Shown: one piece after another, positions 1-64,000 of the stretch
How the letters are laid out: the number at the start of each line of letters is the position of its first letter
Position numbering within the stretch: position 1 is the first letter of the stretch
From: Pseudomonas sp. GM78
Lineage (GTDB): Bacteria > Pseudomonadota > Gammaproteobacteria > Pseudomonadales > Pseudomonadaceae
Length of the DNA stretch: 64,000 nt
Assembly (NCBI RefSeq): GCF_000282475.1
Contig: NZ_AKJF01000074.1
Location: forward strand, 57,045 to 121,044
Direction: 5' to 3'
Position numbers and translations under genes: made by a program
The notes under the pieces: model-generated
Seen by the model: only the letters and a program-made list of their open reading frames with translations
Databases searched by the model: none
Told to the model about the DNA's origin: nothing

Positions 1-1203
1 GAGCTCACCAAGGCCACTGCTACCGCTCGCGACCTGTCGCTGGCCTACAGCCCGGGCGTAGCCGAACCAGTACGCGAGATCGCCCGCGATCCTGAACTGG
101 CCTACAAGTACACCGGCAAAGGCAACCTGGTTGCAGTTATTTCCGATGGCACCGCGATTCTGGGCCTGGGCAACCTCGGCCCATTGGCCTCCAAGCCAGT
201 GATGGAAGGTAAAGGCGTGCTGTTCAAGCGCTTCGCCGGCATCGACGTTTTCGACATCGAAGTCGACTCCGAAAGCCCGCAAGCCTTCATCGACACCGTC
301 AAGCGCATCTCCATCACTTTCGGTGGCATCAACCTGGAAGACATCAAGGCGCCTGAGTGCTTTGAGATCGAACGTGCCCTGATCGAGCAGTGCGACATCC
401 CGGTATTCCACGACGACCAGCACGGCACCGCAATCGTGACCGCGGCCGGCATGATCAACGCCCTGGAAATCGCTGGCAAAACCCTGCCGCAAGCCAAGAT
501 CGTGTGCCTGGGTGCCGGTGCTGCTGCCATCTCCTGCATGAAACTGCTGGTGAGCATGGGTGCCAACATCGAAAACATCTACATGGTTGACCGTACCGGT
601 GTGATCCACTCCGGCCGTGACGACCTGAACCAGTACAAGGCCGTCTTCGCCCACGCGACCGACAAGCGCACCCTGGCAGACGCCCTGCAAGGCGCAGACG
701 TGTTCGTCGGCCTGTCCGGCCCGAACCTGCTGAGTGCTGAAGGCCTGCTGTCGATGGCGCCGAACCCGATCGTGTTCGCTTGCTCGAACCCGGATCCGGA
801 AATCTCCCCGGAGCTGGCCCACGCCACCCGTGACGACGTGATCATGGCCACCGGCCGCTCGGACTACCCGAACCAGGTCAACAACGTTCTGGGCTTCCCG
901 TTCATCTTCCGTGGTGCCCTGGACGTCCGCGCCAAGCGCATCAACGAAGAAATGAAAGTGGCTGCGGCTAACGCCCTGCGCGAACTGGCCAAGCTGCCAG
1001 TACCTCAGGACGTGTGCGACGCCTACGGCGGCATCGCGCTGGAATTCGGTCGTGAGTACATCATTCCGAAACCAATGGACGCCCGCCTGATCACCGTGAT
1101 CTCCGATGCCGTGGCCAAGGCTGCGATCGAGACCGGCGTGGCTACCCTGCCGTATCCGAAGAACTACCCGCTGAAAAGCGTGGATGACGTGTTCAACGGC
1201 TAA
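1..1203 (+). CDS. maeB: Malic enzyme, short form (5' end outside window)
   Basis: The enzyme decarboxylates malate oxidatively to pyruvate in the cytoplasm, making NAD(P)H. The reading frame is open from base 1, and the first visible residues [20 protein letters not shown] belong to the family, so the start lies upstream; 400 residues are present. The malic domain holds the SPGVAEP and [15 protein letters not shown] motifs. A Rossmann domain starts near the CLGAGAAA motif. The protein stops right after the NAD-binding domain at KSVDDVFNG, so it lacks the phosphotransacetylase-like extension of E. coli MaeB. From memory the pseudomonad short form is about 420 residues, so some 20 are missing. 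Cofactor preference (NAD or NADP) cannot be read from the sequence. A strong intrinsic terminator follows the stop. Confidence 0.93.
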
Positions 1204-1216
1204 GTAGCCGCTCTAT

Positions 1217-1246
1217 AAAAAACCCGGCCATTGGCCGGGTTTTTTA
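1217..1246 (+). terminator. Intrinsic terminator of the malic enzyme gene
   Basis: A GC-rich hairpin (CCCGGCC / GGCCGGG, 3-nt loop) is flanked by an A-run and a T-run. It lies 13 bases after the malic enzyme stop codon. Confidence 0.9.
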
Positions 1247-1253
1247 TGGGTCG

Positions 1254-1341
1254 AAGATCAAAAGATCGCAGCCTTCGGCAGCTCCTACATGAGAACGCGT
1301 TCCTCCGTAGGAGCTGCCGAAGGCTGCGATTTTTTGATCTT
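1254..1341. repeat. REP-type inverted repeat, family A
   Basis: Two arms of about 35 bases are near-perfect inverted copies around an 18-base centre. The arm reads AAGATCAAAAGATCGCAGCC followed by TTCGGCAGCTCCTAC. The same arm recurs at 53601-53689 (paired), 63007-63040 (single) and at the window's right edge. This is a pseudomonad REP doublet lying between convergent genes. Confidence 0.85.
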
Positions 1342-1351
1342 GCTCTGCAAC

Positions 1352-1389
1352 AAAAAGCCCTGCACTTCTCACGAGGGCAGGGCTTTTTG
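1352..1389 (-). terminator. Intrinsic terminator of mrcA
   Basis: The stem AAAAAGCCCTGC / GCAGGGCTTTTT has a loop of about 14 bases. It lies 13 bases past the mrcA stop on the minus strand. The A and T runs on both sides mean it may also stop plus-strand transcription. Confidence 0.85.
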
Positions 1390-1402
1390 ATGTGGCTTGC
1401 GA

Positions 1403-3844
1403 TCAGAACAAATCGATCGGCGCGCCCTCATCCGCCGGTAGCGGGCTGCCTGGCGCATTGCCGTTGCCCAGCTCGTTCCCCGTCGGCGGCGTATCTTCGA
1501 CCTTGAACAGTTCGAAGTAGGCCCCTGGCGTGCCTGGAGTGGCTGCACGGCCGCTGATCGGATCTACCCGCAGGCTCAGGATGCCTTCCGGCTCTGGCTG
1601 CGTGTGGGGCGGCAGGCCTTTGAGCGCAGCACCCATGTAGTTCATCCAGATCGGCAGGGCGACAGTGCCGCCAAACTCCTTGCGGCCCAGGCTTTCGGGT
1701 TGGTCGAAGCCGGTCCAGACGGTGGTGACGTAGTCAGCGTTGTAACCGGAGAACCAGGCGTCCTTGGATTCGTTGGTGGTACCGGTCTTGCCGGCAATGT
1801 CGCCGCGGCCCAGGGCCAGTGCGCGACGGCCGGTACCGAGCTTGATCACGTCCTCCAGCATGCTGTTGAGGATGTAAGTCGTACGCCCATCGACAATGCG
1901 CTCCGCCACGGCAGGCGTTTGCGGGGCTGCTTGCACGCCCGGTACCTGGCCAGGTGTTGCATTGACCGTAAAGGCTTCGGCGGCGGGAGCGGCGATACCG
2001 TCGGTTGCGGCCCCGCCTTTAGGCACGCTGGGCGGGTTGGCAACGAATAGCGTGTCGCCGTTGCGGCTGTCGATCTTGTCGATGATGTACGGGGTGATCT
2101 TGTAGCCGCCGTTGGCAAAGGTGCTCCAGCCCGTGGCGATTTCCATTGGCGTCAGGGTCGCGGTGCCCAGGGCCAGGGACAGGTTGGGCGGCAGGTCCTG
2201 CTTGTTGAAGCCAAAGCGGGAGATGTAGTCGATGGTCTTGCCAACGCCCATCGCTTGCAGCAGGCGGATCGAAACCAGGTTGCGCGACTTGTAGAGCGCT
2301 TCACGCAGGCGGATCGGGCCGAGGAAGGTGTTGGTGTCGTTTTTCGGGCGCCAGACCTTGTCCAGGTATTCGTCGACAAACACGATCGGTGCGTCGTTCA
2401 CCAGGCTGGAGGCGGTGTAACCGTTATCCAGTGCGGCGCTGTAGACGAAAGGCTTGAAGCTCGAGCCCGGTTGGCGCTTGGCCTGGAGGGCGCGGTTGTA
2501 GTTACTCTGCTCAAAGGCGAAACCGCCGACCAGTGCGCGGATGGCGCCGTTTTGCGGGTCAAGGGAGACCAGAGCACCCTGAGCCTGCGGGATCTGGCTG
2601 AATTTCAGCGAATTGTCCGCCTGGCGCTGCACCCGAATCAGGTCGCCGACCTGGGCCACATCCGAAGGCTGCTTCGGATTGGCGCCCATGCTGTTGGTGT
2701 TCAGGAATGGGCGAGCCCATTTCATGCTGTCCCAGCCGACGTGTTCGCTGCCAGTACGGGTCAGCACCTGCAGGCCGGTCTTGTCGACCTGGGTGACGAT
2801 GGCCGGCTCAAGGCTGCTGATGGTGCGTTGCTTGGTCAGTTCGGCCGCCCACGCCTCGCGCGTCTTGCCCGGCAGGCGGGACTCGGGGCCCCGATAGCCG
2901 TGACGCTGGTCATAGGTCATCAAGCCTTCGTGGAGGGCGGTGTTGGCCATTTCCTGAAGGTTGCTCGGCACCGTGGTGGTGACGCGAAAACCTTCGGTGT
3001 ACGCATCGCTGCCATAGCGACCAACCATTTCGGCGCGAGCCATCTCGGCGATGTAGGGCGCGTTCACTTCCGGGGTCGGCACGTGATAGCTGGCGTTCAG
3101 TGGCTCGTTGATGGCGGTGGTGTAGTCGGCTTCGCTGATTTTGCCCAGCTTGTACATGCGCCCCAGGATCCAGTCGCGACGCTCCTTGCTGCGGGCCGGG
3201 TTGGCCAGCGGGTTGAATCGCGAAGGCGCCTTGGGCAGGCCGGCGATCATCGCCATCTGCGCCAGGCTGATGTCGCGAATCGACTTGCCGTAATACACCT
3301 GCGCCGCGGCTTCGATGCCGTAGGCGCGGTTACCCAGATAGATCTTGTTGACGTACAGCTCAAGGATTTCGTCCTTGGTCAGTTGCCGTTCGATCTGCAG
3401 GGCCAAGAGGATTTCGGTGGTTTTGCGCGAGAAGCTGCGTTCGCTGGTCAGGAAGAAGTTCTTCGCCACCTGCATGGTGATGGTGCTGCCGCCGGACTGG
3501 ATATGGCCGCTTTTGACCAGTTGAGTGGCGGCGCGCATCAGGCTGCTGGGGTCGACGCCGTAGTGGTTGGCGAAGTTGTCGTCTTCAGCACTTAGTAACG
3601 CATTAATGAAATTGGGGGGAATGTCGGCGAAACGGATCGGTGTACGGCGCATTTCGCCAAATTCTGCGATCAACTTGTTGTCGCTGCTGTAGACCCGCAA
3701 AGGAATCTGCAACTGGATGCTTCTCAGCGCCTCAACGGACGGCAAACCGGGACTAAGGTAAAGAAACGCCCCACTCAGACCCAGAAGCAGTCCGCAGAAT
3801 ACGGCGACGATGGACCAACCGAAAAATTTCAGCAGACGAATCAA
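1403..3844 (-). CDS. mrcA: Penicillin-binding protein 1A (bifunctional transglycosylase/transpeptidase)
   Basis: This class A PBP polymerises glycan strands from lipid II and cross-links peptidoglycan on the periplasmic face of the inner membrane. It has 813 residues. One N-terminal membrane anchor spans about residues 10-30. The GT51 transglycosylase domain has catalytic Glu87 in AEDDNF and the SGGSTITMQ motif near 117-125. An OB-like insert lies near 340-420. The transpeptidase has the active-site SSFK at 461-464 and KTGTT near 690. The gene is divergent from pilM, as ponA (PA5045) is in P. aeruginosa. The acidic, Pro/Gly-rich tail is normal for pseudomonads. Confidence 0.97.
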   Translation of the reverse strand: MIRLLKFFGWSIVAVFCGLLLGLSGAFLYLSPGLPSVEALRSIQLQIPLRVYSSDNKLIAEFGEMRRTPIRFADIPPNFINALLSAEDDNFANHYGVDPSSLMRAATQLVKSGHIQSGGSTITMQVAKNFFLTSERSFSRKTTEILLALQIERQLTKDEILELYVNKIYLGNRAYGIEAAAQVYYGKSIRDISLAQMAMIAGLPKAPSRFNPLANPARSKERRDWILGRMYKLGKISEADYTTAINEPLNASYHVPTPEVNAPYIAEMARAEMVGRYGSDAYTEGFRVTTTVPSNLQEMANTALHEGLMTYDQRHGYRGPESRLPGKTREAWAAELTKQRTISSLEPAIVTQVDKTGLQVLTRTGSEHVGWDSMKWARPFLNTNSMGANPKQPSDVAQVGDLIRVQRQADNSLKFSQIPQAQGALVSLDPQNGAIRALVGGFAFEQSNYNRALQAKRQPGSSFKPFVYSAALDNGYTASSLVNDAPIVFVDEYLDKVWRPKNDTNTFLGPIRLREALYKSRNLVSIRLLQAMGVGKTIDYISRFGFNKQDLPPNLSLALGTATLTPMEIATGWSTFANGGYKITPYIIDKIDSRNGDTLFVANPPSVPKGGAATDGIAAPAAEAFTVNATPGQVPGVQAAPQTPAVAERIVDGRTTYILNSMLEDVIKLGTGRRALALGRGDIAGKTGTTNESKDAWFSGYNADYVTTVWTGFDQPESLGRKEFGGTVALPIWMNYMGAALKGLPPHTQPEPEGILSLRVDPISGRAATPGTPGAYFELFKVEDTPPTGNELGNGNAPGSPLPADEGAPIDLF

Positions 3845-5118
<1,274 letters not shown>

Positions 5119-5119
<1 letters not shown>

Positions 5120-5685
5120 TGGCGCGGATCAATCTATTACCTTGGCGCGAAGAGCGGCGTGAAGAGCGGCGCAAGCGCTTTCTACTGGTGCTGGCGGGCG
5201 TACTGGTGGGGTCGGCAGGTGCATTGCTCGCCGCCAACCAGGTCATCAACAGCGCTATCGAGCGGCAGATTGCGCGTAACGACTACATCAGCAAACAGAT
5301 CGCAGTGGTCGACGAACGGATCAAGCAGATCAGCGATCTCAAGGCTCGTCGTCAAGAATTGGTCGAGCGCATGCGCATCATCCAGGACCTGCAGGGCAAT
5401 CGCCCGAACAGCGGGCGAATTTTTGATCAGCTCGCGCGGACCTTGCCCGATGGGGTGTATTTCACAGAAGTCAAAATGGCGGGCAATACCTTGTCCATCA
5501 CCGGTGCGGCGCAATCGAACAACCGTGTTTCAGACCTGATGCGAAACCTGGATGCGTCCGACTGGTTCGATGCGCCCAGCCTGACCGAAGTCAAGGCGAC
5601 GACCGCGGGCCAACTGGATCAGGCCAATGTTTTTCAGTTGACCGTTCGTCAGACCCAGGCTGCGGCCGTCGAGGATGGCGAATGA
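5119..5685 (+). CDS. pilN: Type IV pilus alignment protein PilN
   Basis: PilN is a bitopic inner-membrane protein that pairs with PilO and PilM in the alignment subcomplex. The N-terminal motif ARINLLPWREERREERRKRF is the conserved PilM-binding peptide. One membrane helix spans about residues 20-42, followed by a periplasmic coiled coil and a small ferredoxin-like domain. It has 188 residues. The ATG overlaps the pilM stop; the long open frame upstream of it is part of pilM in another frame. The last four bases overlap pilO. Confidence 0.96.
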
Positions 5686-6302
5686 GTCCGACCGAATGGT
5701 TCGAAGGGTTGCGCCGGATCGACATCAACGAGCTGGACACCCACAACATGGGGGCCTGGCCGCCTGCGATCAAAGTCCTGATGGGCATTGTGGTCGCAAT
5801 TTTGGTGCTGTCGATCGGCTACAACTTTTCCACGAGCGAGCTAAAGAATCAGCTCGAACTCAAGCGCGAGGAGGGGTCGACCCTCAAGGAGCAATTTGCC
5901 AGCAAATCCAGTATGGCGGCGAATCTGGAGCTCTACACCCAGCAGATGAAAGCGATGGAGAACTCCTTCGGCGTGCTGCTACGGCAATTGCCCAGCGACA
6001 CCGAAGTCCCCGGTCTGCTGGAGGACATCACGCGTACTGGGCTCGGCAGTGGCCTGGAGTTCGAAGAGATCAAGCTGTTGCCGGAGGTCGCCCAGCCGTT
6101 CTACATCGAATTGCCGATCCAGATCACGGTCACCGGCGCCTATCACGACCTGGCCACTTTCGTCAGTGGCGTGGCCGGGTTGCCGCGTATCGTCACTCTG
6201 CATGATTTCGACCTGGCGCCGATCAATCCCGACAACGGACCGAAATTGCGCATGAGCATCCTGGCCAGGACTTACCGCTACAACGACAAGGGGCTGCGTT
6301 GA
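5682..6302 (+). CDS. pilO: Type IV pilus alignment protein PilO
   Basis: PilO is the structural partner of PilN. A short cytoplasmic tail is followed by one membrane helix near residues 30-55, a coiled coil, and a periplasmic domain rich in VEQ/ITVTGAYHDLATF-type sequence (PilO family). It has 206 residues, the usual length. It overlaps pilN by four bases (ATGA) and pilP by one base, as expected of an operon producing fixed amounts of a complex. Confidence 0.96.
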   Translation: MSPTEWFEGLRRIDINELDTHNMGAWPPAIKVLMGIVVAILVLSIGYNFSTSELKNQLELKREEGSTLKEQFASKSSMAANLELYTQQMKAMENSFGVLLRQLPSDTEVPGLLEDITRTGLGSGLEFEEIKLLPEVAQPFYIELPIQITVTGAYHDLATFVSGVAGLPRIVTLHDFDLAPINPDNGPKLRMSILARTYRYNDKGLR

Positions 6303-6826
6303 TGAGCCCGTCACGTGGTTTTCCGATGGTGGTATTGGTCGCCGTATTGGCAGGCTGTGGCGGCGGCGATGATTTCAGCGACCTGGACGCCTACATGAAC
6401 GAAATGCGCCTGCGGGCGCCGGGCAAGATTGAACCAATGCCGACATTCCGGTCTTACCCGACATTCACCTACAACGCCGCCAACTTGCGCAGCCCGTTTT
6501 CCCCGCAGGTCAAAGTCGATCTTGCACACCAGCAGGGGGCGCGCAACGTCAAGCCTGACCCCAGCCGGGTCAAGCAGTACCTCGAGGGTTTCAATATCGA
6601 GCAGTTTGAAATGGTCGGCACGATCTCCAATGCGGCAGGCTCCTTTGCGTTACTGCGCGGCGCCGGTGGGGTGCATCGGCTGAAAGTCGGTGATTACCTG
6701 GGGCGTAACGACGGCCGGATCGTCGCCTTCAGTGGCTCGCAAGTCGAGGTGGTCGAAATCGTTCCCGACGGCGAAGGTGCCTGGCTGGAGCGTCCGCGGA
6801 CCCTTCCTTTGAAAGAGCACTCATAG
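6302..6826 (+). CDS. pilP: Type IV pilus lipoprotein PilP
   Basis: PilP is an inner-membrane lipoprotein that connects PilNO to the secretin PilQ. The signal peptide ends in the lipobox LAGC near residues 15-18, followed by a low-complexity stretch with RSPFSP. The C-terminal PilP beta domain contains MVGTISN and HRLKVGDYLGRNDGRI. The start is ATG 6302, sharing one base with the pilO stop; the in-frame TTG one codon upstream is less likely. It has 174 residues. Confidence 0.95.
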   Translation: MSPSRGFPMVVLVAVLAGCGGGDDFSDLDAYMNEMRLRAPGKIEPMPTFRSYPTFTYNAANLRSPFSPQVKVDLAHQQGARNVKPDPSRVKQYLEGFNIEQFEMVGTISNAAGSFALLRGAGGVHRLKVGDYLGRNDGRIVAFSGSQVEVVEIVPDGEGAWLERPRTLPLKEHS

Positions 6827-6839
6827 TGGAACTCGTACA

Positions 6840-8885
6840 ATGAACAGGATTTTCTCCGCCCTCGGAGTATCGCTATGGATAGCGTTGCTGTCGCCGATGG
6901 TACAAGCGGCCAACCTCAAGGCGCTGGATGTTGCGGCGCTGCCAGGGGACCGCGTCGAGTTGAAGCTGGTGTTCGACGAACCACCCCCGACACCTCGTGG
7001 CTACACCACGGAGTCCCCTGCCAGGATTGCCCTGGATCTGCCCGGTGTCGTCAGTCAGCTGGCGAGCAAGACCCGCGACCTGGGTATTGGCAATGCCCGC
7101 AGCGCGACCGTGGTGGAGGCCAAGGATCGTGCGCGGCTGATCATCAATCTGACCCGGTTGAGCCCCTACGACTTCCGGGTCGAAGGCAATAACCTGTTTG
7201 TGGTCGTCGGGCAGGGTGGCAATAGCCCGGCACCGAGAGCGGCTGCCGCTGCTGTACCGGTCCCGGCCCATGCGCGCGCGGTTGCACCGGCAGGCAAGGC
7301 GATTCGTGCGGTGGATTTCCAGCGGGGTACCCAAGGGGAGGGCAATGTCGTGATCGACTTGTCGGATCCGTCCATTGCACCCGATATTCAGGAGCGCGAA
7401 GGCAAGATCATTCTCGGCTTCACCAGAACTCGATTGCCCGAGCCATTGCGTGTACGCCTGGACGTCAAGGATTTCGCCACGCCGGTGCAGTTCGTCAATG
7501 CCAGTGCCACAGGGGACAGGGCGACGATCACCATCGAACCCAGCGGTGCCTTCGACTATTCGACCTACCAGACCGACAACAAGCTGACCGTCAGCATCCG
7601 CCCGATGACTGTCGACGACCTGCAAAAGCGTAACGCCGACCGCCATGCCTACAGTGGCGAAAAGCTCTCGCTGAATTTCCAGGACATCGACGTGCGCTCG
7701 GTGCTGCAGTTGATTGCCGATTTCACCAATCTCAATCTGGTCGCCAGTGACACGGTGCAGGGGGGCATTACCCTGCGCCTGCAGAATGTACCCTGGGACC
7801 AGGCGCTGGACCTGGTGTTGAAAACCAAGGGCCTGGACAAGCGCATGGTAGGGAATGTGTTGCTCGTCGCCCCGGCCGACGAAATTGCCGCCCGTGAACG
7901 CCAGGAGCTGGAGTCACAGAAGCAGATTGCCGACCTGGCACCACTGCGTCGGGAACTGTTGCAGGTCAATTACGCCAAGGCGGCCGATATTGCCAAACTG
8001 TTCCAGTCGGTGACCAATGCCGAGGCGAAAACCGACGAACGGGGCTCGATCACCGTCGATGAACGCACCAACAACATCATTGCCTACCAGACCCAGGACC
8101 GGCTCGACGAACTGCGGCGAATCGTTGCACAGCTGGATATTCCGGTGCGTCAGGTGATGATCGAGGCGCGTATCGTCGAAGCCAACGTCGACTACGACAA
8201 GAGTCTCGGCGTGCGTTGGGGAGGCTCGATACAGAACAAAGGCAACTGGAGCGCCTCGGGAGTCGGTAACGGCACCAGCGATGGCGGCAGCTCGCCGTTC
8301 GTCGACCTGGGGGTCGCCAACAACACGTCGGGCATCGGCATCGCCTTTATCACGGACAACGTCTTGCTGGACCTTGAATTGTCGGCCATGGAGAAGACCG
8401 GCAACGGCGAAATCGTCTCGCAACCCAAGGTGGTCACCTCCGACAAGGAAACCGCAAAAATCCTCAAGGGCACCGAGATTCCCTATCAGGAAGCCAGCTC
8501 CAGCGGCGCTACGTCGGTCTCGTTCAAAGAGGCTTCGCTGTCGCTGGAGGTGACGCCGCAGATCACGCCGGACAACCGGATCATCATGGAGGTCAAGGTC
8601 ACCAAGGACGAGCCGGACTACCTGAACAAGGTTCAGGATGTGCCGCCGATCAAGAAAAACGAGGTCAATGCCAAGGTCCTGGTCAACGATGGCGAGACCA
8701 TCGTCATTGGTGGCGTTTTCTCAAATACTCAAAGCAAGGTTGTAGATAAGGTGCCATTTCTTGGCGATGTGCCGTATCTTGGCCGCCTTTTCCGGCGTGA
8801 CGTGGTTTCGGAGAAAAAATCCGAGCTGTTGGTGTTTCTCACACCGCGTATCATGAATAACCAGGCGATTGCTGTGAGTCGTTGA
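6840..8885 (+). CDS. pilQ: Type IV pilus secretin PilQ
   Basis: PilQ forms the outer-membrane ring through which the pilus is extruded. It has 681 residues. A signal peptide (about 1-23, ending VQAA) precedes two AMIN domains that bind peptidoglycan, near residues 30-130 and 155-260. An STN/N0 domain begins near [17 protein letters not shown], then an N1 domain, and the secretin core runs from about 430 to the end, with [20 protein letters not shown] near the lip. It lies 13 bases after pilP and 4 bases before aroK. Confidence 0.97.
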
Positions 8886-8889
8886 TTCT

Positions 8890-9408
8890 GTGCGAAATTT
8901 GATACTTGTAGGACCGATGGGGGCTGGAAAAAGCACCATCGGCCGGTTGCTGGCCAAAGAGCTGCGCTTGCCATTCAAAGATTCCGATAAGGAAATTGAA
9001 TTACGCACGGGCGCGAATATCCCATGGATCTTCGACAAGGAAGGCGAACCAGGCTTTCGTGAGCGCGAGCAGGCAATGATTGCCGAGCTATGCGATTACG
9101 ACGGCGTGGTGCTGGCGACGGGGGGTGGCGCGGTCATGCGCGAAGCCAATCGTCGGGCGCTGCGTGCCGGCGGACGGGTGGTCTATCTGCATGCCTCCGT
9201 CGAGCAGCAGGTCGGCCGCACGTCCCGCGACCGCAATCGGCCATTGTTGCGCACTGCCGATCCGGCCAAGACCCTGCGGGATCTGCTGGCGATCCGCGAC
9301 CCCCTCTATCGGGAAATCGCCGATCTGGTGGTGGAAACCGATGAGCGACCGCCGCGTATGGTCGTGCTCGATATCCTGGAGCGTTTGCAGCAATTGCCGC
9401 CCCGTTAA
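8890..9408 (+). CDS. aroK: Shikimate kinase
   Basis: AroK phosphorylates shikimate at the 3-OH using ATP, the fifth step of the chorismate pathway, in the cytoplasm. The Walker A motif GPMGAGKS spans residues 8-15. The shikimate-binding DSDKEIE motif lies near 32-38, and the GGGAV motif near 80. It has 172 residues. The start is GTG, 4 bases after pilQ, so it is probably translated from the pil operon transcript; this pilQ-aroK-aroB order is widespread in gammaproteobacteria. Confidence 0.97.
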
Positions 9409-9559
9409 AGCGTCGCACGAAATGCGCTATCCTCGGCGTCCTGCCATGACCGCTCCAGGTTGTGGCGAACGGCCGACGAGCGGCGTCACACCAGCGGTGG
9501 CCGTAGACATTCGTTAACTCAAGGCAGGTTGCCTGATTCCATCTTCACTGTGGGGACAC

Positions 9560-10660
9560 ATGCAGACACTCAAGGTCGATCTAGGCGAGCGCAGCTACCC
9601 GATTCATATTGGCGAAGGTTTGTTGGACCAGCCTGAGCTGCTGGCCCCGCATATTCGCGGACGGCAAGTGGCGATCATTTCCAATGAAACCGTCGCGCCG
9701 CTCTATCTTGAACGCCTGTCCCGCAGTCTTGCGCAGTTCTCGGTAATCTCCGTGGTGCTGCCAGACGGTGAGGCCTTCAAGACCTGGGAAACCCTGCAAC
9801 TGATTTTCGACGGTCTGCTGACCGCGCGGCACGACCGGCGCACCACGGTGATTGCCCTGGGCGGCGGCGTGATTGGCGACATGGCCGGCTTTGCGGCTGC
9901 CTGCTACCAGCGCGGTGTCGATTTCATCCAGGTTCCGACCACGCTGCTGTCGCAGGTTGACTCTTCGGTGGGTGGCAAGACGGGGATCAACCACCCGCTG
10001 GGCAAGAACATGGTTGGCGCCTTCTATCAGCCGAACGTCGTGCTGATCGACACCACATCCCTCAACACCCTGCCGGCCCGCGAGCTGTCCGCCGGCCTGG
10101 CCGAAGTCATCAAGTACGGGCTGATCTGCGATGAGCCGTTCCTGACCTGGCTGGAAGACAACGTGGACCGCCTGCGCAATCTGGATCAGCAAGCCCTGAC
10201 CTATGCCATCGAGCGCTCGTGTGCAGCCAAGGCGGCCGTGGTCGGCGCCGACGAGAAGGAGACCGGTGTACGGGCAACGCTCAACCTGGGTCATACCTTC
10301 GGTCACGCCATCGAGACCCATATGGGCTATGGTGTCTGGCTGCATGGTGAAGCGGTCGCTGCTGGCACTGTAATGGCTCTGGAAATGTCCGCGCGCCTGG
10401 GCTGGATCAGCGAACAGGAGCGCGATCGCGGCATTCGCCTGTTCCAGCGCGCCGGCCTGCCGGTTGTTCCGCCTGAAGAGATGACGCCAGCCGATTTCCT
10501 CGAACACATGGCAATTGACAAGAAAGTGATCGACGGTCGTTTGCGCCTGGTGCTGCTGCGCCACATGGGCGAAGCGGTAGTGACCGACGATTATCCGAAA
10601 GAGGTTCTACAGGCCACGCTGGGAGCGGATTACCGCGCCTTGGCTCAGCTTAAAGGTTAA
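9560..10660 (+). CDS. aroB: 3-dehydroquinate synthase
   Basis: AroB converts DAHP to 3-dehydroquinate with NAD and a divalent metal, the second chorismate step. The glycine-rich NAD region [13 protein letters not shown] lies near residues 96-108. Metal ligands are in the GLAEVIKYG and [11 protein letters not shown] motifs. It has 366 residues, the usual length. GGGGA lies a few bases before the ATG. A 151-base gap without a gene separates it from aroK. Confidence 0.97.
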
Positions 10661-10670
10661 TAAGAACACG

Positions 10671-12254
10671 ATGACTAGTTTGCATGCCGACGAGGCTTTC
10701 CTCGGCCACTACCAGTTGAATCATGACCCTTTTGCTCCACGGGTCCCTGGCTTCAAGTTTTTCCCTGCCCAGCGCAAGCCGGTGCTGGGGCAGTTGCACC
10801 ATCTGGCGCGGTACAGCCAGTTGCTGTTGGTGGTCACAGGTCCGCACGGCAGTGGCAAGACCCTGCTGCGCCAGGCCCTGGTGGCCAGTACCAACAAGCA
10901 GACCGTGCAAAGCGTGGTGGTTTCCGCCCGTGGTGCGGGAGATTCGGCTGGTGTGCTGCGCCAGGTTGCCCAGGCACTGGACGTTGCCCAGGCCGAGGTC
11001 GGTGCGATCCTGAAACAGGTGGTGCAGCTTGCTCTCACGGGGCAGGAAGTGTATCTGCTGGTCGATGATGCCGAGCAGCTCGACGAGTCCGCGCTTGAAG
11101 CCTTGATGGCCCTGGGCGCGGGCGCACCGGAAGGCCGTCCGCATGTGTTCCTGTTCGGCGAGTCGTCAATGATCGCTCAGCTTGAGGCTTTGCAACTCGA
11201 GGAAGAACGCTTCCACGTCATCGAGCTGCAGCCTTACACCGAAGAGGAAACGCGTGAATACCTGGAGCAGCGGCTCGAAGGCGCCGGCCGGGGTATCGAA
11301 CTTTTCACCGCAAATCAGATCTCTGATATTCACGAAAGCTCCGAGGGTTGGCCTGGCAACATCAACCAGGTTGCCCGCGATGCGATGATCGAAGCCATGA
11401 TTGCCAGCCGCTCAGCGGTGAAGCGTCCAAGTATGGGGTTCAATATGCCGAAGAAACACGTATTGGCGATTTCCGCCGTCGTTGTGGTCGCGGTAGCTGC
11501 CGCCTGGTTGATGCCCGGTCGCAGCAAGACACCGACCACGGGGGCGCCTGCCAACGAGCAGGCGCAACTACCGCTCGGCCAGGGTTCGCAAGGCGGTGCA
11601 CCGGCCGTCGAATTCGCTGGCAACTCGCAGCCAACGCCATTGCCGTTGGTCGGCAATTCGCAACCGGTCATGCGGGCTCCGTTGGCCGAAGCGGCGGGAG
11701 GCATCACCGAGGGCGATGACGGGGTGCCGGTCGAGGGTTCCAGCGCCACACCGCCGACCGTGACCACCATTGCACCACCAGCCGGCGTTCCAGCCGGTCC
11801 AGCGCCAACGCCAGCAGCCAAGCCGACGCCTGCACCGACCCAGGTCGCTACCGCCAAGCCAGCGCCTGCTCCGGTTGCCAAGCCGGCTCCAGCTCCGGCG
11901 CCAGCCAAGCCAGCCGCCGTTGCCGCCAAGCCGGCCGAGAAGCCAGCGACCGTCGCCAAGGCTGCCGGTGGCACCTGGTACGCAGGTCAGGCGCCAGGTA
12001 ACTACGTGGTGCAGATCCTCGGCACCAGCTCCGAAACCGCCGCTCAAAACTTCGTCAAGGAGCAGGGCGGCGAGTACCGTTATTTCAAGAAAGTCCTCAA
12101 CGGCAAGCCGCTCTACGTGATCACCTACGGCAACTTCGCCAATCGTGATGCAGCCGTTTCCGCCATCAAGGCCTTGCCAGCGAAGGTTCAGGCTGGTAAA
12201 CCTTGGCCACGCTCTGTCGCCAGCGTCCAACAGGAACTGGCAACAGCCCGCTGA
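10671..12254 (+). CDS. DamX-like protein: AAA ATPase plus SPOR domain
   Basis: This is a 527-residue inner-membrane protein predicted to act at the division septum. An N-terminal AAA ATPase of the ExeA type has Walker A GPHGSGKT at 57-64 and a Walker B near YLLVDDAEQ. One membrane helix lies near 263-281. A Pro/Ala/Lys-rich linker runs to about 430. A C-terminal SPOR domain (about 434-520, starting WYAGQAPGNYVVQILG) binds denuded septal peptidoglycan in characterised relatives. It starts 10 bases after aroB, as in P. aeruginosa PA5037. E. coli DamX has the SPOR part; the exact role of this ATPase is not established. Confidence 0.88.
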   Translation: MTSLHADEAFLGHYQLNHDPFAPRVPGFKFFPAQRKPVLGQLHHLARYSQLLLVVTGPHGSGKTLLRQALVASTNKQTVQSVVVSARGAGDSAGVLRQVAQALDVAQAEVGAILKQVVQLALTGQEVYLLVDDAEQLDESALEALMALGAGAPEGRPHVFLFGESSMIAQLEALQLEEERFHVIELQPYTEEETREYLEQRLEGAGRGIELFTANQISDIHESSEGWPGNINQVARDAMIEAMIASRSAVKRPSMGFNMPKKHVLAISAVVVVAVAAAWLMPGRSKTPTTGAPANEQAQLPLGQGSQGGAPAVEFAGNSQPTPLPLVGNSQPVMRAPLAEAAGGITEGDDGVPVEGSSATPPTVTTIAPPAGVPAGPAPTPAAKPTPAPTQVATAKPAPAPVAKPAPAPAPAKPAAVAAKPAEKPATVAKAAGGTWYAGQAPGNYVVQILGTSSETAAQNFVKEQGGEYRYFKKVLNGKPLYVITYGNFANRDAAVSAIKALPAKVQAGKPWPRSVASVQQELATAR

Positions 12255-12603
12255 AGATTCGGCGGCCTTACCCAGGCCGCCTCTCCAAGCACCTCAAAAT
12301 TTCTGCACGGCATGCCGCCTCTACAGGCCGCGTGCCTTGTGGTGTCTGCGTCACAGTAGTCTTTGAGTCGTTGCGGTCAAAATTAAAAAAGTTTTGACTA
12401 GCACAGCAGATCGCTTTAAACCTTTCACAAATGCGACATAGATTTGCGACATTTCGTCGCCAAATTTGTGAGGCCAAGTGTCGGTGTGTACAATGACCTC
12501 CCTTTTGCCCCCGCAAAGCTGGCGTACGTTCGGCGCGGATGGTAAGTGGTTGAATTGAAAAGAAATTTGCCTCGATGAGAGGCAGCCTGGTGAGAAAGTG
12601 TCT
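12255..12603 (+). promoter_or_regulatory. gltB promoter and leader with nested inverted repeats
   Basis: This is a 349-base gap with no gene. A hairpin GGCGGCC / GGCCGCC (12262-12283) just after the upstream stop may be a weak terminator. A sigma-70-like promoter has TTGTGA (12466-12471), a 17-base spacer and TACAAT (12489-12494). Two nested inverted repeats overlap its -35: TCACAAAT (12425-12432) with ATTTGTGA (12464-12471), and inside it ATTTGCGAC (12442-12450) with GTCGCCAAAT (12456-12465). These look like an operator for a nitrogen or glutamate regulator, but no regulator can be named. Confidence 0.55.
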
Positions 12604-15600
12604 ATGAAAGCAGGTCTGTACCAACCAGATGAATTCAAGGATAACTGCGGTTTCGGCCTGATTGCCCATATGCAGGGCGAGCCCAGTCATACCCTTTTGC
12701 AAACGGCCATCGAGGCCCTGACCTGCATGACCCACCGCGGTGGGATTAATGCTGACGGCAAGACCGGCGACGGTTGCGGTCTGCTGATTCAAAAGCCGGA
12801 CGTGTTCCTGCGAGCCATCGCCCAGGAAACCTTCGGCGTCGAATTGCCCAAGCAATACGCTGTGGGCATGGTTTTCTTCAACCAGGACCCGGTCAAGGCC
12901 GAAGCCGCTCGCGAGAACATGAACCGCGAGATCCTGGCTGCCGGCCTGCAGTTGGTCGGCTGGCGCAAAGTGCCGATCGACACCAGCGTCCTCGGCCGCC
13001 TGGCCCTTGAGCGCCTGCCACAGATCGAGCAGGTGTTCATCGGTGGCGAAGGCCTGAGCGACCAGGACATGGCCGTCAAGCTGTTCACCTCCCGTCGTCG
13101 CTCATCGGTGTCCAACGCCGCCGATACCGACCACTATGTCTGCAGCTTTTCGCACAAGACCATTATCTACAAAGGCCTGATGATGCCGGCGGACCTGACC
13201 GCCTTCTATCCGGACCTGAGCGATGAGCGCCTGCAAACCTCGATTTGCGTGTTCCACCAGCGCTTCTCCACCAACACCCTGCCGAAATGGCCGCTGGCCC
13301 AACCGTTCCGCTTCCTGGCGCACAACGGCGAGATCAACACCATCACCGGCAACCGCAACTGGGCCGTGGCCCGTCGCACCAAGTTCAGCAACGACCTGAT
13401 GGACCTGGAAGAGCTCGGCCCGCTGGTCAACCGCGTCGGTTCCGACTCCTCGAGCATGGACAACATGCTCGAGCTGATGGTCACCGGTGGCATCGACCTG
13501 TTCCGTGGCGTGCGGATGATCATTCCGCCTGCGTGGCAGAACGTCGAGACCATGGACCCGGACCTGCGTGCGTTCTACGAATACAACTCGATGCACATGG
13601 AACCGTGGGACGGCCCGGCCGGCGTGGTAATGACCGATGGTCGCTACGCGGTGTGCCTGCTCGACCGTAACGGTCTGCGTCCGGCGCGTTGGGTCACCAC
13701 CAAGAACGGCTTCATCACCCTGGCTTCGGAAATCGGTGTCTGGAACTACCAGCCTGAAGACGTGATCGCCAAGGGCCGCGTGGGTCCGGGCCAGATCTTT
13801 GCCGTGGACACCGAGACCGGTCAGATCCTCGACACCGATGCCATCGACAACCGCCTCAAGTCCCGTCATCCGTACAAGCAATGGCTGCGCAAGAATGCCC
13901 TGCGCATCCAGGCGACCATGGAAGACAACGACCACGGTTCGGCCTTCTACGACGTCGATCAGCTCAAGCAATACATGAAGATGTACCAGGTCACGTTCGA
14001 AGAGCGCGACCAGGTGCTGCGCCCGCTCGGCGAACAAGGCTACGAAGCCGTGGGTTCGATGGGCGACGATACGCCGATGGCCGTGCTGTCCCAGCGCGTG
14101 CGCACGCCGTACGACTATTTCCGCCAGCAGTTCGCGCAGGTGACCAACCCGCCGATCGACCCGCTGCGTGAGGCCATCGTCATGTCGCTGGAGATCTGCC
14201 TCGGTGCCGAGCGCAACATCTTCCAGGAGTCGCCGGAACACGCTTCACGCGTGATCCTCAGCTCGCCGGTCATTTCCCCGGCCAAGTGGCGCTCGCTGAT
14301 GAATCTCGATCGTCCGGGCTTCGAACGCCAGAAAATCGACCTCAACTACGATGAAAGCATCGGTTTGGAAGCGGCGATCCGTAACGTCGCCGATCAGGCT
14401 GAAGAAGCCGTGCGCGCCGGTCGTACGCAGATCGTCCTGAGTGACCGTCATATTGCCCCGGGCAAGTTGCCGATCCACGCCTCCCTGGCCACCGGCGCGG
14501 TACACCACCGCTTGACCGAAAAAGGCCTGCGTTGCGACTCCAACATACTGGTGGAAACCGCGACCGCACGTGACCCGCATCACTTCGCCGTGTTGATCGG
14601 TTTCGGTGCCTCTGCCGTTTATCCGTTCCTGGCCTATGAAGTGCTGGGCGACCTGATCCGTACCGGTGAAGTGCTGGGCGACCTCTACGAGGTGTTCAAG
14701 AACTACCGTAAGGGCATCACCAAAGGCCTGCTCAAGATCCTGTCGAAGATGGGTATCTCGACCATCACTTCGTACCGCGGTGCGCAGTTGTTCGAGGCGA
14801 TCGGCCTGTCCGAGGAAGTTTGCAACCTGAGCTTCAAGGGCGTGCCAAGCCGCATCAAGGGCGCGCGTTTCGTCGACATCGAAGCCGAGCAGAAAGCCCT
14901 GGCCACCGAAGCCTGGAGCGCGCGCAAGCCGATCCAGCAAGGCGGCCTGCTGAAGTTCGTCCACGGCGGCGAATATCACGCCTACAACCCGGACGTGGTC
15001 AACACCCTGCAAGCCGCCGTGCAGCAGGGCGACTACAGCAAGTTCAAGGAATACACCTCGCTGGTGGACAACCGCCCGGTGTCGATGATCCGTGACCTGC
15101 TGAAGGTGAAAACCCTCGACACGCCGCTGGACATCAGCGAAATCGAACCGCTGGAATCGGTGCTCAAGCGCTTCGACTCCGCCGGTATCTCGCTGGGCGC
15201 CCTGTCGCCTGAGGCTCACGAAGCTCTGGCCGAAGCCATGAACCGCCTCGGTGCACGTTCCAACTCCGGCGAAGGCGGCGAAGACCCGGCGCGCTACGGC
15301 ACCATCAAGAGCTCGAAAATCAAGCAGGTTGCTACCGGTCGTTTCGGTGTGACCCCGGAATACCTGGTCAACGCCGAAGTGCTGCAGATCAAGGTTGCCC
15401 AAGGCGCCAAGCCGGGCGAAGGTGGTCAACTGCCAGGCGGCAAGGTCAACGGCCTGATCGCCAAGCTGCGTTACGCAGTGCCAGGCGTCACCCTGATTTC
15501 GCCACCACCGCACCACGACATCTATTCGATCGAAGACTTGTCGCAGCTGATTTTCGACCTCAAGCAGGTCAACCCGAAGGCACTGGTCTCGGTGAAGCTG

Positions 15601-17049
15601 GTAGCGGAAGCGGGCGTGGGTACCATCGCCGCCGGTGTGGCCAAGGCCTATGCGGACTTGATCACCATCTCCGGCTACGACGGCGGTACCGGTGCTTCGC
15701 CACTTACCTCGATCAAATACGCGGGCGCTCCTTGGGAACTCGGCTTGGCCGAAACCCACCAGACCCTGCGCGGCAACGACTTGCGCGGCAAAGTCCGGGT
15801 ACAGACCGACGGCGGCCTGAAGACCGGCCTCGACGTGATCAAGGCGGCCATCCTCGGCGCTGAAAGCTTCGGCTTCGGCACCGCGCCAATGATTGCCCTG
15901 GGCTGCAAATACCTGCGCATCTGCCACTTGAACAACTGCGCCACCGGCGTCGCGACCCAGAACGAGAAGCTGCGCAAGGATCACTACATCGGTACCGTCG
16001 ACATGGTGGTGAACTTCTTCACCTACGTCGCCGAAGAAACCCGTGAGTGGCTGGCCAAGCTGGGCGTGCGTTCCCTCGAAGAGCTGATCGGTCGTACCGA
16101 TCTGCTGGAAGTGCTCGAAGGCCAGACCGCCAAGCAGCATCACCTGGACCTGACCCCATTGTTGGGCAGCGACCACGTGCCGGCGGACAAACCGCAGTTC
16201 TGCGGCGTTGAGCGCAACCCGCCGTTCGACAAAGGCCTGCTGGCCGAGAAAATGGTCGACATGGCCACCTCGGCGATCAACGACAAGAGCGGCGCGGAGT
16301 TCGAACTGGATATCTGCAACTGCGACCGTTCCATTGGCGCGCGGATCTCCGGCGACATCGCCCGTAAGCACGGCAACCAGGGCATGGCCAATGCGCCAAT
16401 CACCTTCCGCTTCAAGGGCACGGCCGGCCAGAGCTTCGGTGTGTGGAACGCCGGCGGCCTGAACATGTACCTGGAAGGCGATGCCAACGACTACGTCGGC
16501 AAGGGCATGACCGGCGGCAAGCTGGTGATCGTTCCGCCAAAAGGCAGCATCTACAAGACCCAGGACAGTGCCATCATCGGCAACACCTGCCTGTACGGTG
16601 CCACTGGCGGCAAGCTGTTCGCCGCCGGTACCGCGGGTGAGCGTTTCGCCGTGCGTAACTCCGGTGCCCACACCGTCGTGGAAGGCACTGGCGATCACTG
16701 CTGCGAGTACATGACCGGTGGTTTCGTCTGCGTCCTGGGCAAGACCGGTTACAACTTCGGCTCTGGCATGACCGGCGGTTTCGCCTATGTGCTCGACCAG
16801 GACAACACCTTCGTTGACCGGGTCAACCACGAACTGGTGGAAATCCAGCGGATCAGCGGCGAGGCGATGGAAGCCTACCGCAGCCATTTGCAACGCGTGC
16901 TGAACGAGTACGTCGAGGAAACCGACAGCGAGTGGGGTCGTGAGCTCGCCGAGAACCTCGACGATTACGTGCGCCGTTTCTGGTTGGTGAAGCCCAAGGC
17001 TGCCTCCCTGAAATCGTTGCTTTCCAGCACCCGTGCCAACCCGCAGTGA
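12604..17049 (+). CDS. gltB: Glutamate synthase (NADPH) large subunit
   Basis: The large subunit of GOGAT takes the amide of glutamine and makes glutamate from 2-oxoglutarate. ATG 12604 gives the family N-terminus [11 protein letters not shown]; a GTG six bases upstream is too close to the GGTGAG ribosome site. The glutaminase domain's nucleophile is Cys15 (DNCGFG), so a 14-residue propeptide is expected to be removed. Next come the central domain, the FMN-binding synthase domain and the 3Fe-4S cluster ligands Cys1101, Cys1107 and Cys1112 ([12 protein letters not shown]). The tail is a glycine-rich beta-helix. It has 1481 residues, the normal length, and lies 32 bases before gltD. Confidence 0.97.
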
Positions 17050-17072
17050 TATGCGCCTGAAGAGTTTGATGA

Positions 17073-18500
<1,428 letters not shown>

Positions 18501-18518
18501 TCAGGCAACACAAAACCC

Positions 18519-18608
18519 TGTAGGAGCGAGCCTGCTCGCGATGGCGGTGAATCAGTCACCAGATGCAATGGCTGACACTCCGTCATCGCGAGCAGGCTCA
18601 CTCCTACA
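18519..18608. repeat. REP-type inverted repeat, family B
   Basis: The arms TGTAGGAGCGAGCCTGCTCG and the near-complementary CATCGCGAGCAGGCTCACTC (plus CTACA) flank a 40-base centre. Family members also lie at 22911-23028 (decayed), 41477-41566 and 51619-51685. This is a typical pseudomonad REPIN-like doublet. Confidence 0.88.
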
Positions 18609-18741
18609 GTTGTTTCTCGGTGTTGCTGAAAACAGCATTCCATTGCGACAAATTGACCCGATAGACAAAAGGTGCGGCGCTTGCCGTGCCTTTTGCGTCC
18701 GGCTCTGAGAAAATGCCCGCACTTTTTTTCCGGATGCCGAC

Positions 18742-19809
18742 ATGACTGCCCTGAAGAACGACCGTTTCCTGCGCGCCCTGCTCAAGCAACCCGTAGACGT
18801 CACCCCTGTGTGGATGATGCGTCAAGCCGGTCGCTACCTGCCTGAATACCGCGCCAGCCGCGCCAAGGCCGGCGATTTCATGAGCCTGTGCATGAACCCG
18901 GCGTTCGCTTGCGAAGTCACGATGCAGCCCCTCGACCGCTACCCTCAGCTGGACGCGGCGATCCTCTTCTCCGACATCCTGACCATCCCCGATGCCATGG
19001 GCCAAGGCCTGTACTTCGAAACCGGCGAAGGCCCGCGCTTCAAGAAAGTCGTCAGCACCCTCGCCGACATCGAAGCCCTGCCGATTCCTGATCCACAGAA
19101 AGACCTGGGTTACGTGATGGACGCGGTGAGCACCATTCGCCGTGAACTGAACGGCCGCGTGCCGTTGATCGGCTTCGCCGGCAGCCCATGGACCCTGGCC
19201 ACCTACATGGTCGAAGGCGGCTCGTCGAAAGACTACCGCAAGACCAAAACCATGCTCTACGACAACCCGCAAGCCTTGCACCTGCTGCTGGACAAGCTCG
19301 CGCAGACGGTCACCAGTTACCTCAACGGCCAGATCCAGGCCGGCGCGCAAGCGGTACAGATCTTCGACAGCTGGGGCGGCAGCCTCTCGGCGGCGGCGTA
19401 CCAGGAGTTTTCCCTGGCTTATATGCGCAAAATCGTCAGCGGCCTGATCCGCGAGCACGAAGGCCGCAAGGTGCCGGTCATCCTGTTCACCAAGAACGGC
19501 GGCCTGTGGCTGGAAAGCATTGCCGATGCTGGCGCTGATGCCCTTGGCCTGGACTGGACCTGCGACATCGGTAGCGCCCGCGCCCGTGTCGGTGACAAGG
19601 TTGCCTTGCAAGGCAACATGGATCCTACGGTGCTCTACGCCAAGCCTGAAGCGATCCGCACCGAAGTTGGCCGCATCCTCGCCAGCTACGGCAAAGGCAG
19701 TGGCCACGTGTTCAACCTCGGCCATGGCATTACCCCGGAAGTCGATCCGGAACACGCCGGCGCCTTCCTGCGTGCGGTACATGAGTTGTCGGCGCAGTAT
19801 CACGAATAA
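18742..19809 (+). CDS. hemE: Uroporphyrinogen decarboxylase
   Basis: HemE removes four carboxyl groups from uroporphyrinogen III to give coproporphyrinogen III for heme synthesis, without a cofactor. The signature [17 protein letters not shown] lies near residues 18-34, and [13 protein letters not shown] near 143-155. It has 355 residues, the family length. It is a monocistronic gene between a REP element and a strong bidirectional terminator. Confidence 0.98.
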
Positions 19810-19821
19810 TCGAAACCCGAT

Positions 19822-19854
19822 AAAAAACGCCCGGCTCATGCCGGGCGTTTTTTT
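19822..19854. terminator. Bidirectional terminator between hemE and the MFS gene
   Basis: The stem ACGCCCGGC / GCCGGGCGT has a short CTCAT-type loop, flanked by six A and seven T bases. It serves hemE on the plus strand and probably the convergent MFS gene on the minus strand. Confidence 0.92.
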
Positions 19855-19871
19855 CAGAAAACTTTATTTTC

Positions 19872-21146
19872 TTAAGTTTTAACACCACCCAGCGGTGGCA
19901 ACTTCGCCAGTTTCAACGCCACCAGCAATGCCACGACCAGCAAGGTGCCGATGAACAAGCCGATGCCGTTCCAGCCGCCCAAGTGCCAGAACACGCCGCC
20001 CGCCGTACCGGCAATGCTCCCGCCGGCGTAGTAGCTGAACAGGTACAAGGACGATGCCTGGCCCTTGGCCTTGAGGGCGCGGCGGCCGATCCAGCTGCTG
20101 GCGACGGAGTGGGCACCGAAGAAGCCGAACGTGAAGACCAGCATGCCGAGGATGACCAGCGGCAATGGCGTGAACATCGTCAGGGCGAGGCCGCTGATCA
20201 TCAGCGCGATAGTGCTCCAGAGCACTTTGCGGCGGCCGATTTTGTCCGCCAGCGAGCCGATTTTCGCCGAGCTGTAGATACCCGACAGGTACACCACGGA
20301 AAGCAGCCCCACAAAGACCTGATCCATGTGATACGGCTCGGCCAGCAAGCGGTAGCCGATGTAGTTGAACAAGGTGACGAACGCCCCCATCAGCACGAAG
20401 GCTTCGAGGAACAGCAGCGGCAGGCCGGCGTCGCGAAAGTGCATGGTGAAACCGTCGACCAGGCTGCGCGGGTGCATCGAGCGGGGGCGGAAGTTGCGCG
20501 ACTCAGGGAGGATTTTCCAGAACACCGCTGCCGCAATCAGCGCCAGACCACCGATCACCAGCATTGCCGTGTGCCAGCTGACGAAGTCGATCAATACACC
20601 GGTGATAAGACGCCCGCTCATCCCGCCGATGGCGTTGCCGCCGATGTACAAGCCCATGGCGAGGCCGATGTGCTGCGGGTGAATCTCTTCGCTCAGGTAG
20701 GTCATCGCAACCGCCGCCAGGCCGCTCAACGACAATCCAATCAGTGCGCGCATCGCCAGCACGCCATGCCAGCTCGGCATCATCGCACTGGCCATGGTGC
20801 ACAGTGCGGCGGCGAACAGCGCCGCCACCATCACCGGTTTACGTCCGACACGGTCGGAGATCGGGCCGGTGATCAGCAGGCCGATGGCAAGCATGCCCGT
20901 GGCCACTGAGAGGATCAGGCTGCTCTGTGCCGCGTTGATGGAATACTCGTGGGACAGCAGCGGCATCATCGGTTGCACGCAGTAGAGCAGGGCGAACGTC
21001 GCGAAGCCGCCGCAGAACAGCGCCAACACGGTGCGCATGAACGCCGGCGTGCCTTTTTCGATGTAGATCTCTTTCAGCTCAACAGCCACATCGTCCAAGG
21101 CGGTGGGAGGAACTTCATGGGCAAGTGGAGCGACAGCAGTTTTCAC
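19872..21146 (-). CDS. MFS transporter, YnfM-like efflux family
   Basis: This is a 424-residue inner-membrane major facilitator with about 12 membrane helices after a 40-residue cytoplasmic N-terminus. The loop 2-3 signature GPISDRVGRKPVM is intact, and a second copy, GSLADKIGRRKVL, lies in the second half, as expected of a proton-driven exporter. The sequence type resembles COG2814 'arabinose efflux' relatives such as YnfM and PAO1 PA5030. The substrate is unknown. It is divergent from a LysR gene, which probably controls it. Confidence 0.88.
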   Translation of the reverse strand: MKTAVAPLAHEVPPTALDDVAVELKEIYIEKGTPAFMRTVLALFCGGFATFALLYCVQPMMPLLSHEYSINAAQSSLILSVATGMLAIGLLITGPISDRVGRKPVMVAALFAAALCTMASAMMPSWHGVLAMRALIGLSLSGLAAVAMTYLSEEIHPQHIGLAMGLYIGGNAIGGMSGRLITGVLIDFVSWHTAMLVIGGLALIAAAVFWKILPESRNFRPRSMHPRSLVDGFTMHFRDAGLPLLFLEAFVLMGAFVTLFNYIGYRLLAEPYHMDQVFVGLLSVVYLSGIYSSAKIGSLADKIGRRKVLWSTIALMISGLALTMFTPLPLVILGMLVFTFGFFGAHSVASSWIGRRALKAKGQASSLYLFSYYAGGSIAGTAGGVFWHLGGWNGIGLFIGTLLVVALLVALKLAKLPPLGGVKT

Positions 21147-21265
21147 GGTGGACCTCGGAGGAGTGCAGCCGGTCAGGCAACGAAAAAAGCATATAGCTGG
21201 CTAATGATTCAATCCAATATATTGTTCGACCTGTTTGATAGCTTTAACGACCTAATGGGGTTTTC
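21147..21265. promoter_or_regulatory. Divergent MFS-LysR intergenic region
   Basis: This is a 119-base AT-rich gap between the two divergent starts. GGAGGAG on the complementary side is not usable by either gene. AT-rich dyads around 21203-21250 are plausible LysR sites, but I could not fix a clear T-N11-A box. Confidence 0.35.
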
Positions 21266-22168
21266 ATGGAATTGCGTCATCTGCGCTACTTCATCGCCGT
21301 CGCCGAAGAACTGCATTTCGGCCGCGCCGCACAGGTGCTGGGCATCTCCCAACCACCGCTGAGCCAGCAGATTCAGACGCTGGAACAGGAGGTCGGCGCG
21401 CGCTTGTTCGAGCGTACCAATCGTCGGGTCGAGCTGAGCGAGGCCGGTCGACTGTTCCTGGAAGAGGCGCGCCTGGTGCTGGCGCAGGTCGACAAGGCCG
21501 CGGATGTTGCGCGGCGGGCACAGCTGGGCGAGCTGGGCGAACTGAAAATCGGCTTCACCTCGTCGGCACCGTTCAACTCAACGATTCCCCAGGCGATTTT
21601 TTCGTTTCGCCAGCGTTTTCCGGCGGTGCATTTGAACCTGCGGGAAATGAGCAGCACCCAGGTCGCCGATGCACTGGTGGATGAGTCGATCGAGGTCGGA
21701 ATCATGCGACCGCTGGGGCTGCCCGACTCGCTCAGCGTGGTCGAACTGATGCGCGAGCCCTTGGTCGCGGTGCTTAGCTCCAAGCATCCGCTGGTGAAAG
21801 ACAGTGAAGAGGGCTTGTTCCTGTCCGCCCTGGCGCTCGAACCCTTCGTATTTTTCCCGCGCAGCTACGGCAGTGGCCTGTACGCGCAATTACTCAGCCT
21901 GGCCCGAGACGCCGGCTTCAGCCCGCACTTCGCCCAGGAGGCCGGCGAGGCGATGACCATTATCGGCTTGGTGGCCGCGGGGCTTGGTGTGTCGGTGCTG
22001 CCGGCGTCTTATCAACGGATGCGCATTGACGGCGTGGTCTATCGACCGCTGCTTGATCCGGCGGCGGTGTCGGCGGTGTGGCTGGTACAGCGCAATGACC
22101 AGAAGTCGCCGATGGCGCGGGCGTTTGTGGAGTTGTTGACGAGGAAGGTTGAGCCGTTGAAGTCATGA
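21266..22168 (+). CDS. LysR-family transcriptional regulator
   Basis: It has 300 residues. The N-terminal winged helix-turn-helix (about 1-60) begins MELRHLRYFIAVAEELHFGR and includes ISQPPLSQQIQTLE, very typical of the BenM/CatM/CynR branch. A linker helix is followed by a periplasmic-binding-like effector domain (about 90-295). Being divergent from the MFS gene, it probably regulates that gene and itself. The effector cannot be deduced. Confidence 0.92.
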   Translation: MELRHLRYFIAVAEELHFGRAAQVLGISQPPLSQQIQTLEQEVGARLFERTNRRVELSEAGRLFLEEARLVLAQVDKAADVARRAQLGELGELKIGFTSSAPFNSTIPQAIFSFRQRFPAVHLNLREMSSTQVADALVDESIEVGIMRPLGLPDSLSVVELMREPLVAVLSSKHPLVKDSEEGLFLSALALEPFVFFPRSYGSGLYAQLLSLARDAGFSPHFAQEAGEAMTIIGLVAAGLGVSVLPASYQRMRIDGVVYRPLLDPAAVSAVWLVQRNDQKSPMARAFVELLTRKVEPLKS

Positions 22169-22282
22169 AGGCTGACGCTTAGGGCTCGGAACTGGCGTCC
22201 TGGGACACTTCGCGTAACGGATCCGGTTTCGTGATTCACCCGGTTATTGAGCACAATCGATTTCTTTAGATGAGTGCCATGG

Positions 22283-22666
22283 ATGTCACTTCTATTTCAA
22301 CCCAAGGAAGGCAGCGTACTGATTTGTGATTTTCGAGGATATGAAGTTCCCGAGATGATAAAGGTCAGACCTGTTGTCGTGATTCGCAAACACAGAACCA
22401 ACAACTTGTTGGTGACGGTTGTGCCGCTCAGTACAACCGCTCCGGACCGTATGTTGGAACACCATCTGGAGCTGCCGAATCATCTGCAGGGAGCAAGTCC
22501 GACCTGTTGGGCTAAATGCGATATGGTTGCCACCGTCAGTCTTTCCAGGCTTGACCGGATCAAGAGCCGAGATCGTCGAGGGAAGCGCTCTTACGTAATC
22601 TTACAACTTGAAACAGACGGGTTTTTTGCGATCAAAGTCGCGGTGCGCAAGGCCTTAGGCCTTTAA
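22283..22666 (+). CDS. PemK/MazF-like protein, solitary
   Basis: This 127-residue protein has the PemK/MazF core: GSVLICDF near the N-terminus, then KVRPVVVIRKH and VTVVPLSTTAPD, where the family's RNA-binding groove forms. Family members are usually mRNA-cleaving toxins of type II toxin-antitoxin pairs. No antitoxin ORF lies directly upstream or downstream. The start is uncertain: ATG 22283 has a weak AGATGAG 7 bases upstream, while GTG 22274 would add three residues. A small hairpin (AAGGCC TTA GGCCTT) overlaps the stop. It may be a domesticated or housekeeping member rather than an active toxin. Confidence 0.7.
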   Translation: MSLLFQPKEGSVLICDFRGYEVPEMIKVRPVVVIRKHRTNNLLVTVVPLSTTAPDRMLEHHLELPNHLQGASPTCWAKCDMVATVSLSRLDRIKSRDRRGKRSYVILQLETDGFFAIKVAVRKALGL

Positions 22667-22840
22667 TCGCAACAGGTTTGATTGAGGCAGGCCAGTTGCC
22701 AGCTGTTGTTCGCAAGGTGATTTCGGACAATACTGACTGCGTTCCCGAAAGGGGCTTGTGAGACTCTGCGGATCCTGGGCAACCAGCCATCACAGAGCCA
22801 GGCAGGTATAGGGCGATGACAAGCCGACCTGTTTGTGAAG
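22667..22840 (+). other. Non-coding stretch downstream of the PemK-like gene, possible structured RNA
   Basis: No convincing ORF or RBS is present. The sequence has local complementarities (for example CCTGGGCAACCAGCCA and GAGCCAGGCAGG) and ends at a perfect GAAA-tetraloop terminator. Together these suggest a transcribed 3' UTR or a small RNA. The right-hand limit of any RNA is the terminator at 22841; the 5' end cannot be placed. Confidence 0.3.
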
Positions 22841-22867
22841 GGGCGCCGAAAGGCGCCCTTTGTCGTT
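22841..22867 (+). terminator. Hairpin with GAAA loop, probable terminator
   Basis: GGGCGCC (22841-22847), loop GAAA, GGCGCCC (22852-22858), then TTTGTCGTTT. It would end transcription from the PemK-like gene or a small RNA. It is about 180 bases past the end of the APE operon on the other strand and is less likely to serve it. Confidence 0.7.
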
Positions 22868-22910
22868 TCTGGTGTTCCTGAAAAAGTTGAGTACGGGGAA
22901 GGTGAGTCAC

Positions 22911-23028
22911 TGTAGGGGCGAGCATGCTCCGGGCGGCGTTCCGACGATGGACTAAAGAGCGCCGCGGTTATCCAGGAAACACGCGTCATCGTTAACGACC
23001 ATCGCGAGCAGGCTCGCTCCCACAGGGG
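22911..23028. repeat. Decayed REP doublet, family B
   Basis: The left arm TGTAGGGGCGAGCATGCTCC is diverged. The right arm CATCGCGAGCAGGCTCGCTC plus CCACAGG is near consensus. The centre is longer than in other copies. It lies just past the APE operon's last stop codon. Confidence 0.7.
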
Positions 23029-23040
23029 AAATATTTCAGG

Positions 23041-24267
23041 TTACGACCAGCGCTTGAAAATCAGCGACGTATTCACCCCGCCAAACGCGAAGTTGTTGTT
23101 CATCACATACTGGTTGCTCATCTGCCGAAACTCGCCACGCAGGTAATCCAGCTTGCCGCAATGCGGGTCGACCTCGTCGAGGTTCAGGGTATGGACGTAC
23201 AGGTCGCTGTTCATCATTTCGATGCTGAACCAGGACTCCAGCGCGCCACAGGCGCCAAGGGTGTGGCCGAGGAAGCTCTTTTGTGAGCTGATCGGCATGT
23301 GTTGGCCGAACAGGCTGCTGGTGGCCAGGGTTTCGGCGATGTCGCCCTGTTCGGTGGCCGTGCCGTGACCGTTGACGTAGCCGATGTCGGCAGGGCTCAA
23401 GCCCGCGTCTTCCAGGGCCAGTTCCATGGCCCGGCTCATGGTGACTTGTTCCGGGCGGGTGGTGTGCTGGCCGTCGGCATTGCTGCCGAAACCGACGAGT
23501 TCGGCGTGAATACGGGCACCCCGTGCAAGGGCGTGTTCCAGTTCTTCGAGCACCAGCATGCCGCCGCCTTCACCGATCACCAGGCCGTCGCGCCCTTTGT
23601 CGTAGGGGCGCGGGGTGGTGTGCGGGGCGTTGTTTTTCAGGCTGGTGGCGTAGAGGGCGTCGAACACCATGGCTTCGGTCGGGCACAGTTCCTCGGCGCC
23701 GCCTGCGAGCATCAGCGGCAGGCGGCCGAACTTGATGGCTTCGTAGGCATAGCCGATGCCTTGGCTGCCGCTGGTGCAGGCACTGGAGGTGGGGATCAGG
23801 CGGCCGGTGAGGCCGAAGAAGATGCTGATATTGGCCGCCGTGGTGTGCGGCATCATGCGCACGTAGGAGTTGGCGTTCAGGCCTTCGGCCACCGAGTTGA
23901 GCAGCATGTTGCCGAACGCCTTGATCTCGTCAGTGCTGCCGGTGGACGAGCCGCAGGCAACGCCCATGCGCCCGTCCTTGATCGATTCGTCGCCGAGCAA
24001 TCCGGCGTCGGCCAGCGCCTGTTCCGCCGCGCCGACGGCCAAGCGTGAAACGCGGCCCATGCTGCGCAGTTGTTTGCGCGTCCAGTGGCTGGGCACCTTG
24101 AAGTCATCGATGGGCCCGGCCAGGCGCGTATTGAGTTCGGTGAAGCGGTCCCATTCGTCCATGCGGCGGATGCCGCTGCGGTTGGCCACGAAGTGGCCGG
24201 CGATGGTTGCCCAATCGCTGCCCAGCGAGGTGATGCCGGCCATGCCGGTGACGACGACGCGCTTCAT
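23041..24267 (-). CDS. Aryl polyene beta-ketoacyl-ACP synthase (ApeR-like)
   Basis: This FabF-type ketosynthase extends the polyene chain by decarboxylative condensation of malonyl-ACP. Catalytic Cys164 (SSACTSGSQG) and the two histidines in NGHGTATEQGD and SFLGHTLGACG are intact. The start MKRVVVTGMAG at 24267 overlaps the upstream ketoreductase stop as TGATG; an in-frame codon two residues earlier is unlikely. It has 408 residues. It is the last gene of the operon. Assignment to ApeR rather than ApeO rests on its position and on the other ketosynthase lying beside the DUF3261 gene. Confidence 0.88.
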   Translation of the reverse strand: MKRVVVTGMAGITSLGSDWATIAGHFVANRSGIRRMDEWDRFTELNTRLAGPIDDFKVPSHWTRKQLRSMGRVSRLAVGAAEQALADAGLLGDESIKDGRMGVACGSSTGSTDEIKAFGNMLLNSVAEGLNANSYVRMMPHTTAANISIFFGLTGRLIPTSSACTSGSQGIGYAYEAIKFGRLPLMLAGGAEELCPTEAMVFDALYATSLKNNAPHTTPRPYDKGRDGLVIGEGGGMLVLEELEHALARGARIHAELVGFGSNADGQHTTRPEQVTMSRAMELALEDAGLSPADIGYVNGHGTATEQGDIAETLATSSLFGQHMPISSQKSFLGHTLGACGALESWFSIEMMNSDLYVHTLNLDEVDPHCGKLDYLRGEFRQMSNQYVMNNNFAFGGVNTSLIFKRWS

Positions 24268-24995
24268 CAGCACAGGCCTCCATTGACGGCCAGAACCTGC
24301 CGGGTGATGTACGAGGCTTCCGCCGACATCAGGAAATTCACCGCGCCGGCCACCTCTTCAGGGGTGCCCATGCGCTGTGCGGGGATCATCTTCATCATTT
24401 CTTCCACCGGCACGTTTTCATCGAGCATGGCTGTGTCGATCAGGCCGGGTGCGACACAGTTGACGGTGATCTTGCGCTTGCCCAACTCGATCGCCAACGC
24501 CTTCGCCGCACCGATCAATCCGGCCTTCGAGGCGCTGTAGTTGACCTGGCCACGATTGCCGATCAAGCCGGACACCGAGGTGATGCAGACTATCCGCCCG
24601 GCGGCGCGCCGACGGATCATCGGCATCATCACCGGGTGCAGCACGTTGTAGAAACCGTCGAGGTTGGTGCGCATCACCACATCCCAATCATCCTCGCTCA
24701 GCGCCGGAAAAGCACCGTCACGCGTCAGCCCGGCGTTGAGCACCACGCCGTAATAGGCGCCATGGGTTTCAACGTCGGCCTCAAGAATGGCTTTGCAGCC
24801 GGCGCGGTCGGACACGTCGAATTGCAGGATGCGCGCCGTGCGACCCAGGGCCTCGATCTCGACTTGCACGGCTTGGGCATCCGCCAGGCCACTGCGGCAA
24901 TGCAGCACGATGTCATGCCCGGCCTGGGCCAGGCGCAGGGCGATGGCGCGGCCGATGCCACGGCTGGAACCGGTGACCAGTACGAATTCAGTCAT
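24267..24995 (-). CDS. Aryl polyene 3-ketoacyl-ACP reductase (ApeQ-like, FabG family)
   Basis: This short-chain dehydrogenase reduces the 3-keto group of the growing ACP-bound chain with NADPH. It has the TGSSRGIGRAIALRL nucleotide motif at the N-terminus, the Ser in ITSVSGL and the YSASK catalytic Tyr/Lys pair. It has 242 residues, the usual length. The ATG overlaps the upstream dehydratase stop (ATGA), and its own stop overlaps the next ketosynthase (TGATG). Confidence 0.92.
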   Translation of the reverse strand: MTEFVLVTGSSRGIGRAIALRLAQAGHDIVLHCRSGLADAQAVQVEIEALGRTARILQFDVSDRAGCKAILEADVETHGAYYGVVLNAGLTRDGAFPALSEDDWDVVMRTNLDGFYNVLHPVMMPMIRRRAAGRIVCITSVSGLIGNRGQVNYSASKAGLIGAAKALAIELGKRKITVNCVAPGLIDTAMLDENVPVEEMMKMIPAQRMGTPEEVAGAVNFLMSAEASYITRQVLAVNGGLC

Positions 24996-25453
24996 GACTG
25001 GACTCCTTCGGATTCATGAAGATATTGAGCCGCCTGGGGCGGGCGATACACGTTCAGGCGGGCGCTGGCGTGAATGCCGGGTGCGTTGATGTGGCACTCG
25101 AACACGCCCATGCCGTTGTCATCTTCCAGCGAGCGGATGCCATGCAGGGTCAGCTCGGTGCCGGCGGGAAAACGGTCGACGTTGCATTCGAACTTGCGGG
25201 AACCGAGCAAAAAGCCCAGCTCCACGGCATCGCCACGCTGGCGCGCCTGGCAACCGGCGAAGGCCGCGACGCTCTGGGCCATCAGTTCAATCCCGACCCA
25301 GGCCGGCAGGCTGCCGTCGTCGAGGTTGAACAGCCCGCCGGGCTTGACCCTGAGGCGGGTATGAATCTGTTCTTCATCGAATGCCAGGATCTCGTCGATG
25401 AGAATCATGTCGCCAGCGTGGGGCAGCAGTTCGGCGAGCGGCCAGTCAATCAT
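24992..25453 (-). CDS. Aryl polyene hotdog dehydratase (ApeP-like)
   Basis: This 153-residue hotdog-fold protein starts MIDWPLAELLPHAGDMILID. Its Glu in WVGIELMAQSVAAF aligns with the catalytic Glu of FabZ-type dehydratases, but the FabZ-type GHFP histidine is absent. In studied APE systems two dehydratase subunits (ApeI and ApeP) work as a complex, and here the His-bearing partner is the C-terminal domain of the ligase encoded at 36093-37772. The start overlaps the upstream ketosynthase stop by four bases. Confidence 0.85.
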   Translation of the reverse strand: MIDWPLAELLPHAGDMILIDEILAFDEEQIHTRLRVKPGGLFNLDDGSLPAWVGIELMAQSVAAFAGCQARQRGDAVELGFLLGSRKFECNVDRFPAGTELTLHGIRSLEDDNGMGVFECHINAPGIHASARLNVYRPPQAAQYLHESEGVQS

Positions 25454-26646
25454 GGGGCGTCTCCGATAATCAGGCTGACGTTGTTGCCACCGAAGGCGAA
25501 GGAATTGCTCATCAGGTAGCGAGGTCCAGTGGACGCCAGGCGATCGGCGGGAGTCACCCATTTCAGGGCGGGCAGTTCGGGATCGGCCTGGCCGTCCCAG
25601 ACATGCGGTGCCAGGCTGTGTTCGCGGTTGTCGTCACTCAGGCTCAACCAGCAGAACGCGGCTTCCAGCGCGCCGGCCGCACCAAGGGTATGACCGGTCA
25701 TGGGTTTGGTCGAAGAGCAGGGCACGCCGGCCGGGAACAAGGCCGCCACCGCGTGGCTTTCCATGGCGTCGTTGTGCGGGGTGGCGGTGCCATGCAGGTT
25801 CAGGTAGGCGATCTGCCCGGGTTGCAGGTTGGCCCGGCTCAACGCCTTGCGCATCGCCTGTTGGGCGCCGCGGCCAGTGGGTTCCGGTGCGGAAATGTGG
25901 TGTGCATCGGAACTGGCGCCACTGCCCAGCAGGGCGATCGGCTGGCTGTCGCCAGGCTGTTTGCTCATCAGGAACAGCACGGCGGCTTCGCCGATATTGA
26001 TGCCGTTGCGGTTCACCGAAAAAGGATTGCAGCGTTGCCCGGACACCGCTTCAAGTGCCGAGAACCCGTTGAGGGTCAGCTTGCACAGGGTGTCGACACC
26101 ACCGCACAGCACCACGTCGCACACGCCCAGATCGAGCAAGCGCTGGGCACTCATCAATGCGCGTGCGCTGGAGGTGCAGGCGGTGGAAATCACATAGGCC
26201 GGGCCGCTCAATTGCAGCCAGTCGGCGAGAAAATTCGCCGGTGCGCCGAGTTCCTGTTGCTGGTAGTCGTATTCGGCCGGGAATTGCTGTTCGCGCACGT
26301 AACGGGCCAGGCCTTGGCTGGCTTCCTCGATGCCCGAAGTACTGGTGCCCAGCACGATACCGATGCGGTCGCGACCGTAGGCCTGGATCGCCTGATCGAT
26401 ATCACTGCGAATTTGCAGTACGGCCTCCATCAGCAATTGATTGTTGCGGCTGCGTTGGCAGGTCAGCTCTGCGGGAATCGGCACGAGTGCGCCCTGGACC
26501 GCGCCCACCGGCAATGACCGCTCCGGCACCCAGCCGGCCTCGCTGCGCATGCCGGAGCAATCGCCGGCGAACAGGTTGCGGGCGACTTCGTTTTTGTCGC
26601 GGCCCAGGGCGCAGACGACCCCGAGGGCATTGAGGTAAGCCGTCAT
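25450..26646 (-). CDS. Aryl polyene beta-ketoacyl-ACP synthase (ApeO-like)
   Basis: This second ketosynthase has 398 residues. Catalytic Cys157 lies in STACTSSARAL, and the histidines are in LHGTATPHND and MTGHTLGAAGA. In characterised APE clusters ApeO pairs with the cysteine-less chain length factor ApeC, which here is encoded at the far end of the operon (39601-40326). ATGA overlaps join it to the DUF3261 lipoprotein gene upstream and the dehydratase downstream. Confidence 0.87.
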   Translation of the reverse strand: MTAYLNALGVVCALGRDKNEVARNLFAGDCSGMRSEAGWVPERSLPVGAVQGALVPIPAELTCQRSRNNQLLMEAVLQIRSDIDQAIQAYGRDRIGIVLGTSTSGIEEASQGLARYVREQQFPAEYDYQQQELGAPANFLADWLQLSGPAYVISTACTSSARALMSAQRLLDLGVCDVVLCGGVDTLCKLTLNGFSALEAVSGQRCNPFSVNRNGINIGEAAVLFLMSKQPGDSQPIALLGSGASSDAHHISAPEPTGRGAQQAMRKALSRANLQPGQIAYLNLHGTATPHNDAMESHAVAALFPAGVPCSSTKPMTGHTLGAAGALEAAFCWLSLSDDNREHSLAPHVWDGQADPELPALKWVTPADRLASTGPRYLMSNSFAFGGNNVSLIIGDAP

Positions 26647-27125
26647 GGTGCGTCACCGCTCAGGGGCGTGATTTGATATGTCGGGCCTTTGGGCAAATTC
26701 AATTCGAAGCTCAATGGTTGTGAGTAACGGACGTCCCAGCGCGCCGGCAACGAGCGTTGTGCCCCGTGCTGCCACGCCTGCGGATAGTTGCCAGGCAGTT
26801 CATCCCTGGGGGTCAGGGCAAACAGCAACGCGGCGAACAGCTCGCGGGCTTCCGGGTTGGGCGGCAGCAGGCCATCGGCGTGCCAATGGCCATCGATCAG
26901 TTTCTGACGGGCCTGGGGAATACCCAGCAAGTCCATCATCGACCAGCGAATGGCCGGACCTTCACGCTGGATGACCAGCACCCAATCCAGCCGCTGTTCG
27001 GCTTGCAGGCGCTGGATGTGCAATTGCAGCGGCAACGCCACGCTCGGGGTCTGTTCGGGCAGCGGCGCCTGGCTGGCACAGGCGCACAGCAACAGGATGC
27101 AGCCCAACAGCAGATATCGAATCAT
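26643..27125 (-). CDS. DUF3261 lipoprotein (ApeN-like)
   Basis: This protein of about 160 residues has a lipoprotein signal peptide: MIRYLLLGCILLLCACAS, with the lipobox cysteine at about residue 16. It belongs to the DUF3261 group found beside APE exporters and probably helps place the pigment in the outer membrane together with the LolA-like and MMPL proteins. ATG 27125 has GAAGGG 8 bases upstream; an in-frame GTG at 27134 would add three residues. It has the ATGA overlap with the ketosynthase downstream. Confidence 0.85.
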   Translation of the reverse strand: MIRYLLLGCILLLCACASQAPLPEQTPSVALPLQLHIQRLQAEQRLDWVLVIQREGPAIRWSMMDLLGIPQARQKLIDGHWHADGLLPPNPEARELFAALLFALTPRDELPGNYPQAWQHGAQRSLPARWDVRYSQPLSFELNLPKGPTYQITPLSGDAP

Positions 27126-27175
27126 CAGGCACACCCTTCAACGGGTTTGCGCACCACGTAGCGTTTGCCAGTCAT
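27125..27175 (-). CDS. Possible 16-codon ORF bridging the oxidoreductase and DUF3261 genes
   Basis: This ORF encodes MTGKRYVVRKPVEGCA. Its ATG overlaps the upstream oxidoreductase stop (ATGA), and its TGA overlaps the ATG of the DUF3261 gene (TGATG), exactly the coupling used elsewhere in this operon. It fills a gap that would otherwise break the coupling and covers the ribosome site GAAGGG of the next gene. It could be a translated coupling peptide, a remnant of a lost gene, or chance. No function is known. Confidence 0.3.
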   Translation of the reverse strand: MTGKRYVVRKPVEGCA

Positions 27176-28419
27176 GTCGCATCCCGTGCACAGAGTTCTG
27201 ACAGCATCCGCAGTCGACGTTTCGGTTCGGCGACGAATGGATTGCGCTCGTCCCAGGCATAACCGGCGAGGATCGAGCTGATCATGCGGCGGATTTCCGC
27301 ATTGCCGTCAGGGTAGTAAATCACGTCCTGGAATGTCCCGGCGTACCAGCCCTCGACGTAGCAGCGGAACGTATCGACGCCGCGCTTGAGGGGTTCGGCG
27401 AACTCACGCTGCCAGTCCACGGCCTCGCCTTGCAGCTGGCGGTGCAGCACCCCGGCGGCCATGCTCGCCGAGCGCATGGCGATGGTCACGCCGGAGGAGA
27501 ACACCGGGTCGAGGAATTCCGCCGCATTGCCCAGCAGCGCAAAGCCCGGCCCGTGCAGGGTTTTCACATTGGCGGAGTAACCGCCGATGGTGCGTGCTGG
27601 CGTGTCCCACACCGCATTGTCCAGCACTCCGGCCAGGCTGGGAGTCTCGGCAATGAAGCCGCGCAGGCAATCGTCGAGGTTGTCGCTGCGGCCCGCGAAG
27701 TGTTCCGCTGCGGCCACCACGCCGACCGAGCAGCGACCATTGCTGAACGGAATGGTCCAGAACCAGACGTCACGCTGCACAGGGTGGGTGGTGATGAGGA
27801 TCTTGGTGCGATCGAAGTTCGGGTGGTCGATATGGTCTTCGACATGGGTGAACACCGCCTGGCGTACCGGGAAATTCGACGGTGCTTCAAGGTCGAGCAG
27901 GCGCGGAAGGACGCGGCCGTATCCGCTGGCGTCGAGCATGAAGTCAGCCTCGATGCGGTACTCGCTGCCGTCCTCGCGTCGTACACCGAGTATCGGCTTG
28001 GCCTGATCGAAATCGACGCTGACGATGGTTTCGCCATAGCGGATTTCCACGCCTTGCAGTGCGGCCTGATCAGCCAGCAGTTTGTCGAAATCGGCGCGCT
28101 GGACCTGGAACGTCGTCGGCTTGCCCGGCGTGAATGTATCGCCGAAATCGAAGGTGCTGTAACGCTCGCGCCAGGCAAACGCGGCCCCGGTTTTCAATTG
28201 GAAACCCGCGGCGTTGACGGCGTCGAGCATGCCCGCTTCTTCGACGAAATCCAGGCAGTGGGACAACAGGCTTTCGCCGATGGAAAACCGCGGGAAATGC
28301 TGACGCTCGATCACCAGTACGTCATGCCCCTTGCGCTTGAGCAGCGCGGCGGCGATGGCCCCTGAGGGACCAGCGCCGATGACCAGGATCTGGCGACGTT
28401 GCGTTTCAACGATTGGCAT
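27172..28419 (-). CDS. FAD-dependent oxidoreductase with halogenase motifs, APE operon
   Basis: It has 415 residues of the flavin-dependent halogenase/monooxygenase superfamily. The FAD motif GAGPSG lies at 15-20. Lys76 (FQLKTGAAF) sits where phenol/pyrrole halogenases such as CndH and PltA carry their catalytic lysine, and WFWTIP at 219-224 matches the WxWxIP halogenase motif. Both motifs argue for halogenation of the aryl head group, comparable to brominated xanthomonadins. The same fold also includes hydroxylases and reductases, so the reaction is unproven. It is coupled to the 16-codon ORF downstream and starts just before the antiporter gene's stop (14-base overlap). Confidence 0.75.
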   Translation of the reverse strand: MPIVETQRRQILVIGAGPSGAIAAALLKRKGHDVLVIERQHFPRFSIGESLLSHCLDFVEEAGMLDAVNAAGFQLKTGAAFAWRERYSTFDFGDTFTPGKPTTFQVQRADFDKLLADQAALQGVEIRYGETIVSVDFDQAKPILGVRREDGSEYRIEADFMLDASGYGRVLPRLLDLEAPSNFPVRQAVFTHVEDHIDHPNFDRTKILITTHPVQRDVWFWTIPFSNGRCSVGVVAAAEHFAGRSDNLDDCLRGFIAETPSLAGVLDNAVWDTPARTIGGYSANVKTLHGPGFALLGNAAEFLDPVFSSGVTIAMRSASMAAGVLHRQLQGEAVDWQREFAEPLKRGVDTFRCYVEGWYAGTFQDVIYYPDGNAEIRRMISSILAGYAWDERNPFVAEPKRRLRMLSELCARDAT

Positions 28420-29566
28420 GGGGGCTCCTTGCCGGGGCGGCAGCTATCAATGGGACTTTATGCATGCCGGCCAGTGCCGGCAGCAGGGTCGCGACCAGGC
28501 CCATCAGCATCAACGCAAAGTACAGCGCCGGGCTGATGAGCTGTTGTTGCAGCAGCAGGTTGAGAAAGACGATCTCGCTCAAGCCGCGAATGTTCAGCAG
28601 CACGCTTTCGCGCCAGCGGCTGGCACCCTGGAACGAGGCGCCGGCCCAGCCAAGGCCGAGCCAGTTGCCCAGCAGCTTGCTGGCAATCGGCAACAGCAGC
28701 AGGGCCGCCAGCTGCGCCCAGCCCAGGCTGTCCATCGCGCTGTGCACGTTGATCTGCACGATACCGAACGTGAGGATCAGGGGAATGGCGATGTAGGTCT
28801 GCAAGCGGCTCATCCAGATCGCCGGCAACGGCAGGATCAGCGGTGCCTTGAGGGCCGCCATGATCAGTACATAACCGATGCCGAAAATCAGGGCATTTAG
28901 CTTGTAGTGTTCGGCGACCACCAGCAACGCGAAAAAGCCCAGGCTGTAGAGCCACGTTTGCCGCAGGCCCAGCAAACGCAGGAGCACCGGCAGACACGCG
29001 CCGGCCAGGGGCAGCAGCAGGCTGCTCAGGTTCAGGCTGCCCTGGGCGAGGGCGAACAGGGTCCAGCAAGCCAGGTCGATGATGATCGCGGTTTGCACCA
29101 GGCGTCGGGTGGCGGCGTGCGGGTAAGCGATGTGCCGCAGGTACAGGTACAACACCGGGATCGCGGTAATGGCGAACAACAGGCCGACCGCCAGCGAACT
29201 GATCCAGGGTTGCGGCGGCAGCAGCCAGATGGCCGTGGCCAGGCCGCAGGCGAACGGAATGCAGAAACTCGGCAGGGCGATTTTCAGGCTCTGGCGGTCC
29301 AGTTGCAGGTCGATCACATCACTGAGGATATAGCCCAGCAGCAGCGCGAAACTCAGGCTGTAGAGGTTCCTCAGCCAGCCGGGAGACACCAGCGCCGTGC
29401 CGCTCAGCTGCCATTGCGGTTCGATCCAGAAGTACATCAGCAGGGGCAGGCCGAGGGTCGCCAGCAACAACTGGCTGACGATCGGAATCAGGCCGAAATG
29501 GCGACCGATCCGGGTCGCCAGGGCGAACAGTACCAGGGCCATCGCCCAGAACAGCGCAATCATCAT
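28406..29566 (-). CDS. CPA2-type cation/proton antiporter-like membrane protein in the APE operon
   Basis: This 386-residue protein has about 11-12 membrane helices. Three CPA2 hallmarks are visible: FAITAIPVLYLYL (the family's SITAFPVLARIL), AIIIDLACW, where one Asp of the usual DD pair remains, and IRGLSEIVFLNLLLQ (the family's RGLxELVxLNI). It lacks any cytoplasmic RCK domain. The start is taken as ATG 29566, which overlaps the MMPL exporter stop (ATGA). A role in ion or pH balance, or in supporting export, is inference only; I do not know it as a standard APE gene. Confidence 0.7.
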   Translation of the reverse strand: MMIALFWAMALVLFALATRIGRHFGLIPIVSQLLLATLGLPLLMYFWIEPQWQLSGTALVSPGWLRNLYSLSFALLLGYILSDVIDLQLDRQSLKIALPSFCIPFACGLATAIWLLPPQPWISSLAVGLLFAITAIPVLYLYLRHIAYPHAATRRLVQTAIIIDLACWTLFALAQGSLNLSSLLLPLAGACLPVLLRLLGLRQTWLYSLGFFALLVVAEHYKLNALIFGIGYVLIMAALKAPLILPLPAIWMSRLQTYIAIPLILTFGIVQINVHSAMDSLGWAQLAALLLLPIASKLLGNWLGLGWAGASFQGASRWRESVLLNIRGLSEIVFLNLLLQQQLISPALYFALMLMGLVATLLPALAGMHKVPLIAAAPARSPHANR

Positions 29567-31902
29567 GTTGTCGGTTCCGTGAGGCTGGCGGCATGCACCT
29601 GGCGACCGGCCCAGGGCGCGAGCAGGAAGCTGAAGATCAGGCCCAGGCTCACTGACAGCCCGAAGTTGCTCACCGCCGGCGTGCTCGACACCGCCAGCAG
29701 GCCAAACGACAGCCAGGTGGTCAGTGCGGCCAGCAAGGTGCCCAGCAGGCTCACGGCGGCGCCGCCGACCTGTTCGCGCATGAGGATGGCGTAGTCGACG
29801 CTGATCGCCGTCACCAGCAGCAGGCCGAACAGGCTGAACAGGGTCAATGGCTGTCCCAGCCAGCCCAGACTGGCCAGGCTGCACAAGGCCGCCAGCAATG
29901 GCAGGGACACAATGCGCAGTGCGCCGCCAGCACCGAACGGCAGGATGAGCACCAGCACGATCAGTACGCAGGAGGCAAGTTTCAATTCTGCGGCACTGAT
30001 CTGAGTGGCGGCGAACACGCTGTTCAATTCGCCCAACCGATCCACCAGTTTCACGCCTGGCAGGTCCTCGGCCTGTACCCGCAACAGGGCAGGATTGTTC
30101 AGGCCCTGCAAGCTGACCATCGCCGCCACGCCGTCAGCGGTCGGCCCCAGCCACAACAGGCGATAAGGCTCGGCCAGCGGGCCGGCCAGCGCGCTGTCGA
30201 TGTCTTCGACGGGCAATGCCTGCAACTGGCTCAGCTCCGCTTGCAGCGCCTGTGCCGGTACGCCGACATCGAGCAACGGCTGCCAGAACGGCGGCAATTT
30301 GCTTAACGCTTCGCGCACCTTGCGCTGTTCGCTGGGCGGGCTGACCAGTTGATTGAGCGATAGGTAGCCTTGAAGTTTCTCCAAACTGACCAACTGATCC
30401 AGGCGTTCACTCAGGGCGCTTTGGCGTTCGAGCAATTGCTGCTGGTCGGCCGCCTGCACCAGGAAAAACTGGCTGGTGGGTTGGTAGCCGGTGATTCGCG
30501 CAATGGTCTGCGCTTCGTCAGTCAACTGCTGCGGGGCGCCTACCCACTGGCGGATGTCGTTCCGGGTTTCGAGCTGCAGCAGGCCGCCGGCACAAAAAGC
30601 GATCAGCAGCGCCAGCAACACGGGGGTGCTCAAATGCCTGAGCAGCGCTTCGCGGCGCCCCAGTAAAAACTCGCAAAGCCGCAGGGGCCATTGCGCCGGG
30701 CGCAGCTCGGCACCCTTGAGCAGCGCGGGCAGCAGGCACACCGCGGACAAATAGGCACCCAGCAGGCCCGCCGCCGAGAACACGGCAATCTGGGTCAACG
30801 CCGGGAATGGCGTCCAGGCCAGGGCCAGGTAGCCGATGGCGCTGGTGATCAGGCTCAGGGTCAGGCCCGGTAAGGTCAGGCGTAGTGCCGGCCAGCTGTG
30901 CCAGGGTTTCAGGCTCCAGCTCTTGGACAGGTAATGCAGCGGGTAATCGACGGCGACACCGATCAGGCTCGAACCCAACACCAGCGTCATCACATGCATG
31001 TGGCCGAACAGTGCCACGCAGGCCACCGCGCCAAACAGCATGCCCACCAGTACCGGGACAAACGCCAGCAAGACGCGCCAGCGGCGGAAGGCCAGCAACA
31101 GCAACAACAGGATTCCGACCGTGGCACCGCCACCGACCCAGGTCATCTCGCGGGATGCTTGGCGCTGGCCGTTGGCGGCGTACAACAAACCACTCGCGGC
31201 CAGCAGTTGCACATCGGCCCGGGCGGCCTCCTCTCGGCTGTGCTGGAGCAGGTCGGCTACCTGCAGCGGAAGGTTCATGTCGAAAGCATTGCCGGTGGTC
31301 CGCGCCCGCAGCAGTACCCAGTGCTTGCCATCCGCCTCGGCGATAAGGGCGCCACTGCCGATGTCCAGTTGCACGGCACCGTGCTGTGGCTGGCTGTTCT
31401 GGATGCGCCCGGTCAGGCCCAGCCAGTCGTCCTGGCTCGGCACCAGGCTGAAACCGCTGAACGGGTCAAATAAGGCCTGCACCCGTTGCTGGATAAAGGC
31501 ATCGGGGTGTTCGATCAACTGCTCGCGATCTTCTGCCGCGAGCATGGCCAGTCGGCCTTGCAGCAGTTGCGTGCGCAGGGCCGGCAGGTCGGCCTGCAGG
31601 TTCCATTGGACCTTTTCGAACAGGCCGCTGGCTTGCCACTGATCTCCCAGTGTCTGCGCCATGGCAATGGCTTGCTGGCGATCAGCGTGGCCAACCAGCA
31701 CCAGCATTTCGCGGTTCAGCGGTTCCTGCATGCGTTGTTCAGCGCGCAGTTCCAGCGCATCCGGCGCTGTGCCGGGCACCAGTTCCATCAGGTTGGCCGA
31801 CAGCGGGGCGCCATCGCGCCATTGCCAGCCGGCGAGCGCCAGCACTGCCAGAAGCAGGATCAGGAACAGCCACGGCAGCCTGCGTTCACTCGGCAAAGTC
31901 AT
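29563..31902 (-). CDS. MMPL-family exporter (ApeM-like)
   Basis: This is a 779-residue inner-membrane protein of the RND/MMPL type. Helix 1 lies near residues 10-27, followed by a large periplasmic loop, a bundle of about five helices (near 250-400), a second periplasmic loop and a second bundle (about 640-770). It is the predicted exporter moving the polyene or its lipid conjugate out of the inner membrane. It overlaps the LolA-like gene by 17 bases and the antiporter gene by 4. Confidence 0.88.
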   Translation of the reverse strand: MTLPSERRLPWLFLILLLAVLALAGWQWRDGAPLSANLMELVPGTAPDALELRAEQRMQEPLNREMLVLVGHADRQQAIAMAQTLGDQWQASGLFEKVQWNLQADLPALRTQLLQGRLAMLAAEDREQLIEHPDAFIQQRVQALFDPFSGFSLVPSQDDWLGLTGRIQNSQPQHGAVQLDIGSGALIAEADGKHWVLLRARTTGNAFDMNLPLQVADLLQHSREEAARADVQLLAASGLLYAANGQRQASREMTWVGGGATVGILLLLLLAFRRWRVLLAFVPVLVGMLFGAVACVALFGHMHVMTLVLGSSLIGVAVDYPLHYLSKSWSLKPWHSWPALRLTLPGLTLSLITSAIGYLALAWTPFPALTQIAVFSAAGLLGAYLSAVCLLPALLKGAELRPAQWPLRLCEFLLGRREALLRHLSTPVLLALLIAFCAGGLLQLETRNDIRQWVGAPQQLTDEAQTIARITGYQPTSQFFLVQAADQQQLLERQSALSERLDQLVSLEKLQGYLSLNQLVSPPSEQRKVREALSKLPPFWQPLLDVGVPAQALQAELSQLQALPVEDIDSALAGPLAEPYRLLWLGPTADGVAAMVSLQGLNNPALLRVQAEDLPGVKLVDRLGELNSVFAATQISAAELKLASCVLIVLVLILPFGAGGALRIVSLPLLAALCSLASLGWLGQPLTLFSLFGLLLVTAISVDYAILMREQVGGAAVSLLGTLLAALTTWLSFGLLAVSSTPAVSNFGLSVSLGLIFSFLLAPWAGRQVHAASLTEPTT

Positions 31903-32488
31903 GTTGCTCCGTGTCGCTCAAGGGTTGCGCACTGGTGCTGTCCTGCATGCGCAACAGCGTGCTGTCGCCCTGGGTTTCCAGCAGTTCGATGCTGTGTACC
32001 AGTTCGCCGCCGGTAATGTTGATCTGGTTGAACACCTGCTTGAGCAGCATCGAGCGTGGCGTCAACTTCAATGTCCAGTTCTGAGCATCGCCACTGAGCG
32101 ACAGCTCGAAATCGCGCTGCAGTCCGCTGCTGTCGCCTTGCAGAACAGCGAGGAACAAGCGGTTCTGCTCAGCCCCGGCGCTCTTGCCCGGCAACATCTG
32201 CCAGCCGCTGGCGTCACGCCGGGCAATGCCGGTGGCGGTGATGCGGTAGTCCTGTTGCAACGGCGTCTTGAGCAGCCACAACAGGCCGTGATTTTTCGCC
32301 AGGACGAAAGTGCCCTTGCTGGTCAGTGGCTGGGGCAGGGCACGCAGGCGTTTTTCCTGGATGAATTGGCCGTGGATGACATCGGGCCGGGCCAGTTGCT
32401 CGCTGAGCTGTTGCAGGTCGAAAGCATTTGCCATCGAGCACAAGCCGAACAGCAACAAAGTGCCCAGGCATTTGCCGAGCGCGTTCAT
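31886..32488 (-). CDS. LolA-like outer membrane lipoprotein carrier protein (ApeL-like)
   Basis: It has 200 residues with a signal peptide ending SMANA near residue 22. The mature part begins FDLQQLSEQLARPDVIHGQF, which resembles the LolA fold that shields acyl groups in the periplasm. In an APE operon it probably ferries the lipid-linked polyene from the MMPL exporter to the outer membrane. The start is the ATG that overlaps the thioesterase stop (ATGA). Confidence 0.85.
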   Translation of the reverse strand: MNALGKCLGTLLLFGLCSMANAFDLQQLSEQLARPDVIHGQFIQEKRLRALPQPLTSKGTFVLAKNHGLLWLLKTPLQQDYRITATGIARRDASGWQMLPGKSAGAEQNRLFLAVLQGDSSGLQRDFELSLSGDAQNWTLKLTPRSMLLKQVFNQINITGGELVHSIELLETQGDSTLLRMQDSTSAQPLSDTEQHDFAE

Positions 32489-32910
32489 GCCAGCACCCTG
32501 GCAACGGCGTCGGTGAACACCTTGGGCGAAGCCAATTGCATTTCGCGATTGCTCATGTCGACGGCGACCTGTACGGAAACCCCACGGGTCAGGCGTTCGC
32601 CGGTTTCCAGGTCGCTGATCAGGTAGTTGATCTTCAACCGGTTCTCCCATTCCACCAGATTGGCGCGCACGTTGAGCGTCTGGCCGAACTGCGCACCGCG
32701 TATGTAGCGCAATTGCAGGTCGATCACCGGCCACGCATAGCCCGACTCGGACATCGCCAAGTAGTTGTGGCCAATCTTGTCCAGCAATGCGCAGCGGGCG
32801 ATTTCCAGGTATTTGACGTAATGGCCGTGCCACACGACGTTCATCCTGTCGACGTCGAAGAACGGCACGAGGATTTGCGTGTCGGTGTAGAGCACTCCCT
32901 TGCTACGCAT
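32485..32910 (-). CDS. Acyl thioesterase, 4HBT family (ApeK-like)
   Basis: This 141-residue hotdog protein has the 4-hydroxybenzoyl-CoA thioesterase signature DVDRMNVVWHGHYVKYLEIA. It may release or proofread ACP-bound chains. The gene overlaps the ammonia-lyase stop by 8 bases and the LolA-like start by 4. Confidence 0.88.
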   Translation of the reverse strand: MRSKGVLYTDTQILVPFFDVDRMNVVWHGHYVKYLEIARCALLDKIGHNYLAMSESGYAWPVIDLQLRYIRGAQFGQTLNVRANLVEWENRLKINYLISDLETGERLTRGVSVQVAVDMSNREMQLASPKVFTDAVARVLA

Positions 32911-34447
32911 GCAGCCTCCAGTGTTGTGCGGCTATACGTTGCAGGCACAGGCGCAATTCGCCTTCCAGCGCGCGGTCTTCGATGACCGGCGGGAAATCCT
33001 GGCCCAAGGCTTCATGCATGGCCGCGAGGGCCGGTGGCAGCGGTCGCGCATCCTCGGCCTGAGCGCGCAGCCAGACGCCTTGGTTGGCGGCCAGCAAGGT
33101 GGCGGCGGCAACCTGTTCGGTCAGCTCCAGCACGCGGATCGCATCACGGGCCGCGATGGTGCCCATGCTCACCTTGTCCTGGTTATGGCACTCGGTGGAG
33201 CGAGAGAAAACGCTGGCGGGCATGGTGTTTTTCAGCGCTTCGGCGGTCCAGGCGCTGGCACCGATCTGCACAGCCTTGAAGCCGTGGTTGAGCATGGCGC
33301 GATCGGCCGTGGCACCCGACAGGTTGCTGGGCAAACCGTGGTTGTAGCGCTCATCCACCAACAGGGCGAGTTGACGATCGAGCAGGTCGGCGACGTTGGC
33401 CACGAGGTTTTTCAAGCTGTCCATGGCGAACGCGATGTGCCCGCCGTAGAAGTGCCCGCCATGCAGCACGCGTTCGGCTTCGGCATCGATGATCGGGTTG
33501 TCGTTGGCGCTGTTGAGTTCGATTTCAATGAACGAGCGCAACCAGTTCAGGCTGTCGGCCAGCACCCCGAGGACATGGGGAGCGCAACGCAGCGAGTAGC
33601 GGTCCTGCAGGCGATGCAGCGGTGCGGTCGGCGCGTCGATGGCCAGATCCTTGCGCAGCCAGGCGGCGACCTGCATCTGCCCCGGGTGCGGCTTGGCGGC
33701 GAACAGACGCTCGTCGAAATGCTCCGGGTTGCCTTGCAGCGCAACCACGTTCAACGCGGTGATGCGCGTGGCCAGTTGCAGCAGGTAATCGGCGCGGGCG
33801 TATGCCAGGCAGGCGAGCCCGGTCATCACGGCGGTACCGTTCATCAGTGCCAGCGCTTCCTTGGGACGCAGCACCAGCGGCTGCCAGCCGAGTTCGCGGT
33901 GAACATCGGCAGCTTGCCGGCGCTCGCCGCGATACATCACTTCACGCTCGCCGGACAGTGTGGCGGCGACGTACGACAGCGGCGTCAGATCACCGCTGGC
34001 GCCGACCGAACCTTCTTCCGGAATCAGAGGCAGGATGTCGTGTTCAAGGAATGCTTGCAGGCGCTCCAGCAGCTCCACGCGCACCCCGGACACACCCTGG
34101 CAGAGCGACTGCAAGCGTGCCGCCAGCACCGCGCGGGTGGCCTGCGCGTCAAGGAGCTTGCCCAGGCCGCAGCCGTGGAAGGTGTACAGATGACGCGGCA
34201 AGGCCTCGACGTGATGCAGGGGCACCGCGACCACGCAGGAATCGCCGTAGCCGGTGGTCACGCCGTAGATCACGCCTTCCTTGTCGAGCAGGGAGTCGAG
34301 GAACTGCGCGCCTTTGGCGATGCGCTGGCGGAACGTTGGGTCGCCCTGCAACTGCGTCGGCGCCTGGCGGTTGGCCAGGGCCAGCACATCGTCGATGCGC
34401 AAAGGGCGTTCGCCGAAGATTACAGGCTCAAGCGTTGGCGTCGTCAT
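32903..34447 (-). CDS. Aromatic amino acid ammonia-lyase (HAL/PAL/TAL family), APE operon
   Basis: It has 514 residues. The Ala150-Ser151-Gly152 triad that forms the MIO electrophile is present (SVGASGDLTPLS), as is the catalytic Tyr61 in YGVTTGYG. The enzyme removes ammonia from an aromatic amino acid, which in flexirubin-type clusters gives 4-coumarate as starter. The substrate-selectivity pair aligned with His-Leu of tyrosine lyase, Phe-Leu of phenylalanine lyase and Ser-His of histidine lyase reads Phe90-His91 here, a hybrid. Tyr, Phe or His could be the substrate. It overlaps the acyltransferase gene upstream by 20 bases. Confidence 0.85.
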   Translation of the reverse strand: MTTPTLEPVIFGERPLRIDDVLALANRQAPTQLQGDPTFRQRIAKGAQFLDSLLDKEGVIYGVTTGYGDSCVVAVPLHHVEALPRHLYTFHGCGLGKLLDAQATRAVLAARLQSLCQGVSGVRVELLERLQAFLEHDILPLIPEEGSVGASGDLTPLSYVAATLSGEREVMYRGERRQAADVHRELGWQPLVLRPKEALALMNGTAVMTGLACLAYARADYLLQLATRITALNVVALQGNPEHFDERLFAAKPHPGQMQVAAWLRKDLAIDAPTAPLHRLQDRYSLRCAPHVLGVLADSLNWLRSFIEIELNSANDNPIIDAEAERVLHGGHFYGGHIAFAMDSLKNLVANVADLLDRQLALLVDERYNHGLPSNLSGATADRAMLNHGFKAVQIGASAWTAEALKNTMPASVFSRSTECHNQDKVSMGTIAARDAIRVLELTEQVAAATLLAANQGVWLRAQAEDARPLPPALAAMHEALGQDFPPVIEDRALEGELRLCLQRIAAQHWRLHA

Positions 34448-35369
34448 CGGTCTTCCAGAAAGGGTAAAAGTTGAACCATTGTCGAGGTGCTTCGAGGCAA
34501 TAGTGACTCAGGCGCTCGGCATAGCGGGTGGCCCACTGATGAATGACCTGTTCACGGTCGCTGCGTTTCCAGGTGATCGCGTCAGCGAAGGGTTCGAGGG
34601 TCAGGCGATAATCGCCATCGGGTTTCTTCAGGCACAGCAACAGGTTGACCGGGCACTTCAACAGTCCGGCCAGCAGCCACGGCCCTTGCGGAAATTTTGC
34701 CGGGTGACCGAGGAAATCCACGGTCACGCTACGCCCGCCGTGCAGCGGCACGCGATCGCCGGCAATCGCCAGCCATTCGCCGCGTTCCAGGCGTTCGTGC
34801 AGTTGCAGCATGGTCAGCGGGTCCAGTTCACTGACTTGGATCAACCGCAGATTGGTCGCACCGGCTTCGCCCAGCAAACGGTTGAAGCGCTCGGCGTGCT
34901 TGGTGTGCACCAGCACGTTCATGGTGACCTTTTCGCCGATCTCCGCCAGTGCACGGCAGACTTCGAGGTTGCCCAGGTGTGCACCCACCAGCATTTGCCC
35001 GCGTGTACCGCGTAGCTGGTTGCGCAGCAATGCCGGGTCGATGATTTCGATTTGCTCGATGCCCAGCTTGCCGTTCCACACGTCGAGCTTGTCGAGCAGG
35101 GAGTCGGCGAAGGCCATGAACTGGCCGAACACCCGCCAATGGCTCGGGCGCAGTTCGTCGCGCCCACTCCAGTCGGCGAGCCGTTGCTGGTACTGCCAGG
35201 CGCTATGACGGGCGCTGCGGCCGAACAGGAAAAAGTACAACACGATGCCGTACAGCAATGGGCTCAGCAGTCGACGACCTAGCAATCTGGCGGCGACCGC
35301 GGTGAATTTCATCAGCCAGAAACTGCCGCGCTCCTCGCGGTCGGCCCAGTGTTGCTTGTCGGCGTTCAT
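34428..35369 (-). CDS. HtrB/LpxL-like acyltransferase (ApeJ C-terminal half equivalent)
   Basis: This 313-residue lipid A biosynthesis-type acyltransferase starts MNADKQHWADREERG. It has one N-terminal membrane helix near 25-60 and the HX4E catalytic motif in GAHLGNLE. In APE systems this domain is thought to attach the polyene or a fatty acid to a lipid anchor; in some clusters it is fused to the glycosyltransferase, here they are two genes joined by ATGA. Confidence 0.83.
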   Translation of the reverse strand: MNADKQHWADREERGSFWLMKFTAVAARLLGRRLLSPLLYGIVLYFFLFGRSARHSAWQYQQRLADWSGRDELRPSHWRVFGQFMAFADSLLDKLDVWNGKLGIEQIEIIDPALLRNQLRGTRGQMLVGAHLGNLEVCRALAEIGEKVTMNVLVHTKHAERFNRLLGEAGATNLRLIQVSELDPLTMLQLHERLERGEWLAIAGDRVPLHGGRSVTVDFLGHPAKFPQGPWLLAGLLKCPVNLLLCLKKPDGDYRLTLEPFADAITWKRSDREQVIHQWATRYAERLSHYCLEAPRQWFNFYPFWKTDDDANA

Positions 35370-36100
35370 GTGCGCCACCGTCGCCAGAGGATCAGCGGCG
35401 AGCGCAGCAGCATGCCGAAGAACAACCGGGTGTGCATGCTCGTAATCAACACGTTGTCGTGGAACATGCGGAAATGCGAAACGCCGTCCAATGGGTAATG
35501 GACCCTGGTTTGCAGCCATTGCATCGGCTGTCCGCGCCAGGCCAGGCGAACCAGGATGTCCGAGTCGAAGTCCATGCGCTTGCCGATCTTCGCCGCGTCG
35601 ATCAACGCCAGGACCGGGGGCAGGGGGTAGAGGCGATAGCCGCACATGGAGTCGCGAATCTGCAGCGACAGGGTGTTGATCCAGACCATCACGTGGGTCA
35701 GGTAGCGGGCGTACAAACGACCCTTCGGCACGCTGTCGTCATACAGCGGATAGCCGCAGATCACGGCCTCGGGATGGGCACGCGAGCGTTTGACAAAACG
35801 TTGGACATCCTGCAGGTCGTGCTGGCCGTCGGCGTCCACCTGCAAGGCGTGGCTGAAGCCCAGGCGCGAGGCTTCCCGCAGACCGGTCATCACCGCGCCG
35901 CCCTTGCCCTGGTTGGCGGCGAGGCGGATCAGATGCACGTTGTCACGCAGCGCCAATTGATCGAGCACCCTGGCACAGGCCGGGCTGCTGGCGTCGTCCA
36001 CCAGAACGCACGGCAGATGGTTGGCGAGCAGCGCATCGACCACGGTGGTGATCGCGGTCTCGTGGTTGTAGACCGGGACGACGGCGCAGGGGTTATGCAT
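35366..36100 (-). CDS. Family 2 glycosyltransferase (ApeJ N-terminal half equivalent)
   Basis: It has 244 residues. The GT-A fold motifs VPVYNHE at the N-terminus, LVDDASSPA, and the DXD-type VDADGQHD are present. It probably transfers a sugar or a sugar-like head group during anchoring of the polyene. ATG 36100 overlaps the ligase-dehydratase stop by 8 bases; its own stop overlaps the acyltransferase start (ATGA). Confidence 0.87.
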   Translation of the reverse strand: MHNPCAVVPVYNHETAITTVVDALLANHLPCVLVDDASSPACARVLDQLALRDNVHLIRLAANQGKGGAVMTGLREASRLGFSHALQVDADGQHDLQDVQRFVKRSRAHPEAVICGYPLYDDSVPKGRLYARYLTHVMVWINTLSLQIRDSMCGYRLYPLPPVLALIDAAKIGKRMDFDSDILVRLAWRGQPMQWLQTRVHYPLDGVSHFRMFHDNVLITSMHTRLFFGMLLRSPLILWRRWRT

Positions 36101-37772
36101 GTGCCGCCTCCAGCAAAATCCGCCCACTGGAACAGGTGGCGGTTTCGTTGCGATAGGCGAAATACAGTTTGCCGCGGGTTGGGTCGAAGCGCAGGTGCAG
36201 CTGGACTTCGTCGCCGGGACGCACCAGTTGCTGGAACTTCAGCACCTCCATGCCGGCGAATTTCTCCGGCAGGTTCATCAGTTGCTGGCCCAGGTGCATC
36301 GCCCATTCCACCTGCACCACGCCGGGCAACACGGGAGCCGTGGGAAAGTGCCCGCTGAAATAGGCAAGGTCCGGCGGTACGGCCAGCTGCAGGCTCCACT
36401 CACCGTTGGTTTCGACCTTTTCCAGCACTTGCGGCGCCTTGGGGCGTGGTGCCAGCAGCAGGGCTTCGACGTCGGCCTGTGGCAGTTTGCCCTGGGCGTT
36501 CAACGGCAGTTGTTGCAGCAGGCGCCAGCGCCTTGGCAAAGCCAGGGCTTCACAGTGCAGGCTCAGGTGTTGACGCAGTTGTTCCGTGAGTGTACGTCGA
36601 CCCTGATTACGCAGCACATGCAAGCCCGCGTCACTCAGGACCAACAACGCGCCCAGCGAGGCGCGGTTTTCCTGGACGACACCCAGGCGTGCCTCGGCAA
36701 CCCAGTCGTGGGCCATCAGCGCCTGCTCCAGCATCGGCAACGAGATCCGTTTCTCTTCCAGCTTGACGATCCGGTCCAGCCTCCCGAGCAATTCGAACCG
36801 GCCGTCAGCCGCGATCCGTGCTGCATCGGCGGTGTGTTCGATATGACCGTCAGGCAAGTAGGGCGAGGCGATGAGCAAGGCACCCTCCTTGTCCTGGCTC
36901 AACTGGACGTCGGCAAAGGGCTGCCACATTGACTGGCCCTGACGCCAGGCGATGCCGCCCGTTTCCGAACTGCCGAAAATTTCCGTGGGCCATTGCTGCA
37001 GGCATTGGTGCAGGCGCTGCGCGGCCTCGACGGGCAGCGCGCCACCGGAAGAAAACACTCGACGTACCGCGCTCAGCGCCGGCCAGTCGAGGTTGTCGCC
37101 CATGCGCTTGAGCAGGGCCGGGCTGGCCACCCAGGCGAAGACCGGGTGCTCGCGACTGGCGCGCTGCAAGTCTTCCGGGAAGGCCAGTTGTCTGCGAACG
37201 AATGGGCGCCCCGCGCACAGTGGCCACAGCACCCGGAACAGCAGGCCATAGATGTGCTGGGTGGCGACGCTGCCAATGATGCAGGCTGGGCCCAGGTCGG
37301 CGCCCCACAGCTGTTCCAGGGCCTGGACTTCATTGGCCAGTTGGCGCAGGTTTTTTTCGATGCGCTTGGGTTCGCCGCTGGAGCCGGAGGTGCACAGGCT
37401 CAGCGAGCAGCGGTCAAGGTCGAGCGCAGCGGCGCCAAGGGGCGGATCCTGAAAGTCCCCAGGATGCGTATCGTCCGGCTGATCGGTGAGCCATGCATCC
37501 ACTTCGCCGGACCAGCGCTGGCGAGTTTGCGGTTGCAAGTCGGCGGGCAGCAGCACGCTGACCCCGGCACGCCATGCGCCCAACAGGGTAATCGCCAGGT
37601 CGGCGGCATCTTCAAGGTGCACGGCAATGCGCCGTACACCCCGGGTTTGCAGGCCGGCGGCCAGGCGCAGGGCCTGCTCGCGCAATTGTGCGTGATCGAG
37701 CTGCGGTTCGGCCGTCACGGCACGCTCCGGCTCGGCCTTGAGCAGCAGATGCTCAAGTTTTATCCAGTTCAT
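36093..37772 (-). CDS. Acyl/aryl-ACP ligase fused to FabZ-like dehydratase (ApeH-ApeI fusion)
   Basis: This 559-residue two-domain protein has an N-terminal ANL ligase: [13 protein letters not shown] phosphate loop, [22 protein letters not shown] hinge and the C-terminal lysine in NAQGKLPQ. A hotdog dehydratase starts near residue 453 and holds His475 (SGHFPTAP) and Glu489 (VQVEWA), 14 apart as in FabZ. The ligase should load the aryl starter on an acyl carrier protein; the second domain should dehydrate with the ApeP-like protein. The start at 37772 is fixed by its ATGA overlap with the upstream gene; an earlier in-frame ATG would add 11 residues inside that gene. Confidence 0.88.
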
Positions 37773-38314
37773 GGGCGGCCTCGTACCCGTTGTCGTATTA
37801 GCCATTCAATGGCAAACATCAGGCCTATCAATCCGTAGGAGATCAGGCCGGTGTACAGCATCCACCAGCTCAGCGGCGCCCACAGTGTCAGGGCTGCAGC
37901 GCAGATCCCGTTGCACAGGAAAAACACGCACCAGGCGATGGTCACCTGGCGGGTATAGCGGATGGCCTTGGCCGGCAAATGCGCTTCGCGCAGGCGGGCC
38001 AGGCGTTCGACCATCGGCGGACCATACTTCAGGCTCAGTCCGAACAGCCCCAGCATGAACCCGCTGATCAATACCGGGTACCAACGCAGCAGTAGCGGAC
38101 TGTCGAACAGCGCCAGCAGCAGGCAGAACAGGATGGCCACGCCAGCCATCCACGAACTGCCTGGGCGTCGCTTCCCCGTCATCGCGCGGGCCAGCCACAG
38201 GCTGCCCAGCAGCAGCCCGAACTGCCACGGGGCGAAATGCTCCATGCCGAAATACACCGCAAAAGGGTATAGCAAGCCCGCCAGCAGCAGGCCGAGGCCG
38301 ATCAGTCGACTCAT
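37769..38314 (-). CDS. COG4648-like integral membrane protein (ApeG-like)
   Basis: It has 181 residues with about five or six membrane helices. It belongs to the small conserved membrane proteins found between the acyl carrier proteins and the ligase in APE operons. The molecular role is unknown. It overlaps the acyl carrier protein gene upstream and the ligase gene downstream by four bases each. Confidence 0.78.
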   Translation of the reverse strand: MSRLIGLGLLLAGLLYPFAVYFGMEHFAPWQFGLLLGSLWLARAMTGKRRPGSSWMAGVAILFCLLLALFDSPLLLRWYPVLISGFMLGLFGLSLKYGPPMVERLARLREAHLPAKAIRYTRQVTIAWCVFFLCNGICAAALTLWAPLSWWMLYTGLISYGLIGLMFAIEWLIRQRVRGRP

Positions 38315-38565
38315 GCGGTCGGTTGAACCAGACGGTAGACCGCCTCGACCACGTCGCTAACGGTACGCACCGACTTGAATTCTTCGGCGGCGATTTTCTT
38401 GCCGGTTTGGCGCTTGATGTGATCGATCAGGTCGACCGCGTCGATGCTGTCGATTTCCAGGTCCTGGTACAGGTTGGATTCGAGACTCACCCGTTCAGGG
38501 TCCAGTTCGAACAGCTCGACCAAGGCATCGCGCAGGGTGTTGAAAATGTCGTCACGAGTTTGCAT
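38311..38565 (-). CDS. Acyl carrier protein (ApeF-like)
   Basis: This 84-residue acidic ACP has the phosphopantetheine serine in LEIDSIDAVDLI (about residue 40). It carries malonyl or the growing chain for the APE synthase. A 9-base gap separates it from the other ACP; its stop overlaps the membrane protein gene. No phosphopantetheinyl transferase gene lies in the operon, so a host enzyme must activate it. Confidence 0.93.
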   Translation of the reverse strand: MQTRDDIFNTLRDALVELFELDPERVSLESNLYQDLEIDSIDAVDLIDHIKRQTGKKIAAEEFKSVRTVSDVVEAVYRLVQPTA

Positions 38566-38574
38566 GGTCCGGTC

Positions 38575-38835
38575 TCAAGCTGCCTGTTTTGCAGTGACGA
38601 AGGCCGCAAGGCTCGCCACGTTACTGAAGTGGTTGCGCGTGTCCTTGGCGTCGGCATCGATCTTGATGCCGTACTTTTTCTGGATCGCCAGGCCCAGTTC
38701 CAGGGCGTCCACCGAATCCAGGCCCAGGCCTTCGCCGAACAGGGTCTGATCGTCTCCGATGTCCTCGGCGCTGATGTCTTCGAGGCCAAGGGCGTCGATG
38801 ATCAGGTTCTTTATGTCACGGTGCAGATCGCTCAT
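38575..38835 (-). CDS. Acyl carrier protein (ApeE-like)
   Basis: This 86-residue ACP has the serine site in GLGLDSVDALELG. In characterised systems one of the two APE carriers takes the aryl starter from ApeH. It overlaps the acyltransferase gene upstream by 20 bases. Confidence 0.93.
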   Translation of the reverse strand: MSDLHRDIKNLIIDALGLEDISAEDIGDDQTLFGEGLGLDSVDALELGLAIQKKYGIKIDADAKDTRNHFSNVASLAAFVTAKQAA

Positions 38836-39625
38836 CTTCGGCGAGCTCCTTGATAAAGTAAGAATGCAAATAATCGTTGAGCTTGCGCGAGGCCTGGGGG
38901 GGCGGGCCTAGCGCTGCGAAGGCTTGGGGATCTATATCGTCCCCGACGCGGAAACTGAAGTGTACGCGGCGCTGGGGGATCCGATACCAGGGCTCGGCCT
39001 TGGTCAGTGTGGTCGGGCTGACCCTGATTACCACGGGGGTGAGGATTTTCGCACCACGCACGGCAATTGCCGCGCCCCCCCGATGAAAGGCGGGCGCCTG
39101 GCCTGGCTGGGTGCGTGTACCTTCGGGAAAGATGATCAGGGTTTGGCCTTGTTTTAGCGCATCGGCGGCAGCATCGAGCATGTCCATGCTGCCGTCGTTG
39201 CTGATGTATTCGGTGCGACGCAGGGGGGTGCGGGTGAACGGGTTATCCCAAAGGCTTTGCTTGACCACGCAGTTGGCATGGCGAACCAGACCGATCAGGA
39301 ACACCACGTCGATCAGCGATGGGTGATTGGCAATGATCATCTGGCCCGGCCGCCCGAGTTTCTCCGCGCCTTGAATCTCGTAGGTCAGCACGCCGGCGCG
39401 GGCCATGAAGCGGACGAACAACCAGAAACAGCGGCTGACAGTTTGACGCGCACGCAACCGGTGGGTTTGGGCATCACCCGGCAGGCAGGCCAGCAACGGA
39501 AAAATCACCAGGCGCAGGCACAGGCCGCCCAGCCCGAACAGGGCGAAGCTCGCGGCAGTGGCCAGCAGGCGCCAGTAATAGACATCGCGGTTTTTTTCAG
39601 TCACAGGTTGCGTTGCCAGGTCCAT
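38816..39625 (-). CDS. 1-acylglycerol-3-phosphate acyltransferase-like protein (ApeD-like)
   Basis: This 269-residue PlsC-family acyltransferase has an N-terminal membrane helix near 17-40, the HX4D catalytic motif in ANHPSLIDVVFL and the FPEGTRT motif. It starts MDLATQPVTEKN at 39625, overlapping the chain length factor gene by 25 bases. It probably acts on the lipid anchor of the pigment. Confidence 0.85.
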   Translation of the reverse strand: MDLATQPVTEKNRDVYYWRLLATAASFALFGLGGLCLRLVIFPLLACLPGDAQTHRLRARQTVSRCFWLFVRFMARAGVLTYEIQGAEKLGRPGQMIIANHPSLIDVVFLIGLVRHANCVVKQSLWDNPFTRTPLRRTEYISNDGSMDMLDAAADALKQGQTLIIFPEGTRTQPGQAPAFHRGGAAIAVRGAKILTPVVIRVSPTTLTKAEPWYRIPQRRVHFSFRVGDDIDPQAFAALGPPPQASRKLNDYLHSYFIKELAEDERSAP

Positions 39626-40326
39626 ACACGATTTTTCCAGGCATGTTGGCAGGTGGTTTGCGGGCCCAGCAGCGTGCACAACAGGTTCAATGCATGGGGC
39701 CAGCGAGCGTTGGACAACGCATCCGTGGCGCTGTTCAGGGACAACTGCCAGTCATTACCCGGGGTAATCAGCAGGCCGACGGCGTAGGGGAAGGGCACAT
39801 CGTCGATCCAGGCCGAATAGGCCTGCGGCGGTTGCTCTTCGGTGACCACCAGTAATACCGCGGGTGAGCCTTCAGTCAGCAGGGCCGCAGCCTCCAGCAT
39901 GCCGTATTCAAGGCCGTCACCGGCGGCGGCCAGGGCGGTCATTTCGCTGGTTTCACCGCGCATGATCGACCACAGGCCGATGATCGCGTTATGCACCGAC
40001 AGGCTGAACTGGGTCGGCGACAACGGCTGGTCGACGGCCAGTTCGCTGAGAATGTCGAAGGTGCGCGGGGTTTCGCCGTGACGGGAAACAAACACCAATG
40101 GCAGGTCCTGACGACCTTCGGCCAATGGCCAGCCGACACTGAATGCCATGCGCGCCAGACGGCTGAGCCGCCGACGCTGCATGGCTGGCAGGAACGAAAC
40201 ATCGGGTGCGGCATCGCTGGCCGGCAACATCAACGGTTGCCGGCACCAGGCCTGCCAGTCATCCACGCTTTCAAGCCCCGGGGCCCAAGCGCGCCACTGG
40301 GCGATGTTGAAATTGATCACAGACAT
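39601..40326 (-). CDS. Beta-ketoacyl synthase chain length factor (ApeC-like)
   Basis: This 241-residue protein is shorter than a true ketosynthase and lacks the catalytic cysteine. Recognisable parts are LPAMQRRRLSRLARMAF near 45-62, VFVSRHGET, SVHNAIIGLWSI and LAAAGDGLEYGMLEAA. In APE systems such factors form a heterodimer with ApeO and help set chain length. It is the first gene of the operon, so its upstream gap should hold the promoter. Confidence 0.85.
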   Translation of the reverse strand: MSVINFNIAQWRAWAPGLESVDDWQAWCRQPLMLPASDAAPDVSFLPAMQRRRLSRLARMAFSVGWPLAEGRQDLPLVFVSRHGETPRTFDILSELAVDQPLSPTQFSLSVHNAIIGLWSIMRGETSEMTALAAAGDGLEYGMLEAAALLTEGSPAVLLVVTEEQPPQAYSAWIDDVPFPYAVGLLITPGNDWQLSLNSATDALSNARWPHALNLLCTLLGPQTTCQHAWKNRVWTWQRNL

Positions 40327-40682
40327 TCAATCCCGCCCTTGCAGGCTTCCTGACGCGGTGAGTGGCGCAACGGCACGGCACACCCTGCGTGGCGCTTGTC
40401 GCCAAGTGGTGCGCATTATCCCGGTGCGACGAACGTGTAGCAAATACTGGTTACGTTTTGCTCAATGAGATGTACCGGTCAGTTCGCAAAAACTGAACGT
40501 TTGGCAATTATTCACATTTTCATCGGGGCCGTCTGTCGGCTTTGGCCTCGGCTCACAGTGATTCCAGAGGCTTTTTCGGCAAGAAAAGACTGATGACTGT
40601 GTAGTCCTTGTCCCTGCGAGGTAGCGAAGCCATGCCGTGCACCACTACACTCGGTCATTCTTTGATACACGGAGGTTTTGCA
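40327..40682. promoter_or_regulatory. Divergent region between the APE operon and parA
   Basis: This 356-base gap has no gene and must hold the promoter of the whole APE operon and that of parA. An 18-base dyad, TCAGTT (40479-40484), spacer CGCAAA, AACTGA (40491-40496), is a candidate operator. No good -10/-35 pair could be fixed for the operon. GGAGG (40672-40676) is the parA ribosome site. Confidence 0.45.
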
Positions 40683-41453
40683 ATGCGGCGCGTGGTGTTC
40701 AATCAGAAAGGTGGCGTGGGCAAATCCAGCATTGCCTGCAATCTGGCGGCAGTCAGCGCCAGCGAGGGTTATCGCACCCTGTTGGTCGATCTCGATGCCC
40801 AGGCCAACTCCACTCAGTACCTGACGGGACTCACCGGTGACGATATCCCGATGGGGATTGCCGATTTCTTCAAGCAGACCCTGTCCTCCGGGCCTTTCTC
40901 CAAAAAGAACCAGGTCGATATCTACGAAACGCCCTTTGATAACCTCCATGTCATCACTGCCACGGCCGAGCTGGCGGACTTGCAGCCCAAACTTGAGGCC
41001 AAGCACAAGATCAACAAGCTGCGCAAATTGCTCGAAGAGCTTGATGAAGATTACGACCGAATCTATCTGGACACGCCGCCAGCATTGAATTTTTATGCGG
41101 TTTCGGCGTTGATTGCCGCTGATCGTGTATTGATTCCCTTTGATTGCGACAGTTTTTCGCGGCAGGCGCTGTACGGAGTGCTGGCTGAGATAGAAGAGCT
41201 GAAGGATGACCATAACGAAGGCCTGGAAGTCGAAGGCATCGTGGTCAACCAGTTCCAGGCCCGCGCCAGCCTGCCGCAGCAAATCCTCGACGAATTGATC
41301 GCCGAAGGCCTGCCGGTGCTGCCGGTGTACTTGGGCAGCTCGGTGCGCATGCGCGAATCCCATCAGGCCAACACGCCGCTGATCCATCTCGACCCGCGGC
41401 ACAAGCTGACGCAGCAGTTTGTCGAGTTGCACAATCTGCTGGAAAACACCTGA
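40683..41453 (+). CDS. ParA-family ATPase, orphan
   Basis: It has 256 residues. The deviant Walker A motif KGGVGKSS starts near residue 9 ([20 protein letters not shown]), and DLDAQANST and DTPPALNFY are the other ParA nucleotide motifs. No parB or centromere-like repeats lie next to it, so it is more likely to position a protein or structure than a plasmid. It matches PAO1 PA5028 from memory. ATG 40683 with GGAGG is clear; an open frame 75 bases upstream lacks a better start. Confidence 0.9.
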
Positions 41454-41476
41454 TCTTTGCTGTCTGCACAAAACAC

Positions 41477-41566
41477 TGTAGGAGCGAGCCTGCTCGCGAT
41501 GGCGGTAGATCAGTCAACAGAGATGTTGAATGTAAAGCCCTCATCGCGAGCAGGCTCGCTCCTCCA
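41477..41566. repeat. REP-type inverted repeat, family B
   Basis: TGTAGGAGCGAGCCTGCTCG pairs with CATCGCGAGCAGGCTCGCTC plus CTCCA across a centre of about 40 bases. It lies between the convergent parA and trxC genes. Confidence 0.88.
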
Positions 41567-41582
41567 GTGGTTCCGAAGACCT

Positions 41583-42017
41583 TCAGATCCCCTGGCTACG
41601 CAACCAGCTCATCAGCTGCGGTAACGGGAACGCCCCGCTCTGACGTGCCACTTCCCGGCCGTTCTTGAACAGAATCAGGCTCGGAATCGAGCGAATTCCC
41701 AACTGTGCCGACAATTGCTGGTTCGCCTCGCTGTCCAGCTTGGCCAGCCGACACTTGCCGGCCAATTGCCCTGCCGCCTGTTCGAACACCGGCGCAAACG
41801 ACTTGCACGGCCCGCACCAGTCCGCCCACACATCCACCAAAAGCGGCAGATCGCCCTTGATCTGACTGGCGTAATCACCTTGCTTGAGTTCGAAGGGCTT
41901 GTTCAGCAGGACCTCGGCCTTGCAGCGTCCGCATTTCGGATGGTCGCCCAGGCGCTCGGCGGGAATGCGGTTGAGGCCGTTGCAGTGGGGGCAGGGGATG
42001 AGGAGTGGTTCAGTCAT
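41583..42017 (-). CDS. trxC: Thioredoxin 2
   Basis: This 144-residue cytoplasmic dithiol reductase has the active site WCGPC at 67-71 (Cys68 and Cys71). The N-terminal extension carries a zinc site, Cys9-X2-Cys12 and Cys29-X2-Cys32, which marks the TrxC type. In E. coli it is under OxyR; no such site was sought here. The gene is 72 bases after selO on the same strand. Confidence 0.96.
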   Translation of the reverse strand: MTEPLLIPCPHCNGLNRIPAERLGDHPKCGRCKAEVLLNKPFELKQGDYASQIKGDLPLLVDVWADWCGPCKSFAPVFEQAAGQLAGKCRLAKLDSEANQQLSAQLGIRSIPSLILFKNGREVARQSGAFPLPQLMSWLRSQGI

Positions 42018-42089
42018 GAGGTATATCCAGTGAGAAGCGAGTAGTTCCTATCTGGAGCCACCCGCTCGGATTTTCAATCGCGTGGCACC

Positions 42090-43601
<1,512 letters not shown>

Positions 43602-46600
43602 TTAGTCGAGTTTGGCGGCAGGCGGTTCTTGCGCCGGTTTGCCGTCGACCAGTGGCACGATGGTTTTCGCTTCCGGTTCGATCGGCACCATCTTGTATTC
43701 CTGGCCGTGGAGATTCTTCAGGTAGACCTCCATCTGGCGGAACGAGATGTTGATGTGCTGCTTCTTGAACTCGCGGTTGATGAAGCGGTTGACCTCATCG
43801 AGCACCGGGTTGCGGTCGCCGAGGTCGCGTACATGCATGCGCAACTCGTGGTCGAGGGTGCTTTCGCCGAAGTTCAGGAAGTACACGTGCGGCTCGGGTT
43901 CCTTGAGCACCCGCGGATTTTCCCGTGCGGCTTTCAACAGCAGCTCTTTCACCAGGTCCAGGTCCGAGCCGTAATCGACCCCAAGCTTGAGCGTCACGCG
44001 GGTGATGGTGTCGGTCAGCGACCAGTTGATCAGTTGTCCGGTAATGAACGTCTTGTTCGGGACAATGATGTCCTTGCGGTCAAAGTCGGTGATGGTGGTG
44101 GCGCGAATGCGGATCTTGCTCACCGTGCCAGACAGGTTGCCGATGGTGATGGTGTCACCGATGCGCACCGGGCGTTCGAACAGGATCATGATGCCGGAGA
44201 TGAAGTTGGCGAAGATCTCCTGCATACCGAAGCCGAGGCCGACCGAGAGCGCCGCGACCAGCCATTGCAACTTGTCCCAGCTCACGCCGAGGGTCGACAG
44301 GGTGGAGACGAAACCGATACCGGCGATCACGTAGGACAGCAACGTGGTGGTGGCATAGGCGCTGCCCTGGGCCAGGTTCAGCTTCGACAGCACGAACACT
44401 TCCAGCAGACCCGGCAAGTTACGCGCCAGGGCAAAGGTGATGCCGATGATGATCAGCGCGCCGAGCATGTCGCCGATGCTGATCGGCACCATGCTCATGT
44501 TGGCGCCGGTGCCGCTGGTGTATTCGTAGAGGGTGACGTTGTCCAGGTACGAGAACACCGTGATCAGGTCGGCCCAGACCCAATACAGCGCAGCGATGAA
44601 GCCGCCCAGCAGCGCCAGGCGGATCAGGCGCAGGGACTGTTCATTGACCTTTTCGATGTCCATCGTGGGTTCTTCAATGACCGCTTCGCCGTCGCCGGCC
44701 TCTTTCGCCGCCTGGCGTTTGGCCAGGGCGCGCTGGTAAGCCAGGCGGCGTGCCGCCACGCTCAGGCCGCGCACGAAGGTCGCTTCGATTACCAGCCAGA
44801 ACATCAGCAGGTAAAGGGTGTTGATCAGCCGGTCACTGAGTTTGAGCGCGGTGTAGTAGTAGCCGAAGCACACGGCCACGAACAACGCGATAGGCAGCGC
44901 GGTAAACACGATGCCCAGGGCCTTGCGGAACAACGAGGCGTTTTCGTGGGTCGGGCTGCTGATCAGCAAGCGACTGAGCAGCCAGGTCATCAAGGCGTAG
45001 CAGATCAGCACCACCGGCATGCCGAGCACGTCATCGGCCAGTGCCGCCGGTTGCAGTTCCGCCACCGCCACCACGGTGACCAGCGCCATCACCACCATGC
45101 CAAGGCGACGGACCCAACCGCGCAGGAACTCCACCTGGGGTTTTTCCCAGCGGAAGTGCAGTTCCGCCACGCCAGCCGGCGCAAGGATTCGGTAGGCGGT
45201 GTAGAACACCAGCCAGGCTCCGGCCATTTGCAGCAATGCCGCGCCCATGCTCGCGTTTTGCCCGCGGGCGTCGATTTGCAGGGCCAGGCCACACAAGGCG
45301 AGGCCCAGGGACACCGGCATTGCCAGCAGGATGTTGATCAAAATCGCCTGGGGCGTGTGCCACTGGCTGTCACGCTTGAAGTGTCCGATGTCCTGGTGGA
45401 CTTTGTTCAGGCGGGCATACAGCTGCTTGCGTCGCCATAGCAGTGCGCCAATCAGCAGTGCCAGCGGCAGGAACAACAGTGGGCGTTGGGTCAGGCCGTC
45501 GACCAATTCGCTCAGGCTCGAAGCCCAGGGCAGGCTATCGACCTGACGGCTCAGGCGCTCCGGCACAGTACGAAACCACTCCACATCCAGCGGCTTGTTG
45601 CTGGGAATCCAGAACATCTGCTCATCAAGTGTCGCCCGCAGGCTTTGCGCAGTGCTGAGCAGTTGCTTCTGGTTGAGTTGCAGGGTGATGGATTCGTTGA
45701 GTACTGCACTCAGTTCGCGATTCAGTCGTTCCAGCAGGTCGGCACGGGTGGTGGCCAGTTCCAGCAGGGTTTTGCGCAGCTGTGGCGTGACCTGCTCGGG
45801 CGGCTGGGTCGACAGCAGGTTGTCGACGTAGGTCGCCGGGTTGCTGAGCAGCTCCCGTTGCTGGCTGACCTCGAACTGATACAGGCGGATATCGGCGATC
45901 TGGTCCGCCAGGTCACGGTCGACCCGAAGGCGTGGCAAGGCTTGTTTCTGCTTGTAGAGAATCTTGGAGAGCAGCAGGCTGCCTTTGAGCACGTTGATCT
46001 GCTCGTCCAGGGCGGAATCGCTCTGGGTCAGGCTGTCCAGTTGTTGCTTGGTTTGCAGGTTCTTCTGCGTGACTTCATTGAGACGGTCGGTGCTTTTGAG
46101 CAGGTAGTCCGAGAGCTTCAGGTTGGCCGTGCTTTCGACAGCCAGCAGGCTGCTGCCACCGGCCTTCTGTGCTTCGATCGATTGCTGGGTGACCGTTTCC
46201 TGAGACTGTGCGAGGCGCTTCTGGTTGATCAGGTTTTGCAGTTCTTGAATTTCCTGATCCAGGCGATCGGACTTTTCCGTCAACAGATCATGCTGGCTGT
46301 TACCCAGGTCTTGCAGCTGGGTATTGCCCGCCAGCTCCTGGCGGCGCAGCGGGATCAGAGCGTTCAATGCCGTGAGCTCGGCATTGAGCTGGTCGCGCTG
46401 CTCGGCACTCAGGGTCTTGCCGGCGTCTTTGCCGGCCTTGAGGATGTTGTTGATCTGCTGGATGCGCGTCTGGCTGGCGGAAATTTCCGCTTGGGCACGT
46501 TCGGGGCGAGTCTGGGCGGTAATGATCAGGCTGTTGGCGTCGCCCAGGGCTTTTTGCAGATCGCTTTGCTGGGTCGCACGTTCGGTGAGCAGTTGCTCAA

Positions 46601-46952
46601 GTTGCTGGATCGACTCTTTGGCAAAACGTTGCGCGACCGGCACCACGCTGCTGGCCTTCAGGCGGGCCAGCTCACGCTGGTTCTCGATGGTCAGTTTGGG
46701 CGCGCTGGCCAGTTGTTGCTTGAGGTCGACCAGCTTCTGCTCGTAATCGCGCTTGTTGTTGAGCTGTGTCAGCGTGCTTTGCAGGACGGACTGCAGGGCC
46801 TTTTGATCGGCTTCCGGCAGTTTGCGGTCGGCGATCTTGTCCAGGCTCGCCTGCACGGATTCGCGGGTGGGTGGTTCGGCGGCTTGCAGCGTGCCGACGG
46901 AGAGGCTCAGGCCCAACAGGACCATGACGAAAAAGGTGCGCAGGCTTGACAT
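43602..46952 (-). CDS. mscK: Mechanosensitive channel MscK (KefA type)
   Basis: This large inner-membrane channel opens under membrane tension and releases solutes; E. coli MscK is also K+-sensitive. It has 1116 residues. A signal peptide ends near LQAAE (residue 25). A long periplasmic, coiled-coil-rich domain runs to about 470, about eight membrane helices follow, and then the MscS-like channel domain (from about 890) with LSVGLGFGMQEIFANFISG and FERPVRIGDTITIG. It is 34 bases downstream of the nhaP2 stop and is probably cotranscribed with it and with selO. Confidence 0.93.
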   Translation of the reverse strand: MSSLRTFFVMVLLGLSLSVGTLQAAEPPTRESVQASLDKIADRKLPEADQKALQSVLQSTLTQLNNKRDYEQKLVDLKQQLASAPKLTIENQRELARLKASSVVPVAQRFAKESIQQLEQLLTERATQQSDLQKALGDANSLIITAQTRPERAQAEISASQTRIQQINNILKAGKDAGKTLSAEQRDQLNAELTALNALIPLRRQELAGNTQLQDLGNSQHDLLTEKSDRLDQEIQELQNLINQKRLAQSQETVTQQSIEAQKAGGSSLLAVESTANLKLSDYLLKSTDRLNEVTQKNLQTKQQLDSLTQSDSALDEQINVLKGSLLLSKILYKQKQALPRLRVDRDLADQIADIRLYQFEVSQQRELLSNPATYVDNLLSTQPPEQVTPQLRKTLLELATTRADLLERLNRELSAVLNESITLQLNQKQLLSTAQSLRATLDEQMFWIPSNKPLDVEWFRTVPERLSRQVDSLPWASSLSELVDGLTQRPLLFLPLALLIGALLWRRKQLYARLNKVHQDIGHFKRDSQWHTPQAILINILLAMPVSLGLALCGLALQIDARGQNASMGAALLQMAGAWLVFYTAYRILAPAGVAELHFRWEKPQVEFLRGWVRRLGMVVMALVTVVAVAELQPAALADDVLGMPVVLICYALMTWLLSRLLISSPTHENASLFRKALGIVFTALPIALFVAVCFGYYYTALKLSDRLINTLYLLMFWLVIEATFVRGLSVAARRLAYQRALAKRQAAKEAGDGEAVIEEPTMDIEKVNEQSLRLIRLALLGGFIAALYWVWADLITVFSYLDNVTLYEYTSGTGANMSMVPISIGDMLGALIIIGITFALARNLPGLLEVFVLSKLNLAQGSAYATTTLLSYVIAGIGFVSTLSTLGVSWDKLQWLVAALSVGLGFGMQEIFANFISGIMILFERPVRIGDTITIGNLSGTVSKIRIRATTITDFDRKDIIVPNKTFITGQLINWSLTDTITRVTLKLGVDYGSDLDLVKELLLKAARENPRVLKEPEPHVYFLNFGESTLDHELRMHVRDLGDRNPVLDEVNRFINREFKKQHINISFRQMEVYLKNLHGQEYKMVPIEPEAKTIVPLVDGKPAQEPPAAKLD

Positions 46953-46986
46953 AAAGACCGATCAAATACGAGGCGAAGAGTGGAGT

Positions 46987-48729
46987 TTAGAGGAAGAGTC
47001 CAGGACCCGGGCGACTTCCTTCGGGGAATCTGACGCCCACTTTGCCGATCTTGTTCCCCTCCATGACCGCAACGGTCCAGATGGTGTTGTTCCATTCAAC
47101 CTGGTCACCGACCACGGGTGCACCCCCAACCTTCTGGGCAATGAAGTGCCCCAGAGACATGTCCGGATCGATGCCTTCGACCTTCAACCCGTACAGGGCG
47201 GCAACCGCGGCCAGCTGGGCGTCTCCTTCGAGTACGAAGTCACCGAAGAAGCGCAAATCGAGACCCCGTTGCGGTGCCTGGCTGAACAGTTTTCCAAGGG
47301 CCGGCAGGTTGTGTTCATGGCCAATAACACACAGCAAATCATCGACTTCGAGCACCGTACTACCCGACGGATGGAGCAGTTGTTCGCCACGAAACAGGGC
47401 AGCGATACGGGTACCTTCGGGCATTTTCAGCTCGCGAAGGTGCGAACCGATGCACCATTTTTCGGCACCGAGGCGGTAAACGAACAGCTCCCATTCGCTG
47501 GTGACGTGCACTTCCAGGGCCGAGCGGGAAATTGGCGCAGGCTCCGGTGGCACCGTCACCTTCAGCAGTTTGGCGATCCACGGCAGGCTCGTGCCCTGCA
47601 CCAGCAGCGACACCAGCACGATGAAGAAGGCGAGGTTGAAGTACAGCTGGGCGTTGGGCAGGCCAGCCATCAGCGGGAACACCGCCAGAATGATCGGAAC
47701 TGCGCCGCGCAATCCAACCCAGGAAATGAACGCCTTCTCGCGCCCGTGGAATGCCTTGAACGGTAGCAGGCCGACCATCACCGACAACGGCCGGGCAAAC
47801 AGGATCATCCACAGCGCCAGTCCCAGCGCCGGCAGGGCAATCGGCAACAGGTCGTGGGGCGTGACCAGCAGCCCCAGCACCAGGAACATGCCGATCTGCG
47901 CCAGCCAGGCCATGCCGTCGAGCATGTGCAGGATGCCGTGGCGGCTGCGCACCGGCCGGTTACCGATAACCAGGCCGCACAGGTACACCGCCAGAAAGCC
48001 GCTGCCGTGCAGAGCGTTGGTCAGGGCGAACACCACCAGGCCACCGGCAATGACCAGGATGGGATAGAGGCCGGTGGCCAGGTTGATCCGGTTGACCAGT
48101 TGCAGCATCAGCCAGCCACCGCCCAGGCCGATGACGCCACCGATGCCGAACTCGCGCAGCAGGTGGGTCAGCAGGCTCCAGTGCAGGCCCGTCTGGCCAC
48201 TGGCAAGCATGTCGATCAGGGTCACGGTGAGGAACACCGCCATCGGGTCGTTGCTGCCGGATTCGATTTCCAGGCTGGCGGTTACCCGTTCGTTCAGGCC
48301 CTTGCCGCCCAGCAGCGAAAACACTGCCGCGGCGTCGGTGGAGCCGACAATGGCGCCGATCAGCAGGCCCTGGATCAGGTTCAAATCGAACAGCCAGGCC
48401 GCGGCCATGCCGGTCAACCCGGTGGTGATCAACACCCCAACCGTGGCCAGCGATAGCGCCGGCCATAACGCCACGCGGAAACTCGATACGCGGGTACGCA
48501 AGCCGCCGTCCAGCAGGATCACCGCCAGTGCCAGGTTGCCGACCAGATAAGCGGTGGGGTAATTGTCGAAGATAATGCCGCCGCCATCGACGCCGGCCGC
48601 CATGCCCACGGCCAGGATGATCACCAGGATCGGGATGCCGAGGCGCGATGAAAGTGAACTCACCAGAATGCTCGCACCTACCAGCAACGCGCCGATCAAG
48701 AACAGGCTGTTGATGGTCGTCGCATTCAA
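46987..48729 (-). CDS. nhaP2: K+/H+ antiporter NhaP2 (CvrA)
   Basis: This CPA1 antiporter, 580 residues, has about 12 membrane helices up to about residue 390, with the ion site GSTDAAAVF and [12 protein letters not shown] TrkA-C type domain (about 400-480) and a CorC/HlyC-type C-terminal domain (about 490-575) follow, the latter normal for NhaP2. The start is TTG at 48729 with GGAGT 7 bases upstream, giving [16 protein letters not shown] as in P. aeruginosa. It should extrude K+ and protect against osmotic shock, in line with the adjacent mscK. Confidence 0.92.
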
Positions 48730-49030
48730 AGGCAGTACTCCGGAAAGGCTGAAAGGCGGGCACAAACTGACCATGCAGTCTGCGTGCCATCGATTCTAAC
48801 CTGTTGAATTGTGATGCTGTCAAAAAGCTTTGCAGGAGCGGTCGGTCGAAGTTCGTTGATTTGCGCCACGGCGACGAAGTGCAGGAACCAGATGGGCCAA
48901 TCACAGTCTCTACAGTTCGCGAGAATGGTCACTGGTCAGGAAAATCAAGGCCTTGCGCCCGTATAACCCTGGCATCCACCGTGACTTTTCTTTATCGTAC
49001 GCGCCCTTTGAAAATGCCCGGAAAATCAAA
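48730..49030. promoter_or_regulatory. Divergent region between nhaP2 and the TIGR02449/zapA pair
   Basis: This 301-base gap between divergent genes has no convincing ORF. Apart from the nhaP2 ribosome site at its left edge and a GGAAAA site before the plus-strand gene, no clear promoter or repeat was found. Confidence 0.4.
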
Positions 49031-49261
49031 ATGTTGGAAGCATCCCTAAGCCAATTGGAACAACTGGTCAGCGATCTGGTGCAACAAAACCAGACCTTGG
49101 TCAGCACTAACCAGACCCTGAGCGCCGAACTGGCCCAGGCCAAGGATGAAAACGAAAGCCTGCAACTGAGCCTGATGGAACAGGAAGAGAAACAAGGCGC
49201 CACCGTGGCACGCATCCAGGCCCTGGTTGAGCGCGTCAGCGCTGGCCCTGTCGGCGCATGA
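49031..49261 (+). CDS. TIGR02449-family small coiled-coil protein
   Basis: This 76-residue protein is mostly one coiled coil (MLEASLSQLEQLVSDLVQQN, then LAQAKDENESLQLSLMEQEE). The family is found upstream of zapA and is annotated as a cell-division-associated protein of unknown action. The ATG follows GGAAAATCAAA. Its stop overlaps the zapA start (ATGA). Upstream in-frame codons back to 48953 lack a ribosome site. Confidence 0.75.
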   Translation: MLEASLSQLEQLVSDLVQQNQTLVSTNQTLSAELAQAKDENESLQLSLMEQEEKQGATVARIQALVERVSAGPVGA

Positions 49262-49557
49262 GTTACGGCGCAGGGGTAAAAGTCGTCTCGATCCTGGGGG
49301 AGGACTATTCGATCAGGGCTCCGGCCGGGGAAGAACAGACCCTGCTGGACGCCGCATTGATGTTGAAGGCTGCGCTGGCCGACACCAAGAAGAAGTACCC
49401 GACCCTGATCGGTGACCGACTGCTGGTGCTGGCGGCAATGAATCTGTGTTCCCAGCAGATCGAAATGCAAAAGCGCCACAAGCAGGAACTCGACCGTTAC
49501 CAAGAGCAAGTCAGCGCCACGGTTGAAGTGATCTCCAAGACGATCAATCAGGCCTGA
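49258..49557 (+). CDS. zapA: ZapA-like cell division protein, divergent copy
   Basis: This 99-residue protein has a ZapA globular head (VKVVSILGEDYSIRAPAGEE, LLDAALMLKAAL, DRLLVLAAMNLCSQQ) and a C-terminal helix. ZapA bundles FtsZ filaments at mid-cell. The sequence differs from the zapA that pseudomonads carry beside the 6S RNA gene and ygfA, and neither neighbour is here, so this looks like a paralog. It is coupled by ATGA to the coiled-coil gene. Confidence 0.75.
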   Translation: MSYGAGVKVVSILGEDYSIRAPAGEEQTLLDAALMLKAALADTKKKYPTLIGDRLLVLAAMNLCSQQIEMQKRHKQELDRYQEQVSATVEVISKTINQA

Positions 49558-49573
49558 TCGGCTTTGCGCACAA

Positions 49574-49648
49574 CCAAAGAATAAATTGTCGGTTTAGTTG
49601 TATACAATCGGCACGGCTGTTGCAGTGTTTCAGCCTCTTATTCTTTGG
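49574..49648 (+). promoter_or_regulatory. Long inverted repeat before the chemoreceptor gene
   Basis: CCAAAGAATAA (49574-49584) and TTATTCTTTGG (49638-49648) are perfect 11-base inverted arms around a 53-base centre that contains the palindrome TTGTATACAA (49598-49607). The right arm touches the GGGGGTG ribosome site of the next gene. It may be an operator, or an RNA stem that hides the ribosome site. Confidence 0.5.
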
Positions 49649-49657
49649 GGGTGCTCC

Positions 49658-51598
49658 ATGCAGTTCTGGCGACGCGGTATTCAGTGGCAGTTGATCCTGA
49701 GCATGGGCACCGCCCTGCTGGTCAGCATTCTGATCGTGGTTGGCGTTTATACCCTAGTGGTCAACCGCCTCGCCCAGCGCTATCTGGTCGAGCAGGCACT
49801 GCCGTCGAGCATCGAAGCGATGCGCAACGACATCGAACGCATTCTCGTGCAACCCCTCACCGCCGCCAAGGACATCGCCAGCAACAGCATGGTGCGTGAC
49901 TGGCTGGCCGCGGGTGAAGACAGTGCCCAGACCGGCACATTCACCACTTACCTTGAAGGCGTGCGCGCCGAACACAAAGCCTTTACCGCGTTGATGGTGG
50001 GCACGGCGTCCAACCATTACTTCAACGAAAAGGGCCTGGACCGGACCCTCAGTCGTTCCAATCCCAAAGACGCCTGGTTCTATACGTTCCTCGACAGCGA
50101 CCAGCCGCGCACCCTCAATATCGACAACGATGCGGCCACCGGAGAATTGGCGCTTTTCATCGACCTTAAAGTCGAGAAGGCCGGGAAGGTCGTGGGCGTT
50201 GCCGGGCTGGGCCTGAGCATGAAAGAGCTGTCCGAGCTGATCCACAACTTCAGTTTCGGTGAGCGTGGCAAGGTCTATCTCGTGCGCTCCGATGGTTTGA
50301 TCCAGGTCCATCCCGAGGCGCAACTCAGCGGCAAGCGTACCTTGGCAGAACAGATCGGCGAGCCGGCTGCGCAAGCCGTGATGGGCCAGCTGTCTACCTC
50401 CAAGACGTCTGCGTTTGTGCGCGATGACGAAGATTTCCTGGCATTGAGCCTGCCCCTTCGTGATCTGGGCTGGACCCTGGTGGCCGAAGTGCCACAGTCG
50501 CAGATCTACGCCGAAGCCCGTCGCGCCATGTGGATGAGTGGCGCAATTGGCCTGGCGGTGGCCCTGGTGTGCCTGTTGCTGGTGGTATTGCTGGCCCGTG
50601 GGTTGGTACGACCGATTCGTCAGGTAACAGCGGCGCTGGTAGCTATCGGTAGCGGTGGTGGAGATTTGACCCACCGGTTAGATTCCAGCCGCGCCGATGA
50701 ACTCGGTGGCCTGGCACGCGGCTTCAATCGATTCCTCGACAGCCAGCGCGAGATGATCGGTGAAGTACTGGCCACCAGCGAACGCTTGCGTACCGCCGTC
50801 GGCCAGGTGGCGCGGGTGGTGGACAACACCGCTGAGCGTTCCGGGCGCCAGCAGGAGATGACGGACATGGTTGCCACTGCTGTCCATGAAATGGGCCTGA
50901 CCGTGCAGGAAATTGCGCAAAATGCCGGCAACGCGGCAGTCGCTTCGCAAAACGCCCGAGATGAAGCCATGCAGGCGCGGGAGGTGGTCGGCGGTTCGAT
51001 CCGTCACATTGAAAGCATGTCTGACGAAATCGGTGTCGCCGCCAGCGCCGTTGCCGAACTGGCAGATCAGGTGGCATCGATTGATCAGGTGCTGGCGGTG
51101 ATTCGCGGGATTTCCGAACAGACCAACCTGCTGGCGCTTAACGCTGCGATTGAGGCAGCGCGGGCCGGGGATATGGGGCGCGGGTTTGCGGTGGTTGCCG
51201 ATGAAGTGCGTACGTTGGCTCGACGTACGCAGGCTTCCACCGATGAAATCCAGCAGATGATCGGCAGCCTCAAGCAGGGCGCGGAGAATGCGGTGTCGTC
51301 GATGCACACCGGGCAAGCGGCGACGGGCACGGGGGTGGAGTCGAGTCAGCGCACTGGGGCTTCGTTAGCGGCGATTACCGGGCAGGTCGAACACATCAGC
51401 GACATGAACCACCAGGTGGCGACGGCGACAGAAGAGCAGTCGGCGGTGACCGAGGAGATCAACCGCAACGTGCAGGGGATTTCCGATCTGGCGCGGGCGA
51501 CGGCGGGGGAGGTCAGGGCTTGTCGGGAGGATTGCCAGACGTTGCAGCGGTTGGCGGATGATCTGGCGCGGCAGATGGGTGGGTTCAAACTCAGCTGA
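49658..51598 (+). CDS. Methyl-accepting chemotaxis protein (dCache type)
   Basis: This 646-residue chemoreceptor has membrane helix 1 near 12-35, a periplasmic double-Cache sensor of about 250 residues, helix 2 near 290-315, a HAMP domain (about 315-370) and a signalling domain with the hairpin tip [20 protein letters not shown]. There is no C-terminal methylation-tether pentapeptide. The dCache amino-acid-binding motif is not clearly complete, so the ligand is unknown. ATG 49658 with GGGGGTG is the chosen start. Confidence 0.92.
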
Positions 51599-51618
51599 TG
51601 TGTTGTCTGTGCTGGCGC

Positions 51619-51685
51619 CATCGCGAGCAGGCTCACTCCTACATTTGGAACGCAATTCCCTTGTAGGAGCGAGCCTGCTCGCGAT
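51619..51685. repeat. REP-type inverted repeat, family B, short centre
   Basis: CATCGCGAGCAGGCTCACTC plus CTACA, a centre of about 19 bases, then TTGTAGGAGCGAGCCTGCTC plus GCGAT. It lies between the convergent chemoreceptor and acyl-CoA dehydrogenase genes. Confidence 0.87.
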
Positions 51686-51714
51686 TGGATTTCAGCTACT
51701 CCATAGAAGTTGGA

Positions 51715-53517
51715 TCAGAACCACTCATCCTGCATGCCCAGGCAAACATCATCCCGCGCCTCAAGAATCGCCAACTCATGGTGGCAAGCCGGCACTTCCC
51801 ACGTCAGGAAGTACCGCGCCGCCTGCAACTTACCTTTATAGAAGCCCACATCCGCCGCATTCCCATTGGCCAGCCCTTCCTCGGCACGAATCGCCTGTTC
51901 CAGCCAGCGCCAGCCAATCACCGTGTGGCCGAACACTTTCAGGTACAGCGCCGAGTTCGCCAGGCTGCTGTTGACCTTGCCCTGGGCCAGGTCCGTCAGT
52001 AGGTCAATGGTCACGGTTTGCAGGCGCGCCACCAGTTTCTCCAGCGGTTCACGCAATGCGCTCAGCGATTCATGGGCCTGTGCGCGCTCAGCGGTGTCGG
52101 CGATCAAGCGGATCAATTGCTTGAGCCCCGCGCCACCGTTCTGCGCCAGTTTGCGCCCCAGCAGATCCAGCGACTGAATGCCGTGGGTGCCTTCGTGGAT
52201 CGGGTTCAGGCGGTTGTCGCGGTAGTACTGTTCCACCGGGTATTCACGGGTATAACCGTGGCCGCCGAGGATCTGGATCGCCAGTTCGTTGGCCTTCAGG
52301 CAGAACTCCGACGGCCAGGATTTGACGATCGGGGTCAGCAAGTCCAGCAGTTCATGGGCCTGCTTGCGTTCGGCTTCGGTCGCAAGTGTGGTGGTGTCAT
52401 CGAACAGCCGCGCCGAGTACAGGCCGAGGTCGAAGGAGCCTTCGACGTAGGCTTTTTGCGTCAGCAACATGCGTTTGACGTCGGCGTGCTGGATGATCGC
52501 CACCGGTGCGGTGTTCGGGTCCTTGCTGTCGGGCACGCGCCCCTGGGGACGTTCACGGGCGTATTCCAGCGAGTAGAGGTAGCCGGCGTAACCGAGCATC
52601 ACCGCGCCCATGCCGACGCCGATGCGCGCCTCGTTCATCATCTGGAACATGTAGCTCAGGCCATGGTGCGGCTTGCCTACCAGATAGCCCACACAATCGC
52701 CGTTATCGCCGAAGTTCAGCGCGGTGGAGGTGGTGCCGCGCCAGCCCATCTTGTGGAACAGCCCGGCCAGCAGTACGTCGTTGCGCTTGCCGAGGCTGCC
52801 GTCCTCGTTGACCAGGAACTTGGGCACGATGAACAACGAAATACCCTTCACACCGGCGGGTGCATCCGGCAGCTTGGCCAGCACCATGTGCACGATGTTT
52901 TCCGACAGCGGGTGGTCGCCGCCGGAGATGAAGATCTTGTTGCCCTTGAGTCGATAGGTGCCGTCGGATGCCGGCTCAGCCCGTGTACGAATATCCGACA
53001 GCGACGAGCCCGCGTGAGGTTCGGTCAGGGCCATGGTGCCAAAGAAACGGCCGTCGATCATCGGCTGCAGGAAGCGGCGTTTCTGCTCCTCGGTACCGAA
53101 ACTTTCAATCAGATTCGCTGCGCCCATGGTCAGGAACGGGTACGAAGTCGATGCGGCGTTGGCCGATTGAAAGTGCGCGAAGCAGGCTTGCGACAGCAGG
53201 GTAGGAAGTTGCATGCCGCCGGCATCGAAACTGCGTGCGGCGTTGAGGAAGCCGGCTTCGAGGAAGGCATCCACCGCCGGTTTCACTTCCGGAATCAGGA
53301 TTGCCTGGCCGTTTTCATAGCGCGGCTCGTTCTCGTCACCCTTGCGGTTGTGCGGGGCGAAGAACTTCTCGGCGATGTTGCGGGCGGTGCCGAGGGCGGC
53401 ATCGAAGGTTTCGCGATTGTGTTCGGCGAAACGCTCACGCTGGGTCAGGCCCTCGGCATCGAGGACTTCATACAGCTCGAAAGCCAGATTGCGGGAACTG
53501 AGCAACGTCTCGGACAT
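51715..53517 (-). CDS. Acyl-CoA dehydrogenase, long form
   Basis: This flavoprotein oxidises acyl-CoA to enoyl-CoA in beta-oxidation. It has 600 residues, with the ACAD signature YEGTHGIQSLDLLGRKL-type near 440-455, FAD contacts LTEPHAGSSLSDI and the C-terminal domain ACAD_C-like tail. The extra N- and C-terminal parts match the FadE/AcdA type of pseudomonads (PAO1 PA5020). Chain-length preference is not readable. It stands alone between REP elements. Confidence 0.9.
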   Translation of the reverse strand: MSETLLSSRNLAFELYEVLDAEGLTQRERFAEHNRETFDAALGTARNIAEKFFAPHNRKGDENEPRYENGQAILIPEVKPAVDAFLEAGFLNAARSFDAGGMQLPTLLSQACFAHFQSANAASTSYPFLTMGAANLIESFGTEEQKRRFLQPMIDGRFFGTMALTEPHAGSSLSDIRTRAEPASDGTYRLKGNKIFISGGDHPLSENIVHMVLAKLPDAPAGVKGISLFIVPKFLVNEDGSLGKRNDVLLAGLFHKMGWRGTTSTALNFGDNGDCVGYLVGKPHHGLSYMFQMMNEARIGVGMGAVMLGYAGYLYSLEYARERPQGRVPDSKDPNTAPVAIIQHADVKRMLLTQKAYVEGSFDLGLYSARLFDDTTTLATEAERKQAHELLDLLTPIVKSWPSEFCLKANELAIQILGGHGYTREYPVEQYYRDNRLNPIHEGTHGIQSLDLLGRKLAQNGGAGLKQLIRLIADTAERAQAHESLSALREPLEKLVARLQTVTIDLLTDLAQGKVNSSLANSALYLKVFGHTVIGWRWLEQAIRAEEGLANGNAADVGFYKGKLQAARYFLTWEVPACHHELAILEARDDVCLGMQDEWF

Positions 53518-53600
53518 GGCGGCCTACCTTTTATTGGGATGGGCCGAGTCTAGGCGTGGGAATGGAGGGTGAACAGGATGATTGATCTTGGTGATGGAGA

Positions 53601-53689
53601 AGCAAAAGATCGCAGCCTTCGGCAGCTCCTACAGTGAAATGCATTCCAAATGTAGGAGCTGCCGAAGGCTGCGATCTTTTGATCTTGCT
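53601..53689. repeat. REP-type inverted repeat, family A
   Basis: The arms AGCAAAAGATCGCAGCCTTC (then GGCAGCTCCTACA) and their complement flank a 17-base centre. It is the best-preserved copy of the family in the window and lies between acyl-CoA dehydrogenase (upstream end) and the 3' end of putA. Confidence 0.88.
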
Positions 53690-53736
53690 TCTGACAACGC
53701 CGGGCAACCATCGCAGTCACCCGGCTTTACTTCTGT

Positions 53737-56700
53737 TTAACCGATGGTCATCAGGCTGGCATTACCACCCGCCGCAGCGGTGTTAACGCTCAACGCACGC
53801 TCGATCACCAGGCGCTCCAACGCAATATTGGTCTCACCTTGCGACAAGCCCTGAACCCCGACAATCGCGCCGGCACGCTTGGCAACCTGCTGGCAAACCG
53901 CACGCAACTGGTCGGAGTGGCCGTGATGCAGAACCGCATCGATCACCACTTCGTCCTTGTTCCAGTCGGCAACCAGCTTGATGCGTGCCTGAATGTCTTT
54001 CGGCAGACGGGCGAGCAAGGCCTTGGTCAGTTCAGCTTCCGGCCATACCGCCGAACCGCCGACAGCCAGTACCGCAGCCAATTGCGTCAGCAGGTCGCCT
54101 TCGACTTCCGCCAGGCACAGTACGTGCTCACGCGGCAGGATCGCGTAGCTGTTGCGCTCGCCGGTCGGGCCGGCCAGCAAGCGGGTGATACCGCTTTGCG
54201 CTTGCGCGGCGAACTGCACGCACAGGGTGCTCAGGTCGGCAAACTTGTTGCTGTCAGCCCAGGCTTTCAGGGCGGTCAGCGGTTTGCCCATGGCGTCACG
54301 CAGACGAACGTCCGGTGCGGCAATCGCATCGCCACGGGCGAAGGATTGTTCGATCGCATCGGTAGGACGAGTCGAAAGCAGGCGGTACAGGTACAGCGGA
54401 CCACCGGCTTTCGGGCCGGTACCCGACAGGCCTTCGCCGCCGAACGGTTGTACGCCGACCACGGCACCCACGATGTTACGGTTGACGTAGACGTTACCGG
54501 CATTGACGTTGTCGATCACCTTGGCGATGGTCTCGTCGATACGGGTGTGCACGCCCAGCGTCAGGCCGTAGCCGGAAGCGTTGATCTGGGCGATCAGTTG
54601 ATCGATGTCCTTGCGCTTGTAGCGAACCACGTGCAGCACCGGGCCGAAGATCTCCCGTTGCAGTTCGTCGAAGCTTTCCAGTTCGATCAGCGTCGGCATC
54701 ACGAAGGTGCCACGTTTGACTTCTTCGGCGTCGGCGATGGCCACTTGGTACACGCTGCGACCTTTGTCGCGCATGGCCTGGATGTGCTTCTCGATGCCTG
54801 CCTTGGCTTCGGCGTCGATCACCGGGCCGATGTCCACGGACAGGCGCTCAGGGTTGCCGAGGCGGCTTTCAGCCATGGCGCCCTTGAGCATTTCGATGAC
54901 GCGGTCAGCGGAATCTTCCTGCAGGCACAGCACGCGCAGGGCCGAGCAACGCTGGCCGGCGCTGTCGAAGGCCGACGAAACCACGTCGATCACCACTTGT
55001 TCGGTCAGTGCCGAAGAATCGACGATCATCGCGTTCTGGCCACCGGTTTCGGCGATCAGCGGAATCGGACGACCCTGGCTGTCGAGGCGACCGGCAATGT
55101 TGCGTTGCAGCAGGCGCGCAACTTCGGTGGAGCCGGTGAACATCACGCCTTTGACGCGATCGTCGCCCACCAGGCCGGCACCGACGGTTTCGCCACGGCC
55201 CGGCAGCAGTTGCAGCACGCCTTGCGGAATCCCGGCTTCGAGCAGCAGGCGCACGGCTTGAGCAGCCACCAGCGGCGTCTGTTCCGCAGGCTTGGCCAAT
55301 ACCGGGTTACCGGCAGCCAGTGCCGCAGCCACTTGGCCACTGAAGATCGCCAGCGGGAAGTTCCACGGGCTGATGCACACCACAGGGCCCAGAGGGCGGT
55401 GGGCGTCGTTTGTGAAGTCGTTGCGCGCCTGCACTGCGTAGTAGCGCAGGAAGTCCACGGCTTCACGCACTTCGGCGATAGCGTTGGCAAAGGTCTTGCC
55501 GGCTTCGCGAGCCAACAGGCCCATCAGCGGCTGGATCTCGGCTTCCATCAGGTCGGCGGCGCGTTCCAGGATCGCGGCGCGTTCGGCCGGCGGGGTGGCC
55601 TGCCAGATCGGTGCGGCGTTCAGGGCGCACTGGATCGCGTTGTCCACGTCTTCGACGGTCGCTTCCTGTACGTGGCCAACCACGTCACGCAGGTCGGACG
55701 GATTCAGCACTGGCGCAGGGGTTTCAGTGCTGGAAACGCAGCCGAGCATCGGCGCGGCCTTCCAGTTGTTGTGCGCGGTGGCCAGCAAAGCACAGGACAG
55801 CGAAGCCAGGCGATGTTCGTTGGCCATGTCTATGCCGCTGGAGTTGGCGCGCTCGGAACCGTACAGGTCGCGTGGCAGCGGAATGCGCGGGTGCGGCAGG
55901 CCGAAGCCACCTTCCACGGTCGCCATCTGCTCGATGCTCGCCACTGGGTCGGCCACCAGTTCCTGGATCGAAATCGACTGGTCGGCAATACGGTTGACGA
56001 ACGAGGTGTTCGCGCCGTTTTCCAGCAGGCGGCGTACCAGGTACGCCAGCAGGGTTTCGTGGGTGCCAACCGGTGCGTACACGCGGCACGGACGGTTCAG
56101 CTTGCCTTCGGAAACCTTGCCTACCACTTGTTCGTACAGCGGTTCACCCATGCCGTGCAGGCACTGGAACTCGTACTGGCCCGGGTAATAGTTCTGACCG
56201 GCGATGTGATAAATGGCCGACAGGGTGTGGGCGTTGTGCGTGGCGAACTGCGGGTAGATGACTTCCGGCACCGACAGCAGTTTGCGTGCGCAAGCGATGT
56301 AGGACACGTCGGTGTACACCTTGCGGGTGTACACCGGGTAGCCTTCCAGGCCTTCGACCTGGGCGCGCTTGATTTCGCTGTCCCAGTACGCGCCTTTCAC
56401 CAGGCGGATCATCAGGCGATGACGGCTGCGGCGAGCCAGGTCGATCACGTAGTCGATCACGTACGGGCAACGCTTCTGATAAGCCTGGATCACGAAACCG
56501 ATGCCGTTCCAGCCAGTCAGTTGCGGCTCGAAGCACAGGCGCTCGAGCAGGTCCAGCGACAGCTCGAGGCGGTCGGCTTCTTCGGCGTCGATGTTCAGGC
56601 CAATGTCGTATTGCTTGGCCAGCAGGGTCAGCGACAGCAGGCGCGGGTACAGCTCGTCCATCACGCGCTCGTACTGGGCGCGGCTGTAGCGTGGGTGCAG

Positions 56701-57687
56701 GGCGGACAGCTTGATCGAAATGCCCGGGCCTTCATAAATCCCGCGACCGTGGGACGCTTTGCCGATCGAGTGGATGGCTTGTTCGTACGAGGCCAGGTAC
56801 TTCTGCGCGTCGTGTTCGGTCAGTGCGGCTTCACCGAGCATGTCGTAGGAGTAGCGGAAACCTTTGGTTTCGAACTTGCTGGCGTTGGCCAGGGCTTCGG
56901 CGATGGTTTCGCCGGTGACGAACTGCTCGCCCATCAGGCGCATGGCCATGTCGACGCCCTTGCGGATCATCGGCTCGCCGCTCTTGCCGATGATGCGGCT
57001 CAGGGACGAAGTCAGGCCGGCTTCGTTGTGCGTGGACACCAGCTTGCCGGTCAGCAGCAGGCCCCAGGTCGCAGCGTTGACGAACAGCGACGGGCTGTTG
57101 CCCAGGTGCGGGTGCCAGTTGCCGGTGCTGATCTTGTCGCGGATCAGCGCGTCACGGGTGCCTTTGTCCGGAATGCGCAGCAGCGCCTCGGCCAGGCACA
57201 TCAGCGCCACGCCTTCCTGGGACGACAGGGAGAACTCCTGCAGCAGGCCCTGAACAATCCCTGCGCGGCCGCCAGCGCTCTTCTGATTGCGCAGTTTTTC
57301 CGCGATCGAAGCGGCGAGTTTGTTGGTGGCTTCAGCCGTCGGCGCCGGCAGGCGCGCCTGCTCGATCAGCATCGGCACCACTTCGGGTTCCGGGCGACGG
57401 TAAGCGGCGGTGATCGAAGCGCGCAGGACCGATTGCGGCAGGATGCTCTCGGCGAATTCGAGGAAACACTGGTGCGCGTGGTCGACGTGGACTTCGCCCG
57501 CTTCGTCAATATCCCGGACCATGCCGTTGAGCTCGGACAGGGTTGCACCACCCTCGAGTTTTTCCAGGTAATTGAAAATTGCCTGCTTGATCAGCCAGTG
57601 CGGCGTGCGATCAATCGAGGTCGCGGCAGCCTTGAGGCGTTCGCGGGTCGGGTCGTCGAGTTTGACCCCAAGGGTGGTGGTAGCCAT
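53737..57687 (-). CDS. putA: Trifunctional proline utilisation protein PutA
   Basis: PutA oxidises proline to glutamate in two steps and represses the put genes when proline is absent. It has 1316 residues. The N-terminal ribbon-helix-helix (1-47; TTTLGVKLDDPTRERLKAAA) binds DNA. The FAD-linked proline dehydrogenase runs from about 190 to 570. The NAD-linked P5C dehydrogenase has its Glu in AETGGQNAMIV and Cys in AGQRCSALRV near 910. The start is MATTTLGV at 57687; the 16 codons before it do not match the family. It is divergent from putP, with five GTTGCA sites between them. Confidence 0.97.
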   Translation of the reverse strand: MATTTLGVKLDDPTRERLKAAATSIDRTPHWLIKQAIFNYLEKLEGGATLSELNGMVRDIDEAGEVHVDHAHQCFLEFAESILPQSVLRASITAAYRRPEPEVVPMLIEQARLPAPTAEATNKLAASIAEKLRNQKSAGGRAGIVQGLLQEFSLSSQEGVALMCLAEALLRIPDKGTRDALIRDKISTGNWHPHLGNSPSLFVNAATWGLLLTGKLVSTHNEAGLTSSLSRIIGKSGEPMIRKGVDMAMRLMGEQFVTGETIAEALANASKFETKGFRYSYDMLGEAALTEHDAQKYLASYEQAIHSIGKASHGRGIYEGPGISIKLSALHPRYSRAQYERVMDELYPRLLSLTLLAKQYDIGLNIDAEEADRLELSLDLLERLCFEPQLTGWNGIGFVIQAYQKRCPYVIDYVIDLARRSRHRLMIRLVKGAYWDSEIKRAQVEGLEGYPVYTRKVYTDVSYIACARKLLSVPEVIYPQFATHNAHTLSAIYHIAGQNYYPGQYEFQCLHGMGEPLYEQVVGKVSEGKLNRPCRVYAPVGTHETLLAYLVRRLLENGANTSFVNRIADQSISIQELVADPVASIEQMATVEGGFGLPHPRIPLPRDLYGSERANSSGIDMANEHRLASLSCALLATAHNNWKAAPMLGCVSSTETPAPVLNPSDLRDVVGHVQEATVEDVDNAIQCALNAAPIWQATPPAERAAILERAADLMEAEIQPLMGLLAREAGKTFANAIAEVREAVDFLRYYAVQARNDFTNDAHRPLGPVVCISPWNFPLAIFSGQVAAALAAGNPVLAKPAEQTPLVAAQAVRLLLEAGIPQGVLQLLPGRGETVGAGLVGDDRVKGVMFTGSTEVARLLQRNIAGRLDSQGRPIPLIAETGGQNAMIVDSSALTEQVVIDVVSSAFDSAGQRCSALRVLCLQEDSADRVIEMLKGAMAESRLGNPERLSVDIGPVIDAEAKAGIEKHIQAMRDKGRSVYQVAIADAEEVKRGTFVMPTLIELESFDELQREIFGPVLHVVRYKRKDIDQLIAQINASGYGLTLGVHTRIDETIAKVIDNVNAGNVYVNRNIVGAVVGVQPFGGEGLSGTGPKAGGPLYLYRLLSTRPTDAIEQSFARGDAIAAPDVRLRDAMGKPLTALKAWADSNKFADLSTLCVQFAAQAQSGITRLLAGPTGERNSYAILPREHVLCLAEVEGDLLTQLAAVLAVGGSAVWPEAELTKALLARLPKDIQARIKLVADWNKDEVVIDAVLHHGHSDQLRAVCQQVAKRAGAIVGVQGLSQGETNIALERLVIERALSVNTAAAGGNASLMTIG

Positions 57688-58149
57688 GTTTTTATCCTCA
57701 TGTTTGCCACGACTGCGTGGCATCAGCTGGCGCAAAGATTAGCCGCGCGATGAGAGAGGTGCAACCGGGTGCAACCCTTTTTTTGCTGGAATAAACGGCA
57801 GTTCGTCAGGAAATAAATTCTGGTACGTCAGTGCTGCATCGGGTTGGTGCTTTTTGGATTGGAGGGTGTCTGTTCTTGCTCCGAAAAGGAGCAAGAAACC
57901 CGCTATGAAATAAAATTCCGACTAGGTGCAACTTATTCTCAAGAAATGGGTTGCACCTTATTTGCTTTGTTGAATAGCATTCGCGCCCCAAGGTGCAACC
58001 AGTCATAAGACCGGTGTGCCGGCTGATGGCTTTCCTGGGGAAACATCAGTCATAAATGCGCGGGATCCCGGATCGTCCGTCAAACCTTAGCGTTTGCGTG
58101 CGGTTCACCAGCCGCAGCTACATAAAAACAAAGCCAGGGCATCACTTAA
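57688..58149. promoter_or_regulatory. putA-putP control region with five PutA-type operators
   Basis: This 462-base gap has five copies of the GTTGCA core that E. coli PutA binds, here mostly as GGTGCAACC: 57760-57765, 57770-57775, 57927-57932, 57950-57955 (opposite strand) and 57994-57999. The first two are 10 bases apart, one DNA turn. The third and fourth form a perfect inverted repeat, AGGTGCAAC / GTTGCACCT, at 57924-57958. The layout fits repression of both genes by PutA. The rest is AT-rich. Confidence 0.85.
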
Positions 58150-59634
58150 ATGAGCGTAAGCAATCCAACCCTGATCACGTTCGTGATCTACATCGCAGCA
58201 ATGGTGCTGATCGGCTTCATGGCCTATCGCTCCACCAACAACCTTTCCGACTACATCCTGGGTGGCCGTAGCCTGGGCAGCGTCGTGACCGCGTTGTCCG
58301 CCGGTGCATCCGACATGAGCGGCTGGTTGTTGATGGGCCTGCCGGGCGCCATCTACATGTCCGGTCTGTCCGAAAGCTGGATCGCCATTGGCCTGATCGT
58401 CGGTGCCTACCTCAACTGGCTGTTCGTCGCTGGCCGCCTGCGCGTGCAGACCGAGCACAACGGCGATGCGCTGACCCTGCCGGACTACTTCTCCAGCCGT
58501 TTCGAAGACAAAAGCGGCCTGTTGCGGATCATCTCCGCCGTCGTGATCCTGGTGTTCTTCACCATCTACTGCGCTTCCGGCATCGTGGCCGGCGCCCGCC
58601 TGTTCGAAAGCACCTTCGGCATGTCCTACGAGACTGCACTGTGGGCCGGTGCTGCGGCGACAATTGCCTACACCTTCGTCGGCGGTTTCCTGGCGGTCAG
58701 CTGGACTGACACCGTGCAAGCGACCCTGATGATCTTCGCCCTGTTGCTGACGCCGATCATCGTGCTGCTGGCCACCGGTGGCGTAGACACCACGTTCCTG
58801 GCGATCGAAGCGCAGGATCCAAGCAACTTCGACATGCTGAAAAACACCACCTTCATCGGCATCATCTCGCTGATGGGCTGGGGCCTGGGCTACTTCGGCC
58901 AGCCGCACATCCTGGCGCGCTTCATGGCGGCGGATTCGGTGAAGTCGATCGCCAACGCCCGTCGCATCTCCATGACCTGGATGATCCTGTGCCTGGGCGG
59001 CACCGTGGCTGTCGGTTTCTTCGGTATCGCCTACTTCTCGGCCAACCCGGCCGTGGCCATGCCAGTCAGTGAAAACCACGAGCGTGTGTTCATCGAACTG
59101 GCGAAAATCCTGTTCAACCCATGGATCGCCGGTGTACTGCTGTCGGCCATCCTGGCTGCCGTCATGAGCACCCTGAGCTGCCAGCTGCTGGTGTGCTCGA
59201 GCGCCCTGACCGAAGACTTCTACAAGACCTTCCTGCGTAAATCCGCTTCCCAGGTTGAACTGGTCTGGGTCGGCCGCGCCATGGTGCTGCTGGTTGCCCT
59301 GATCGCCATCGCCATGGCGGCCAATCCGGAAAACCGCGTACTGGGTCTGGTGAGCTACGCCTGGGCTGGTTTCGGTGCTGCGTTCGGTCCAGTCGTGCTG
59401 ATCTCCGTGATCTGGAAAGACATGACCCGCAACGGCGCACTGGCCGGCATCCTGGTCGGCGCGATCACCGTGATCGTCTGGAAGCACTTCGAACTGCTGG
59501 GCCTGTACGAAATCATCCCTGGTTTCATCTTCGCCAGCCTGGCGATCTACATCGTCAGCAAACTGGGCACGCCGACTGCCGGCATGCTGCAGCGCTTTGC
59601 TGCTGCCGAGGCAGATTTCCGTTTGAACAAGTGA
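58150..59634 (+). CDS. putP: Na+/proline symporter PutP
   Basis: This 494-residue inner-membrane transporter of the sodium/solute symporter family has about 13 helices. The N-terminus reads MSVSNPTLITFVIYIAAMVL, and the GRSLGSVVTALSAGASDMSGW motif near helix 2 contains the sodium-site residues. It supplies proline to PutA and is divergent from it. The start ATG follows AGGGCATCACTTAA, a weak ribosome site. Confidence 0.97.
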   Translation: MSVSNPTLITFVIYIAAMVLIGFMAYRSTNNLSDYILGGRSLGSVVTALSAGASDMSGWLLMGLPGAIYMSGLSESWIAIGLIVGAYLNWLFVAGRLRVQTEHNGDALTLPDYFSSRFEDKSGLLRIISAVVILVFFTIYCASGIVAGARLFESTFGMSYETALWAGAAATIAYTFVGGFLAVSWTDTVQATLMIFALLLTPIIVLLATGGVDTTFLAIEAQDPSNFDMLKNTTFIGIISLMGWGLGYFGQPHILARFMAADSVKSIANARRISMTWMILCLGGTVAVGFFGIAYFSANPAVAMPVSENHERVFIELAKILFNPWIAGVLLSAILAAVMSTLSCQLLVCSSALTEDFYKTFLRKSASQVELVWVGRAMVLLVALIAIAMAANPENRVLGLVSYAWAGFGAAFGPVVLISVIWKDMTRNGALAGILVGAITVIVWKHFELLGLYEIIPGFIFASLAIYIVSKLGTPTAGMLQRFAAAEADFRLNK

Positions 59635-59663
59635 TTGGGATGAGCTGAGGTTCTAACCTTTCG

Positions 59664-59705
59664 CAAAAGCGGCCCGTCTCCTACAGGAGGCGGGTCGTTT
59701 TTTTT
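59664..59705 (+). terminator. Intrinsic terminator of putP
   Basis: The stem GCGGCCCGTCTCCT / AGGAGGCGGGTCGT has a short loop and is followed by a run of eight T. It lies 30 bases past the putP stop. Confidence 0.9.
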
Positions 59706-59856
59706 GGGGGGAGGCCTACGAAATTTCCGGGCAAGGTCCTAGGACGTTTCCTTCAAGACGTAGCGGTTTCCATGAACTGGTGGTGCTTGGGTTTCATGGA
59801 TAGTCTTTGGCGATCACTGACTATTCAGTGGTGGGGTGTAGGAACCCGTTAAGACC
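59706..59856 (+). promoter_or_regulatory. Leader region of the DUF6124-like gene, upstream part
   Basis: Two clear symmetric elements are present: the perfect palindrome GTCCTAGGAC (59736-59745) and the inverted repeat CCATGAA (59770-59776) / TTCATGG (59793-59799). The stretch has no ORF. A promoter for the small genes downstream is expected here, but no convincing -10/-35 was found. Confidence 0.4.
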
Positions 59857-60045
59857 ATGAAACGCTTTGGCGTCGACACTGATTTGCGGCCACTAACGTG
59901 CGTCCGTAAGATCTGTTGCGGCGGCTGTGCGCGGGCACGCTTCGGCGTGGTCGAGTTCTCTGGTCTCGATATTCCTACCCCGCGTATGGCTGCCACCCAA
60001 GCCTGTAGGAAGGCCGATGGTAGCCCCGCTTCTACCAGAGGTTAA
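59857..60045 (+). CDS. Upstream ORF in the leader of the DUF6124-like gene
   Basis: This 62-codon frame (MKRFGVDTDLRPLTCVRKIC, ending AATQACRKADGSPASTRG) stops 3 bases before the ATG of the next gene. AGGAA lies 12 bases before its start. Its 3' part contains an RNA hairpin TGGTAG / CTACCA (60018-60037) just before the next gene's AGAGG ribosome site, and a UUCG-tetraloop hairpin (59936-59949). The peptide's C-terminus feels familiar from other pseudomonad leaders, but I cannot verify that. It may be a translated control peptide, or only structured RNA. Confidence 0.4.
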   Translation: MKRFGVDTDLRPLTCVRKICCGGCARARFGVVEFSGLDIPTPRMAATQACRKADGSPASTRG

Positions 60046-60048
60046 AAA

Positions 60049-60378
60049 ATGAAAACGACTCATCCTGATCCACCCTACGAAAAGCCGATCCCCCATCCCG
60101 ACAACCGCTACATGGCATTGACCAGTAACTGCACCGACATGCCTACCCTGTTCGTCGACACCCACGCGCCACTCGACATCCTTACCGAAGCTGCAAACTA
60201 CAGAATCCGAGCAGTTACCCAGGTGCTTGAGAACCTGTCCATGCGCGGTTCAATCGAGTGCGAGTCCTTCATCCTCAGCGACTTTGCCTTGCTCTGCGCC
60301 ATTCCGTTGCGCGATGGTTGTGACGTGCTGGATGTAGTCGGGCGGCGGTTGCGGGCGCGGCCTTCAGCAGGGGCGTAG
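60049..60378 (+). CDS. DUF6124/DUF3077-like small protein
   Basis: This 109-residue protein starts MKTTHPDPPYEKP. The segment APLDILTEAANYRIRAVTQV and the tail DFALLCAIPLRDGCDVLDVVGRRL resemble small pseudomonad proteins of the DUF6124 or DUF3077 kind. Function is unknown. AGAGG lies 8 bases upstream of ATG 60049, and an intrinsic terminator follows. It is possibly translated by coupling from the upstream ORF. Confidence 0.65.
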   Translation: MKTTHPDPPYEKPIPHPDNRYMALTSNCTDMPTLFVDTHAPLDILTEAANYRIRAVTQVLENLSMRGSIECESFILSDFALLCAIPLRDGCDVLDVVGRRLRARPSAGA

Positions 60379-60415
60379 GCCTCGCCAATGGGCGGAATTC
60401 GTTCATGTAAAAAAT

Positions 60416-60447
60416 GGCTCGCAGCTTGATAGTGCGGGCCTTTTTTT
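60416..60447 (+). terminator. Intrinsic terminator of the DUF6124-like gene
   Basis: GGCTCGCA (60416-60423), a 9-base loop, TGCGGGCC (60433-60440), then seven T. It separates this gene from the PAAR gene. Confidence 0.85.
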
Positions 60448-60660
60448 GGCAAGCCAGGACCGAAAACAGTCATTAGTCATCCAATAATCGTGGTCCTTTT
60501 CAGTATTGATCGTAAGGCATTTCCTGATTTTCTCGACCGTATTGAGTTTCCTCTCTGTCCACGTACTTTGCGTTAAGCCACTCATCCCGAGTCGGCTTAT
60601 CGATCGTTAACAATGGCGCGCCTTCCATGACTGGGGCGCCCGAAGAGAGGGGGATCAGCA
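60448..60660 (+). other. Intergenic region before the PAAR gene
   Basis: It is AT-rich and has no gene I can support. A 60-codon minus-strand frame (60403-60585) has no ribosome site. GAGAGGGGGA (60643-60652) is the ribosome site of the PAAR gene. Confidence 0.4.
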
Positions 60661-62067
60661 ATGGCCAAAGGACATTTCATTTGCCTGGGTGACGAGACCA
60701 CTTGCGGCGGCAAGGTTTTGGAAGCCGACACGCGCGTCATGATGTTTGGTATCGCCCATGCTCGAGAAGGCGACCGCGTTTCCTGCGGAAAAAACGACGA
60801 AACGTACAAGATCGTGGGAGGCGTCTCCTACATCAACAGTCATGGCAGGATCGTGGCGGGCTCGCTAGACAGCTACAGCACCTGTCCGTGCAGAGCCAGG
60901 TTGATTCCGTCGGTTTTCAACGCCACTTATGAATCGAACCACAGTGCTGCGCCCAATACCACAAGGGCCGCGTCCCAGCCCACCACACCTCTCGCCAGCA
61001 ATCCGGCACCACGATCAGCCGGTTTCACGTCTGCGTCGAGCACTCCCAAACCAGTGCCCCTGGGCACAGCATCCCCGGAACCAGGCTTCTACATCGTGCC
61101 CAAGAGCACCACCCGCGAACAGCTCGAAGCCTCCTTGTTCACCCTGCGTGACCCGGCGGTGATGGGCAAATTCAAGTTGCTCAATCCCAATCTACGCGAC
61201 GTCAAAGCCGGCTCGATGATCGTACTGAGCGATCCGAGCAACTACCAGTGCACCCGTGAAGAAGCCCTGCTCATGGACGTGGCGGCCAGGACCAACCAAG
61301 TGCTTGAAACGCTCAGCCCGGAAGAAGCGGATTTCATGGTGCAGCACCGTGATGCCATCCAGACTTTCTTGGGCCATGGCTCGACCGCAATCGGCGTCGG
61401 CGCGAGCATTCTCAAAAACAATCTGGATAACGTCAGTAAAACTCTGAGTGACATCGAAGCGCTTCATCAGCGTTCATTTTTACGAGATGGACATCTGAAT
61501 TCACCGATTTTTTTTGCGGAGCGCCAACAGCTGTTCGCAAAACTCGATACTCATATGACAAGCCTGACACGAAAAGGTATTGGATTCCCTGATCATCCAA
61601 ACTTAAAGCGTGCGCTAGGTATCTCAACTCGTAGCTTGGTTCACCGTTGGACCGAGGCCGGCAGCGCACAGCATATTCCGGGATACTCGACTCATCTTGA
61701 GGGCGCCGCCAGGGCTTCCAAATACCTCAAATATGGTGGTTGGCTAGGCACAGCTATTGGCGGAGGGGCGTCGGTTATGAAGGTGCAGGATGTGTGTTCG
61801 GCGGGAAATACCGAAGCTTGTGAGCGAATCAGGTTCACGGAAACGGGAAATTTTGTTGGGGGGATCGCAGGTGGTGCCATGGCGGGTGCAATATTAACTA
61901 CTTCTGTAGTTGGTGGGCTTTGTATCGGACTGGGTGTGGCGACAGCAGGTGTCGGTCTGCTGGCGTGCAGTGTCATCGCGGTTGGCGTTGGTACTTATGC
62001 AGGCGGCACGCTAGGTGAGATGGGTGGCGAAATAATTGGCGAAATTGTCTATGAAAATTTGAAATGA
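60661..62067 (+). CDS. Orphan PAAR-domain protein, predicted type VI secretion effector with membrane C-terminus
   Basis: It has 468 residues. A PAAR domain (1-85; FICLGDETTCGGKVL, EGDRVSCG, STCPC) should cap the VgrG spike. A Pro/Ser/Ala linker (about 92-138) leads to a LysM-like segment (141-190; GFYIVPKSTTREQLE, LLNPNLRDVKAGSMIVL). A helical middle part follows (195-350). The C-terminus (354-450) is hydrophobic and very glycine-rich, with GxxxG-type spacing (GGIAGGAMAGA, GLGVATAGVG), suggesting a membrane-inserting or pore-forming toxin. Two paralogous membrane proteins follow, the first overlapping by 4 bases. No VgrG, Hcp or other T6SS gene is in the window. The toxin activity is inference. 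Confidence 0.75.
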   Translation: MAKGHFICLGDETTCGGKVLEADTRVMMFGIAHAREGDRVSCGKNDETYKIVGGVSYINSHGRIVAGSLDSYSTCPCRARLIPSVFNATYESNHSAAPNTTRAASQPTTPLASNPAPRSAGFTSASSTPKPVPLGTASPEPGFYIVPKSTTREQLEASLFTLRDPAVMGKFKLLNPNLRDVKAGSMIVLSDPSNYQCTREEALLMDVAARTNQVLETLSPEEADFMVQHRDAIQTFLGHGSTAIGVGASILKNNLDNVSKTLSDIEALHQRSFLRDGHLNSPIFFAERQQLFAKLDTHMTSLTRKGIGFPDHPNLKRALGISTRSLVHRWTEAGSAQHIPGYSTHLEGAARASKYLKYGGWLGTAIGGGASVMKVQDVCSAGNTEACERIRFTETGNFVGGIAGGAMAGAILTTSVVGGLCIGLGVATAGVGLLACSVIAVGVGTYAGGTLGEMGGEIIGEIVYENLK

Positions 62068-62447
62068 CTACTGCGGAACTGGTTGTTGGCAGTTTATGTG
62101 GAATAGTACTCGTTAGCATGTTTGTCTGGCTCGCGGTGGCGTTATACCTTGGCTACACAAAAACTGACGTCCTACTCAATTCCTTCAAGAACAGTTCTTC
62201 AGTCATAACCATTTCTATGCGCATACACAAGGGGCCTTGGGGAAAGCTGCAACTGGTGGGTTCAGTATGCAGCGTCGTTACATTTCCCCGCTTTTTTGTA
62301 AAACACGGTATCGCCGGTGCTGGAGATATAGAAAATTTCCCCCTTTCACTCAGGCGCAAGTTCATCGTCCTCATGTGGAGCGCTGTAGGACTATTTGCCG
62401 CTTTAGCGTTACTCGTCACGTTGTGGAAATCAGGAGTGCTCAAATAA
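62064..62447 (+). CDS. Small membrane protein, putative immunity protein 1
   Basis: It has 127 residues with helices near 6-32 and 98-122 and a conserved core between them: YLGYTKTDVLLNSFKNSSSV, GPWGKLQLVG, VTFPRFF. The gene overlaps the PAAR gene stop by 4 bases (ATGA). It is clearly homologous to the protein at 62573-62959. A membrane immunity role against the glycine-rich toxin domain is inferred from position and topology. No known domain is recognised. Confidence 0.7.
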   Translation: MTTAELVVGSLCGIVLVSMFVWLAVALYLGYTKTDVLLNSFKNSSSVITISMRIHKGPWGKLQLVGSVCSVVTFPRFFVKHGIAGAGDIENFPLSLRRKFIVLMWSAVGLFAALALLVTLWKSGVLK

Positions 62448-62572
62448 CTGATTCCGACATTTTGAACTGGAGTGACTGGACAATATTGGGCTCGGAGGAG
62501 TTGCGTCGGCCATGACGGTTCAGGATGAAAAGTTGGTGAGGATATCGCTGCAAACGATTATGAGGCAGTGAA

Positions 62573-62959
62573 GTGACTTTGAGTACAGCTGATAAATTAT
62601 TTCTTGTAGTCGGACTGGTTGATTTCGGAGGGCTCATCGCATGCATTGGATTTACACTGTACCTGGCCTATACAAAGATGAATATCTTGCTGGGCTGTTT
62701 TAAAAATAGCCCTGCCGTTATAAGTCTTGCACCTCTAAGCTGCGGTGGGCCTTGGGGGCGATTAATGGTGGTAGGGGGGATTTCCGGGTTTGTGACATTC
62801 CCCGATTTCTACATTGAACGCGGGCGTATCAGTGCCGACGATATAACGAGTCTACCTTCGTCACTTAGATGTAGGCTCATTGTATTGCAGTGGTCTGCGA
62901 TCGTTCTGCTATTGATCATGTTCTGCCTCGCAGCTCTGGTTGAAATGGAGATTTTCTAG
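62573..62959 (+). CDS. Small membrane protein, putative immunity protein 2 (paralog)
   Basis: This 128-residue protein with two membrane helices near 8-33 and 100-123 shares with its neighbour YTKxxxLLxxFKNSxxV, GPWGxL, VTFPxF, DI and SLRxxxIVLxWSA. The start is GTG at 62573 with GAGG 7 bases upstream. The 125 bases before it hold only a 19-codon frame and no toxin remnant that I can recognise. It looks like a tandem duplicate that has diverged, perhaps protecting against a related toxin. Confidence 0.68.
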   Translation: MTLSTADKLFLVVGLVDFGGLIACIGFTLYLAYTKMNILLGCFKNSPAVISLAPLSCGGPWGRLMVVGGISGFVTFPDFYIERGRISADDITSLPSSLRCRLIVLQWSAIVLLLIMFCLAALVEMEIF

Positions 62960-63006
62960 TCGGCCTTTGCACTTGGGTGTAGGTGTAGCTACAAGATTAA
63001 GATCAC

Positions 63007-63040
63007 GATCAAAAGATCGCAGCCTTCGGCATCTCCTACA
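63007..63040. repeat. Single REP arm, family A
   Basis: CGATCAAAAGATCGCAGCCT followed by TCGGCATCTCCTACA is a lone arm with one mismatch and no inverted partner. It marks the right edge of the AT-rich accessory segment. Confidence 0.75.
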
Positions 63041-63122
63041 GGGGAGGGGTGGCCACTCAGCCGCGAGGCCCTGACTTGCTGGCCGGTAAAAGGTAAACTT
63101 GCCGGCCTTCGCAGGAGCAGCC

Positions 63123-63959
63123 ATGAATTATCGCCACGCCTTCCATGCCGGCAATCACGCCGATGTGTTCAAACACCTGACCTTGACCCGCCTCATCGCC
63201 CTGATGTCGCGCAAGGAGCAGCCGTTTGCCTATCTCGATACGCACGCTGGCATTGGCCTGTACGACCTTCAAGGCGATCAGGCCAGCCGGACCGGTGAGT
63301 ACCTGGAAGGCATTGCGCGTTTGTGGGATCAGCCGGATCTGCCGATCCTGACCGCTGATTACATGCAGGTGCTGCACGAGATGAACCCGGATGGCCAGTT
63401 GCGCTATTACCCGGGGTCGCCGGAGTTGGCGCGGCGTCTGACTCGCCCGCAGGACCGCGTGTTGCTCAACGAGAAGCACCCGGAAGACGGCTTGCTGCTC
63501 AAAGACAACATGGCCGGTGATCGTCGGGTCAAGGTGCATCTTGGAGAAGGCTGGCATGTGCCGCGGGCGTTGCTGCCGGTACCGGAGAAGCGGGCGGTGA
63601 TGTTGATCGATCCGCCTTTTGAAAAGCTCGACGAGATGCAGCGCTGCGCGGCGTCCTTGAAAGAGGCGGTTGGGCGGATGCGCCAGACTGTGGCGGCGAT
63701 CTGGTACCCGGTGAAGGATCAGCGTGCGTTGCGGCGTTTCTATCAGGACCTGGCCGGTACCGGTGCGCCGAAGTTGTTGCGGGTCGAGTTGCTGGTGCAT
63801 CCGCTGGATACGCCGAACAGCCTGAACGGGTCAGGTCTGGCCATTGCCAATCCGCCGTGGGGGCTGGAGGAAGAGTTGCGTGAGTTGCTGCCGTGGTTGT
63901 CCGAGAAGCTTGGACAGACCCAGGGTGGGTGGCGGATGGATTGGTTGATTGCCGAGTAG
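63123..63959 (+). CDS. rlmJ: 23S rRNA (adenine-2030-N6)-methyltransferase
   Basis: RlmJ methylates A2030 of 23S rRNA using S-adenosylmethionine. It has 278 residues. The N-terminus MNYRHAFHAGNHADVFKHL is diagnostic, motif IV is LIDPPFEK, and the tail has NPPWGLEEEL. ATG 63123 has GCAGGAG 8 bases upstream; an open frame 24 bases earlier adds non-family residues. It is a conserved gene outside the accessory block. Confidence 0.95.
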   Translation: MNYRHAFHAGNHADVFKHLTLTRLIALMSRKEQPFAYLDTHAGIGLYDLQGDQASRTGEYLEGIARLWDQPDLPILTADYMQVLHEMNPDGQLRYYPGSPELARRLTRPQDRVLLNEKHPEDGLLLKDNMAGDRRVKVHLGEGWHVPRALLPVPEKRAVMLIDPPFEKLDEMQRCAASLKEAVGRMRQTVAAIWYPVKDQRALRRFYQDLAGTGAPKLLRVELLVHPLDTPNSLNGSGLAIANPPWGLEEELRELLPWLSEKLGQTQGGWRMDWLIAE

Positions 63960-63980
63960 CAATTGCAACCGGCAGAACAA

Positions 63981-64000
63981 GCAAGATCAAAAGATCGCAG
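63981..64000. repeat. Start of a family A REP element, cut by the window end
   Basis: GCAAGATCAAAAGATCGCAG is identical to the beginning of the family A arm at 1254 and 53601. The rest lies beyond the window. Confidence 0.8.

What the first reader, a model, noticed from the sequence alone, without database searches (positions are those of the whole stretch)
60661..62959. Orphan PAAR effector with a glycine-zipper membrane C-terminus and two immunity-like genes
The order is PAAR - linker - LysM-like segment - helical part - glycine-rich hydrophobic C-terminus, immediately followed by two small membrane proteins and far from any visible T6SS gene. The C-terminal 100 residues match no toxin family I recognise. 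Membrane toxins are usually countered by membrane immunity proteins, which is what lies downstream. This is the best candidate for an undescribed toxin-immunity pair in the window.
Basis: partly seen in the sequence, partly recalled or inferred. Interest (0 to 1): 0.75.

Follow-up and report, generated by a model that had tools for sequence, protein, structure and literature searches.

The report
Pseudomonas T6SS membrane toxin with immunities
This is most likely a weapon that an environmental-type Pseudomonas injects into rival bacteria to make their inner membrane leak, encoded next to two small membrane proteins that protect its owner; the toxin family has no name in the reference libraries searched, but weapons of this general kind are known.

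Summary
ORF 60661-62067 is PAAR (residues 9-70), linker, LysM-like unit, helical part and glycine-rich C-terminus; two related small membrane proteins follow, the first overlapping the toxin stop by ATGA. Pfam, NCBIfam and PADLOC name nothing in it beyond PAAR. The conserved unit is residues ~132-468, not only the last 100. Elsewhere it sits behind PAAR or VgrG trunks, in a gene directly after Hcp, or nearly alone. In 78 of 82 copies of at least 250 aa an immunity-family ORF starts within 60 nt of the toxin stop (71 with ATGA); 35 of 82 have two or more within 2.5 kb. Immunity divergence tracks the C-terminus beyond the LysM half. The genome also holds a 76% paralog, a truncated C-terminus with immunity relics, and T6SS genes on other contigs, so 'orphan' means a scattered T6SS effector. 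Best reading: a T6SS effector acting from the periplasm on the inner membrane, probably by ion leakage, with cognate immunity proteins; pore activity is inferred. Closest known in kind is Serratia Ssp4/Sip4; membership is open, because the family's four invariant C-terminal cysteines do not match Ssp4's three. New member of a known kind.

The parts
60661..62067 (+). toxin gene, 468 aa: PAAR trunk plus toxin module
60685..60870 (+). PAAR domain, residues 9-70
   Evidence: PF05488, 37.3 bits; PAAR-like fold
60871..61074 (+). linker, residues 71-138, mostly without predicted structure
   Evidence: pLDDT under 50 at residues 89-137
61075..61233 (+). LysM-like beta-alpha-alpha-beta unit, about residues 139-191
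   Evidence: order of elements in the model, pLDDT 83-90; 0 of 37 members hit Pfam LysM
61255..61614 (+). helical part, residues 199-318
   Evidence: model, mixed confidence; conserved in 37 sequences
61684..62061 (+). glycine-rich C-terminal helices, residues 342-467, proposed membrane-inserting part
   Evidence: low-confidence helices; glycine zippers and hydrophobicity
61795..61821 (+). invariant cysteine pair C379-x7-C387
   Evidence: 75 of 75 rows each; C-x7-C in 8 of 8 diverse members
61921..61968 (+). invariant cysteine pair C421/C436
   Evidence: 75 of 75 rows each
62064..62067 (+). ATGA overlap of toxin stop and first immunity start
   Evidence: sequence; same overlap in 71 of 82 relatives
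62064..62447 (+). first immunity-like membrane protein, 127 aa
   Evidence: model of seven helices, mean pLDDT 72.9
62573..62959 (+). second immunity-like membrane protein, 128 aa, paralog of the first

Best explanation
The gene encodes a specialised T6SS effector. Its PAAR tip would cap a VgrG spike of the T6SS encoded elsewhere in the genome and carry the module behind it into the periplasm of a rival. There the LysM-like unit and helical part would load or orient the toxin, the glycine-rich C-terminal hairpins would insert into the inner membrane and make it leak ions, and two cysteine pairs would close into disulfides in the oxidising periplasm. The first small membrane protein, overlapping the toxin gene, would block it in the producer's inner membrane; the second is a related immunity protein, perhaps against a sibling variant. 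Shown: architecture, family, adjacency, co-divergence, trunk swapping, T6SS genes in the genome. Inferred: delivery, periplasmic site, ion leakage, disulfides, immunity function.
For: PAAR domain. The same module behind VgrG and PAAR and directly after an Hcp gene. Immunity-family ORF within 60 nt downstream in 78 of 82 copies, 71 by ATGA. From the immunity side, 26 of 30 loci have the CT in the locus. CT-immunity distance correlation 0.49 after removing the LysM half, 0 of 999 permutations as high. Glycine zippers and hydrophobic C-terminus; hydrophobic immunity proteins. Truncated CT plus immunity relics in the own genome and in a same-species genome. TssC in the genome.
Against: No activity data. 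The C-terminus is modelled with low confidence (blocks 37-57). CT and LysM halves are equally divergent overall (0.416 and 0.417), so the CT is not simply a hypervariable tip. Orphan immunity genes without the toxin exist. Relatives with short N-termini show no delivery domain. In one first-round locus, L089, whose toxin is split over two frames, no immunity hit was found.
Confidence: 0.7

Rival explanations
1. It is a divergent member of the described Ssp4/Sip4 pore-forming family (its Pseudomonas group), so the mechanism is essentially already known.
For: The paper reports a large Pseudomonas group, an Enterobacterales group and a marine group, a small downstream gene, loci often far from T6SS genes and sometimes beside Hcp or VgrG; distribution and context here agree. 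Ssp4 is 331 aa with 13 helices and one sheet, Sip4 is modelled as seven helices; the module here is 337 aa with 13 helices of four or more residues and one small sheet, and the first immunity protein has seven helices.
Against: Ssp4 has three cysteines, C47, C123 and C165, all needed; here four other cysteines in the C-terminal third are invariant in 75 of 75 rows, also in Pantoea and marine relatives. Sip4 has at least 145 residues and four predicted membrane helices, the proteins here 127-128 with two clear hydrophobic ends. Helix counts rest on a low-confidence model. The Ssp4 sequence is not held here.
Confidence: 0.4
2. The glycine-rich hairpins only carry another activity across the target membrane, as a glycine zipper does for the DNase Tde1, and the toxic activity lies in the helical part.
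For: A glycine-zipper translocation role is reported for Tde1 (PMC10240207, search listing and start of abstract only). Residues 199-318 are conserved and partly confident helices.
Against: No enzyme family matches any part. Immunity divergence follows the C-terminus more closely than the other half (partial 0.49 against 0.30). The immunity proteins are membrane proteins.
Confidence: 0.2
3. It is not a toxin but a structural or loading protein of the T6SS tip, and the small proteins are unrelated membrane factors.
For: PAAR is structural and LysM domains can help effectors bind VgrG (PMC10673891, passages).
Against: Pairing with a fast-diverging paralogous family, tandem and orphan immunity genes and truncated C-terminal relics are signs of toxin-immunity turnover.
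Confidence: 0.05

Closest known systems
Ssp4/Sip4, pore-forming T6SS effector and immunity of Serratia marcescens (PMC12669606, PMC5792426)
   Same: About 330-residue T6SS membrane effector, helices plus one small sheet, membrane immunity protein encoded downstream, loci scattered from T6SS clusters, relatives in Pseudomonas, Enterobacterales and marine bacteria
CDI ionophore toxins, CdiA-CT EC93 type (PMC11630599)
   Same: Helical toxin with a glycine zipper and an N-terminal helper part; small, polymorphic, hydrophobic cognate immunity proteins; toxin and immunity co-diverge
   Different: Delivered by CdiA, not by T6SS trunks; five-helix ionophore; immunity of 72-100 residues predicted as two-helix hairpins
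Tme/Tmi membrane-disrupting T6SS effectors (PMC7046647)
   Same: C-terminal membrane-acting domain found behind PAAR, VgrG or MIX, with a downstream immunity gene
   Different: Tme has an almost invariant DxxK before a membrane helix and mainly DUF1240-type immunity; residues 331-468 here hold one Asp (378) and no DxxK

Membership tests
Specialised PAAR effector of T6SS | N-terminal PAAR domain with a C-terminal extension | tested here: met
   PF05488 over cut-off, residues 9-70 of 468; PAAR-like fold
Specialised PAAR effector of T6SS | Genome encodes a T6SS | tested here: met
   TssC family hit of 414.9 bits on C78; TssB, TssK, TssL, ClpV-, VgrG- and TssM-like ORFs recognised by eye only
Specialised PAAR effector of T6SS | Secretion depends on the T6SS | not testable with these tools
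   needs an experiment
Polymorphic toxin-immunity system | Toxin module exchanged between delivery trunks | tested here: met
   PAAR, VgrG and Hcp-adjacent forms
Polymorphic toxin-immunity system | Cognate immunity gene directly downstream | tested here: met
   78 of 82 within 60 nt
Polymorphic toxin-immunity system | Truncated toxin ends and extra immunity genes | tested here: met
   C73 relic, L095 and L100; 35 of 82 with two or more immunity ORFs
Ssp4/Sip4 family | Profile match to Ssp4 (HMMER score above 100 in the paper) | not testable with these tools
   Ssp4 sequence not held; no Enterobacterales genome with it was reached
Ssp4/Sip4 family | Three essential cysteines at 47, 123, 165 of 331 | tested here: not met
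   Module cysteines at 66, 248, 256, 290, 305 of 337; Ssp4 positions from PMC5792426
Ssp4/Sip4 family | 13 helices and one sheet | tested here: inconclusive
   Same count in the module, but the C-terminal helices have pLDDT 37-57
Ssp4/Sip4 family | Integral membrane immunity protein with four predicted membrane helices | tested here: inconclusive
   Two clear hydrophobic ends and a weaker middle segment, 127 aa; seven-helix model
Tme/Tmi family | DxxK motif before a membrane helix | tested here: not met
   Only one Asp in residues 331-468 and no DxxK (sequence; read by eye)
Tme/Tmi family | DUF1240-like immunity | tested here: inconclusive
   Not among hits of the two immunity proteins nor among the 25 of 31 families shown for 96 relatives; the paper needed HHpred for some Tmi
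CDI ionophore toxins | CdiA trunk | tested here: not met
   The window protein has a PAAR trunk
LysM domain | Pfam LysM match | tested here: inconclusive
   0 of 37 members; one distant relative at E=0.21; beta-alpha-alpha-beta order in the model

The most novel reading that the evidence does not exclude
A separate, unnamed superfamily of pore formers carried by contractile injection machines, armed by oxidation in the victim's periplasm through two invariant cysteine pairs that bracket the membrane hairpins. It moves between PAAR, VgrG, Hcp-linked and even phage-tail gene clusters, and its hosts stock immunity paralogs against neighbours' variants.
Probability: 0.3. Interest if true: 0.62.

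Novelty: new member of a known kind. Interest (0 to 1): 0.42.

Why it matters
The toxin C-terminus is found in 154 of 298 sampled genomes of this genus, yet no Pfam, NCBIfam or PADLOC model that we matched covers it. If confirmed, it adds a common antibacterial weapon of environmental Pseudomonas, explains many small hypothetical membrane proteins as immunity genes, and gives a testable case of toxin activation by disulfides in the victim. Its appearance in a P2-like phage tail cluster would bear on how payloads move between phages and secretion systems.

Tried and rejected
Tried without result: PDB sequence searches of the toxin and of the A1 profile (nothing; 10 matches, best E 0.4); PHROGs (a family of unknown function over residues 5-104 and weak tail families); PADLOC (nothing). 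The structural second look aligned 635 chains and listed PAAR entries and generic helical bundles; no LysM entry was listed, which excludes nothing. The toxin-immunity complex could not be predicted with the tools at hand.

Rejected: Tme membership (no DxxK); an enzyme active site (no family match); 'orphan' in the sense of unrelated to T6SS. I first noted Ssp4 as very likely the same family (note) and withdrew this after reading Ssp4's cysteine positions (note). The idea of a hypervariable tip on a constant trunk holds only partly: over 66 pairs CT and LysM halves are equally divergent, the most variable 20-residue bins being 132-151, 232-271 and 412-468. For the 111 comparisons with close LysM halves (distance under 0.2) the CT is at 0.275 and the immunity protein at 0.514.

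Limits and dropped rows: A1 used 36 of 38 printed references plus the window (L021 and L030 left out); A2 used 74 of 85 plus the window; A3 used 94 of 98 plus two window rows. The 82 copies come from L101-L179 (the best 79 loci of 304 relatives), include paralogs of one genome and contig-cut genes, and leave out L167 (too little downstream sequence). The 16 immunity hits without a listed CT were picked by eye, and 5 of them repeat loci among the 30. The immunity HMM was built partly from the same loci. Match lists were cut by the tool.

Full report

Own genome. The window lies in contig C74 of a 7.29-Mb genome. There are five PAAR matches. C71 holds a 76% identical full-length paralog, C135 and C56 share only residues 1-131, and C73 holds a truncated copy of the C-terminus. 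C135 carries PF10720 (DUF2515, 207.9 bits) behind the same PAAR trunk. C71 ends and C73 begins inside an immunity gene; the closed same-species genome G264 shows the likely full order: toxin, immunity, truncated C-terminus, immunity, immunity (L095). TssC is on C78 (414.9 bits); TssB, TssK, TssL and ClpV-like ORFs beside it, and VgrG, PAAR, TssM- and TssA-like ORFs on C95, were recognised by eye. So this is one of several scattered effectors of a T6SS-bearing genome.

Family. The C-terminus was found in 154 of 298, and the first immunity protein in 106 of 298, sampled genomes of the genus (own genome included). By reading the two lists, 7 of the 106 immunity-positive genomes are not CT-positive. 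A scan of named genomes gave 304 relatives, of which 79 loci were returned, all from records named Pseudomonas except one Stutzerimonas. Outside the genus it is rare: 4 of 320 other genomes sampled from the class. Two Pantoea plasmids, one Klebsiella record and 51 Vibrio plasmid records match at low identity; one Pantoea copy is annotated as a PAAR protein and another is 332 aa with a 134-aa protein behind it. The conserved unit is residues ~132-468 (37 sequences, 42-77% identity to the window).

Trunks. The same module sits behind VgrG (L081 and L082: PF05954, PF04717, PF22178), behind several PAAR types, in a gene directly after Hcp (PF05638 in L085, overlapping in another frame), behind a conserved N-terminus of roughly 110 residues unknown to Pfam (L126, L127, L134, L138, L155), or with only about 44 residues in front (382-aa forms). 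Of 82 copies, 27 had a BLAST-detected PAAR trunk, 22 the Hcp-linked N-terminus, 2 VgrG and 31 another or none; 9 of the 31 are cut by a contig end, and L118 is PAAR by Pfam.

Immunity. In 78 of 82 copies an immunity-family ORF starts within 60 nt of the toxin stop, 71 by ATGA, and the other 4 have one within 1 kb; 35 of 82 have two or more within 2.5 kb. From the immunity side, 26 of the 30 loci returned have the C-terminus within the locus; of the other four, one (G120) is an array behind a toxin (L100). Of 16 immunity hits picked by eye because no C-terminus was listed nearby (5 of them also among the 30), 8 had a C-terminus or remnant and 8 had none in the fetched stretch: orphan immunity genes exist. 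In the first 20 fetched loci, L089, with a toxin split over two frames, gave no immunity hit. Among 66 toxin-immunity pairs mean distances are 0.417 (LysM half), 0.416 (C-terminus) and 0.638 (immunity). C-terminus and immunity distances correlate at 0.65, and at 0.49 after removing the LysM half, with 0 of 999 permutations as high; LysM half and immunity given the C-terminus correlate at 0.30. This fits cognate co-diversification, though permutation does not remove shared ancestry.

Cysteines. Cys 379, 387, 421 and 436 are present in 75 of 75 rows, and Cys 197 in 73 of 75. A C-x7-C plus a second C-terminal pair occur in eight of eight diverse members, Pantoea and marine ones included (spacing 9 in L092). 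The first pair lies at the turn between the first two modelled C-terminal helices and the second in the next two helices, so oxidation in a target periplasm is plausible. That is inference; dependence on the target's DsbA is shown for Ssp4 (PMC5792426, passages).

Mechanism. Most likely: T6SS delivery to the periplasm, insertion of the glycine-rich hairpins into the inner membrane, ion leakage, and neutralisation by a membrane-embedded immunity protein. Precedents read: Ssp4/Sip4 (PMC12669606: abstract and outline, sections 7, 11, 14 and 29, and passages) and CDI ionophores (PMC11630599: abstract and outline, sections 6 and 8). Passages were read of PMC7046647 (Tme), PMC10673891 (LysM in T6SS), PMC11148199 and PMC13340143.

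Known or new. No Pfam, NCBIfam or PADLOC model matches the module convincingly. Seven literature searches showed no paper that, from the listings and passages read, names this Pseudomonas family; supplements were not readable and most subscription papers are not held. The Ssp4 paper reports many Pseudomonas homologs; length, helix counts and distribution agree, the cysteine pattern and the immunity size disagree. I hold 'works like Ssp4' as likely and 'belongs to the Ssp4 family' as open (0.4).

Noticed in passing
L183:3349-6237: In a viral contig a distant relative of the module (330 aa) and a 142-aa membrane protein lie between a P2-like tail gene S (PF05069) and the spike gene V (PF04717, PF18715): a T6SS-type payload inside a phage tail cluster.
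   Followed up: partly
L182:3-5381: Viral contig with a PAAR-fused toxin and a 129-aa immunity-like ORF near the contig end, downstream of a large ORF that looks like a tail fibre.
   Followed up: no
L016:5623-6976 and L095:3518-6756: Row of toxin C-terminus relics and immunity genes behind a full-length paralog; one immunity copy in L016 is split over two frames.
   Followed up: partly
L100:1584-4514: Six immunity-family ORFs in a row behind one toxin.
   Followed up: no
L018:4253-6405 and L019:4424-6534: Two more PAAR effectors of the own genome with the same PAAR trunk; the L018 copy matches DUF2515 (PF10720), and a 204-aa ORF overlaps the 3' end in both.
   Followed up: partly
L126:3605, L127:3659, L134:3611, L138:3614, L155:3689 (N-termini): A conserved N-terminus of roughly 110 residues (MRLIRR...ESPFFA...) without a Pfam match precedes the module and may be a T6SS delivery marker.
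   Followed up: no
L085:821-2781: Hcp gene overlapping the module gene in another frame; the module's roughly 150-residue N-terminus recurs in 22 of 82 copies and has no Pfam match.
   Followed up: no
window:58150-60378 and L082:23-6478: A putP-like gene and an ORF with DPPYEKPIPHP flank the PAAR form here and a VgrG form in another genome, suggesting an effector insertion hot spot.
   Followed up: no
L193:1881-3535 and L196:2-3918: Marine relatives lie close to ORFs that look like the two-partner-secretion (FHA-type) N-terminal domain, recognised by eye.
   Followed up: no
L208:2277-4115: An orphan immunity-family ORF sits between two copies of a small repetitive protein (repeat around RTMNRVAQDGSD).
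   Followed up: no
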